From a virus, in IMG/VR virus record IMGVR_UViG_3300001533_000599, positions 1-35,106 of that record: 35,106 nt of DNA. The stretch is one strand, 5' to 3'. Each line of letters opens with the position of its first letter. The stretch's first letter is position 1. Both the position numbers and the translations under genes were made by a program. Of this stretch, positions 1 through 35,106 are shown one piece after another. The notes below the pieces were generated by a model. The model saw only the letters and a program-made list of their open reading frames with translations, had not been told where the DNA came from and ran no database searches.

Positions 1-96
1 TGAACTAAAACCGGATAAAAGAGCAATTGCCGATGTTTTAAAATCCGGCGGTGCTATTTCAGGAGCTGAGCTTGAAGAGCGGCAAAACATGAGCGT
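1..96. repeat. Terminal direct repeat, left copy (circular overlap)
   Basis: Bases 1-96 are identical to 35011-35106. The same open frame (the Gp157-like gene) passes through both copies without interruption, so this is best read as the overlap of a circular or circularly permuted assembly rather than a biological terminal repeat. Confidence 0.9.
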
Positions 97-103
97 AGGA
101 TAA
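1..103 (+). CDS. 3' end of Gp157-like protein (continues from 34619)
   Basis: This is the last 33 codons and stop of the gene that starts at 34619. The reading frame enters at base 2 and ends with TAA at 101-103. Joined across the circle the gene is 164 residues long. The fragment corresponds to the C-terminal part of the siphovirus Gp157 family. No start codon belongs to this piece; it is split only because the circular sequence was opened here. Confidence 0.85.
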   Translation, partial: ELKPDKRAIADVLKSGGAISGAELEERQNMSVG

Positions 104-106
104 AAA

Positions 107-244
107 ATGCAAATTATAACACCGTATACGCCTTGTACTGATCCGGAGTATATAAGAAAAGACGTTGTTGAAATACAATCATTTTTAATTTTTCTGTGTT
201 GTGAAAAAAGCAATACAGAAAATCTTGACTTTGCAAGCCGTTAG
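107..244 (+). CDS. Small hypothetical protein, 45 aa
   Basis: An ATG four bases after the stop of the Gp157-like gene opens a 45-codon frame ending in TAG. A weak Shine-Dalgarno (AGGA at 96-99) lies about 7 bases upstream. The product has a hydrophobic centre (SFLIFLCC) and a CC pair, but no recognised family. Its position as the last frame of the early operon that starts at 30281 makes translation plausible. A promoter for the next operon overlaps its 3' end, which may be its only real role. Confidence 0.35.
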   Translation: MQIITPYTPCTDPEYIRKDVVEIQSFLIFLCCEKSNTENLDFASR

Positions 245-253
245 TATTAAGAT
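225..253 (+). promoter_or_regulatory. Sigma70-like promoter upstream of the ParB-methyltransferase gene
   Basis: TTGACT (225-230), a 17-base spacer and TAAGAT (248-253) match the sigma70 pattern with one mismatch in the -35 and two in the -10. The expected start, about 259-261, falls just before the first arm of the structured leader at 264, so the RNA would begin with that structure. Confidence 0.5.
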
Positions 254-263
254 TGGGATACCC

Positions 264-373
264 GTTCGCGCGGAAAAGGAAAATATAGCCCCAACCTGAA
301 GAGGGTTCTACTGAGTGCAAAACTCTCCTTTCCTCCCTGCGCGAACTTCAGGGCGGGGCTTTTTATATTCTAA
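264..373 (+). promoter_or_regulatory. Structured leader L1 with terminator-like hairpin and short leader frame
   Basis: Stem A pairs 264-273 with 337-346 (one G-U) and continues with 277-282 pairing 329-334. Stem B pairs 288-301 with 346-359 (12 of 14 pairs) and is followed by T360-T364, like an intrinsic terminator. A and B cross, so they form either a pseudoknot or alternatives. A short frame starts at CTG 311, preceded by an AGAGGG Shine-Dalgarno. It begins LSAK, carries RAG near its end and stops at TAA 371-373, which overlaps the AAGGAGG ribosome site of the gene at 388. This could be an attenuator or a small RNA plus terminator. The pairing is seen; the function is inferred. Confidence 0.5.
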
Positions 374-387
374 GGAGGCTGTACAAT

Positions 388-1794
388 ATGCAGTTAAAAA
401 AGTGGGAAATAACGGAAACGTGCGTACCTCCGTTAGCAAGCTATGAACGGGAAAGCCTAAAAAATAGCATCCAGGAACACGGGCAACAGATACCTATCAA
501 GGTGCTACCGGATGGGCGTATCATTGACGGTCATCACAGATACGCTATTTTAGGCGATACCGTAAAATATGAAGTTGTAGATATTGACGAGGCTACCGCT
601 ATAGTACTAGCGCAATCCCTCAACATGGATAGGCGGCAACTAAGCGGGGAGCAGATCCGCGAAATAAGGGAACGGCAGAAATCGCAAGCAATTAAGCTAA
701 GAGGGCAAGGGAAAACGCAGGCAGAAGCGGCGAAGGCTGTAGGCGTTGCGCAGAACACGCTTAGCGGATGGGAAAAAGAACAACAGGGAAATATCACTAA
801 TGCAACAGGTTGCAATACTGATAATAATACCACAGAAGAAACGGATACAACTAATATCGCAGATGATAATAGTTGTATAGATAAAAAACTATCTAGTAAC
901 GATTGCAGGGTTAAAATATCCAAAAGCGAATACCCTAAAATATATGCTATGTACAAGGGTGGTATGACTCAGCAACAGATAGCAGACGAAGTAAAAGCAA
1001 CTCAGCAAGCTATCGCTAAAATAATATGTATCGAAAAGAATCGGGAGGAAAAAGAAGAATCTAAAAAAAAGGCTAAGCAAGCCGAAGAATCTAAAATTAA
1101 AGATCAGGAAATTATTGTTAAGCCTGGCCAAGTATGGAAGTTAGGAAAGCACTTTTTATACTGCGCGGATATAGACAGTATTGATATTAGCACGCTTGGA
1201 GTAACCGCAGTTATTACAGACCCGCCTTATGGCATACAGTATAAACCAGACTGGAAAAAGTGGGACGGTAGCGAATCGGATTTTAAAGAAATAAAAAATG
1301 ATGATAAAATTATTGATTGCTCTAGGTATTTAGAATATGAAACGGTGTTGCTTTTCGGTGCTGAAAATTATTTACCTAATATCTCCGGGGGGTGGTTAGT
1401 ATGGGATAAAAGGCTTGACGAAAAAAAAGATAATATGATCGGATCGCCTTTTGAAATGGCGTGGTATAAAAGCCGGTCAACAGATAGAAAAAAAATAATG
1501 ATTAGAGTACTGCATGGCGGCGTTATTAATGATGATTCTAAAAACGGCAATAATGAAAAGAGAATACATACAACTCAAAAGCCTGTTAGACTTTTTACGG
1601 AAATACTAGAGCGCATCACTGAAAAGAACGATGTTATTCTCGACCCTTTTTCAGGCGGTGGTACTACTCTAATAGCCGCAGAGATAACCGGAAGGAAATG
1701 TATTGCAGTAGAGATAGAGCCGGAATACTGTAAGTTTATAATAGACCGCTATGTTTCAACATATAAAACGGAGGCTATTTTATGGCAGGAATAG
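388..1794 (+). CDS. ParB-like domain fused to DNA methyltransferase
   Basis: The 468-residue protein joins a ParB/Srx-type N-terminal domain to an amino-methyltransferase. The ParB signature IIDGHHRY is at residues 45-52. A helix-turn-helix-like segment lies near 108-130 and another near 190-212, followed by a charged linker. The catalytic part begins near residue 245. DPPY, the N4-cytosine/N6-adenine methylase motif, is at 278-281 and the SAM-binding motif DPFSGGGTT at 419-427. Motif IV precedes motif I, the beta-class order. HTTQKP at 394-399 is typical of these enzymes. The start is set by AAGGAGG 9 bases upstream. The gene overlaps the next by 13 bases. It probably methylates phage or host DNA at a site chosen by the HTH parts; the target base is unknown. 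Confidence 0.88.
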   Translation: MQLKKWEITETCVPPLASYERESLKNSIQEHGQQIPIKVLPDGRIIDGHHRYAILGDTVKYEVVDIDEATAIVLAQSLNMDRRQLSGEQIREIRERQKSQAIKLRGQGKTQAEAAKAVGVAQNTLSGWEKEQQGNITNATGCNTDNNTTEETDTTNIADDNSCIDKKLSSNDCRVKISKSEYPKIYAMYKGGMTQQQIADEVKATQQAIAKIICIEKNREEKEESKKKAKQAEESKIKDQEIIVKPGQVWKLGKHFLYCADIDSIDISTLGVTAVITDPPYGIQYKPDWKKWDGSESDFKEIKNDDKIIDCSRYLEYETVLLFGAENYLPNISGGWLVWDKRLDEKKDNMIGSPFEMAWYKSRSTDRKKIMIRVLHGGVINDDSKNGNNEKRIHTTQKPVRLFTEILERITEKNDVILDPFSGGGTTLIAAEITGRKCIAVEIEPEYCKFIIDRYVSTYKTEAILWQE

Positions 1795-2327
1795 AGCGGA
1801 TAAAAATTATATCCGGATGGAATGACAGCAATATAAAAAAGAGCATGGCGGGTGAACCATTTACAAATTCTGTATATTTTACTGAATTTGAAAGGGTTGG
1901 AATGCCGCTTTTAAATAATGAAGTTGTAAACACGGAAGTAAGCAAGGATGGTCTAAAGGCGCGGTATGACTTTCAAGAGGGTATAGATATAATACTCACA
2001 TTTAAGGATCATACTAGAGCTACGCTTCAAGAAAAAATATTGGATACTAAGTATGATACGGCAACATTTGAGGAATATAAAAAAAATGGTGAGCTTGGTG
2101 ATTGGTATAGATGCACAGCTCAATTATATTTTGTTGGGTATCTCTCAGAAAATTGGCAAAGCTTAAGATGCGGTATGATGTTCAACCTTGCCGAAGTGCG
2201 GCGGCTTAGTATGAACAATAAAATAAAGTGGACCATCAGAGATACTAAGTATCTAAACAGAAATACTGGCTTTAGATTTTTTTATTTTAATGATATACCA
2301 GAGAGTGCGGTAATTTTTAGATTTTAA
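1782..2327 (+). CDS. Hypothetical protein, possible PD-(D/E)xK-like nuclease
   Basis: The 181-residue product is not matched to a family with certainty. It overlaps the methyltransferase gene by 13 bases and has its own site (ACGGAGG), so the two are made together. D69 in EGIDI, followed about 14 residues later by LQEK (83-85 Q-E-K), resembles the D...(D/E/Q)xK core of PD-(D/E)xK nucleases. The run AQLYFVGY at 113-120 resembles a later strand-helix in such folds. No signal peptide or membrane segment is visible. If it is a nuclease, pairing with a methyltransferase would suggest a phage-borne restriction-modification-like unit. That role is inference from three residues and context. Confidence 0.6.
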   Translation: MAGIERIKIISGWNDSNIKKSMAGEPFTNSVYFTEFERVGMPLLNNEVVNTEVSKDGLKARYDFQEGIDIILTFKDHTRATLQEKILDTKYDTATFEEYKKNGELGDWYRCTAQLYFVGYLSENWQSLRCGMMFNLAEVRRLSMNNKIKWTIRDTKYLNRNTGFRFFYFNDIPESAVIFRF

Positions 2328-2349
2328 ATTTTGACGAGGAGTAATCAAT

Positions 2350-2466
2350 ATGTGTATATTTTCAAAGTATCTAAAACCTCTTGATACTCAAAGGGTAAAC
2401 GAGCGGGGAGTTATGACCTTGGCGCGTTTACTTTTTACCCCACCTAATCGCGGACAATTATCTTGA
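2350..2466 (+). CDS. Small hypothetical protein, 38 aa
   Basis: An ATG preceded by GAGGAG opens 38 codons ending in TGA. The product is basic and not recognised. A hairpin followed by five T residues lies inside the frame (2395-2436), so this could be a translated leader or a fortuitous frame in a terminator region. The good ribosome site is the main support. Confidence 0.4.
   Translation: MCIFSKYLKPLDTQRVNERGVMTLARLLFTPPNRGQLS
2395..2436 (+). terminator. Possible intrinsic terminator
   Basis: GTAAACG (2395-2401) pairs with CGTTTAC (2425-2431) and is followed by TTTTT. The loop is long (23 bases) and the stem AT-rich, so strength is doubtful. An alternative pairing of GGGTAAA with TTTACCC (2434-2440) exists. 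It sits between the methyltransferase pair and the next promoter, a sensible place to stop. Confidence 0.4.
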
Positions 2467-2490
2467 CTTATCGGAGCAATGATGTATATT
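2463..2490 (+). promoter_or_regulatory. Promoter with palindrome over the -10
   Basis: TTGACT (2463-2468), a 16-base spacer and TATATT (2485-2490) form a plausible sigma70 promoter for the genes from 2624. An inverted repeat at 2479-2498, ATGATG then CATCAT with 8 bases between, covers the -10. This is where a repressor dimer could bind. Confidence 0.5.
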
Positions 2491-2498
2491 TGCATCAT
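2479..2498. promoter_or_regulatory. Candidate operator palindrome
   Basis: The 20-base sequence has perfect 6-base outer arms (ATGATG/CATCAT) and near-symmetry inside. It lies across the -10 element and likely transcription start of the 2463 promoter. No repressor gene was recognised in the genome; the binding protein could come from the host or be one of the ParB/HTH proteins. Confidence 0.35.
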
Positions 2499-2631
2499 GG
2501 ACAAACGGCAAAACCATAAAATGAACTTTACCCGCTATCCCGATGTCATAGGCTTGCCGGCCTGTCCAGCATCCTTGCCGGCCTGTCCAGCATCGGGGGC
2601 GGGGTTTTATTTGGAGGCAGGGAATGGTTGA
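2497..2631 (+). promoter_or_regulatory. Structured leader L2 with short leader frame
   Basis: Stem pairs 2531-2535 with 2599-2603 and 2539-2545 with 2591-2597, then TTTT at 2605-2608, just before the GGAGG of the gene at 2624. A 44-codon frame starts at ATG 2497, runs through the hairpin and ribosome site, and ends at TGA 2629-2631 inside the next gene. Near its end it reads GAGF, like the short frame at 2851 (RAGF). The end of this leader and that of L4 (2851-2894) align almost base for base. Candidate attenuator or small RNA; function inferred. Confidence 0.45.
2553..2594 (+). repeat. Perfect 21-bp tandem duplication
   Basis: Two adjacent identical 21-base copies (2553-2573 and 2574-2594) each contain the palindrome GCCGGC. 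In the leader frame each encodes LPACPAS. They lie in the loop of the L2 hairpin and the second copy supplies part of its 3' arm (CATC), so copy number would alter the structure without breaking the frame. Confidence 0.9.
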
Positions 2632-2854
2632 TTTAGAAAAATTAGAAGAAATTTTACAATCATACGCTGATACATCAGAATATTTTAATATTTTATTGTA
2701 TCATTTAAAAGAGTATGAAAAATTGAAACAGCATTTAGAAGATAATACACTATGTGAAAGTTGTATATATAAAAATAGATGTATTCCGCAGTATAGATAC
2801 GGAGTAGCTGCATTAACATGTAATCAGTATAAAAAAAGGAAAGATAAAAAATGA
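2624..2854 (+). CDS. Small Cys-containing hypothetical protein, 76 aa
   Basis: The start follows GGAGG by 8 bases. The N-terminal half is acidic and helical. The C-terminal half carries the pattern CESCIYKNRCIP and a later C in LTCNQY, a four-cysteine arrangement that could bind zinc, as in small phage zinc-finger proteins. The tail is strongly basic (KKRKDKK). It is the first gene after the 2463 promoter and lies directly upstream of the replication initiator-like gene. No specific family is recognised. Confidence 0.75.
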   Translation: MVDLEKLEEILQSYADTSEYFNILLYHLKEYEKLKQHLEDNTLCESCIYKNRCIPQYRYGVAALTCNQYKKRKDKK

Positions 2855-2901
2855 GTACAAAATCGAGGGCGGGTTTTTTATTGGAGGCACGGAATGAGTA
2901 A
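2851..2901 (+). promoter_or_regulatory. Leader L4: mini-ORF MSTKSRAGFLLEARNE and shared G/T motif
   Basis: A 16-codon frame starts at ATG 2851, overlapping the stop of the preceding gene (ATGA), and ends 8 bases inside the gene at 2894. It contains GGGCGGG followed by six T and the ribosome site TTGGAGG, closely matching the end of L2. There is no pairing arm upstream, so it is a hairpin-less version. It may couple translation between the two genes. Confidence 0.4.
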
Positions 2902-3676
2902 TGCAAAAAAATACTACTGGCTGAAATTGAAAAATGATTTTTTCATGTCCAGAGAAATAAAGAAATTGCGCTCTGTAGCAGGGGGCGATACGTTTACAAT
3001 TATTTATCTGAAAATGCAATTATTAAGTCTGAAAGATTCTGGAGCTATACATTATGAGGGTACTGAAGACAGTATAGCAGAGCAGCTTGCTATTGAGTTG
3101 GATGAGGAACAAGCAAACGTTTCACTAACATTGTCTTTTTTGCAAAAAAACAAACTGCTGGAAATAATTTCAGAAACTGAATATCTGTTAAACAGAGTAC
3201 CTGAAAGTATCGGCAAAGAGACAGCAGCTGCGGAGCGAATGAGAAAGAAGCGTTTGCGTAACAATGTTACACAGCAGTTACCGCATGTTACAAATAGTTA
3301 CACAGAGATAGAGATAGAGATAGAGAAAGAGAAAGAGATAGAGAAAGAGAAAGAGAAAAAAAAGAATATGCCTGCCGGCACCCCAACAAAACAAATAGAA
3401 TCATTATGGCAGCAACAATACAAGCATCATACCGGCATACCGTATCACGATACCGGAGCTGACAGGGCAATGGCGAAAAAACTCGGTATTTGGGAGCGAT
3501 ACACTTTTGAGCAGCTGGAGTCATTAGTACTGTTATATTGGCTTGCACGGAAAAATCTTGATGGCACGGAGGAGCAGAAATATTACCCGCCTTTATTGCG
3601 CAGCTTTTACAAGGCGATACCCAGATTGGCACAGCATGAAAAAAAATCTAATAAGGAAATATTGGAGTCTTTATAA
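2894..3676 (+). CDS. Phage replisome organizer-like protein
   Basis: The 260-residue product opens with YYWLKLKNDFFMSREIKKLR and continues GGDTFTIIYLKMQLLSL, the pattern of the phage replisome organizer N-terminal domain, a winged helix that binds the origin. After about residue 135 a low-complexity E/I/K linker, encoded by a 6-base repeat, leads to a C-terminal domain (about 157-260) that would recruit helicase or loader. The DnaC-like loader at 5893 is the likely partner. GGAGG precedes the start by 8 bases. The gene ends with TAATG, sharing a base with the next gene. Its own coding sequence may contain the origin, as in many phages; no clear iterons were seen. Confidence 0.8.
   Translation: MSNAKKYYWLKLKNDFFMSREIKKLRSVAGGDTFTIIYLKMQLLSLKDSGAIHYEGTEDSIAEQLAIELDEEQANVSLTLSFLQKNKLLEIISETEYLLNRVPESIGKETAAAERMRKKRLRNNVTQQLPHVTNSYTEIEIEIEKEKEIEKEKEKKKNMPAGTPTKQIESLWQQQYKHHTGIPYHDTGADRAMAKKLGIWERYTFEQLESLVLLYWLARKNLDGTEEQKYYPPLLRSFYKAIPRLAQHEKKSNKEILESL
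3305..3358 (+). repeat. In-frame 6-bp microsatellite (GAGATA/GAGAAA), 9 units
   Basis: Nine hexanucleotides, either GAGATA or GAGAAA, follow one another and encode alternating E-I and E-K dipeptides. Because the unit is two codons, gain or loss of copies changes linker length in the replisome organizer but keeps the frame. Confidence 0.95.
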
Positions 3677-4473
3677 TGTCGGATATAGCAAAGCGAAAAA
3701 CAATTGAAGAAATGTATGCAAAGAAAATCTGGATGTTGAATCAAATTGAAAAAATATATGATTTGCATAAAGAACTTGACCGCTGCTTTGAAGATTTTAA
3801 CGGGTATTCACCGGCGAGGATTGACTGGAAGTATGATAATTTCGAGAAAGACCGTGAGGAAAAATATATTGACCGTACAATGTGGTTTTACCTGGTCAAT
3901 TTATTTTCTCTTGAAAAATATATGCTCTGTACAGATTATGCAAAAATGCAGAAAGATGTTACTGATTTCAAAACTCCAAAGTTTACTATTGAAAATGCAA
4001 ATGGGTGGCTGGAAGGCTTAAAACAATTGATTTTTGAGAATGTGAAAACAATGGTGAAAGATGTTTATAAACGCATTACAAATGATGTATATTTTACCGG
4101 TTCAGGGTATGCAAACAAGAAAAAGAAAAAGCGCAACAATGCCGGGATTGATACGAATTTTATAATCACAACGTATGATTATTCCCGTGTTTTTTCGTAC
4201 TGGAATAACAATCCAACAATTACGGATGATCTTGAAAAGGTGTGCTATATTCTGGATGGAAAAACGTTGCCTGATACAACGATTATACAGGAAATGAAAC
4301 AAGAAGATTTATCAACACATAAGAATGATTATTTCACTGTAAAGTTATGCCAGAACGGGAACACTCACTATAAGCTGACAGATGAAACCAGAGACCGGCT
4401 TAATTTATGCGGGCCTGCCGGGGCAGTGATTGGTGAAAATATCAAGATAAAAGTTTTTGAAAGTTTACATTGA
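3676..4473 (+). CDS. DUF4942-like protein
   Basis: The 265-residue protein resembles the DUF4942 family, which occurs alone or fused to phage DNA methyltransferases. Characteristic stretches are WKYDNFEKDRE near residue 52 and MWFYLVNLFSLEKYM near 69. An N-terminal helical part is followed by an alpha/beta part with a basic KKKKKR stretch near 149. The family's role is unknown; its link to methylases suggests DNA modification or anti-restriction. Start and preceding stop overlap (TAATG). It is the last gene before the 4470 promoter. Confidence 0.65.
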   Translation: MSDIAKRKTIEEMYAKKIWMLNQIEKIYDLHKELDRCFEDFNGYSPARIDWKYDNFEKDREEKYIDRTMWFYLVNLFSLEKYMLCTDYAKMQKDVTDFKTPKFTIENANGWLEGLKQLIFENVKTMVKDVYKRITNDVYFTGSGYANKKKKKRNNAGIDTNFIITTYDYSRVFSYWNNNPTITDDLEKVCYILDGKTLPDTTIIQEMKQEDLSTHKNDYFTVKLCQNGNTHYKLTDETRDRLNLCGPAGAVIGENIKIKVFESLH

Positions 4474-4498
4474 AAAATCATTGAGGAAGGTGTATATT
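4470..4498 (+). promoter_or_regulatory. Sigma70-like promoter upstream of second ParB-like gene
   Basis: TTGAAA (4470-4475), a 17-base spacer and TATATT (4493-4498). The spacer end AAGGTG before TATA is shared with the promoter at 7796. The predicted start, about 4504-4506, coincides with the ATG of the leader frame at 4505, so that frame could be leaderless. Confidence 0.55.
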
Positions 4499-4504
4499 TT
4501 AAAC

Positions 4505-4606
4505 ATGAGTACAAAACGCAAAAAATCAAAACAGCATAGAACCCGCTTAAAGCGTACAAAGGTATTTGCGTGCCTGTACTCCGCTTTTTGCGGGTTTTAT
4601 ATTTAG
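4505..4606 (+). promoter_or_regulatory. Structured leader L3 with 33-codon leader frame
   Basis: Pairs: 4540-4546 with 4590-4596, then 4549-4554 with 4582-4587, with an inner hairpin within 4555-4579, followed by TTTTATATTT. This looks like a strong intrinsic terminator placed immediately before the AGGAGG of the gene at 4615. A frame starting MSTKRKKSKQHR at 4505 runs through it and stops at TAG 4604-4606, which overlaps the Shine-Dalgarno. Its start matches the MSTK of L4 and its end (CGFYI) recalls L2. Possible premature-termination control or small RNA of about 95 bases. Confidence 0.55.
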
Positions 4607-4614
4607 GAGGGATT

Positions 4615-5442
4615 ATGTACGAAAAGCATGAATTAAACACAGTACCAAAACTTTCCGAGCATGACTATAGTGCACTGAAAGACAGTATTAAGCGGCATGG
4701 GTATTTATCGGAGTTTGGAACAATTGTTTTGTACGAAGACAAAATACTTGACGGTTGGCATCGGTATAAAGTTTGCGAGGAACTCGGCATTGAGCCGGAA
4801 ATATCAGATTTTACAGGCGGCTATGAAGAGGCTATCTATTTTGTTATTGCAGCAATAAGCAGACGGCATTTACCGGACTTTGCAAAATACGAGGCGCTCT
4901 CAGGGTTGCGGGAAAAACTCAAAAAGCAAGGGAACGAGAAGCAAAAAGAAACGCTAGGCGGCTATAAACACAATGAGTCAGTTTTATCAAATACTGATAA
5001 AACTGATACTCATAATACACAAAAAAAACTATCCGAAGAACTTGGCTGGAGTACCGGAAAGACCGCACAGGCAGATTACATAGACAAACACGCCGATGAA
5101 AAAGCAAAGGAAAAGCTAAGGAGCGGTGAAAAATCAATAAACAAAGTATACGAAGAAATAAGGCATAGCAGCGCAACCGGCAAGCAGGTTAAAGAAAGAG
5201 TAAAAAACATAACAGCAGAAATTGAAGAAGAAATACGATTAAACAAGATAAAAAAACTTGAAGAACGCCCTGCATATATAAGGGCTGTTGATCTTGTTAG
5301 TGTATGCAGTGGGATAGAAGAAGCAATAGAACTTTGTCTTGAAGCTTTCCCGTTAGAAAATAGGTTATCTGATATAACAACTGCAATAAAATATTTGCGT
5401 ACATTAAGTGTAAAAATTCAAAGGAGAAACTCTAATGGATGA
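4615..5442 (+). CDS. ParB-like N-terminal domain protein
   Basis: The 275-residue protein has the ParB/Srx signature ILDGWHRY at residues 44-51. An HTH-like segment at about 138-165 (LSEELGWSTGKTAQ) and a charged helical C-terminal region follow. It lacks the methyltransferase half found in the gene at 388, so it is a DNA-binding relative of that protein's first half. No ParA is present, so plasmid partition is not supported; a role in transcription or replication control is more likely. The start is chosen at AGGAGG plus 6 bases; an in-frame upstream ATG at 4570 lies inside the leader hairpin and is rejected. Confidence 0.75.
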   Translation: MYEKHELNTVPKLSEHDYSALKDSIKRHGYLSEFGTIVLYEDKILDGWHRYKVCEELGIEPEISDFTGGYEEAIYFVIAAISRRHLPDFAKYEALSGLREKLKKQGNEKQKETLGGYKHNESVLSNTDKTDTHNTQKKLSEELGWSTGKTAQADYIDKHADEKAKEKLRSGEKSINKVYEEIRHSSATGKQVKERVKNITAEIEEEIRLNKIKKLEERPAYIRAVDLVSVCSGIEEAIELCLEAFPLENRLSDITTAIKYLRTLSVKIQRRNSNG

Positions 5443-5878
5443 GAAATATTTACAGGCAATGAGTAATACTACTCAATTAATTGAAGCTAATTTATCGGTA
5501 ATAAAAGAACTCAAGGAACTTGTTTCTGAATATGCTGAAAAGGCAAAAGCCTATGATATGCTTGATGCAAAAGAGCAATGTTTAAGCATGAGCCAGGCTG
5601 GCAGTAAAATAAAAGAAGTGCTTGGTTTAAAGAAAATGAGTAGTCAGATGCTTATAAAACTTTTGTGTGATTGGGGCGATATGAGAAAAATACATAGTGG
5701 TTATCAAGCATACGAAAAAAATGTAGAGGCAGGGCATTATAAAAATGTTAGTAAATCTACAGATGCGGGATATATTGTACACGCTGTAAAGGTATCAGCT
5801 CCTAAAGGTTTATCTTATATTGTTAAAAAAATGCAAAAACAAAAAGAAAAACTTTCAGGATTGATTGAATATAAATAA
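5435..5878 (+). CDS. KilAC-domain (antirepressor C-terminal type) protein
   Basis: The 147-residue protein is mostly a KilAC/ANT domain. Residues 38-60 (KAYDMLDAKEQCLSMSQAG) and the later GHYKNV and PKGLSYIVKKM segments match the C-terminal domain of phage antirepressors. The usual N-terminal BRO or Rha DNA-binding domain is missing; a short coiled-coil-like N-terminus takes its place. AAAGGAG precedes the start and it overlaps the previous gene by 8 bases. In temperate phages such proteins oppose a repressor; no repressor gene is seen here. Confidence 0.75.
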   Translation: MDEKYLQAMSNTTQLIEANLSVIKELKELVSEYAEKAKAYDMLDAKEQCLSMSQAGSKIKEVLGLKKMSSQMLIKLLCDWGDMRKIHSGYQAYEKNVEAGHYKNVSKSTDAGYIVHAVKVSAPKGLSYIVKKMQKQKEKLSGLIEYK

Positions 5879-5892
5879 TAATTGGAGGCATT

Positions 5893-6531
5893 ATGCAAGT
5901 GATTGAAGAAGGTTTTCCGATTGAGATTGATGTAAAGGATTTTTATTTTGAAACAAGCGACGAGGAAACCATTTCAGAATATGACAGGGAACTGGAAAGG
6001 CGCATGTTGCAAAGGGAAATTGAATTGACAGAGTATGGGCTTAATTGTCCGGAATGGTTTAAGCTGGAAACGTTTAAGCCCGCCGAAAAAATTCCTGAAA
6101 TAATACCTGAAAAAAACTATCTAATAACCGGACAACCAAATGAAGGGAAAACACACTTGGCTTGTGGGATAGCAAGAAAATTGACAGCAGATGGACACGG
6201 TGTTGCAGAAAGGATATTTGAACCAGAGTTTGCAGAGTTCTACAAAATGCACATAGGCCGATATACAAATGACCTCAAAAATTACATTCAGAAAATAACA
6301 AGAGCCGATATTTTGCTGTGGGATGACATGTGCAGGACATTTTCGATGTATCCCGATGTAAAAAACAGCCTGCTAAACATCTTCAATAAGCGGGCTGAAA
6401 AACGGTTGCAAACAATAGTTACGTGCCAGTTTGGATATGATGAGATAGTTAGACAGTTTGGACAGGATTTTCTGCGGCGGGTTATACGCAAAGAAGGCAA
6501 AAAAGAAAATCATATTGAAGTATGCCTGTAA
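5893..6531 (+). CDS. DnaC-like helicase loader ATPase
   Basis: The 212-residue AAA+ protein has Walker A GQPNEGKT at 80-87, Walker B ILLWDD at 140-145, a sensor-like TIVTCQF at 174-180 and an arginine pair near 195. It lacks a zinc-binding N-terminus but has an acidic one. By family it loads the replicative helicase on phage origins. TTGGAGG precedes the start. No helicase gene was recognised, so it probably captures the host DnaB, with the replisome organizer at 2894 marking the origin. Confidence 0.85.
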   Translation: MQVIEEGFPIEIDVKDFYFETSDEETISEYDRELERRMLQREIELTEYGLNCPEWFKLETFKPAEKIPEIIPEKNYLITGQPNEGKTHLACGIARKLTADGHGVAERIFEPEFAEFYKMHIGRYTNDLKNYIQKITRADILLWDDMCRTFSMYPDVKNSLLNIFNKRAEKRLQTIVTCQFGYDEIVRQFGQDFLRRVIRKEGKKENHIEVCL

Positions 6532-6543
6532 CCCGGAAACGGG
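6532..6543 (+). other. CCCG-GAAA-CGGG tetraloop hairpin
   Basis: A four-base-pair stem closed by a GNRA (GAAA) tetraloop lies directly after the stop of the DnaC-like gene and 15 bases before the GGAGG of the next. It has no T run, so it is more likely an RNA-stabilising or processing element than a terminator. Confidence 0.45.
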
Positions 6544-6565
6544 AAAAATATTATTGGAGGGTATT

Positions 6566-6784
6566 ATGAAAGTGAAAGATTGTACAAGTAAACAGTTTGG
6601 TAGTACGTATGGTTTGGGTGACGATGTGGTATTCAGGAAAGATGAAACCAGAATGCACGGTATTATTGTGAGTGTAATTTTTACTGTTAGCAAAGTTGCG
6701 TATAAGATTTGTGCTCATAGTATTGCAAGCTGCCCGGTTTTTCAGATTGACTCTGAATATATAATCGGGAAAACAATGGAATAA
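6566..6784 (+). CDS. Hypothetical protein, 72 aa
   Basis: The start is set by TTGGAGGG 6 bases upstream; a longer frame begins at 6458 inside the DnaC gene and is rejected. The sequence (GLGDDVVFRKDETRMHGIIV, then DSEYI) suggests a small beta-barrel of the kind found in short phage proteins that read VxF...GxI. No family is recognised. It belongs to the early cluster of small genes. Confidence 0.65.
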   Translation: MKVKDCTSKQFGSTYGLGDDVVFRKDETRMHGIIVSVIFTVSKVAYKICAHSIASCPVFQIDSEYIIGKTME

Positions 6785-6849
6785 CCCGGTCGTTGGCCGG
6801 ACATGCAGCTGTGCCTGTATTCAATCACAGTGCCATCAATTACAGAGCT

Positions 6850-6871
6850 TGCCCTATGCACAGATAGGGCA
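6850..6871 (+). other. Perfect 8-bp hairpin before the gene at 6891
   Basis: TGCCCTAT (6850-6857) pairs with ATAGGGCA (6864-6871) around a 6-base loop, 9 bases before the GGAGG of the next gene. It lacks a T run. The arm sequence recalls the hairpin at 7828-7876. The rest of the 106-base gap (6785-6890) contains a weaker CTGTG/CACAG inverted repeat and no gene. Confidence 0.6.
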
Positions 6872-6890
6872 TTAAAACAGGAGGCAGTGA

Positions 6891-7067
6891 ATGACTAAAA
6901 AAGAACTTGAATTAAAATACATAAAATTACAGTGTTGCGCTAACTGTGATTTTTGCAGCATAAAAAAAATGTTTTTTAATTGGTATTCTTTTTCATGCAA
7001 AAAAAAGGAAAAATCATGCAATCCTGCATGGTGGTGTATAAACTATAAAAACACATGGCCATTTTGA
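6891..7067 (+). CDS. Small Cys-rich protein, 58 aa
   Basis: ACAGGAGG lies 6 bases before the ATG. Seven cysteines in 58 residues (CCANCDFC, then three more) and a Trp-rich tail suggest a zinc-binding mini-protein. No family is named. It is one of four Cys-rich small genes in the early region (2624, 6891, 7081, 7899). Confidence 0.65.
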   Translation: MTKKELELKYIKLQCCANCDFCSIKKMFFNWYSFSCKKKEKSCNPAWWCINYKNTWPF

Positions 7068-7080
7068 AAGGAATGCAAAA

Positions 7081-7284
7081 ATGATTAACCCCACAAAAGA
7101 ACAGCTGAAAAAATGGCAAGAAGAAAATATCTGTAAATGGGAAAGGGTAAGCAAACTGACAAGGGTAAGCTGGACTAATTATTTTACAGAATGTGGACAA
7201 ATACAGTCATTTTGCGGAGGTGATATAGAAGAAAACGATTATGTATATTGCCCGTATTGCGGAAGGCGGATTTTAGAAATATAA
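7081..7284 (+). CDS. Zinc-ribbon-like protein, 67 aa
   Basis: The C-terminus reads YCPYCGRRI, a typical zinc-ribbon half, with ECG and SFCGG about 20 residues upstream as possible partners. The family of phage zinc ribbons (some called Lar-like restriction alleviation) has this look, but a specific role is not supported. The start follows AAAGGA by 8 bases. Confidence 0.7.
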   Translation: MINPTKEQLKKWQEENICKWERVSKLTRVSWTNYFTECGQIQSFCGGDIEENDYVYCPYCGRRILEI

Positions 7285-7297
7285 AACAGGAGGGAAA

Positions 7298-7786
7298 ATG
7301 ATAATAGCCGGTATTGATATAGGTCTGACTGGGTGGGTTGCATTTCTGGAAAAAGGGAAACCAATGCATGAGATGGCATACCCATTGAAGCAGGGCTGGA
7401 AAGATAGGTTAATGATTTGCCAGCATGTATACATCGAAGAGCCGCAAGCAAGGCCCGCGCAAAATGTCAAAGCAACTGCAACGAGTTGGAAAAACTATGG
7501 CCGGATAATAGGGTGGCTAGAATCTCACGGTGTGGAATATACAACTGTACATGCAGTAACATGGAAAGCAAAACTTGGATTGTCAAGAACAAAAGTTGTA
7601 AAAAATTGGACGAAAAAGCAGATTAAAGAGCATGCTGTAAAAGCGGCTGAAATTCTTTTTCCTAATGCTGGATTTTACGGCAGTAAAGGCGGCATGCTTG
7701 ACGGAAAAGCGGAAGCCTATTTGATAGCGTATTACGGCGATGCAATCGAAAGAAAAAAATTGACTGATAAACGGTATTGTGATTGA
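7298..7786 (+). CDS. RuvC-like Holliday junction resolvase
   Basis: The 162-residue protein has the RNase H-fold signature of phage RuvC-like resolvases: GIDIG with D7, a second acidic strand VYIEEPQA with E47/E48, and the C-terminal DGKAEA with D135 and E139. It would cut branched DNA from replication and recombination, clearing junctions before packaging. Length fits the family. AGGAGGG precedes the ATG. It closes the replication block, next to a new promoter. Confidence 0.85.
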   Translation: MIIAGIDIGLTGWVAFLEKGKPMHEMAYPLKQGWKDRLMICQHVYIEEPQARPAQNVKATATSWKNYGRIIGWLESHGVEYTTVHAVTWKAKLGLSRTKVVKNWTKKQIKEHAVKAAEILFPNAGFYGSKGGMLDGKAEAYLIAYYGDAIERKKLTDKRYCD

Positions 7787-7795
7787 ATATAAGGA

Positions 7796-7824
7796 TTGAC
7801 AATGAATTAAAAAAGGTGTATACT
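7796..7824 (+). promoter_or_regulatory. Near-consensus sigma70 promoter
   Basis: TTGACA (7796-7801), a 17-base spacer and TATACT (7819-7824). The expected start near 7831 is the first G of the hairpin below. It would drive the small genes from 7899 and probably the packaging genes after them. Confidence 0.8.
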
Positions 7825-7827
7825 AAT

Positions 7828-7876
7828 TAAGGGCACGCTTCGTTTTACCTCCATGTTTTCGGAGCCTCTGCCCTTA
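7828..7876 (+). promoter_or_regulatory. Hairpin leader at the 5' end of the 7796 transcript
   Basis: TAAGGGCA (7828-7835) pairs with TGCCCTTA (7869-7876). Inside, CTCC (7849-7852) pairs with GGAG (7861-7864). The loop side contains ACCTCC, complementary to Shine-Dalgarno sequences, next to an ATG. The structure ends 10 bases before the AGGGGG site of the gene at 7899. A 5' stabilising or regulatory stem-loop is likely. Confidence 0.5.
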
Positions 7877-7898
7877 CTACAAAACAGGGGGCAAAAAT

Positions 7899-8003
7899 AT
7901 GCCAGAAATAGCCGCACTTTGTAAAACCTGCAAACATAATTGTAAGCAGTCCGCAGAAATGCATGTAGTAAATTGCCCGATGTACTTAAAAGATGACAAT
8001 TAG
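7899..8003 (+). CDS. Four-cysteine mini-protein, 34 aa
   Basis: ATG follows AGGGGG by 7 bases. The pattern CKTCKHNCKQ and a later NCPMY gives four cysteines in 34 residues, typical of small phage proteins likely to bind a metal. It is the first frame under the 7796 promoter. Confidence 0.6.
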   Translation: MPEIAALCKTCKHNCKQSAEMHVVNCPMYLKDDN

Positions 8004-8056
8004 CAGGAAAGTGTATATATGCATTTAGGGTACTCTGATAAAACAAAGGAGGGAAA

Positions 8057-8257
8057 ATGAAGGTAGGAGAAATACTTGAAAAGGGCACGAGGGTAGTTAC
8101 TATTTTCGGGCATGGAATTATAATGGCTTGGCGTAAGGATTGGAAAGGGTTTTGTTACTGTGTAAAAATTGATAATAACGGGATAAGGCCTGATCCGTGG
8201 TTAAGAACGAGTAGTATTGAGTTGGAGGAAAAGGAACATGGAGGCGGTCATGAGTGA
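8057..8257 (+). CDS. Hypothetical protein, 66 aa
   Basis: AAAGGAGGG gives a strong start. The product looks like a small beta-barrel (TRVVTIFGHGIIMAW, then YCVKIDNNG). It is not recognised. A decayed second copy of its C-terminal half lies downstream at 8406-8525, showing a local duplication. It overlaps the next gene by 8 bases. Confidence 0.65.
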   Translation: MKVGEILEKGTRVVTIFGHGIIMAWRKDWKGFCYCVKIDNNGIRPDPWLRTSSIELEEKEHGGGHE

Positions 8258-8405
8258 AAAACAGATAAAACGGTATGGGCGGTATGTACAGAAACGGAAA
8301 AGGCAGATAATTCAGGATGCATTCAATGTTTTACTTGAGGCCGGGCTGTATGACCGTATCCGGTTTGCAATCCGGGTTATTTTCAAGACAAGGGGTTGGA
8401 AATGA
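8250..8405 (+). CDS. Small basic hypothetical protein, 51 aa
   Basis: The start MSEKQIKRYG is chosen because GGAGG lies 5 bases before it; ATGs at 8238 and 8217 are alternatives. The product is basic and helical (KRKRQIIQDAFNVLLEAGLY). No family is recognised. Confidence 0.55.
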   Translation: MSEKQIKRYGRYVQKRKRQIIQDAFNVLLEAGLYDRIRFAIRVIFKTRGWK

Positions 8406-8525
8406 AAGAGCAACGAAGGCCGGGGGCTATACTACTGCATAAAGGTAGACAACATGGGAGTAAAACTTGACCTATGGGTAAGGTCAAACAGTATTGAGGT
8501 AGAAGATGAAGAAAACAATTCTTGA
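8406..8525 (+). pseudogene. Decayed partial duplicate of the gene at 8057
   Basis: Directly after the stop of the 8250 gene, an open stretch without a good start encodes GLYYCIKVDNMGVKLDLWVR followed by SNSIEVEDEE. This aligns with GFCYCVKIDNNGIRPDPWLR and SSIELEEKE of the gene at 8057. Only the C-terminal half is present, and the only ATG (in DNMG) has no ribosome site. It is probably a remnant. A 22-codon frame from ATG 8402 overlaps it in another frame and is not supported. Confidence 0.65.
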
Positions 8526-8607
8526 CACAGCTAAGACAATCGTATTTTTTGCTGCAATTATTGCAGTTCAGGTACTCATTGAATGGGCAAAGGTGGTTAA
8601 TCCGTGA
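8506..8607 (+). CDS. Single-span membrane mini-protein, 33 aa
   Basis: ATG follows GAGG by about 6 bases. Residues 11-25 (KTIVFFAAIIAVQVL) form a likely membrane helix. The function is unknown; it lies just before the packaging genes. Two similar tiny membrane genes lie at 32704 and 32925. Confidence 0.5.
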   Translation: MKKTILDTAKTIVFFAAIIAVQVLIEWAKVVNP

Positions 8608-8631
8608 AAATAATCAATCCGAGGTTTCCGA

Positions 8632-9021
8632 ATGGGTAGGCTGGCAGGGTATACACAAAAGCAGATACTCAAAGCGGTAAAAGATAGCGGTGGTATTATT
8701 AGTACAATAGCCGACCGGCTTAAATGCGATTGGCATACGGCAGAAAAGTATGTCAACAAGTTTGATTCCACACGGCAGGCATATGCCGACGAAAACGAAG
8801 TATTCCTTGATAGCGCGGTATCGGTACTAAAGACTAAAATTGAAGAGCAAGATTTACAGGCGGCAAAGTGGTTATTGGCAACAAAGGGCAAACACCGGGG
8901 CTTTACAGAGCGGCAAGAAATAACAGGCGCAGACGGTGTACCGATAGAAATAAAAATCAATAAACTAGGCAAGGAAGATGCAAAACAACTCACAGAATTA
9001 ATGGCACGGTTGGAAGAATGA
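8632..9021 (+). CDS. Terminase small subunit-like protein
   Basis: The 129-residue protein starts with an HTH-like region (KQILKAVKDSGGIISTIADR, then DWHTAEKYV), as in small terminase subunits that recognise the packaging site. A helical oligomerisation part follows and the C-terminus is acidic. It overlaps the large terminase gene by 4 bases (ATGA), which supports the role. CGAGG lies 8 bases before the start. Confidence 0.75.
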   Translation: MGRLAGYTQKQILKAVKDSGGIISTIADRLKCDWHTAEKYVNKFDSTRQAYADENEVFLDSAVSVLKTKIEEQDLQAAKWLLATKGKHRGFTERQEITGADGVPIEIKINKLGKEDAKQLTELMARLEE

Positions 9022-10427
9022 CAAAACAAGAGAGCACTATAAAGGCACTTGGGGAGAATAGCTTATGGAGTTTTGTTCGCCTGTGCTGGCATGTGCTTGA
9101 ACCCAAAACAAAGTATGTAGATAACTGGCACATAGAAAAAATATGCGAATCCCTCGAAGCCGTATCACGTGGTGAAATACAAAATCTACTTATTAACATA
9201 CCGCCGCGGTGTATGAAGTCCCTACTCGTGTCTGTATTTTGGCCGGTTTGGCAATGGCTGCATAACCCTGGTCACCGGTTTCTGTGTGCAAGTTATGCGC
9301 AGAGCCTGAGTACACGGGATGCAGTCAAGGCAAGGCGCCTCATTCAGAGCCCGTATTTTCAAAAATACTGGGGAGACCGCGTGCAGATGCAGGAAGACCA
9401 GAATACTAAAAACCGATACGACACTAAACAAATGGGGTACCGGCTTGCTACCAGTGTCGGCGGTCTTGGCACTGGGGAGGGTGGTGATACGATTATTGTA
9501 GATGACCCTCATAATACGCAAGGGGCTCTATCAGAAAGAAAACGTGAGGAAACTATAACGTGGTGGGATGAGACAATGAGTACTCGTCTTAACGATGCGA
9601 AAACAGGCAGCAAAATTGTAGTTATGCAGCGCTTACATGAGCAAGATCTTGCCGGGCATATTTTGCAGCAAGAGCCCGGAGAGTGGTATCATTTATGCTT
9701 GCCGATGCGGTACGAGGGCGGGGCAGATGACCAACGCACAGAGGACGGCGCGCTTTTGTGGCCGGAAAAGTTTCCGGAAAAAGAAATAGCAAAATTAGAA
9801 ATACGTCTTGGTTCTTACGGCGCGGCCTCACAGTTGCAGATGCGGCCGGGAGCCCGTGGCGGGAATATACTAAATATAAGCAATGTGAAAGTGTACGAAA
9901 GTTGTAAAGACTTTCCCAGAAACTTGCGTTGGTTGAGGGTGGTAGATTTTGCGCACAGCAAAAAACAAAGAACCGGGCATGACCCGGATTATACCAGCGC
10001 GACACTGTTGGCTTATAAAGATAACCAGCTGTATGTCCGGCATGTGTTCCGGACACGGTCAGCAGTAACTGAACGCGACGCGATGCTGCACGGTATAATT
10101 GATGGCGACCCTAAAGGAACATACTTAGTGCTTGAAAGAACAACGGACAGTCTTGACGCTTGCGAACAGTATAAGGAAAAATATCAAGGCTATAGAATAG
10201 TAAAAGAGTTTTCTCCGAAAAATGATAAGGTCATAAGAGCGAGTTGGCTGGAGCCGTTGTTTGATGCAGGCCATGTACATGCCGTACAGGGAGAATGGCT
10301 GCAAGCGTGGTTTGATGAGTTGAGAGTTTTCCCGGCAGGAGCACACGATGACCAGGTCGATAATTTGACAGCTGGGTATTGGATAGAATCACGGCATTTT
10401 GACTACGGAGTTTTGGGGGAGTTATGA
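9018..10427 (+). CDS. terL: Terminase large subunit
   Basis: The 469-residue motor has both halves. The ATPase shows Walker A-like IPPRCMKS at 61-68 and Walker B IIVDD at 159-163. The RNase H-like nuclease has D310 in RVVDFAH, an acidic E373 in VLERT and DDQVD near 444-448. It pumps DNA into the procapsid through the portal and cuts it. Its type and the circularly permuted assembly would fit headful packaging, but this is not proven. It is coupled by ATGA to the small subunit and by 4 bases to the next frame. Confidence 0.95.
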   Translation: MTKQESTIKALGENSLWSFVRLCWHVLEPKTKYVDNWHIEKICESLEAVSRGEIQNLLINIPPRCMKSLLVSVFWPVWQWLHNPGHRFLCASYAQSLSTRDAVKARRLIQSPYFQKYWGDRVQMQEDQNTKNRYDTKQMGYRLATSVGGLGTGEGGDTIIVDDPHNTQGALSERKREETITWWDETMSTRLNDAKTGSKIVVMQRLHEQDLAGHILQQEPGEWYHLCLPMRYEGGADDQRTEDGALLWPEKFPEKEIAKLEIRLGSYGAASQLQMRPGARGGNILNISNVKVYESCKDFPRNLRWLRVVDFAHSKKQRTGHDPDYTSATLLAYKDNQLYVRHVFRTRSAVTERDAMLHGIIDGDPKGTYLVLERTTDSLDACEQYKEKYQGYRIVKEFSPKNDKVIRASWLEPLFDAGHVHAVQGEWLQAWFDELRVFPAGAHDDQVDNLTAGYWIESRHFDYGVLGEL

Positions 10428-10558
10428 CGCAAGAGGATGGAAGATACAAAAAAAGACAACCAAAAATGAAAGCATGGGCAAGGGAAAGGGAGCGGTTAAG
10501 GAAAGAAAACAATGGAACATTGCCGGAAAATTATCAAGAAGTAAAAGGGGCTGAATAA
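10424..10558 (+). CDS. Small basic hypothetical protein, 44 aa
   Basis: It is wedged between terminase and portal, overlapping the first by 4 bases and sharing one base with the second (TAATG). GGGGGAG precedes its start. The sequence is charged (MKAWARERERLRKEN) and likely one helix. Coupling on both sides argues that it is translated. Confidence 0.6.
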   Translation: MTQEDGRYKKRQPKMKAWARERERLRKENNGTLPENYQEVKGAE

Positions 10559-11991
10559 TGAAAATACTTGACGGGTTTAAAAATGTAATTACAGGAATAG
10601 GAACACTGCTAAAAGACAAGACCATGCAGAATATTCCTGTCGGCATTCAGTATCTCTCAGATAGAGAGCTTGAGGCTTTATACGTAGGGGATGGCATCGG
10701 CAAGCGCATCATATCGGCTGTAGTAGATGACGCTCTGAAAAAGTGGATACGCATAGAGGAAGATGTTGATGGGAAGCTGGACGATTATTGCAAAAAACTT
10801 AAACTGAAACGCACAATAAATAAAGCGTACAAACTTGCACGCGCGTTTGGGGGTGCTTTAGTCGTCATTGGTGCAAATGACAGGCTTGAGTTAGATATGC
10901 CTATTGGGAAAAAACCTAAAACGATAGAATGGCTGAGGGTTTATGATCGCAGATTTATACGCATACATTCCAGTGATTATGATACTGACCCAAACTCCAA
11001 ACGGTTTGGAGAAATTGAATATTTTAACGTTGAGCCAGTGAACGGGAAACCTTTCCGGGTACACTATACCCGCGCTGTGCAGATACTTGGAGACGATATT
11101 GTCGAGGGTGCGTACAACCCGTACATAGGCTGGGGCATACCAGTGATGCAGTCAGTGTGGAAAGCCCTTGGCAGCACGTCAATGGCATTCAATATCGTAG
11201 AGATACTCATGCAGGAATGGGTACAGTCAGTCATCAGCATCAAAGGTTTGAAAGAGATGATGGCAGCTGGAGAGGAACAAAAAATAAAAAACCGTGTTGA
11301 CGTTATGATGTACAGCAAAAGCATGATTAATGCTATTATTCTTGATGCCGATTCAGAGCAGTATGATAGGCAGGCTCTGGGCGGTACGGGATTACCCGAG
11401 ATAATGGACAGAATGATGATGTACATATCTGCTGTAACAGGGTATCCTGTAACGAAAATATGGGGCCGGTCTGCCGCAGGGCTAAACTCTACCGGGGATG
11501 GCGACCTTAATAATTATTACGATTGGATTAAATCAGAGCAAGAGGACAAACTGCACGACCCGATACTGTATATTTTGCGGGTTATCAATTCCTCTGCGGA
11601 TAGCCCGAAAATAAAGGACGTTACGTTTGAGTTTGTATCCCTCTATCAGCAAACAGATAATGAGATTTTAGAAATGCGGAAAAAACAGGCCGAAATTGAC
11701 AGGACGTATTGGGATATGGACGTGCTTACTACTGATGAGATAAGGCAGTCAAGGTTTGGAGACAAGTGGACGATGGAGACTGAAATATCTGAAAGTGAAA
11801 GTGAGGGCAAACAGAATGAACTCGATGAATACAAAAAACTACTTGAAAGCGCTATTGCAGACAAAAATAGAGACCGGGAAAAAGCTGAAACCGAAAAAAA
11901 CGAAGCCGATGAAGCTGCCGGAAACGGAAATGAGGCAGTATCAGAGCTATCTGAAGAAGATGACGAGGGAAGCTCGGAAAACGGTACTTGA
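10558..11991 (+). CDS. Portal protein (DUF1073-type)
   Basis: The 477-residue protein follows the DUF1073 portal pattern: DGIGKRIISAVVDDALKKWI near 45-65, ARAFGGALVVIG near 96 and GYPVTKIWGRSAAGLNSTGD near 295. Portals form the dodecameric ring for DNA entry and tail joining. The last 80 residues are very acidic and low in complexity. Related database entries sometimes carry the name anti-CBASS Acb1 family protein, but nothing here supports that activity. Its 3' end is overlapped by the next gene in another frame. Confidence 0.85.
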   Translation: MKILDGFKNVITGIGTLLKDKTMQNIPVGIQYLSDRELEALYVGDGIGKRIISAVVDDALKKWIRIEEDVDGKLDDYCKKLKLKRTINKAYKLARAFGGALVVIGANDRLELDMPIGKKPKTIEWLRVYDRRFIRIHSSDYDTDPNSKRFGEIEYFNVEPVNGKPFRVHYTRAVQILGDDIVEGAYNPYIGWGIPVMQSVWKALGSTSMAFNIVEILMQEWVQSVISIKGLKEMMAAGEEQKIKNRVDVMMYSKSMINAIILDADSEQYDRQALGGTGLPEIMDRMMMYISAVTGYPVTKIWGRSAAGLNSTGDGDLNNYYDWIKSEQEDKLHDPILYILRVINSSADSPKIKDVTFEFVSLYQQTDNEILEMRKKQAEIDRTYWDMDVLTTDEIRQSRFGDKWTMETEISESESEGKQNELDEYKKLLESAIADKNRDREKAETEKNEADEAAGNGNEAVSELSEEDDEGSSENGT

Positions 11992-12730
11992 AGAAATAAT
12001 CCGGGAACTGCCGGCAGTCCTATTGCAGGCAAGGCAAGAGCGCAATGACAGCGCTGATTTCAGGCTTGACGCTTGGTACGATGTACTCCAGTCAATACTT
12101 GGCCGGGTTACTAACATTTTCAAAACAAAGAGCAACATGGCATATCAGTATGAAAAGGCCATGGCGTTTGCAGGGAAAATATCAACAAAGAATATGTTGC
12201 AACATAGAGCGGTTTTTTCTGCTGCTCTTGGAGTACAGTTTAACCCGCTAACTGAGGCATGGCTTATGCCGGAAATGCAGCTATGGGCAAGCCAGAATGC
12301 ACAGTTGATAACCAGCTTACAACAGGGATATGCAGACGATGTCGCAAAGGCAGTGCGGGAAACTGTTATCCGCGGTGGTTCCATAAGGGATTTGACAGAG
12401 CATATCCGGGATAGACTGGAACCCGGCCTTGAAAAAAAAGCGGCCTTTATAGCGAGAGACCAAGTTGGCACTTTGAATGCGGATTTGACCCAAAAAAGAC
12501 AAACGGATGCAGGAGTAACCAAGTATATATGGCGGACTGCAAAAGATGAACGGGTACGTGGAGACCCTGGAGGGATGTATCCCAGTGCTGAACCATCCCA
12601 TTTTGACAGAGAGGGTAAAGTCTATGAATGGAAAAACCCTCCAGAGGGTGGCCACCCTGGAGAGGATTATAATTGCAGATGTACAGCTGAGCCGGATTTT
12701 TCGGATCTGTTGGCAGTATGGGGTTTTTAA
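11909..12730 (+). CDS. Phage Mu protein F-like head morphogenesis protein
   Basis: The C-terminal half has the Mu F-like minor head motif: ARDQVGTLNADLTQ, then YIWRTAKDERVR and the terminal GHPGEDYNCRCTAEP. Members link portal and capsid in early head assembly. An open frame extends to ATG 11756, but that part runs out of frame inside the portal gene and looks non-native. The start at 11909 (MKLPETEMRQYQ) is preferred, giving 273 residues and an 83-base overlap; 11930 is also possible. No strong ribosome site decides between them. Confidence 0.8.
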   Translation: MKLPETEMRQYQSYLKKMTREARKTVLEEIIRELPAVLLQARQERNDSADFRLDAWYDVLQSILGRVTNIFKTKSNMAYQYEKAMAFAGKISTKNMLQHRAVFSAALGVQFNPLTEAWLMPEMQLWASQNAQLITSLQQGYADDVAKAVRETVIRGGSIRDLTEHIRDRLEPGLEKKAAFIARDQVGTLNADLTQKRQTDAGVTKYIWRTAKDERVRGDPGGMYPSAEPSHFDREGKVYEWKNPPEGGHPGEDYNCRCTAEPDFSDLLAVWGF

Positions 12731-12739
12731 ATAAAAATG

Positions 12740-12768
12740 TTGACAAACAGAGTAGTGTGCCGTATAAT
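12740..12768 (+). promoter_or_regulatory. Perfect-consensus sigma70 promoter for capsid genes
   Basis: TTGACA (12740-12745), 17 bases, TATAAT (12763-12768). Both hexamers and the spacing match the consensus exactly. The start near 12775 leaves a leader of about 20 bases containing GCCTC-TG-GAGGC, an inverted repeat that includes the Shine-Dalgarno of the next gene. Confidence 0.85.
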
Positions 12769-12795
12769 GAGTATATACCTGCCTCTGGAGGCAAA

Positions 12796-13953
12796 ATGCC
12801 AGTAATAAACAAAAATGTTGTCAGGTTTGATAGAACCAACAATTTCCAGTTAAAATTGACAGATGAGGGATATCTTAGAGCAAAGGCCAAACTGACAAGG
12901 GTTGGCATTTTTGATTATATCCAGCCAGATGGAACAGTCCGAAAAGAATTAAGAAAACCGGAAACCGTATTTGACGAGAAAAGTATTGAAACGCTCAAAC
13001 TGGTACCGATCGTACTAGGCCATCCTGTCCGGGAAACAGGGGGGTTTATTGACAGCAAAACTGCACGCGGTTTAAGCAGGGGCGCGGTTGGGGAAAACAT
13101 AACGATTGAAGATATTTTCCTTGTAGCAAATGTGCTTATTACGGATGAGGATGCAATTAAGGCAATACAGGATGAAGATTGTGAGTTATCATGCGGATAT
13201 ACTGGAGACGTAGTATTTGAGCCCGGGGTATGGGAAGGTCAACACTATGACACATGGCAGGACAATATACGCTATAATCATGTAGCAATCGTACGCAAAG
13301 GGAGGGCTGGCGATGAGGTGAAAATCTACTTGGACAGTGCTGACAATTTAGTCAGTGAAATAGAAACGGGAAAACAGGAAAATAAAAAGTTGGAGGATAA
13401 TAAAATGCCAGAAAACGTGTTGTTGAAGAAAATTATACTCGATGGTGTAGAGTATGAAGCTGAGGCAAAAGTCATTGAAAAACTTGCTGAAGCACAGAAA
13501 AAACTTGATGAGTTGGAAAAGGATTTTTGCAGTAAAGACGATTTTTCCAAACTGGAAGCTGAACGCGATACTCTCAAGTTGAAGCTTGACGAAATGGAAA
13601 AGGGTGTTCTTTCTGAGGATGAAATCAGAAAACTTGCAAATGACAGAGCGGCCTTACTCGCAACCGCCATGCCGATTCTTGATTCCGATGACGTCAAGGA
13701 AAAGAGCAACATTGAGATTATGAGGGCAGTAGTGGAAAAGCACAATGCCGATATTAAGCTCGATGGAAAAGACGATGTTTATATTGAGGCCCGGTACGAT
13801 GCTGTAATTGAGGAACTGGAAAAATCTGCTGCAAATAAGGCACGGGTACAGACCCATGCAATTCCAGATGGAAAACTTGATTCGGTCGATACCGCAAAAG
13901 AGAAAATGGAAGAGCGGATGAAAAACGCTTGGAAAGATGGAGGTACTGAATAA
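12796..13953 (+). CDS. DUF2213-type prohead protease/scaffold protein
   Basis: The 385-residue protein has an N-terminal DUF2213-type domain (LTDEGYLRAKAKLTRVGIFD, VPIVLGHPV, and ELSCGYTGDVV with YNHVAIVRKGRAG), thought to be a prohead protease. A long coiled-coil C-terminal part from about residue 205 looks like scaffold. GGAGG 5 bases upstream sets the start; the longer frame from 12718 contains the promoter and is rejected. An internal in-frame start at 13405 could give the scaffold part alone. Confidence 0.85.
   Translation: MPVINKNVVRFDRTNNFQLKLTDEGYLRAKAKLTRVGIFDYIQPDGTVRKELRKPETVFDEKSIETLKLVPIVLGHPVRETGGFIDSKTARGLSRGAVGENITIEDIFLVANVLITDEDAIKAIQDEDCELSCGYTGDVVFEPGVWEGQHYDTWQDNIRYNHVAIVRKGRAGDEVKIYLDSADNLVSEIETGKQENKKLEDNKMPENVLLKKIILDGVEYEAEAKVIEKLAEAQKKLDELEKDFCSKDDFSKLEAERDTLKLKLDEMEKGVLSEDEIRKLANDRAALLATAMPILDSDDVKEKSNIEIMRAVVEKHNADIKLDGKDDVYIEARYDAVIEELEKSAANKARVQTHAIPDGKLDSVDTAKEKMEERMKNAWKDGGTE
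13405..13953 (+). CDS. Internal-start scaffold protein (nested, same frame)
   Basis: Inside the DUF2213 gene an in-frame ATG is preceded by TTGGAGG at a spacing of 8 bases, as good as any start in the genome. The 182-residue product (MPENVLLKKIILDGVEYEA...) is mostly coiled coil, as expected for a scaffold. Nested protease/scaffold genes are well known, for example lambda C/Nu3. The site is seen; its use is inferred. Confidence 0.6.
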   Translation: MPENVLLKKIILDGVEYEAEAKVIEKLAEAQKKLDELEKDFCSKDDFSKLEAERDTLKLKLDEMEKGVLSEDEIRKLANDRAALLATAMPILDSDDVKEKSNIEIMRAVVEKHNADIKLDGKDDVYIEARYDAVIEELEKSAANKARVQTHAIPDGKLDSVDTAKEKMEERMKNAWKDGGTE

Positions 13954-15029
13954 TGCAGACAAGTTATCAGACAAGGCCAGATAGGGGTATGCCAGGATTG
14001 CTTTTTGATTTAAGGGCGTCCTGGATTGAAAGTTATGCCGCAGAGGGAGCTATTCCTTTTGGAAGATTTGTCCAGTATGGAACCGATGCAGAAAATCAAG
14101 TAAAACTGTTCGCAGCTGCCGGGCTACTTGCTGGGGTGTCAGTGCATACCCACAAAGAGCCTGGAGACGATGATGGATATGAAGATGAACAGGCAGTAGG
14201 GGTTTTACGCAAGGGTGTTATATGGATAGAGTTTGACGCCGATGCAGTAGGCACGCCCGGTAAAGGGGATGCAGTTTATGTGATTCGCGATACCGGCATT
14301 GCTACTGGAGACGATGACAGAGGTGATTTATGCCAGGGTGCGGTTTTTTATGGGGAACCCGTAACTTTTGGCAGCACACCGATGGTCGCGATTGAAATCG
14401 ACATGACAAGCATGGCGGGTGTTCCTCTTACTACAATAACCAATTTGACACTGGGTGATTTTACTCCGGTTGCAGGAGAAGCGCCTGTCTTATTGCTCGA
14501 CGATACACAGTGGACAGCTAAGATTGAGTGGAATGAGGATATGGACGGCAATGGCATGTTTAAGCCCTCAGAAGATTATACATGTACCGTAACTGTAACC
14601 CCTAAAGCTGGCTATACACTGGCAGGTATTGGAGCGAACACGTGGGTTGCTACTGGTAGTGATACCGATACAAACGATGCAGATTCTGGAGAGGTTGATG
14701 TAACATATGCCACTACTGCCGCCACGATTACTGCGATAGACCTTGAAACAGTCGTTGTAGCACCGGTTAAGGGTGCAACTGCGGTTGAGACAATTGATGA
14801 AACCCAGTACACTGGTACAGTGGTATGGCTGCCGGCTCTCGTTGGTGCTGGCGATGATGAGTTTGACGCAGAGGAAATCTATGAAGCAACCATCACACTC
14901 ACTGCAAAAACTGGGTACACATTATACGGTATTGAGGCCGATGAGTTTATCCATGCAGGTGCTACCAATATAAACAACAGTGCAAACTCTGGACGTGTTG
15001 TAGCAACATTCCCAGAAACTTCGGCATAA
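13953..15029 (+). CDS. Capsid decoration protein with two Ig-like repeats
   Basis: Residues 1 to about 155 look like a DUF2190-type capsid decoration domain (GRFVQYGTDAENQVKLF, DAVYVIRD). Two tandem repeats of about 95-105 residues follow (about 157-252 and 253-357). Both share TV..KAGYTL.GI or TLTAKTGYTLYGIEA and an ending such as NSANSGRVVATFPE. Such repeats are Ig-like modules common in surface proteins of Treponema and some Firmicutes. They would project from the head and bind polysaccharide, mucus or cells. It shares one base with the previous gene. Confidence 0.75.
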   Translation: MQTSYQTRPDRGMPGLLFDLRASWIESYAAEGAIPFGRFVQYGTDAENQVKLFAAAGLLAGVSVHTHKEPGDDDGYEDEQAVGVLRKGVIWIEFDADAVGTPGKGDAVYVIRDTGIATGDDDRGDLCQGAVFYGEPVTFGSTPMVAIEIDMTSMAGVPLTTITNLTLGDFTPVAGEAPVLLLDDTQWTAKIEWNEDMDGNGMFKPSEDYTCTVTVTPKAGYTLAGIGANTWVATGSDTDTNDADSGEVDVTYATTAATITAIDLETVVVAPVKGATAVETIDETQYTGTVVWLPALVGAGDDEFDAEEIYEATITLTAKTGYTLYGIEADEFIHAGATNINNSANSGRVVATFPETSA

Positions 15030-15045
15030 TGAAAGGAGAATGACA

Positions 15046-15975
15046 ATGCCAGAAATAATAAGAACAAATTACCTTGACGATGCTCAGAGTGTTTTTTTTG
15101 GGAGAGAGCTGGAGCATATCAAGACGAAAACGTATGAACGCTTATACCCTGAATACAAGGCCATGAGGCTTATACCGGTATCAAATGAGGCAGGCCCTGC
15201 CGCCGAGTCGATAACATACCGTATGTATGATGGTGTAGGCATGGCTAAGATTCTTGCTAATTATGGGCAGGATTTGCCGAGGGTAGATATACTTGGAAAC
15301 GAGTATACTAGTGTTGTAAGAGGGCTTGGAACTAGCTATGGATACTCTATCCAGGAAATAAGAGCCGCACAGGCACTTGGAAGAAAACTGAGTGAGGGAA
15401 AAGCTGCGCAGGCAAGAAAAGCAATTGAGGCAAAAATTGATGAAATTGCGTGGGATGGAGACGCTGCATATGGTATTCAGGGATTTCTAACAAATGACAA
15501 CTACAATGAATACACTGTTCCGGATGCAGATGCTGTGGCAAGTCCTCTGTGGTCAAACAAAACTGCCACTGAAAGATATCGGGATATGGCAGATATTGTG
15601 GCGGCTTCAAAGATCGCAACCGGGGGTGTCGAGATCATAAATACTCTGCTTCTGCCGATTACTCAACATGAACTTGTTGCAAGCACGCCGTACAGCGCAA
15701 ACAGTGATTTGACAATTCTTGAGTATTTCAAACGCAACCACCCTGGAGTTACTGTAGAATGGGTGGGCAGCTTGGCTACTGCTGGAGCTGGCAGTACGGC
15801 AAGAATGATTGCGTACAATCGTAATCCGGATAAAATCACGCTGGAAATTCCGCAGATGTTTGAGCAGTTTCCTGCACAGCAATCCGGGCTTGAGTTTGTA
15901 GTTCCATGCCATGCGCGTATCGGTGGAATTATTTGCCCGTATCCCATGAGCGTGACGTTTGGCGATGGTATCTAA
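15046..15975 (+). CDS. Major capsid protein (DUF2184-type)
   Basis: The 309-residue protein follows the DUF2184 major capsid pattern: YRMYDGVGMAKILANYGQDL near 60, RGLGTSYGYSIQEIRAAQ near 90 and a closing CHARIGGIICPYPMSV. It would build the HK97-fold shell. The start at 15046 has AAAGGAG at good spacing; ATG 15040 is too close. Its position after protease, scaffold and decoration genes is canonical. Confidence 0.85.
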   Translation: MPEIIRTNYLDDAQSVFFGRELEHIKTKTYERLYPEYKAMRLIPVSNEAGPAAESITYRMYDGVGMAKILANYGQDLPRVDILGNEYTSVVRGLGTSYGYSIQEIRAAQALGRKLSEGKAAQARKAIEAKIDEIAWDGDAAYGIQGFLTNDNYNEYTVPDADAVASPLWSNKTATERYRDMADIVAASKIATGGVEIINTLLLPITQHELVASTPYSANSDLTILEYFKRNHPGVTVEWVGSLATAGAGSTARMIAYNRNPDKITLEIPQMFEQFPAQQSGLEFVVPCHARIGGIICPYPMSVTFGDGI

Positions 15976-15995
15976 AAAAAGGAAAGGGAAAACAG

Positions 15996-16334
15996 ATGAT
16001 ACTGAAAAACACAGAAAACAGGATAGTAATGGTTGGATACCGTCAAGGTGGAAAATCATATCAGTACAGAGTGATGCCAGGCACTAATGACATACCGGAA
16101 AATCTCTGGAGCGTCATAGGGAAAATCAGTGTTGTGAAACGGAAAATTGAGCATGGTAAGTTTGTACTCAACAATGAAAAAACCCCTTTTCAGGGAATGA
16201 CGATTGCAAAAAAAATAAAAGTCATTGAGGATAGTACAGACTTATCATGGTTAAAGTCCACAGCAAAAACTGAAACCGGAAAGGTTAAAGAAGCTGCTGC
16301 GGAGCGTATCAAACTGATTGAGGATGAAAAATGA
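15996..16334 (+). CDS. Hypothetical head protein, 112 aa
   Basis: GGAAAGGG precedes the start. The N-terminus is beta-rich (IVMVGYRQGGKSYQYRVMPG), the C-terminus helical and charged. Genes of this size often follow the capsid gene in this phage type, but its role is not known. A longer frame from 15906 overlaps the capsid gene and is rejected. It overlaps the next gene by 4 bases. Confidence 0.65.
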   Translation: MILKNTENRIVMVGYRQGGKSYQYRVMPGTNDIPENLWSVIGKISVVKRKIEHGKFVLNNEKTPFQGMTIAKKIKVIEDSTDLSWLKSTAKTETGKVKEAAAERIKLIEDEK

Positions 16335-16654
16335 CATCAAGGGAATATTTGCAGGCTTTTATCCCAGCGTTGACGGATGAGGTTGCAGATTTTTGGCTCG
16401 ACATGGCCGGTGCGTATGTAAGCGCAAGCGCGTTTGGTGCTATGTATACAAAGGCCTTAGCGCTAAGGGCTGCGCATATGTATACCATAGCATCACGCTC
16501 TGATACTGGCGATATGGTTACGTCAAAATCGGAGGGCAGCTTGTCCTTGTCGTTTGCATCCGGGGGCGCTGGCAGCTCGCTCGAAGGAACTGTATATGGA
16601 GACATGTACAGGGATATGGTTAAAGCCTTTATCCCTGGAGTATGCGTATCATGA
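16331..16654 (+). CDS. DUF4054-type head-tail connector
   Basis: The 107-residue product starts with FIPALTDEVADFWLDMAGAY and continues ALALRAAHMYTIA, the DUF4054 pattern of small helical connector (adaptor) proteins sitting below the portal. Its coupling by ATGA on both sides and place right after capsid fit. Confidence 0.75.
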   Translation: MTSREYLQAFIPALTDEVADFWLDMAGAYVSASAFGAMYTKALALRAAHMYTIASRSDTGDMVTSKSEGSLSLSFASGGAGSSLEGTVYGDMYRDMVKAFIPGVCVS

Positions 16655-17115
16655 TTTACGGAAACGTTATGACTATAGACAGGGGTTGGGATGATGTTAT
16701 GAAAGAGATTTCAGAGTTTGAAAACGCTACTGTAAAATGTGGGGTGCTTTCTGACTCTGACAAAGACCTTCTGCTTATAGCTGGCGTAAATGAGTTTGGC
16801 ACTGATAGTGCAGGCCGGGGCAATTCTGTAAAGATACCGCCGCGGCCTTTTATTGGCACTATCATTGAACGGAATAAACGGGAAATTGATTCCTTCATCG
16901 CAGCAAGGCACGATGAGGTTATCACGAAAAAGCGCAAGACAAAACAAGCGCTTGATTTGGTAGGCCTGTTCGGTGTAAAACTGATTCAAAAAAATATCCG
17001 AGATGGGGGATGGGAACCAAACTCTGAAGTAACGATTGCGCTCAAAGGCTCAAGCAGGCCGCTTATTGATACCGGGGGTTTGATACAGTCTATACGGCAT
17101 GAGGTGGATAAATGA
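16651..17115 (+). CDS. Neck/tail-completion protein, HK97 gp10-like
   Basis: The 154-residue protein has the layout of HK97 gp10-type or virion morphogenesis proteins: VNEFGT near 52, IPPRPFI near 66 and the closing PLIDTGGLIQSIRHEV. These proteins complete the neck or tail terminus. The start at 16651 is chosen by ATGA coupling with a GGAG about 10 bases upstream; ATG 16642 is an alternative. Confidence 0.75.
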   Translation: MIYGNVMTIDRGWDDVMKEISEFENATVKCGVLSDSDKDLLLIAGVNEFGTDSAGRGNSVKIPPRPFIGTIIERNKREIDSFIAARHDEVITKKRKTKQALDLVGLFGVKLIQKNIRDGGWEPNSEVTIALKGSSRPLIDTGGLIQSIRHEVDK

Positions 17116-17441
17116 GTGGATTTCGTGCTGCCAGGATAGTGAAAAGAAAATTTGGAGGCCAGTATTTAGAGGGTGTTTGGGTTGAAGGAACGGAAACGGA
17201 AATGACATTGATTCTCGGCATACAACCGGCAAGCCCTGAGGTCATATTGAACCTTCCTGAAGGCAGAAAAACAAGGCCGACTTTTGTAGTTTTTTGTGAT
17301 GATGAGCTTATGCCACAAAGCGATGACGGGCGGGGGGATGTGGTTGTATCGGAGTACGGGAACTTGGAAGTTTTTTCCGTTGAGGCATGGCAGTCTGGTA
17401 TCATTCCACACTACAAAGCCATTGCTCAAAGGACGGAATAA
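17112..17441 (+). CDS. Hypothetical neck protein, 109 aa
   Basis: It lies between the gp10-like and terminator-like genes, coupled by ATGA upstream and TAATG downstream. The beta-rich sequence (EGTETEMTLILGIQPASPEV) looks like a small head-tail joining protein. No family can be named with confidence. Confidence 0.65.
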   Translation: MSGFRAARIVKRKFGGQYLEGVWVEGTETEMTLILGIQPASPEVILNLPEGRKTRPTFVVFCDDELMPQSDDGRGDVVVSEYGNLEVFSVEAWQSGIIPHYKAIAQRTE

Positions 17442-17902
17442 TGGAAAGCTCTTTTTATAGTGTACTGGCGGATTTTTTCACAGAGGAAACTGTCATACAG
17501 GAGTACCAGAATGCACCTGCACCGGCAAGGCCGTATGTATCCTTCTTTGTAACAGCCGCCGAACCGCAAGGCCATGCAGAAATGTTATCAGTAGATGAAG
17601 AGGGCATGGCGGTATGCAGGCAGTTTTTCCGGGTAACTCTGAACATACAGTATCATGGAGACAATGCAGTAAATCGGTTAAATGAGTTTCACATGCATTG
17701 TGTTTCAAGATTGCAGTTTGACGATTTGTTTCCCGGCATCGGTATGATAGAATGGGACTCTGTAAAACCAGTACCGACCTTGGAGGGTATCGACTGGATG
17801 GAAAGGTCAATATATAGCCCGGTTTTTCTGGTTGAGCTAAGAACAACAGGACAGGAATTAAGTTACATAGAAAATGTAACTGAAGAAAAAATTGAGGAGT
17901 AG
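17441..17902 (+). CDS. Neck terminator protein, gp12/LIC_12616-like
   Basis: The 153-residue protein resembles the phage neck terminator gp12-like (LIC_12616) family: RPYVSFFVTA near 28, FRVTLNIQYHGDNA near 64 and VELRTTG near 135. Such proteins cap the tail at the neck. The family name comes from Leptospira, a spirochaete, which fits the host guess only weakly. The start shares a base with the previous stop. Confidence 0.7.
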   Translation: MESSFYSVLADFFTEETVIQEYQNAPAPARPYVSFFVTAAEPQGHAEMLSVDEEGMAVCRQFFRVTLNIQYHGDNAVNRLNEFHMHCVSRLQFDDLFPGIGMIEWDSVKPVPTLEGIDWMERSIYSPVFLVELRTTGQELSYIENVTEEKIEE

Positions 17903-17905
17903 AAA

Positions 17906-18946
17906 ATGGGAATATCTGAAATAGTAGATGTGCAAATAACAAGGGCAACCGTCACTGTGTCAAGGGCTGGATTTGGCACGCTCATGGTTTTATCGACTGA
18001 ACCGGCATTTGACGAAGGCGAGCGTTTTCAGTATTATGCCAGTTTGGCCGCGGTTGATGCTGATACCGATATACCGACGGATGGAGACCTGTATGCTGCA
18101 CTGACAGAAATATTTTCGCAGTCACCAAGATTGAGCAGAGTATGCGTTGGATTCAGGGATACAGACCCTGTGGAAACCGTGGCTGAGGCATTGACAGCAG
18201 CGGTAGAGGCTGGGGCAGATTTTTATGGAGTTACAACTACATCAAGAGTATTGGCTGACCAAGAGTCTTTGGCATCATGGTGTGAAACCGCCGAAAAACT
18301 TGGAGCGGTTGCAAGTGCTGAAGACGTAGACAAGGCCGTAGATGAAAGCGGTATTTTGTTTACCCTTGAGGATGAAGGCTATGACCGTACATTTGGTTTT
18401 TATCATTCAGATGCAGCGGAGTCATTTCCAGAAATGTGTTTATTGGCAAGGCAGTTTTCCCTTGACCCTGGCAGCAGTACATACGCTAATAAAACTCTGA
18501 CAGGAATAAGCGCTGATACATTGACCGATACTGAAAAATCTGCAATAGAGGGCAAGAATGGAAACTGCTACATTGAAATAGCCGGAGTATCCTTGACCCG
18601 GTATGGCACTGTTGGGAGCGGTGAATACATTGACGTTATTGTCGGCCTAGACTGGTTAAAGGCACGAATGGCTGAGCGTATTTTCGGCATGATAGCATCT
18701 GAAGAAAAAGTGCCTTATACCGATGCTGGAGTTGCGTCAATTGCAGCTCATGTCAAAGCTCAATTATTGCAGGGAATAACTAAAGGCATACTTGCAGCTG
18801 ACCCAGAACCGGAAGTGTACACTGTGGCAGTTGCTGATGTAGATTCTGCGGATAAGGCAGCACGACTATACCCGGATGTAACCTGGAGCGCGGTTCTTGC
18901 AGGGGCTATACATAAAGTTGAAGTCAGTGGAAGGGTATCAGTATAA
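17906..18946 (+). CDS. Tail sheath protein (DUF3383-type)
   Basis: The 346-residue protein follows the DUF3383 sheath pattern: ITRATVTVSRAGFGTLMVLS near 10, a middle region with YGVTTTSR, then GLDWLKARMAERIF near 245. It forms the contractile outer tube and marks the phage as a myovirus. GAGGAG precedes the start. Confidence 0.85.
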   Translation: MGISEIVDVQITRATVTVSRAGFGTLMVLSTEPAFDEGERFQYYASLAAVDADTDIPTDGDLYAALTEIFSQSPRLSRVCVGFRDTDPVETVAEALTAAVEAGADFYGVTTTSRVLADQESLASWCETAEKLGAVASAEDVDKAVDESGILFTLEDEGYDRTFGFYHSDAAESFPEMCLLARQFSLDPGSSTYANKTLTGISADTLTDTEKSAIEGKNGNCYIEIAGVSLTRYGTVGSGEYIDVIVGLDWLKARMAERIFGMIASEEKVPYTDAGVASIAAHVKAQLLQGITKGILAADPEPEVYTVAVADVDSADKAARLYPDVTWSAVLAGAIHKVEVSGRVSV

Positions 18947-18962
18947 TTGAAAGGAGATTGTA

Positions 18963-19394
18963 ATGGGAGAGTTTACCGGAACATATGACCCCTCGAAGGT
19001 GGTTGTTACCTGGGGAGACAGGATTTTGAAAGGTTTTGCCGATGGGACATTTGTTAAAGTGGAAAAATCGGCAGAGCAATTCACAAAGGCGGTTGGAAGC
19101 GATGGCAATGTTGCAAGAGTCCGTAACTGTGATAACAGTGCAGAGATTGCCGTAACGTTGATGCAGTCCAGTGAAACAAACGAATATCTGTCAGACCAGG
19201 CTGCTGAAGATGAATTATATGCAACAAAGGTTCAGCCATTTCAGGTGAAAGACCTTAGAGGGAATACTTTGGCGGTTGCACCGGAGGCATGGATAAAAAA
19301 GATTCCAGCTGCGGAGTTTGGAAAAGAAATGACTAACAGAGAATGGGTTTTCGATACTGGCTCATGCAGTATAAAACACGGAGGGGCTGAATAA
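18963..19394 (+). CDS. Tail tube protein (DUF3277-type)
   Basis: The 143-residue protein begins TGTYDPSKVVVTWGDRILKG and includes ARVRNCDNSAEIAVTLMQSS, the DUF3277 pattern of inner tail tube subunits. Its gene follows the sheath gene, as usual, and shares a base with the chaperone gene. AAAGGAG precedes the start. Confidence 0.85.
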   Translation: MGEFTGTYDPSKVVVTWGDRILKGFADGTFVKVEKSAEQFTKAVGSDGNVARVRNCDNSAEIAVTLMQSSETNEYLSDQAAEDELYATKVQPFQVKDLRGNTLAVAPEAWIKKIPAAEFGKEMTNREWVFDTGSCSIKHGGAE

Positions 19395-19936
19395 TGTTAC
19401 ACGAAAAGGAAAAACAGATAGACGGTTTTAACGTGAGGGTAAAAGCGTTTCCTGGAGTACAGGCAATCAGACTGAAAGCAAAACTTATGAAGCAGTTTTT
19501 ACCCACAATTGCAACATTTGTCGGTGGTATTGACAGTAAAAGCATCGGCAATGCAATAGAGAACAGCAATGCTAACCATGATAGCGTATTTGATAACGAT
19601 ATTAGCATGGACGTTTTTACTAGCGCAGCAGAAAAACTTGTTGCAAATATCTCTGAAGAGGGGTTAGTGAGTTTGTTAGGTGAAATGTTTGAGTACACTT
19701 ATGTGGAAAACGAAAACCAAGAATACAAAAACCTTGCAACTAACAAGAAGCTAAACTCGCTTTTGATAGATGAACTGTTTGTAGGAAGGTTGTTATCATT
19801 ATACAAAATTGCATTTTTCGTCCTGGAGGTGAATTATCCCGATTTTTTCGGCCTGGGGCAAAGCCTAGTTGGACAGTCAATACAGCAAACCGATATTACA
19901 AAGCCGGAAAAAAGGATGCGACTGTTCAAAAAATAG
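19394..19936 (+). CDS. Tail assembly chaperone, short form
   Basis: The 180-residue unshifted product (MLHEKEKQIDGFNVRVKAFPG...) lies between the tube and tape measure genes, where tail assembly chaperones sit. Its middle is helical. A T TTT TTC slippery site at codons 150-152 lets some ribosomes pass into the -1 frame, giving the longer form. By analogy with G/GT proteins the two forms bind the tape measure during tail assembly. Confidence 0.8.
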   Translation: MLHEKEKQIDGFNVRVKAFPGVQAIRLKAKLMKQFLPTIATFVGGIDSKSIGNAIENSNANHDSVFDNDISMDVFTSAAEKLVANISEEGLVSLLGEMFEYTYVENENQEYKNLATNKKLNSLLIDELFVGRLLSLYKIAFFVLEVNYPDFFGLGQSLVGQSIQQTDITKPEKRMRLFKK

Positions 19937-20127
19937 GTCAGCTAGGTAATTTGTCCACAGATTTAGACCATGAATGGCCAATTTGGAGGCTGGTTATAAA
20001 ACAGATAGCAACTTTAACAGAGTTGGAAAATACGTGGAGTTATTTAGATGTTTTGGCAGCAAATGCAGTTTTGGACATGGAAAAGGACTATGAGTATGCA
20101 ATTTCGGGGTTAAGGGAGAAAACGTGA
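19394..20127 (+). CDS. Tail assembly chaperone, -1 frameshift long form
   Basis: Shifting back one base at 19849 joins 152 codons of the short form to 92 codons read from 19849 to the TGA at 20125-20127, giving 244 residues. The downstream frame is open, lacks its own start with a ribosome site, and encodes a protein-like sequence (DHEWPIWRLVIKQIATLTEL, then NTWSYLDVLAANA). This is the usual G-GT arrangement. Confidence 0.75.
19843..19849 (+). other. Programmed -1 frameshift slippery heptamer
   Basis: In zero frame the bases read GAT TTT TTC GGC, which contains the heptamer T TTT TTC of the X XXY YYZ type. Both tRNAs can re-pair after a one-base slip. G/C-rich bases follow (CGGCCTGGGGC), which could form a stimulating structure. 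Confidence 0.75.
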
Positions 20128-20186
20128 TGAAAATAGCCCTCAAAACTGGCAAAAACACGTACACGGAGCAAATTATATGGTTTTGA
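20127..20186 (+). CDS. Possible 19-codon coupling peptide
   Basis: ATG overlaps the stop of the frameshifted chaperone (TGATG) and follows GGGAG by 8 bases. The short frame ends 10 bases inside the tape measure gene. It may only carry ribosomes to the tape measure start. Confidence 0.25.
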   Translation: MKIALKTGKNTYTEQIIWF

Positions 20187-21784
20187 GAGAACTTGTAACC
20201 CGATTATCTTTTAAGGTCAATGATGCCGGTGTGTCCAAGGCAAGGCGTGCTTTTGCCGGAATGAATAGAGCAGCTAATTTACTCATAGGTGCTGGCGTTG
20301 CTGCTGGGGCCGCTTTAGTGAAAATGACCGGTACTGCGGCAAAAGCTGGAGACAATATTGCCAAAACGTCGAGAGCTATGGGCGTCAGTATACGAGAATA
20401 CCAGCGCTATGGGCAGGCAGTAAACTATTTGGGTATAGAAACCAAGCAATTTGATACCATGTTACGCAAAATGCAGATGACGGTTGGACAGGCTGCCCTC
20501 GGAGAAAAGATGTACATGGACACGTTTGACAATTTGGGGGTAAGTATTCACGATGCAAACGGGAAATTAAAATCAAACGAACAAATATTAAAAGAGTCCA
20601 TGAGAGCCTTGGCGGATATACAAGACCCTGCAATGAGGGGAGCGCTTGCGCAAGAGCTTTTTGGGCGAGCTGGTGCAAAGATGGCTGGAGCTGTTTCACA
20701 GGGTGCGGATGCAATTGACCAGGCCTTGGATTCGGTGGACAAATATCACCACATATTGACAGATGAAGAAGCTATTGCATCGGAGAATTTTATTGACAGG
20801 CAGAATGAAATGACTCATGTTATGGGTGGAATAAAGTCAATGATTGCACATACATTGATACCAGTATTCACGGATGTAATTGTAGTAGTTCGAGATTGGT
20901 TTGCTGCAAATGGAAGCGTGATAAAACAAGGGTTGCAGGAGTTTGTGGCGGGTTTGGTGAATGTATTCAAAACCGCCTTTAATATAATCAGTAAAGTTGC
21001 AGGGGTTTTTACCGGCCTTTTTGGTAGCGTTGAATCGGGTACGCTCGGTATACAAAGATTGGTAGAAATAGTAGCCATGGCAGTAATTGCAATTAAGGCG
21101 GTAAGCATTGCTATTGCCGTAGCAACAAAGGCACAAATGATATTCAATTGGGTTCTTTCGGCAAACCCGATTGGAATAATAATACTGGCAATCGGCGCGC
21201 TTATTGCGATAGTAGCTTTGGTAGTAGAATATTGGGATGAAATCAAGGCGTTTTTTATCAGGCTATGGGAAAAAATAAAACAGGTTTTCAGGGATGCAAT
21301 CGAGTTCATAAAAAACATATTTTTAAAATACCATCCGCTCGGAATGATAATTGATAACTGGGATGCAATAGTGGATTTTTTTGCGGGGTTATGGGCTGGT
21401 GTTGTTGGGATTTTTGAAGATGCATGGGCATACATACAGGAAATAATTGGCGCTATTGGAGATGCGGTTGATTTCGTTGTTGGGGCAGTAGAATCGGTAG
21501 GAGGATTTTTATTTGGCGGTAGCCCGGTAGAAATGGTAAATAGATTGCAGGCAGATGCTGGAGGTGCTGCTGCGTCTGGGGCTCCTGCTGCTGATGTGGT
21601 TTCCGCTGGAGTTGGAGGGAATCAAAATCTGAATGTCAATTCTCAGATTGCGATAAATGTTCCTAATGGCACACCTGAACAACAGCAATCATGGATACAG
21701 GAAAACACGGAAAAGGCCGTTTCTATGGAATGGCAAAAAATGATGAGAAGCATGCAAGCAGGTTTTGCAACGTCTGGAGGTTGA
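20177..21784 (+). CDS. Tape measure protein
   Basis: The 535-residue protein has the expected mix: helical N-terminus, Gly/Ala-rich membrane-like stretches near 35-50 and 280-360 (IVAMAVIAIKAVSIAIAVA; GIIILAIGALIAIVALVVEY) and a Gly/Ala-rich tail. It sets tail length and enters the cell envelope at injection. At about 1.5 angstrom per residue this predicts a tail of roughly 80 nm. GGAG lies 8 bases before the ATG. It starts within the preceding 19-codon frame. Confidence 0.85.
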   Translation: MVLRELVTRLSFKVNDAGVSKARRAFAGMNRAANLLIGAGVAAGAALVKMTGTAAKAGDNIAKTSRAMGVSIREYQRYGQAVNYLGIETKQFDTMLRKMQMTVGQAALGEKMYMDTFDNLGVSIHDANGKLKSNEQILKESMRALADIQDPAMRGALAQELFGRAGAKMAGAVSQGADAIDQALDSVDKYHHILTDEEAIASENFIDRQNEMTHVMGGIKSMIAHTLIPVFTDVIVVVRDWFAANGSVIKQGLQEFVAGLVNVFKTAFNIISKVAGVFTGLFGSVESGTLGIQRLVEIVAMAVIAIKAVSIAIAVATKAQMIFNWVLSANPIGIIILAIGALIAIVALVVEYWDEIKAFFIRLWEKIKQVFRDAIEFIKNIFLKYHPLGMIIDNWDAIVDFFAGLWAGVVGIFEDAWAYIQEIIGAIGDAVDFVVGAVESVGGFLFGGSPVEMVNRLQADAGGAAASGAPAADVVSAGVGGNQNLNVNSQIAINVPNGTPEQQQSWIQENTEKAVSMEWQKMMRSMQAGFATSGG

Positions 21785-21787
21785 CGC

Positions 21788-22366
21788 ATGGGTGTCAGTA
21801 CAAACGGTACTATTTTTATGGAAAAAAAGCTGAAGTTTTTGGGCCCGATAAAAATAGATATTTTGTCAAGCGAATCACATGAGATGTCATCTCAGGTACC
21901 GCAATTGCCGGTTGAAACAGGGGAGTCCGTATCTGACCATGTCATTAATGAACCGCGCCGATGCAGCTTGAGTTGTATGGTTACAAATACCCCAGTAATA
22001 CCCGGCCTTGTTTCTGTAGCTTTACCGAAAATGAAAACCGTTTTCGAGCTATTAAAATGGCTACATAGTCGACGGGAAACAATAAGTGTAGTTACCGGTC
22101 TGGAGGTGTATTCCAGCATGATTATTAACAGTATATCCGTGCCGAGAAATAAGACGACTGGAGAGGCAATCGTCTTTGACGTTTCCCTGGTTGAAATAAA
22201 AACGGTTAGCAGTAATACTGTAGATGTTAATCCGGATAGCATCGGAGAACCGCAGGCGGAACCGGTTGCGGATATGGGTACGTCTGCGCCTGTCAGGTCT
22301 GTTCCTGCCGCAGAAAGTCCATGGGAAAAAATGTTGAGACAGATGAGAGAGGCGGCAACGGTATGA
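21788..22366 (+). CDS. Dit-like baseplate protein
   Basis: The 192-residue protein resembles Dit-like phage tail N-terminal domains of small myoviruses: LPVETGESVSDHVINEPRR near 38-56, then YSSMIINSISVPRN and GEAIVFDVSLVEI. It would join the tube to the baseplate hub. The C-terminus is Pro/Ala-rich. It overlaps the next gene by 4 bases. Confidence 0.65.
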   Translation: MGVSTNGTIFMEKKLKFLGPIKIDILSSESHEMSSQVPQLPVETGESVSDHVINEPRRCSLSCMVTNTPVIPGLVSVALPKMKTVFELLKWLHSRRETISVVTGLEVYSSMIINSISVPRNKTTGEAIVFDVSLVEIKTVSSNTVDVNPDSIGEPQAEPVADMGTSAPVRSVPAAESPWEKMLRQMREAATV

Positions 22367-22686
22367 TATATGTGTTAAAAACACACAGTGATTATACTAA
22401 TTCATATAAAACGCGTATGACTCTTGACGGTCAGGAATACGGCATGCTTGTTAGGTGGAATCAAAGGGAATCTGCATACTATATGTCCTTGTACTATCAA
22501 GGCGATTTACTGATAGGCAGTGTCAAGATGATACAGGGGTATGACTTGTTTGAGCAATTTAAATCTGTGGAAAATATGCCGCAAGGCCGCATGTACTTGT
22601 ACGATATTCAAGGCGGAATTGGGGCAACCACGGCAACCCCTGAAAACCTGGGGCAGCAGATACGTTTATATTATGAGGAATTGTAA
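22363..22686 (+). CDS. Baseplate plug protein (DUF6983-like)
   Basis: The 107-residue product has GQEYGMLVRWNQRESAYYMS and later VENMPQGRMYLYD, like the small baseplate plug proteins of simple contractile tails (cyanophage Pam3 type). It would close the tube above the spike. The start is coupled by ATGA; a frame from 22321 is rejected. It shares one base with the next gene. Confidence 0.65.
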   Translation: MIYVLKTHSDYTNSYKTRMTLDGQEYGMLVRWNQRESAYYMSLYYQGDLLIGSVKMIQGYDLFEQFKSVENMPQGRMYLYDIQGGIGATTATPENLGQQIRLYYEEL

Positions 22687-23486
22687 TGGCTTTCAACAGG
22701 GTTGTCAGTTTAACGGTTGGAAAAGATGGGCAGCAAGGGATTGAAATAACCGGGCTGCACATGGCGTTTACTGTGAAAAAATCGGACACTGAAACCAAAA
22801 ATGAAGCAACAATTGACGTGTGGAACATTAATCCGGATACGTTTGCGCTACTGCAAGAACCGGATACCGTGATAATCTTGAAGGCGGGGTATGAGGATGA
22901 AGGTGGCGCGCGGCCTATTTTTTTCGGCGGTATCAAAAACGTTGACGTTGATAAGTCCAGTCCAGATTGGAAGTATACTATTTATAGCCTTGACGGATAT
23001 CGAGCGCCTGAAAAGCGTAGGATCTCCATGAGTTTTGCTGGAGGCACTTCAAAGCAAATTGTGTTTGACAAGGTTGTCCAGTCGTTCAATTTGTCCATCG
23101 GCCGTAAAAAAGACATCCCCGGCAAGTTCGAAGGCGGGTTTACATACATAGGCTATGCAGATGATGCGATAAACAAGATACTCGATGGAACCGGATTAAA
23201 AGCACGTGTACATAATGAGCTTATTTATATCCTTGAAGAAAATGAACGAGTATCAGAGTTTAAAGCAACCCCTGAAACCGGGCTACTTGGCAGGCCGGAA
23301 CTACACACGGAGGATGACAGGACATACTGGACAGTGCGTACTGTACTATATACCGATATCGTCCCGGGGATGACATTGAATATCGAAAGTCAAGATTTGT
23401 CTGGAGCTTTTCCAGTGGCTGCTGTAGAGTATAAAGGCGATACTCATGGAGAAGAGTTTGTCTGTACGATTGAGGTAGACCAATGA
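22686..23486 (+). CDS. Baseplate hub protein (gpD-like)
   Basis: The 266-residue protein matches hub proteins of simple myoviruses. It has a beta-rich N-terminus (TKNEATIDVWNINPDTFALL), the GxF-like KDIPGKFEGGFTYIGYADD and a C-terminal part with LYTDIVPGMTLNIES. It forms a trimer holding the spike. It shares bases with both neighbours. Confidence 0.75.
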   Translation: MAFNRVVSLTVGKDGQQGIEITGLHMAFTVKKSDTETKNEATIDVWNINPDTFALLQEPDTVIILKAGYEDEGGARPIFFGGIKNVDVDKSSPDWKYTIYSLDGYRAPEKRRISMSFAGGTSKQIVFDKVVQSFNLSIGRKKDIPGKFEGGFTYIGYADDAINKILDGTGLKARVHNELIYILEENERVSEFKATPETGLLGRPELHTEDDRTYWTVRTVLYTDIVPGMTLNIESQDLSGAFPVAAVEYKGDTHGEEFVCTIEVDQ

Positions 23487-24103
23487 AAGAAAACTTTACC
23501 GATGTAATGAAGTCCGGTATGGGAAAAGCCATGAAGTCAGTCCATACAGCAATACCGGCTGAAGTCACCAGCTTTGACCCGGATACCCGGAAAGTATCTG
23601 CCAGGCCGGTTGTCAGAGATAACGCCGATGGAGTCTATACGGATTTCCCTGAAATATATGAAATACCGGTACAATACCCGGCGAGCAGCAAGGCCGGAAT
23701 ATGCTTCCCTCTTGAGCGGGGTGATACCGGCATGCTCATTTTCTGTCAGGCAGATATTGAGGGATGGTGTCAAAGGGGTGGCATGCAAAACCCTGGTACG
23801 GAGCGCAAATGGGACTTGACAGATGCGATATTTGTTCCGGGCGTGTTTCCGTTTAATGAGAAAAAACCTGAGATTGAAACGGGTAAATTGGTTATATGGT
23901 ATAATGAATCGAAAATAACGATTGGCAGCAAAGTAACGATAGAGAATTCAAGTGGACAATCTATGGCCGGTTTAATAGATAGCCTGTTTACGACATTGGC
24001 TGGAGCGGTTACTACTGGAAGCCCTGTCAGTCAGGTATTGAACCCGGCAACAATATCGAGCCTGAATGCATTGAAAGCACAGTTTGCGCAATTACTGGAA
24101 TAG
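23483..24103 (+). CDS. Baseplate spike, Gp138-N-like
   Basis: Residues about 20-115 resemble the Gp138 N-terminal OB-fold (IPAEVTSFDPDTRKVSARPV, PVQYPASSKAGICFPLERGD, GMLIFCQADIEGW). A short beta region with SKITIGSKVTIE follows, then a helical end. It would be the central membrane-piercing spike under the hub. It overlaps the hub gene by 4 bases. Confidence 0.75.
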   Translation: MKENFTDVMKSGMGKAMKSVHTAIPAEVTSFDPDTRKVSARPVVRDNADGVYTDFPEIYEIPVQYPASSKAGICFPLERGDTGMLIFCQADIEGWCQRGGMQNPGTERKWDLTDAIFVPGVFPFNEKKPEIETGKLVIWYNESKITIGSKVTIENSSGQSMAGLIDSLFTTLAGAVTTGSPVSQVLNPATISSLNALKAQFAQLLE

Positions 24104-24112
24104 GAGAAAAGC

Positions 24113-25186
24113 ATGAGTTTGAAAGACGATCTTGAAGATCTGTACGATAGTGCGAAATCTGACCCGATGACTGAAGAAGAGTTTGCAGAGGGTATGGAAG
24201 ATGTTTTTTCGGACTGGGCGGTTGAGGGAATAGACCACGATGGCCTAGCTGGAGTAGACGATGCAGGCGCTGGAGTAGATCACGGCCATGTTACTGCTGA
24301 TACTCAAACGTTTGCAGGCGATAAGACTTTTTCCGGCGCTGTGGATATATCGTCCGGCAAGTTGGATCTGTCAAAAACTGGAGAGTCAAACAGTATTGAT
24401 GTTGGCGAAGGGCAAACCAGCAACCAATATGCATATGTAGATATGATTGGCGATACAACGTATTCGGATTACGGATTGAGATTGATACGCTATAATACTG
24501 GCGCAAATGCAAGAAGCGAGTTAAAACATAGCGGTACAGGCAATTTAGAATTACGCGCTCAACACGGAGGCGATGTCTATTTGATATCCGGCAGCAATCA
24601 AGGTTTGGTGGTTACTAGCAACAAAACGTTATCTCCCAGCATAAAAGATACTACCACAACTGCATCGGCAAATATGTATATAAGCTCTATGCTTGGTATT
24701 ATATACAGGACAACTTCTTCCGCAAAATACAAAACTGATATAGAAGATATACAAGACGAATACAGCGAGCAAATATACAACATGCGTCCTGTATGGTTCC
24801 GGTCTACATGCGAGGATGACCGCAAAGACTGGAGCCATTGGGGATTGATTGCCGAGGAGCTTGATAAAATTGATAAACGGTTAGTGCATTACGGATACTG
24901 CGAAGATGATTATGAAGAAATTGAAAAAATAGTCAAAGAGCCTGTAACAAGAATCAATGCTGAAACTGGGAAAAAGGAAGTTGTAGAAATTGAAAGAATT
25001 GAAAAAGAGCGCGTCCTGAAAAAAGATGCAGTAATAAAACCGGAAGGCGTCCAATATTCAACAATACCAGTTTTAATACTAAAAGAAGTCCAGAAACATA
25101 AAATAGAAATAGATAAAATGAGACAAGAAATAGATGAATTAAAGGCACAAATTGCCATTTTATTAAATAACATTATAACTTTATAA
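24113..25186 (+). CDS. Tail fibre with S74 intramolecular chaperone
   Basis: The 357-residue protein carries a beta-rich fibre part (about 60-180) and a C-terminal chaperone of endosialidase (peptidase S74). The chaperone region includes TTSSAKYKTDIEDI (S202/S203 and K205/K207 near the self-cleavage site), HWGLIAEEL near 242-250 and a final coiled coil (VQYSTIPVLILKEVQKHKIE). It folds the trimer and is then removed. An unusual feature is its place inside the baseplate genes between spike and gp25-like protein, rather than after DUF2612. Confidence 0.8.
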   Translation: MSLKDDLEDLYDSAKSDPMTEEEFAEGMEDVFSDWAVEGIDHDGLAGVDDAGAGVDHGHVTADTQTFAGDKTFSGAVDISSGKLDLSKTGESNSIDVGEGQTSNQYAYVDMIGDTTYSDYGLRLIRYNTGANARSELKHSGTGNLELRAQHGGDVYLISGSNQGLVVTSNKTLSPSIKDTTTTASANMYISSMLGIIYRTTSSAKYKTDIEDIQDEYSEQIYNMRPVWFRSTCEDDRKDWSHWGLIAEELDKIDKRLVHYGYCEDDYEEIEKIVKEPVTRINAETGKKEVVEIERIEKERVLKKDAVIKPEGVQYSTIPVLILKEVQKHKIEIDKMRQEIDELKAQIAILLNNIITL

Positions 25187-25208
25187 AATGAAAGGATAAT
25201 GGTGATGT

Positions 25209-25262
25209 ATGCAAAAAATGAAGGTACGAATAGACGAGCTGGAGGCAAAAATAAATGGTTGA
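25209..25262 (+). CDS. Possible 17-aa coiled peptide
   Basis: MQKMKVRIDELEAKING overlaps the start of the next gene by 8 bases and carries that gene's GGAGG inside its frame. It resembles the end of a coiled coil. Translation coupling is more likely than an independent function. Confidence 0.25.
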   Translation: MQKMKVRIDELEAKING

Positions 25263-25614
25263 TTTTTTACTTGATGAAAATGATGAACTAACTTTTGATG
25301 AAGGTGATATACAGCTTGTATCAGCTGAAGACCAGATAGCGCAAGCCCTGAAGATACGATTGCGTAGAATCATAAATGAAGACTTCCATGATAGCACGCG
25401 TGGCATTGATTATTTTGGGCAAGTGCTTGGCAAAGGTCGAGATTTAAGCACAATCACTGCAATTATGCAGAATGAAATAGCATTAACCCCAGGGGTTAAT
25501 AGTATTCTTGACATATCTGCTGAGATTGGAGAAGATAGAACACTGGAAGTAAGTTTTTCAGTTGATACAATATACGGGGTTTTGGAAAACATACAACTGG
25601 AGGTATTAGTATGA
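25255..25614 (+). CDS. Baseplate wedge protein, gpW/gp25-like
   Basis: The 119-residue product matches the gp25/gpW-like pattern: a beta hairpin start (LTFDEGDIQLVSAEDQIAQA), then RLRRIINEDFHDSTRGIDYF and LTPGVNSILD. It links sheath and wedge. It is coupled by ATGA to the baseplate J gene. Confidence 0.8.
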   Translation: MVDFLLDENDELTFDEGDIQLVSAEDQIAQALKIRLRRIINEDFHDSTRGIDYFGQVLGKGRDLSTITAIMQNEIALTPGVNSILDISAEIGEDRTLEVSFSVDTIYGVLENIQLEVLV

Positions 25615-27062
25615 TCGGTGGAATAACAAGAGATGGTTTTGTGTTGCCTACATATCAGGAAGTGAGGCAAGAGCTGATTGAACTATTCAAGGCGGCATAT
25701 GGAGCCGATATTGATATATCGAGTGGTTCTGTAATTGAGGAATTGATAAATATTTTTTCATTGCGTGAAGTCAATTTGTGGGAAGTTTTGCAATGGTGTG
25801 ATATGTCAAGAGACCCTGGAAGTGCTGAGGGAATCAATTTGGACAGGATTGCGGCAATAACCCTTACAACGAGATTGCCCGCAACAAAGTCCGTTTGCCA
25901 GTGCGTATTTTTTGGAGAGGATGAAGGCACTGCTGGAGAGGGTTCTATTGTCTCCAGTCCACTAACCGGTAATACATTTGAGCTGCTGGCCGATGTTGAT
26001 ATTGCTTCTGGCGATACGGTGGAAGTATATATTGAGATTGCCAGCATTGCAGCTGGCACGTATACAGTAACGATAGATAGTACTGATTTCAGCTATGTGG
26101 CTGCCGGCACGGAAACCGAGGATGAAATCATTGACGAGATTGTAGAAGACGTAAACTTTGAAAGTCTTGGCATAACTGCTTCAAATGTAGACAGTGAATT
26201 AAAACTTATAGCCGATGACAATTCCACGACCATGGCGGTAACATTAACTGGCAATCTTGCGTTTACTCTTGTAGGCTCTGTTGGGGAAGTAACATGTACT
26301 GAAACTGGGGCAAAAACTGCGCCGTCTTTGTCGATTACTGCTATCGACAGTCAAACAGGAAGCTCTGGTTGGGAATCGGTAAAAAACTATGAAGCCGCTC
26401 AATTGGGACGGGAAACGGAAACCGATGATGAGCTGAGAATACGTATGAGGGATGCAGTTGGAGCGCAAGGTGCTGGCACCGATGAAGCAATCGCGGCAAG
26501 GCTGAGGCAGTATGTCGATGGCGTGTCGTATGCATACGTAGTGAGTAACCGTACCGCCGCAGAAGATGGAGATGGTAGACCGGCAAAGAGTTTTGAGGTA
26601 ATTGTTGAGGGTGGTGATGAAGATGAAATATGTGAGGCAATATGGAACTTAATGCCGAGTGGTATCGAACCCTATGGACTTGAAGGCCCTGTGGAAGTGC
26701 TTGACAGTCAGGGTTTTAGTCAGGAGATATACTACACCCGGCCTACTACTATATATGTTTGGATCAATCTTGAAATAGAGCTATACGATGAAGAAGTTTT
26801 TCCTGGCACTGGTAGCAGTCAGATCAAGGATGCAATTGTGGCTTGGGCAGCATCAGAATACTCGGTGGGCAAAGACGTAATAAGACAACGGTTGGCAATT
26901 CCTGTTTATAGTATTCCGGGTGTTGGCGAAATAACAATTGAGATTGCAACGTCTGAAGACCCTGAATTTGAGCCAGACCCATATGGTACGGATGATATTG
27001 CAATCAGCTCAAGAGAACGCGCAGAAATTACGTATGAAAGAATCACAGTAACGACAGTGTAA
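25611..27062 (+). CDS. Baseplate J-like protein
   Basis: The 483-residue protein has a baseplate J frame: an N-terminal GSVIEELINIFSLREVNLWE and EGINLDRIAA, a middle insertion (about 105-225) that is beta-rich and Thr/Ser-rich, then the conserved GRETETDDELRIRMRDAVG and YAYVVSNRT. It forms the wedge arms. The final third is typical of the family. The inserted region may be an extra Ig-like or cell-exposed domain. Confidence 0.85.
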   Translation: MIGGITRDGFVLPTYQEVRQELIELFKAAYGADIDISSGSVIEELINIFSLREVNLWEVLQWCDMSRDPGSAEGINLDRIAAITLTTRLPATKSVCQCVFFGEDEGTAGEGSIVSSPLTGNTFELLADVDIASGDTVEVYIEIASIAAGTYTVTIDSTDFSYVAAGTETEDEIIDEIVEDVNFESLGITASNVDSELKLIADDNSTTMAVTLTGNLAFTLVGSVGEVTCTETGAKTAPSLSITAIDSQTGSSGWESVKNYEAAQLGRETETDDELRIRMRDAVGAQGAGTDEAIAARLRQYVDGVSYAYVVSNRTAAEDGDGRPAKSFEVIVEGGDEDEICEAIWNLMPSGIEPYGLEGPVEVLDSQGFSQEIYYTRPTTIYVWINLEIELYDEEVFPGTGSSQIKDAIVAWAASEYSVGKDVIRQRLAIPVYSIPGVGEITIEIATSEDPEFEPDPYGTDDIAISSRERAEITYERITVTTV

Positions 27063-27071
27063 GGAGTGAGT

Positions 27072-27629
27072 ATGCAAAAAATAGACTATGAAGACCTGCT
27101 TGTTTCCCTGCTGCTGTATCAGTTTGCGGATAGCGAAACCATAAAGGCAATATTGGAAAATGCCGGGGCTATGGCACGAACCCTCGAAGATGCAGCTTGG
27201 GAGCTTGCAACGGAAACGTGGATTGATGATGCAACCGGAATATATCTGGACAGGATTGGCGAAATTGTAAACGTTGGCCGCTCAGGACGGGACGATGAAA
27301 CATACCGGAATCTGATACGTCTTGGGATTGCCGTCAATGTCGGGGGTGGACAACCTAATTTGATAATGGAGGTGGTCAAGGCCGTATATGGAGCCAGTTA
27401 TGTGCATTATGTACCGGATTATCCTGCAAAATTTATTTTGTACCATGACGGAGTTTTGGGGTTATATTTTGAGGGTGGGTTTGTTCTCGATGAAACGGAA
27501 AACTCAGGAGAGCAAATTGGTTTTTCTGACGGGTCATTAATGACGTACAGGGAATCTGATACGGCAAGTGTTGATCTTGTTTCAAGGATCGCACCTGCCG
27601 GGGTTTTGATGGAAATTACAGCAGAATAA
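27072..27629 (+). CDS. DUF2612-type baseplate protein
   Basis: The 185-residue protein follows the DUF2612 pattern: LEDAAWELATETWIDDATGI and LDRIGEIVNVGRSGRDDETY near 58-78, then RLGIAVNVGGGQPN. It comes after baseplate J as in related phages and probably joins fibres to the wedge. AGGAG sits 6 bases before ATG 27072; GTG 27066 is too close to it. Confidence 0.8.
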   Translation: MQKIDYEDLLVSLLLYQFADSETIKAILENAGAMARTLEDAAWELATETWIDDATGIYLDRIGEIVNVGRSGRDDETYRNLIRLGIAVNVGGGQPNLIMEVVKAVYGASYVHYVPDYPAKFILYHDGVLGLYFEGGFVLDETENSGEQIGFSDGSLMTYRESDTASVDLVSRIAPAGVLMEITAE

Positions 27630-27644
27630 AAAGGGGAGTAAATT

Positions 27645-28295
27645 ATGGCAACTGAAAAAAACATTACTGAATTATCTGAAGCAACGGTTGGGGCTATTGC
27701 AGACAGGTATCATGTATCACAGTCCAGTGTTGACAAACAGATATCTGGGGCTATTCTGTGTGATTTTGTTGAGGAAACCGTAGGGGATGACGCAAACACT
27801 GCCGAAAAATTGGTAAAGCGCGATGCATCGGGAAACGCAAAGGTATCTGACCCCGTAGTTGATTCTGATATAGATACAAAGGGAGCAAGAGATGGTAAAA
27901 TTGAAGAATACACGCAAGACAAGGATTTTGAAGCAGGAAGTATATATAGAACTTCTGCAGGCGTTGAATCTGCAATAACAATAAAAAGGAAAATAATAGA
28001 AATAGGTATATGGAACATGGACTCAACTATTGAAAAAATGGTTGATATAGGGTTTAGAACAATTACAGAAATGGAAAAAATATTGTCTGTTTCTGTAATT
28101 ATCTTTAATGATGAACTGAACCACGCAAGAAGAATTGAGGCTGGATTTATTAATGAAAGTAGCGGATATTTTGATATTGCGATATTAACTGCAAGAATAT
28201 TTTTGAGAAGAATGTCTTCTGGAGCGTTTGACTCGACATCCTATGACGATGAAGTAATAAATAGAGGATTTGTGTATATTGAGTATATGGCATAA
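27645..28295 (+). CDS. Putative tail fibre/receptor protein
   Basis: The 216-residue protein starts with a Ser/Ala-rich adaptor region (NITELSEATVGAIADRYHVS). A later segment (KRKIIEIGIWNMDSTIEKMV) resembles short phage fibre or collar proteins of the IEIGDWNM type. The C-terminal half is beta-rich. It is the last large tail gene, the usual position of a receptor-binding protein. The exact role is inferred. Confidence 0.6.
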   Translation: MATEKNITELSEATVGAIADRYHVSQSSVDKQISGAILCDFVEETVGDDANTAEKLVKRDASGNAKVSDPVVDSDIDTKGARDGKIEEYTQDKDFEAGSIYRTSAGVESAITIKRKIIEIGIWNMDSTIEKMVDIGFRTITEMEKILSVSVIIFNDELNHARRIEAGFINESSGYFDIAILTARIFLRRMSSGAFDSTSYDDEVINRGFVYIEYMA

Positions 28296-28304
28296 AGGAC
28301 TGGC

Positions 28305-28373
28305 ATGGAAAATCACATTGAAGAACAGCTTAAAAAAATAGACCACAGTTTTGTACGCTTTATGGAGGCCTAG
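28305..28373 (+). CDS. Small hypothetical protein, 22 aa
   Basis: AAAGGA precedes the ATG by 5 bases. The peptide (MENHIEEQLKKIDHSFVRFM) is charged and helical. It could be a coupling peptide or a remnant. The stretch from 28374 to 28441 contains nothing clear. Confidence 0.35.
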   Translation: MENHIEEQLKKIDHSFVRFMEA

Positions 28374-28441
28374 TGTATTACAGCCGTATATCGTAGTTAA
28401 GATGTGGAAGCGAACAGCATAGAAAATTGAAAGGCTTAGTT

Positions 28442-28735
28442 ATGGCAAACGGAGACTCAACTAAAATATGGGAAGAAATTAACGAAGCCAAAGGAAAGCT
28501 TGCAATGATACAAACTGAAATAGAACACCTGAAAGACGCACGGAAAAACATGCGTACTGATTTTACACCGCGTGAATTATGCACGGAATACCGGCGCGAT
28601 GTATCGGAAAAGCTGGATGATATAAAAGAAATCCTGAAAGGCCGAAAAGACAAGGCATGGCAAATAGTAGCGCCGATAATATCAAGCCTTGCCAGTGCTT
28701 TATTGCTTGCGTATATTTTGCATAAGGGGATATGA
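28442..28735 (+). CDS. XhlA-like protein (coiled coil plus membrane helix)
   Basis: The 97-residue product has a coiled coil (WEEINEAKGKLAMIQTEIEH), a polar middle and a C-terminal membrane helix (IISSLASALLLAYIL), as in the hemolysin XhlA/holin-associated family. It starts the lysis genes. GAAAGG precedes the start by 7 bases; it overlaps the endolysin gene by 4 bases. Confidence 0.7.
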   Translation: MANGDSTKIWEEINEAKGKLAMIQTEIEHLKDARKNMRTDFTPRELCTEYRRDVSEKLDDIKEILKGRKDKAWQIVAPIISSLASALLLAYILHKGI

Positions 28736-29349
28736 TGCTAAGAAAAATACTGCATAAAATATCAAGACATATTCAGGAGCTGCGACCTATGGACTGGGTA
28801 CATACTAGCACAAAAGATTTAACGCAAATTAAAGAAAACTTTATCCGGCATGCACGGCTTCAGGGAAGCAACGATAATAATTGGGTTATAGATTTGGGTT
28901 TTTGCAGATACTATTTTGACGCTGATAGCTGGGAGCGCGCGCGCAATGCTGGAAACACGTTTCAAAGAATGCTTGAATTGACAAATGCAAAAACCTTTTT
29001 GTGTCTTACTGCAATCGGTCAAGAAGTTGATACTATACACATTTCCAGTCTGTGGAGGCCGTGGGGTGGGACGGTACATCCGGCAGGCTATGGCATAGAT
29101 ATATCAATACTGGGAGACTATGCAATGTACCGGGAAAAAAGGCAGCCCGAACCCGTGGGGCTTGATAAAATCAGGAATGCAATTTGGAAAACCGGACTTC
29201 TTCAGCAGTGGATAGGCCCGTATAAAATGCGCGGTATTAATATTGCAGGGCACTGGGTAGAAAATACGGCACGATACCAAGACGATAAAAACGCGCCTGC
29301 ATTACACGCTCAGCATGTGAATCATGTACACATAACCGTAAAGGGGTAA
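28732..29349 (+). CDS. M15-type peptidase endolysin
   Basis: The 205-residue protein carries a zinc peptidase signature: VHPAGYGID (H116, D123) matching HxxGxxxD of M15 peptidases and HVNHVHI near 195-201 with the third zinc ligand. It would cut peptide stems of peptidoglycan. No clear signal peptide is seen, so release depends on a holin. ATG 28735 is an alternative start. Confidence 0.75.
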   Translation: MMLRKILHKISRHIQELRPMDWVHTSTKDLTQIKENFIRHARLQGSNDNNWVIDLGFCRYYFDADSWERARNAGNTFQRMLELTNAKTFLCLTAIGQEVDTIHISSLWRPWGGTVHPAGYGIDISILGDYAMYREKRQPEPVGLDKIRNAIWKTGLLQQWIGPYKMRGINIAGHWVENTARYQDDKNAPALHAQHVNHVHITVKG

Positions 29350-29352
29350 ATC

Positions 29353-29556
29353 ATGGAAGCTAAAAAGAAAGACATTATTTTCTGGTTTGACCTTGTATAC
29401 ATTTTGATTGCATTTATCGGCTATTTTTTAGCGCCGTCAAAATCGGATTATGTACAGGTATTAGCGCTTGGAATTATACCGGTACTTACTGCGTTAAATA
29501 TCGGAATATCAGCAAGCATTTTCAGGGAAAAAACCAATGTTAGAAAACGCACTTAG
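29353..29556 (+). CDS. Candidate holin, two membrane helices
   Basis: The 67-residue protein has two hydrophobic spans (FWFDLVYILIAFIGYFLA and VLALGIIPVLTALNIGI) and a basic tail (EKTNVRKRT), the shape of a class II holin. It lies right after the endolysin. It overlaps the next gene by 20 bases. Confidence 0.65.
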   Translation: MEAKKKDIIFWFDLVYILIAFIGYFLAPSKSDYVQVLALGIIPVLTALNIGISASIFREKTNVRKRT

Positions 29557-29983
29557 ATACTGCGCTGGAATAATCGGCGGTATAATTATCGGCTTCCTGC
29601 TTGGCGATGCCTTAACCGCGCCGGAATACTTAGACCGGAATGTATTCATAAAACCGGATACGATTATTCAGCACGAAATAGAGCCGCTGATTTTAAAGCC
29701 GGACTGCAAAGACATTGCATATTATGTGCATGAATTGAATCAGTATAGGACGCTTGCCGGTAGTATTATAATATCAAGCAACCGCATACATGCAGGCCTA
29801 TATGCCAGGTCTTGGAGCATGGAGTATGGAGTATCCGGGAAAAAGAACCTGGCATATATATTTGTTGGTACACATATCGGTGCAGGATATATGAGATTGC
29901 TTGATTCTTGGGCTCTCGGTATTCAGATTTTTTTTGATGAAAAAAAGCCCGGCATTGCCTTGCAGGCCGGATTTTTATTTTAA
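29537..29983 (+). CDS. Membrane-anchored lysis-cassette protein
   Basis: The 148-residue protein has an N-terminal membrane helix (YCAGIIGGIIIGFLLGDAL) and a beta-rich remainder that ends in phenylalanine (GIALQAGFLF), as in outer membrane beta proteins. Placed after a holin it may act as a spanin-like partner in a diderm host, or as a surface factor. No conserved spanin motif or lipobox is visible. Confidence 0.55.
   Translation: MLENALRYCAGIIGGIIIGFLLGDALTAPEYLDRNVFIKPDTIIQHEIEPLILKPDCKDIAYYVHELNQYRTLAGSIIISSNRIHAGLYARSWSMEYGVSGKKNLAYIFVGTHIGAGYMRLLDSWALGIQIFFDEKKPGIALQAGFLF
29949..29981 (+). terminator. Intrinsic terminator at the end of the late operon
   Basis: CCGGC (29949-29953) pairs with GCCGG (29966-29970), with TGC/GCA pairing inside, followed by ATTTTTATTTT. 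An A run precedes it, so it can work in both directions. It overlaps the last codons of the gene at 29537. Confidence 0.8.
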
Positions 29984-30006
29984 ACTCGTCTGTTTTTCCT
30001 TTTCTG

Positions 30007-30050
30007 CCCCCCCATGAGAGCGTAAAACCCTTGATTGGGGGGTTTATTTT
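30007..30050 (+). terminator. Second intrinsic terminator
   Basis: AAACCC (30025-30030) pairs with GGGTTT (30040-30045) before TATTTTA. CCCCCCC (30007-30013) can instead pair with GGGGGG (30037-30042). The 297-base gap 29984-30280 holds this element, the bent DNA and the promoter described next; no gene is seen. Confidence 0.6.
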
Positions 30051-30172
30051 ACCCTCAAACGCACATAAACGCGCTGTAAGGCCATTCCAAATTGAAACCG
30101 GTACAAACACACACATAGGCAACACTAAAAAAATTGAATCTGGAGCATCCTGAGAGGTTTTTTTGGGTAAGT

Positions 30173-30210
30173 AAAAAAAGTGAAAAAAAACGAAAAAAAA
30201 ACAAAAAAAA
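30173..30210 (+). promoter_or_regulatory. Phased A-tracts (bent DNA / UP element)
   Basis: Four A runs of 7, 8, 9 and 8 bases begin at 30173, 30183, 30193 and 30203, exactly 10 bases apart, ending two bases before the -35. Such phasing bends DNA strongly and can act as an UP element for RNA polymerase. Confidence 0.85.
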
Positions 30211-30212
30211 CC

Positions 30213-30241
30213 TTGACAAATGCCAAAATGTGTCGTATACT
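30213..30241 (+). promoter_or_regulatory. Strong early promoter
   Basis: TTGACA (30213-30218), a 17-base spacer and TATACT (30236-30241). With the phased A-tracts upstream this is probably the strongest early promoter. It drives the operon from 30281 around the join to about 244. Confidence 0.85.
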
Positions 30242-30280
30242 TATTATAGTAAGAAACACAAACAAACAGGAGGCAGTAAA

Positions 30281-30499
30281 ATGACTAACACACAAAAAAG
30301 ACTTGAAGAATTGAAAGATGAGTATTTTATTCAGAAAAAAGATGCTTTTGAACTTGCAGAAATGGCACGTAGAGACTATACGTATAGAAGCAAAGAAGGC
30401 AGAAATGTAAAAGCAAAATTATGGGATGTGGCTTTAGGCGGCGGATGCCCCGGTCTTATTTTTGAAGCTGTAGAAAAGCTTGTTGAAAGATACAATTAA
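30281..30499 (+). CDS. Hypothetical protein, 72 aa
   Basis: AGGAGG precedes the ATG by 7 bases. The helical, charged product (MTNTQKRLEELKDEYFIQKK) ends in a Gly-rich turn and helix. As the first gene under a strong early promoter it may take part in host takeover, but no family is known. The frame from 30134 passes through the promoter and is rejected. Confidence 0.7.
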   Translation: MTNTQKRLEELKDEYFIQKKDAFELAEMARRDYTYRSKEGRNVKAKLWDVALGGGCPGLIFEAVEKLVERYN

Positions 30500-30546
30500 C
30501 AAAAATTACACTGCTGAATAAGCAGCAAAAAAACAGGAGGCAGGAA

Positions 30547-30819
30547 ATGAGATTTTACAATTATGCAGAATGCACAGAGTTTAAAGATATGCAAAATGCA
30601 TTGACTGATTATGCTGAAAAAGTCGGCAATATGTATTCTGATTTTGTTGCACTTGAAGAGGAATATATATCACAAAAAGAACACATCGAACAGTTACAAG
30701 CTGAAAACTTACGTTTGACAAGGCGTAATATTGAGCTGGAAAAGTTTTTAGAAACTTGTGAAAGCCTTGAACCGGTAGAACATTACTTAAACAAAATTAT
30801 GGAGGTGGAAAATGTATAA
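30547..30819 (+). CDS. Coiled-coil hypothetical protein, 90 aa
   Basis: AGGAGG precedes the start by 6 bases. Residues about 35-75 (HIEQLQAENLRLTRRNIELE) form a strong coiled coil, so it is likely a dimer. A small CTGCT/AGCAG stem lies in the gap before it. No family is recognised. Confidence 0.65.
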   Translation: MRFYNYAECTEFKDMQNALTDYAEKVGNMYSDFVALEEEYISQKEHIEQLQAENLRLTRRNIELEKFLETCESLEPVEHYLNKIMEVENV

Positions 30820-30940
30820 CGAAGATGACAATGTAAATGAAAGAATCTATGGTATCTATGATGACACGGAAAACGACAGACTGGAGCGGGAACAGGAATT
30901 TGACGAGCCAGAATACTATGAGGAGGATTATTGTGGATAA
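30812..30940 (+). CDS. Acidic small protein, 42 aa
   Basis: GGAGG precedes the ATG by 6 bases. The product is extremely acidic (EREQEFDEPEYYEEDY). It overlaps genes on both sides by 8 bases. Acidic early phage proteins sometimes mimic DNA; here this is only a possibility. Confidence 0.55.
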   Translation: MYNEDDNVNERIYGIYDDTENDRLEREQEFDEPEYYEEDYCG

Positions 30941-31574
30941 TACTAAAATATGGGATGAAGTTTGCACTGTGCCGCCGCAGGCGCAAAAATCTATAAAAGG
31001 CGGTAGACTTTTTGGCATGACTGATATAAGCCCGATTTGGCGGTATCGGAAAATGACGGAGCTTTTTGGTGCGTGCGGCGCTGGGTGGCGATATCGAATA
31101 ATGGATACATGGCAAAATCAACACGGAGAACAGAAAGCCGTTTTTGTAAAAATTGAGCTAGAATATAAAAATGGCGATACGTGGAGTTCTCCTATTCCAG
31201 CAATGGGAGGCAGCATGCTTGCAGAATGGCAAACCGCAAAAGATAAAACAAAATATATTTATTTTTGCGACGAAGCGTATAAAATGGCGTTGACGGATGC
31301 GCTGTCGGTAGCAATGAAAATGATCGGGGTTGGCGCCGATATATACGCAGGTCAATCAGACAGCAAATATACTGTAGCAGGGCAAGAGACAATAAAACCA
31401 CTGGTAAAAAAAGAACCGGCTGAATTGGTAAAAATCAAAGCTGAATTATTGGCGCTTGCAATTGCAAAGGGAATGGATAAACTTGCGCTTGTAAAATGGC
31501 TTGATGCGGAAGATTACAACCGCGAAGATGTGAACGCATTAATGCAAGCAAAAATTGCGCTTGCTAAAATATAA
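30933..31574 (+). CDS. Rad52/Sak-like single-strand annealing protein
   Basis: The 213-residue product from GTG 30933 (GAGGAGG 6 bases upstream) resembles phage Rad52/Sak-type annealing proteins: ISPIWRYRKMTELFGACGAG near 33, then YFCDEAYKMALTDALSVAMK and MIGVGADIYAG near 120-135. A helical C-terminus follows. Together with the SSB just downstream and Gp157 further on it forms a recombination module. The upstream ATG 30837 lies inside another gene and is rejected. Confidence 0.75.
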   Translation: MDNTKIWDEVCTVPPQAQKSIKGGRLFGMTDISPIWRYRKMTELFGACGAGWRYRIMDTWQNQHGEQKAVFVKIELEYKNGDTWSSPIPAMGGSMLAEWQTAKDKTKYIYFCDEAYKMALTDALSVAMKMIGVGADIYAGQSDSKYTVAGQETIKPLVKKEPAELVKIKAELLALAIAKGMDKLALVKWLDAEDYNREDVNALMQAKIALAKI

Positions 31575-31584
31575 GGAGCATAAA

Positions 31585-32013
31585 ATGGCATATTGGAACA
31601 GTGGTACAATTAAGGGCAATCTCACGCGGGATGCTGAAACGGGTGCAACGCAAAGCGGTAAATACATTACTAAGTTTTCTATCGCAGTAAATCACGGCAA
31701 AGAAAAAGTAAGCTATTTTAGCTGCGTTGCTTTTGATTTACCGGACTGGATTAAAGCAGACTTAAAAAAAGGCGTACCGGTTATATGCGAGTATTCATTA
31801 CAGCAGGATAGATGGGAAAAAGACGGCATTAAAAACAGTGTAGTAAAATTGATATGCCAATCAGTCCAGCCTATCCCGCGCGATAAGCAGGAGAAAAACG
31901 CGGACTATGGAAACACCGCGCCGGATCGGGATTTTTTCAATGAAGCCACTGAGCCAAAACGGGAGCCGCTGATTGAGATGGATTCTTTTGCAGACGGGGA
32001 GGTCGTTTTCTAA
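31585..32013 (+). CDS. ssb: Single-stranded DNA-binding protein
   Basis: The 142-residue protein has an SSB OB-fold: IKGNLTRDAETGATQSGKYI, then FSIAVNHGKEKVSYFSCVAF. The C-terminal tail is acidic and ends in a hydrophobic residue (EMDSFADGEVVF), a variant of the usual protein-docking tip. TAAGGAG precedes ATG 31585; the frame from 31555 is rejected. Confidence 0.85.
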   Translation: MAYWNSGTIKGNLTRDAETGATQSGKYITKFSIAVNHGKEKVSYFSCVAFDLPDWIKADLKKGVPVICEYSLQQDRWEKDGIKNSVVKLICQSVQPIPRDKQEKNADYGNTAPDRDFFNEATEPKREPLIEMDSFADGEVVF

Positions 32014-32066
32014 TGCCGGGGATGCATATAATACTTGGCGATACTGGATTTTCTCGGGTAGAATAA
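32013..32066 (+). CDS. Possible 17-aa peptide
   Basis: TAATG coupling with the SSB stop opens a 17-codon frame (MPGMHIILGDTGFSRVE). It has no separate ribosome site. Support is weak. Confidence 0.2.
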   Translation: MPGMHIILGDTGFSRVE

Positions 32067-32087
32067 AAAAACAAATGGAGGCAGGAA

Positions 32088-32510
32088 ATGATGGCTACTC
32101 GTCATTCTGAGAACCTGTACTATACCAGCTCAAAGATTGGGCTGGTATCAATACAGGATGGCAGCACAAAGTTTATTGAACCCGGGCAGGTTATTGCAGT
32201 ACAGATTCCAGAAATAACAGCAAGGGAGCACAATACTATCAAGGGATATTATGGCATGCTGAAAGAGTTTGTCAGTTCAATGCCGGAATGGGCAGCAAGA
32301 AAGTTTTGGTATAACCTTTTGAACCACCTTGCAGTATACCGGTCAGTAGATGTACAAACATTGCACCTAATGTTGAAGGCAATTTTTGACATCAAAAGCG
32401 TATCTTATGAAGAGCTTGGAGAAAACAAAATGAAAGAATATAAAAAAGCAACAGAGTTTTTACTGAAAGAAATGGGCGCCGCGTGGGGCTGGAGAGGAGA
32501 AAAACAATGA
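32088..32510 (+). CDS. Hypothetical recombination-region protein, 140 aa
   Basis: GGAGG precedes the start by 6 bases. The first half (GLVSIQDGSTKFIEPGQVIA) is beta-rich and the second helical. The layout recalls phage NinB or DUF1367-like proteins, which are linked to recombination, but the match is not certain. ATGA couples it to the next gene. Confidence 0.6.
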   Translation: MMATRHSENLYYTSSKIGLVSIQDGSTKFIEPGQVIAVQIPEITAREHNTIKGYYGMLKEFVSSMPEWAARKFWYNLLNHLAVYRSVDVQTLHLMLKAIFDIKSVSYEELGENKMKEYKKATEFLLKEMGAAWGWRGEKQ

Positions 32511-32707
32511 GTAAAGAGTTGAAATCGTATACACTCAATGTAAAGTTGACTAAAGAGGAATATCGCAGAGGAAAAGAATTGAAAACACGGGTTAAGGCTG
32601 CCGGATTGAGCGTCGAGATTGTCCGGGCTGAAGCGATGATTGATCTGTATAATAACCCGGGAAAATATATCGAAAAGGCGATGGCCAGGATGAGGAGGTA
32701 TGTATGA
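32507..32707 (+). CDS. Small ribbon-helix-helix-like protein, 66 aa
   Basis: The sequence SYTLNVKLTKEEYRRGKELK followed by a second helix could be a ribbon-helix-helix DNA-binding fold. The basic C-terminus (MRRYV) supports binding to nucleic acid. AGGAG precedes ATG 32507, which overlaps the previous stop. It could be a regulator, perhaps for one of the palindromes noted here. Confidence 0.5.
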   Translation: MSKELKSYTLNVKLTKEEYRRGKELKTRVKAAGLSVEIVRAEAMIDLYNNPGKYIEKAMARMRRYV

Positions 32708-32928
32708 ACGTCCATTTGATTTGGAAAATCACGGGGATAGCAGTGATTGCAGCATGTTTGATTGATATTTATATCCGGCATTTTTACGGCTTGAAAAAAG
32801 AAAAAACTGAATTGCAACTCCGGCGCGCGCGGTATATATCGGCAATGGCATGGTTTGTTTCTGCTTTCAGCTTGCTGATTATCGGGCTGTTTGCAATTGC
32901 CGAACATATCCGGAGGTTGTTTCTATGA
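32704..32928 (+). CDS. Two-span membrane protein, 74 aa
   Basis: Two hydrophobic helices (IWKITGIAVIAACLIDIYI and FVSAFSLLIIGLFAIAEHI) flank a charged loop. It overlaps its neighbours by 4 bases on each side. The role is unknown; small early membrane proteins can alter the host envelope or block superinfection. Confidence 0.65.
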   Translation: MNVHLIWKITGIAVIAACLIDIYIRHFYGLKKEKTELQLRRARYISAMAWFVSAFSLLIIGLFAIAEHIRRLFL

Positions 32929-33014
32929 TATGGATTATACTTGTTTGCTTGATTATCACAGTACCGGCTTATAAAATGATGCTATCTATTTTAGATGAGG
33001 AGACTAGAAAATGA
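32925..33014 (+). CDS. Single-span membrane mini-protein, 29 aa
   Basis: GGAGG lies 8 bases before the ATG; the frame overlaps both neighbours by 4 bases. Residues 2-16 (IWIILVCLIITVPAY) span the membrane. Coupling on both sides argues for translation. Confidence 0.55.
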   Translation: MIWIILVCLIITVPAYKMMLSILDEETRK

Positions 33015-33595
33015 AAAATCCAGCTATTAAACAGCTAAAAAAAATGCAGGCATGTAAAAAGGGGATTGAATGGTTTAAAAAAAACAAAAAAAGCACATTA
33101 GAAGAAACTATTTTGTATGCAGATTATGAAGGGTTGGGATATGCGAACTGGTATATTGCGCATAGTTTTAATTCTGATAATAAAGTTAGATATGCGATAT
33201 ATGCGGCTGAAAAAGTCCTACATATATATGAGGAGAATTATCAAAATGACAAACGCCCGCAGGATGCTATTAAAGCTGCAAAAAAGTGGATTAAAAATTC
33301 GACAAAGAAAAACAGTTTAGCGGCTTATGCGGCTTATGCGGCGGCTTCTGCGGCGGCTTATGCGGCGGCTTCTGCGGCGGCTTCTGCGGCTTCTGCGGCT
33401 TCTGCGGCTTATGCGGCTTATGCGGCGGCTTCTGCGGCTTATGCGGCGGCTTCTGCGGCTTCTGCGGCTTATGCGGCGGCTTCTGCGGCGGCTTATGCGG
33501 CGGCTTCTGTGGCTGATGTGGCTTATGCGGCAAAAGAAAAAACACTAAGAAATATTGTAAATTATGGTCTTGAATTACTGGAGACTAGAAAATGA
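33011..33595 (+). CDS. Imm-5-like protein with long alanine-rich repeat
   Basis: The 194-residue product has an N-terminal part (VRYAIYAAEKVLHIYEENY followed by DKRPQDAIKAAKKWI, residues 59-94) like the Imm-5-like putative immunity proteins. A 71-residue tract of Ala with Tyr or Ser every third or fourth residue (104-174) and a short C-terminal helix follow. Family members often carry such tracts. The function is not established; the immunity name comes from toxin loci. GAGGAG precedes the start. DNA of the tract is an in-frame minisatellite. Confidence 0.65.
   Translation: MKNPAIKQLKKMQACKKGIEWFKKNKKSTLEETILYADYEGLGYANWYIAHSFNSDNKVRYAIYAAEKVLHIYEENYQNDKRPQDAIKAAKKWIKNSTKKNSLAAYAAYAAASAAAYAAASAAASAASAASAAYAAYAAASAAYAAASAASAAYAAASAAAYAAASVADVAYAAKEKTLRNIVNYGLELLETRK
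33320..33532 (+). repeat. In-frame GCGGCTTMT(GCG) minisatellite
   Basis: The 213-base tract is made almost entirely of the codons GCG, GCT, TAT and TCT in 9- or 12-base units. Length can change in whole units without a frameshift. Strong base bias (no A except in TAT) sets it apart from the AT-leaning surroundings. Confidence 0.95.
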
Positions 33596-33882
33596 CATCA
33601 AAAGATTATCACAATTTAATGCGTGAAAAATCAATACAAAAAAACGGCTTTGTTTGTTTGAATTGTGGGAAGACCGCCGAAGGATTGGCGCACGGAATAC
33701 CTCAAAGAAAACCGGAGCTTGCTGAGTACGGCTGGCGGGTTGTGCATCACTGGAGCAATCTTTACCCTGCCTGCAATTCCTGCAATGCTGGCTTTCAAAA
33801 AAAACAGTATGAGTATTTAGAATATGCAAGTGAAATAATGGAAAAGATAATTGAAGAAGATGGCGAAAAAATACATGGATGA
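33592..33882 (+). CDS. HNH-like zinc protein
   Basis: The 96-residue product has two CxxC pairs (C22/C25 and C61/C64) and an HNH-like core: AHGIP (H34), VHHW (H52/H53) and NLYPACNSCN (N56, N65). HNH nucleases cut DNA, and phage copies often help packaging or replication. Some catalytic positions are unusual, so activity is uncertain. ATGA coupling links it to the previous gene. Confidence 0.7.
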   Translation: MTSKDYHNLMREKSIQKNGFVCLNCGKTAEGLAHGIPQRKPELAEYGWRVVHHWSNLYPACNSCNAGFQKKQYEYLEYASEIMEKIIEEDGEKIHG

Positions 33883-33893
33883 AAGGGTGGCAA

Positions 33894-34526
33894 ATGAAAT
33901 ATATAACAAAAAAAGAGTTAGGGGTATTGAGGATAATATGTACCGAAACGATTCCGGGTATTGTAGATGTTGGGCAGGAGGGGGGATTGATAAACAATGA
34001 AGATAATTTGTCGCAAATAGGAAAGTGTTGGATTTCCGGCAATGCCCGGATTTTCGGCGATGCCCAGATTTTCGGCGATGCACAGATTTCCGGCAATGCA
34101 CAGATTTTCGGCGATGCACAGATTTTCGGCGATGCATGGATTTCCGACGATGCACAGATTTCCGGCGATGCATGGATTTCCGGCGATGCCCAGATTTTCG
34201 GCGATGCACAGATTTTCGGCGATGCATGGATTTCCGACAGTGCACAGATTTCCGGCAATGCACAGATTTCCGGCGATGCGTGGGTAAAAAAATCGACAGA
34301 ATATATGACTATTGGCCCACTCGGTTCAAGAAATGCAGATACAACTTTTTATATCGACTATAAACATGATATATGCGTTACATGCGGGTGCTTTTCTGAT
34401 AGTATTATTATGTTCAAAAAATACGTGATGAATAAGTACTCAAAAAACAGCATTTACGGGATACAGTATCTTGCCGCAATCCAATGCGCAAAAACAATAT
34501 TATCAATAGGAGAAAACAATGACTAA
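33894..34526 (+). CDS. Hexapeptide-repeat beta-helix protein
   Basis: The 210-residue protein has 14 hexapeptides of the type (W/Q/R)-I-(S/F)-(G/D)-(N/D/S)-A at residues 46-129, which predict a left-handed beta-helix as in YdcK-like or polymer-forming proteins. The flanks are a short helical N-terminus and a mixed C-terminus (IGPLGSRNADTTFYIDYKHD). AAGGGTGG precedes ATG 33894; ATG 33879 is an alternative. It may be a scaffold or an inhibitor; the role is unknown. Confidence 0.7.
   Translation: MKYITKKELGVLRIICTETIPGIVDVGQEGGLINNEDNLSQIGKCWISGNARIFGDAQIFGDAQISGNAQIFGDAQIFGDAWISDDAQISGDAWISGDAQIFGDAQIFGDAWISDSAQISGNAQISGDAWVKKSTEYMTIGPLGSRNADTTFYIDYKHDICVTCGCFSDSIIMFKKYVMNKYSKNSIYGIQYLAAIQCAKTILSIGENND
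34029..34280 (+). repeat. Fourteen 18-bp coding repeats
   Basis: The unit is close to GGCGATGCACAGATTTYC, with variants at the W/Q and S/F codons. Each unit is six codons, one coil edge of a beta-helix. Near-identity at the DNA level suggests recent expansion or gene conversion. Confidence 0.95.
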
Positions 34527-34599
34527 TATACATGGTATGCCGGAATGGTTTACAAGGGCAGTAGAAAAACAGCAAAGGCAAGTACAATATATATGCTAA
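34519..34599 (+). CDS. Small hypothetical protein, 26 aa
   Basis: AGGAG precedes the ATG, which lies 8 bases inside the previous gene. The peptide (MTNIHGMPEWFTRAVEKQQR) is amphipathic. It ends 19 bases before the Gp157-like gene. Confidence 0.4.
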   Translation: MTNIHGMPEWFTRAVEKQQRQVQYIC

Positions 34600-34618
34600 T
34601 TACACAGGAGGCGGTAAA

Positions 34619-35106
34619 ATGAAACTGTATGAAATCACAAACCAGTACCAAGAATTACAAGACAAAATTATCCAGACTGCGCAGGATAACGGCGGTGAAA
34701 TACCCGCGGAGCTTATTGACGAGCTAAACGCATTACAGGACACTAAAGAAGAAAAGCTCCGCGCATGCTGCTGTATGTATAAAAACACAATAGCCGACGC
34801 GGACGCAATCGATGCAGAAATAAAACGCCTGCAATCACGAAAGGCAAGCGCGCAAAATCATGCGAATTGGTTGCTTGATTATATCCGGAATAATATACCG
34901 GCAGGTGAAAAACATGAATGGCCTGAAGCCGTGATAAAATGGCGAAAAAGCACGGCGGTCAATATTCTTGACGTGGAAAAAATCCCTGAAGGATATGTGC
35001 AGAAAATCGTTGAACTAAAACCGGATAAAAGAGCAATTGCCGATGTTTTAAAATCCGGCGGTGCTATTTCAGGAGCTGAGCTTGAAGAGCGGCAAAACAT
35101 GAGCGT
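34619..35106 (+). CDS. Gp157-like protein (5' part; ends at 103 across the join)
   Basis: The gene starts at ATG 34619 after AGGAGG. Its helical N-terminus (YEITNQYQELQDKIIQTAQD) and later NHANWLLDYI-type segment with WRKSTAVNI fit the siphovirus Gp157 family, early proteins linked to recombination and, in one streptococcal phage study, to phage resistance. Across the join the protein is 164 residues. Its place after annealing protein and SSB supports a recombination role. Confidence 0.8.
   Translation, partial: MKLYEITNQYQELQDKIIQTAQDNGGEIPAELIDELNALQDTKEEKLRACCCMYKNTIADADAIDAEIKRLQSRKASAQNHANWLLDYIRNNIPAGEKHEWPEAVIKWRKSTAVNILDVEKIPEGYVQKIVELKPDKRAIADVLKSGGAISGAELEERQNMS
35011..35106. repeat. 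Terminal direct repeat, right copy
   Basis: Identical to bases 1-96. It marks the overlap that closes the circle at about 35,010 bp. Confidence 0.9.

Follow-up and report, generated by a model that had tools for sequence, protein, structure and literature searches.

Paralogous leaders with predicted interleaved helices before early genes of a tailed phage: candidate serial transcription attenuators

Four genes near the start of a phage genome each follow the same short block of sequence, which raises the question of whether the block belongs to a family of structured leaders and, if so, what such leaders do to the genes behind them. The DNA analysed here, referred to as the window, is a virus record of 35,106 bases whose first 96 bases are identical to its last 96, so the record probably represents an entire circular assembly, about 35,010 bp in length. 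Its genes include those of a tailed phage (tail sheath, portal, head protease, major head protein and terminase). No DNA related to the first 6 kb was found in the phage collection searched, relatives elsewhere being single proteins only, and these relatives point to differing hosts, protein by protein.

Anatomy of the leaders

A preliminary description of this DNA had reported a block of GCGGG, a T run and GGAGG before four early genes, and this block is real. The pattern GCGGGN{0,2}TTTN{3,14}GGAGG occurs exactly four times in the 35 kb, each time at one of the named sites (353-378, 2599-2617, 2869-2887 and 4590-4610), as against a mean of 0.03 occurrences in 100 shuffled sequences, none of which reached four. 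The genes behind the blocks are as follows.

388..1794, + strand: gene behind leader 1; ParB-like N-terminus, helix-turn-helix and N6/N4 DNA methyltransferase (Pfam PF01555, PHROGs)
2624..2854, + strand: gene behind leader 2; 76-aa cysteine-containing protein of no family
2894..3676, + strand: gene behind leader 3, a remnant; replisome organiser (PF09681, phrog_5968)
4615..5442, + strand: gene behind leader 4; ParB-like protein (phrog_12047, E 9e-9; phrog_4715)

Pfam and PHROGs bear out the presence of two ParB-like proteins among the four, the gene at 4615..5442 being without a Pfam match, and nothing in the analysis connects these proteins to the leaders. The 76-aa protein (2624..2854) had zero matches in Pfam, PHROGs, PADLOC and NCBIfam.

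The four leaders had been taken as equal members of one family, and this proved wrong: there are three full copies and one stub. The three full leaders (260-366, 2497-2610 and 4505-4606) are mutually homologous and share a common order of elements, namely a promoter, the 5' arms of two helices (A5, then B5), the corresponding 3' arms (A3, then B3) and a T run.

225..253, + strand: candidate promoter of leader 1, TTGACT-17-TAAGAT, consensus scan 9/12
260..366, + strand: leader 1, predicted transcript; A5 264-282, B5 287-301, A3 329-346, B3 346-360, T run 360-364
2463..2490, + strand: candidate promoter of leader 2, TTGACT-16-TATATT, consensus scan 10/12
2497..2610, + strand: leader 2; A5 2498-2511, B5 2531-2545, A3 in two identical tandem copies (2554-2568 and 2575-2589), B3 2591-2605, T run 2605-2608
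2851..2887, + strand: leader 3, remnant; A5 stub identical to leader 4, followed by a leader-2-like GCGGG, T run and GGAGG
4470..4498, + strand: candidate promoter of leader 4, TTGAAA-17-TATATT, consensus scan 10/12
4505..4606, + strand: leader 4; A5 4507-4522 (extending to 4527), B5 4540-4554, A3 4565-4581, B3 4582-4596, T run 4595-4598

Candidate hexamer pairs thus lie upstream of three leaders (225-253, 2463-2490 and 4470-4498), as had been proposed. These calls are consensus matches, and each is a candidate only, because the first 6 kb holds more promoter-like matches than its shuffles do (32 versus 17.4). As a fixed rule, transcript starts were placed 7 nt downstream of the -10 element, giving 260, 2497 and 4505, and in all three leaders A5 begins 1-4 nt after the start so predicted. 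At the other end, only 19-29 nt separate the T run from the start codon, which leaves no room for a further promoter, so that each gene would be reached only through the terminator, either from the leader promoter or from upstream.

Terminator-like hairpins had also been described before three genes; they are present, but they extend further than had been stated and their loops span 27-45 nt. In each full leader, stem B has about 6 pairs followed by a small internal loop and 6-7 more pairs, and it closes a large loop. A simple hairpin scan recovered short versions of two of these hairpins only and missed the one at 360. The earlier reading had overlooked a second helix, which joins the 5' end of the predicted transcript to bases in the loop of the terminator: A3 forms the 3' part of that loop, adjoins B3 and is complementary to A5. 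In our judgement the leaders very probably fold as RNAs.

The remnant leader of the gene at 2894 combines parts of two others. Its first 12 bases, ATGAGTACAAAA, are the same as those with which leader 4 begins; the string occurs at just these two places in the window, and it is this 12-base identity that the two MSTK frames reported at 2851 and 4505, both present, have in common. Towards its 3' end it closely resembles the last part of leader 2. A near-copy block of about 35 bases had been placed between the leaders at 2624 and 4615; the block (roughly 35-58 bases) actually joins the leaders of 2624 and 2894, with 76% identity over 58 nt. The sequence in between is missing from the remnant, and both helices are therefore lost; it has no hairpin and no nearby promoter. 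In the leader of 2894, a 5' stub from one leader has been joined to a 3' end from a second.

One further leader-like site was seen in the window, at 7796-7905, where a promoter match (TTGACA-17-TATACT, 11/12) is followed by a strong two-part hairpin at the predicted start (z -4.3; 0/200 shuffles as stable) ahead of a short frame at 7899. This site is similar in plan but has no terminator, and was left out of the family. With CCTCC in its loop and AGGGGG as the likely ribosome site, it might affect translation.

Two predicted interleaved helices

The order A5-B5-A3-B3 is that expected of a pseudoknot or of a sequential fold. In minimum-energy folds of all three leaders, helix A forms before B3 is out and helix B forms in the full RNA. 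The two helices share at most one base and therefore conflict by topology, not by competition for bases. The connector between A5 and B5 is only 4 nt long in leader 1 and longer in leaders 2 and 4; a complete pseudoknot would consequently be strained in leader 1, where the nested alternatives are nearly balanced (-33.8 versus -35.5 kcal/mol at 96 and 102 nt).

We compared the pairing of A5 with A3 with that in 2000 shuffles of each leader. With the rule-set start, it was equalled by 23, 15 and 4 shuffles for leaders 1, 2 and 4, respectively. The result depends on the predicted transcript start: with a longer 5' segment, the A pairing of leader 1 was not significant (999/2000), and leaders 2 and 4 stayed significant.

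We scanned both strands of the whole window for the arrangement A5-B5-A3-B3-T run, requiring B next to the T run and A3 directly beside B3, with a descriptor that was written after the leaders were known, though its thresholds are general. The three leaders were the top three matches on the + strand, the best match on the - strand being the complement of leader 1, and none of 300 shuffled windows had an equally good third-best match. When a promoter was also required, exactly the three leaders remained, compared with a mean of 0.18 per shuffled strand and at least three matches in only 1 of 300 shuffles. Across several hundred kb of other, partly overlapping loci there was no promoter-linked match of comparable strength; those found were no stronger than about -34 kcal/mol and had ragged helices, compared with -35 to -44 kcal/mol in the three leaders. 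An initial scan for a single helix had not separated the leaders from shuffles.

The arms of helix A pair at -18 to -24 kcal/mol within their own leader and at -4 to -10 kcal/mol between different leaders, and those of helix B at -22 to -24 and -8 to -17 kcal/mol, respectively; pairing is private to each leader in both helices. Leaders 2 and 4 (genes 2624 and 4615) show homology from end to end, interrupted by indels. Leader 2 carries a tandem 21-nt duplication (2553-2573/2574-2594), one copy of which was omitted to keep the alignment in register. In helix A, 12 of 13 pairs are kept in both leaders and 4 of the 13 are changed on both sides, and sliding the partners by 1-3 columns leaves only 0-1 such paired double changes. 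A shuffle control on these double changes gave 29/500, a moderate result only, because two sequences hold little information. In a hand alignment of helix B, CCCGATG/CATCGGG in leader 2 stands against AAAGCG/CGCTTT in leader 4, and 5 of the 6 inner pairs are double changes with pairing retained. The covariation rests on three paralogues and, because the structures were derived from the same sequences as those tested, it may be taken as support for the two helices, not as proof of them.

The preliminary description had named compensatory base changes and a covariance model searched in related phages as checks on its proposal. Such changes are indeed found between the paralogous leaders, but true homologues were not. 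A model built from leaders 2 and 4 (R1) ranked leader 1 third over 310 kb (17.3 bits, E 0.25) and the remnant fourth (E 0.44), and over 15 phage records it produced no convincing match. Its sole match among 393 genomes from the phylum of a Spirochaetia match (29.6 bits, E 0.0048 per genome, with about 2 expected over all) was rejected, as it has three broken A pairs and no terminator. Homologues of the leaders were likewise absent from all the collections searched outside this genome. The leader pattern had zero matches in IMG/VR. Protein queries returned relatives of single proteins only, whether in IMG/VR (P0001, P0002, P0003, P0005, terminase and major head protein), in genome contigs (protein alignment A1) or in the 393 genomes (P0001, P0002, P0003 and terminase). 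The neighbourhoods of DUF4942 relatives (L003, L006, L007, L008 and L010) contain no such leader beside that gene.

Attenuation and competing explanations

We propose that the three paralogous leaders are serial transcription attenuators that yield RNAs of about 100 nt and pass transcription to the downstream genes by readthrough, a reading that we consider fairly likely. Each leader would make a short RNA from its own promoter. As the RNA emerges, A5 would pair with A3 and enclose B5 in the loop; a few bases later B3 would emerge next to A3 and pair with B5, either completing a pseudoknot or displacing A. Once B has formed, RNA polymerase would halt at the T run, leaving an RNA of about 100 nt with both ends held in helices, and the gene behind the leader would be expressed only by readthrough. 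In this manner the leaders would divide the replication and methyltransferase region as serial attenuators. Helix A itself may delay the terminator, help it, or only protect the 5' end of the RNA.

The block, the homology, the interleaved complementarity, the paired double changes and the absence of promoter room are read from the sequence; we infer the promoters, termination, readthrough, folding order and any factor that would set the switch. Helix B and the T run are predicted to lie between promoter and gene, with no later promoter. Attenuator function is probable. Control by premature termination, or small RNAs of about 95-125 nt, had been suggested at the outset, and the anatomy of promoter, structured RNA, terminator and no promoter room fits such a proposal. 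The original observation is sound and somewhat richer than first described.

Classical attenuators and transcription-terminating riboswitches also place a leader RNA with an early helix, then a terminator, before a gene, and in them the antiterminator shares bases with the terminator. In the phage leaders, by contrast, A and B conflict by topology, and the leaders have neither a conserved ligand core nor a match in Rfam: at the gathering thresholds of Rfam 15 no family matched in the window, and at E up to 5 positions 1-6000 gave one chance-level match only, outside the leaders. The put RNAs of phage HK022 are structured leader RNAs that act in cis on early-gene transcription and suppress terminators further downstream; compared by description only, they and the leaders studied here are alike in being structured phage leader RNAs. 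By analogy, the leaders appear most like an attenuator with an unusual helix, and a limited search of the open-access literature found no description of such a leader.

Two families of RNA genes come close in layout. In the case of the AbiF RNA RCd22 of the Clostridioides difficile prophage phi027, a terminator ahead of the gene halts most transcription (PMC12373285), and this phage-borne locus resembles the leaders in its promoter, an RNA of about 100-130 nt, an intrinsic terminator and readthrough to the gene (PMC12373285). RCd22 differs in having two abiF motifs and in serving one AbiF protein (PMC12373285), whereas the leaders occur in three copies before different genes and have a long helix that takes in the 5'-terminal bases of the RNA. 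In type III toxin-antitoxin systems (ToxIN, CptIN and TenpIN), a single promoter drives a pseudoknotted RNA with a Rho-independent terminator before the gene (PMC5086642), and the same order of promoter, RNA, terminator and gene is found in the leaders, where promoter and terminator are predicted. The type III antitoxins are short tandem repeats, each forming a pseudoknot, beside an endoribonuclease toxin, and their terminator is separate (PMC5086642); in the phage leaders, by contrast, the terminator stem is one of the two helices and no recognised toxin follows. The leaders are not built of such repeats: leader 2 alone has a duplication, of 21 nt, and leaders 1 and 4 have none. Searches of Pfam, PHROGs, PADLOC and NCBIfam recognised neither an endoribonuclease toxin directly downstream of the leaders nor an Abi_2/AbiF protein behind them, and we rejected membership in either family because no toxin or AbiF gene is recognised there.

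This likeness nevertheless bears on an alternative in which the RNA itself is the product, the leaders being three discrete, structured small RNAs of the phage that bind a protein or have targets in trans, while the gene only shares the promoter at a low level. Promoter and T run would then define an RNA whose 5' end starts at the A helix, the gene order would be that of type III toxin-antitoxin and AbiF loci, and each leader pairs only with itself. The downstream proteins differ, however, none of them matching a toxin or AbiF family, and leader 1 does not share conserved loops with the other leaders, so that we judge this reading unlikely. A further alternative is control by a leader peptide, in which ribosomes would start at the first-base ATG of leaders 2 and 4, translate along the leader, block folding of the terminator and terminate where the gene's ribosome site lies. 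The frames are open from 2497 to 2631 and from 4505 to 4606, ending in the start region of the gene; the remnant retains its frame (2851-2901), and an open frame crosses leader 1 as well. Yet the ATGs of leaders 2 and 4 have no preceding ribosome site, the leader 1 frame lacks an ATG, GTG or TTG start, comparable frames are open in 38% (leader 2) and 15% (leader 4) of shuffles, and leaders 2 and 4 keep the same codon phase in only 9 of 100 aligned columns. A conserved leader peptide is accordingly not clearly supported; translation through the open frames could instead control the terminator, and we keep it as a live, though distinctly unlikely, competitor.

We also considered that the hairpins might be ordinary intergenic terminators of the upstream genes, lying beside unrelated promoters and duplicated by recombination, with the A pairing due to chance. 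Plain hairpins do stand just before ribosome sites in a phage with a related gene (L010), and the A statistics of single leaders are modest; the threefold coincidence of order, promoter position and T run, together with the paired double changes in A, makes this explanation very unlikely in our view. Finally, the repeats might function at the DNA level, for instance as sites at which the ParB-like or replisome proteins of the phage bind or replicate, and three of the four genes behind the blocks do encode ParB-like or replication proteins. The arm sequences vary from one copy to the next, yet their pairing is preserved, as would suit a folded single strand and not a site read by its sequence, and we regard a role as DNA sites as exceedingly improbable.

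Implications

Beyond serial attenuation as such, the leaders might represent a new kind of attenuator, in which the 5' end of the transcript folds onto the loop of the terminator about to form, the topology and timing of two helices with almost no bases in common govern termination, and several private copies that do not pair with one another set the output of successive genes. We advance this idea tentatively and regard it as rather doubtful at present. If the RNAs themselves matter, they would constitute a small family of end-protected phage RNAs beside replication genes. If the A helix controls termination, the leaders would be attenuators that work by topology instead of base competition, present as naturally independent copies in one genome; such a set would offer a test system for co-transcriptional pseudoknot folding and a source of ready-made, insulated RNA parts.

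Record ends and nearby repeats

Because bases 1-96 of the window match bases 35011-35106 exactly, this record probably represents a complete circular assembly, about 35,010 bp in length. Near the window end, a run of GCGGCTTATGCGGCGGCTTCT-type repeats at 33300-33530 lies within a frame and encodes an alanine-rich stretch, and GATTTTCGGCGATGCACA-type tandem repeats were seen in one gene:

Gene at 33879: matches phrog_7964; contains tandem repeats at 34030-34290

Leader 2 and the DUF4942 gene

Within leader 2 (2497-2610), one of three related predicted RNA leaders, the 21-nt unit CTTGCCGGCCTGTCCAGCATC is repeated in exact tandem at 2553-2594, such that the A3 arm, which resides in the terminator loop and is complementary to the first bases of the predicted transcript, is present twice.

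3676-4473: DUF4942 protein

A Spirochaetia genome encodes relatives of this protein, as do IMG/VR contigs (43-55% identity), and the leaders were absent beside the relatives whose surroundings were inspected.

Other hairpins upstream of genes

A plain hairpin, GCCCTAT/ATAGGGC (6850-6892), stands directly 5' of the ribosome site of a small gene located at about 6892. Hairpins resembling it also precede genes in L010, a phage contig with a DUF4942 relative.

At 7796-7905, a predicted promoter is followed by a strong two-part hairpin that begins at the predicted transcript start and carries CCTCC inside its loop. Downstream of both lies a short frame at 7899 (34 codons, counted by eye), whose likely ribosome site, AGGGGG, might also pair with the 3' arm of the hairpin. 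Possibly, this element acts as a translational switch.
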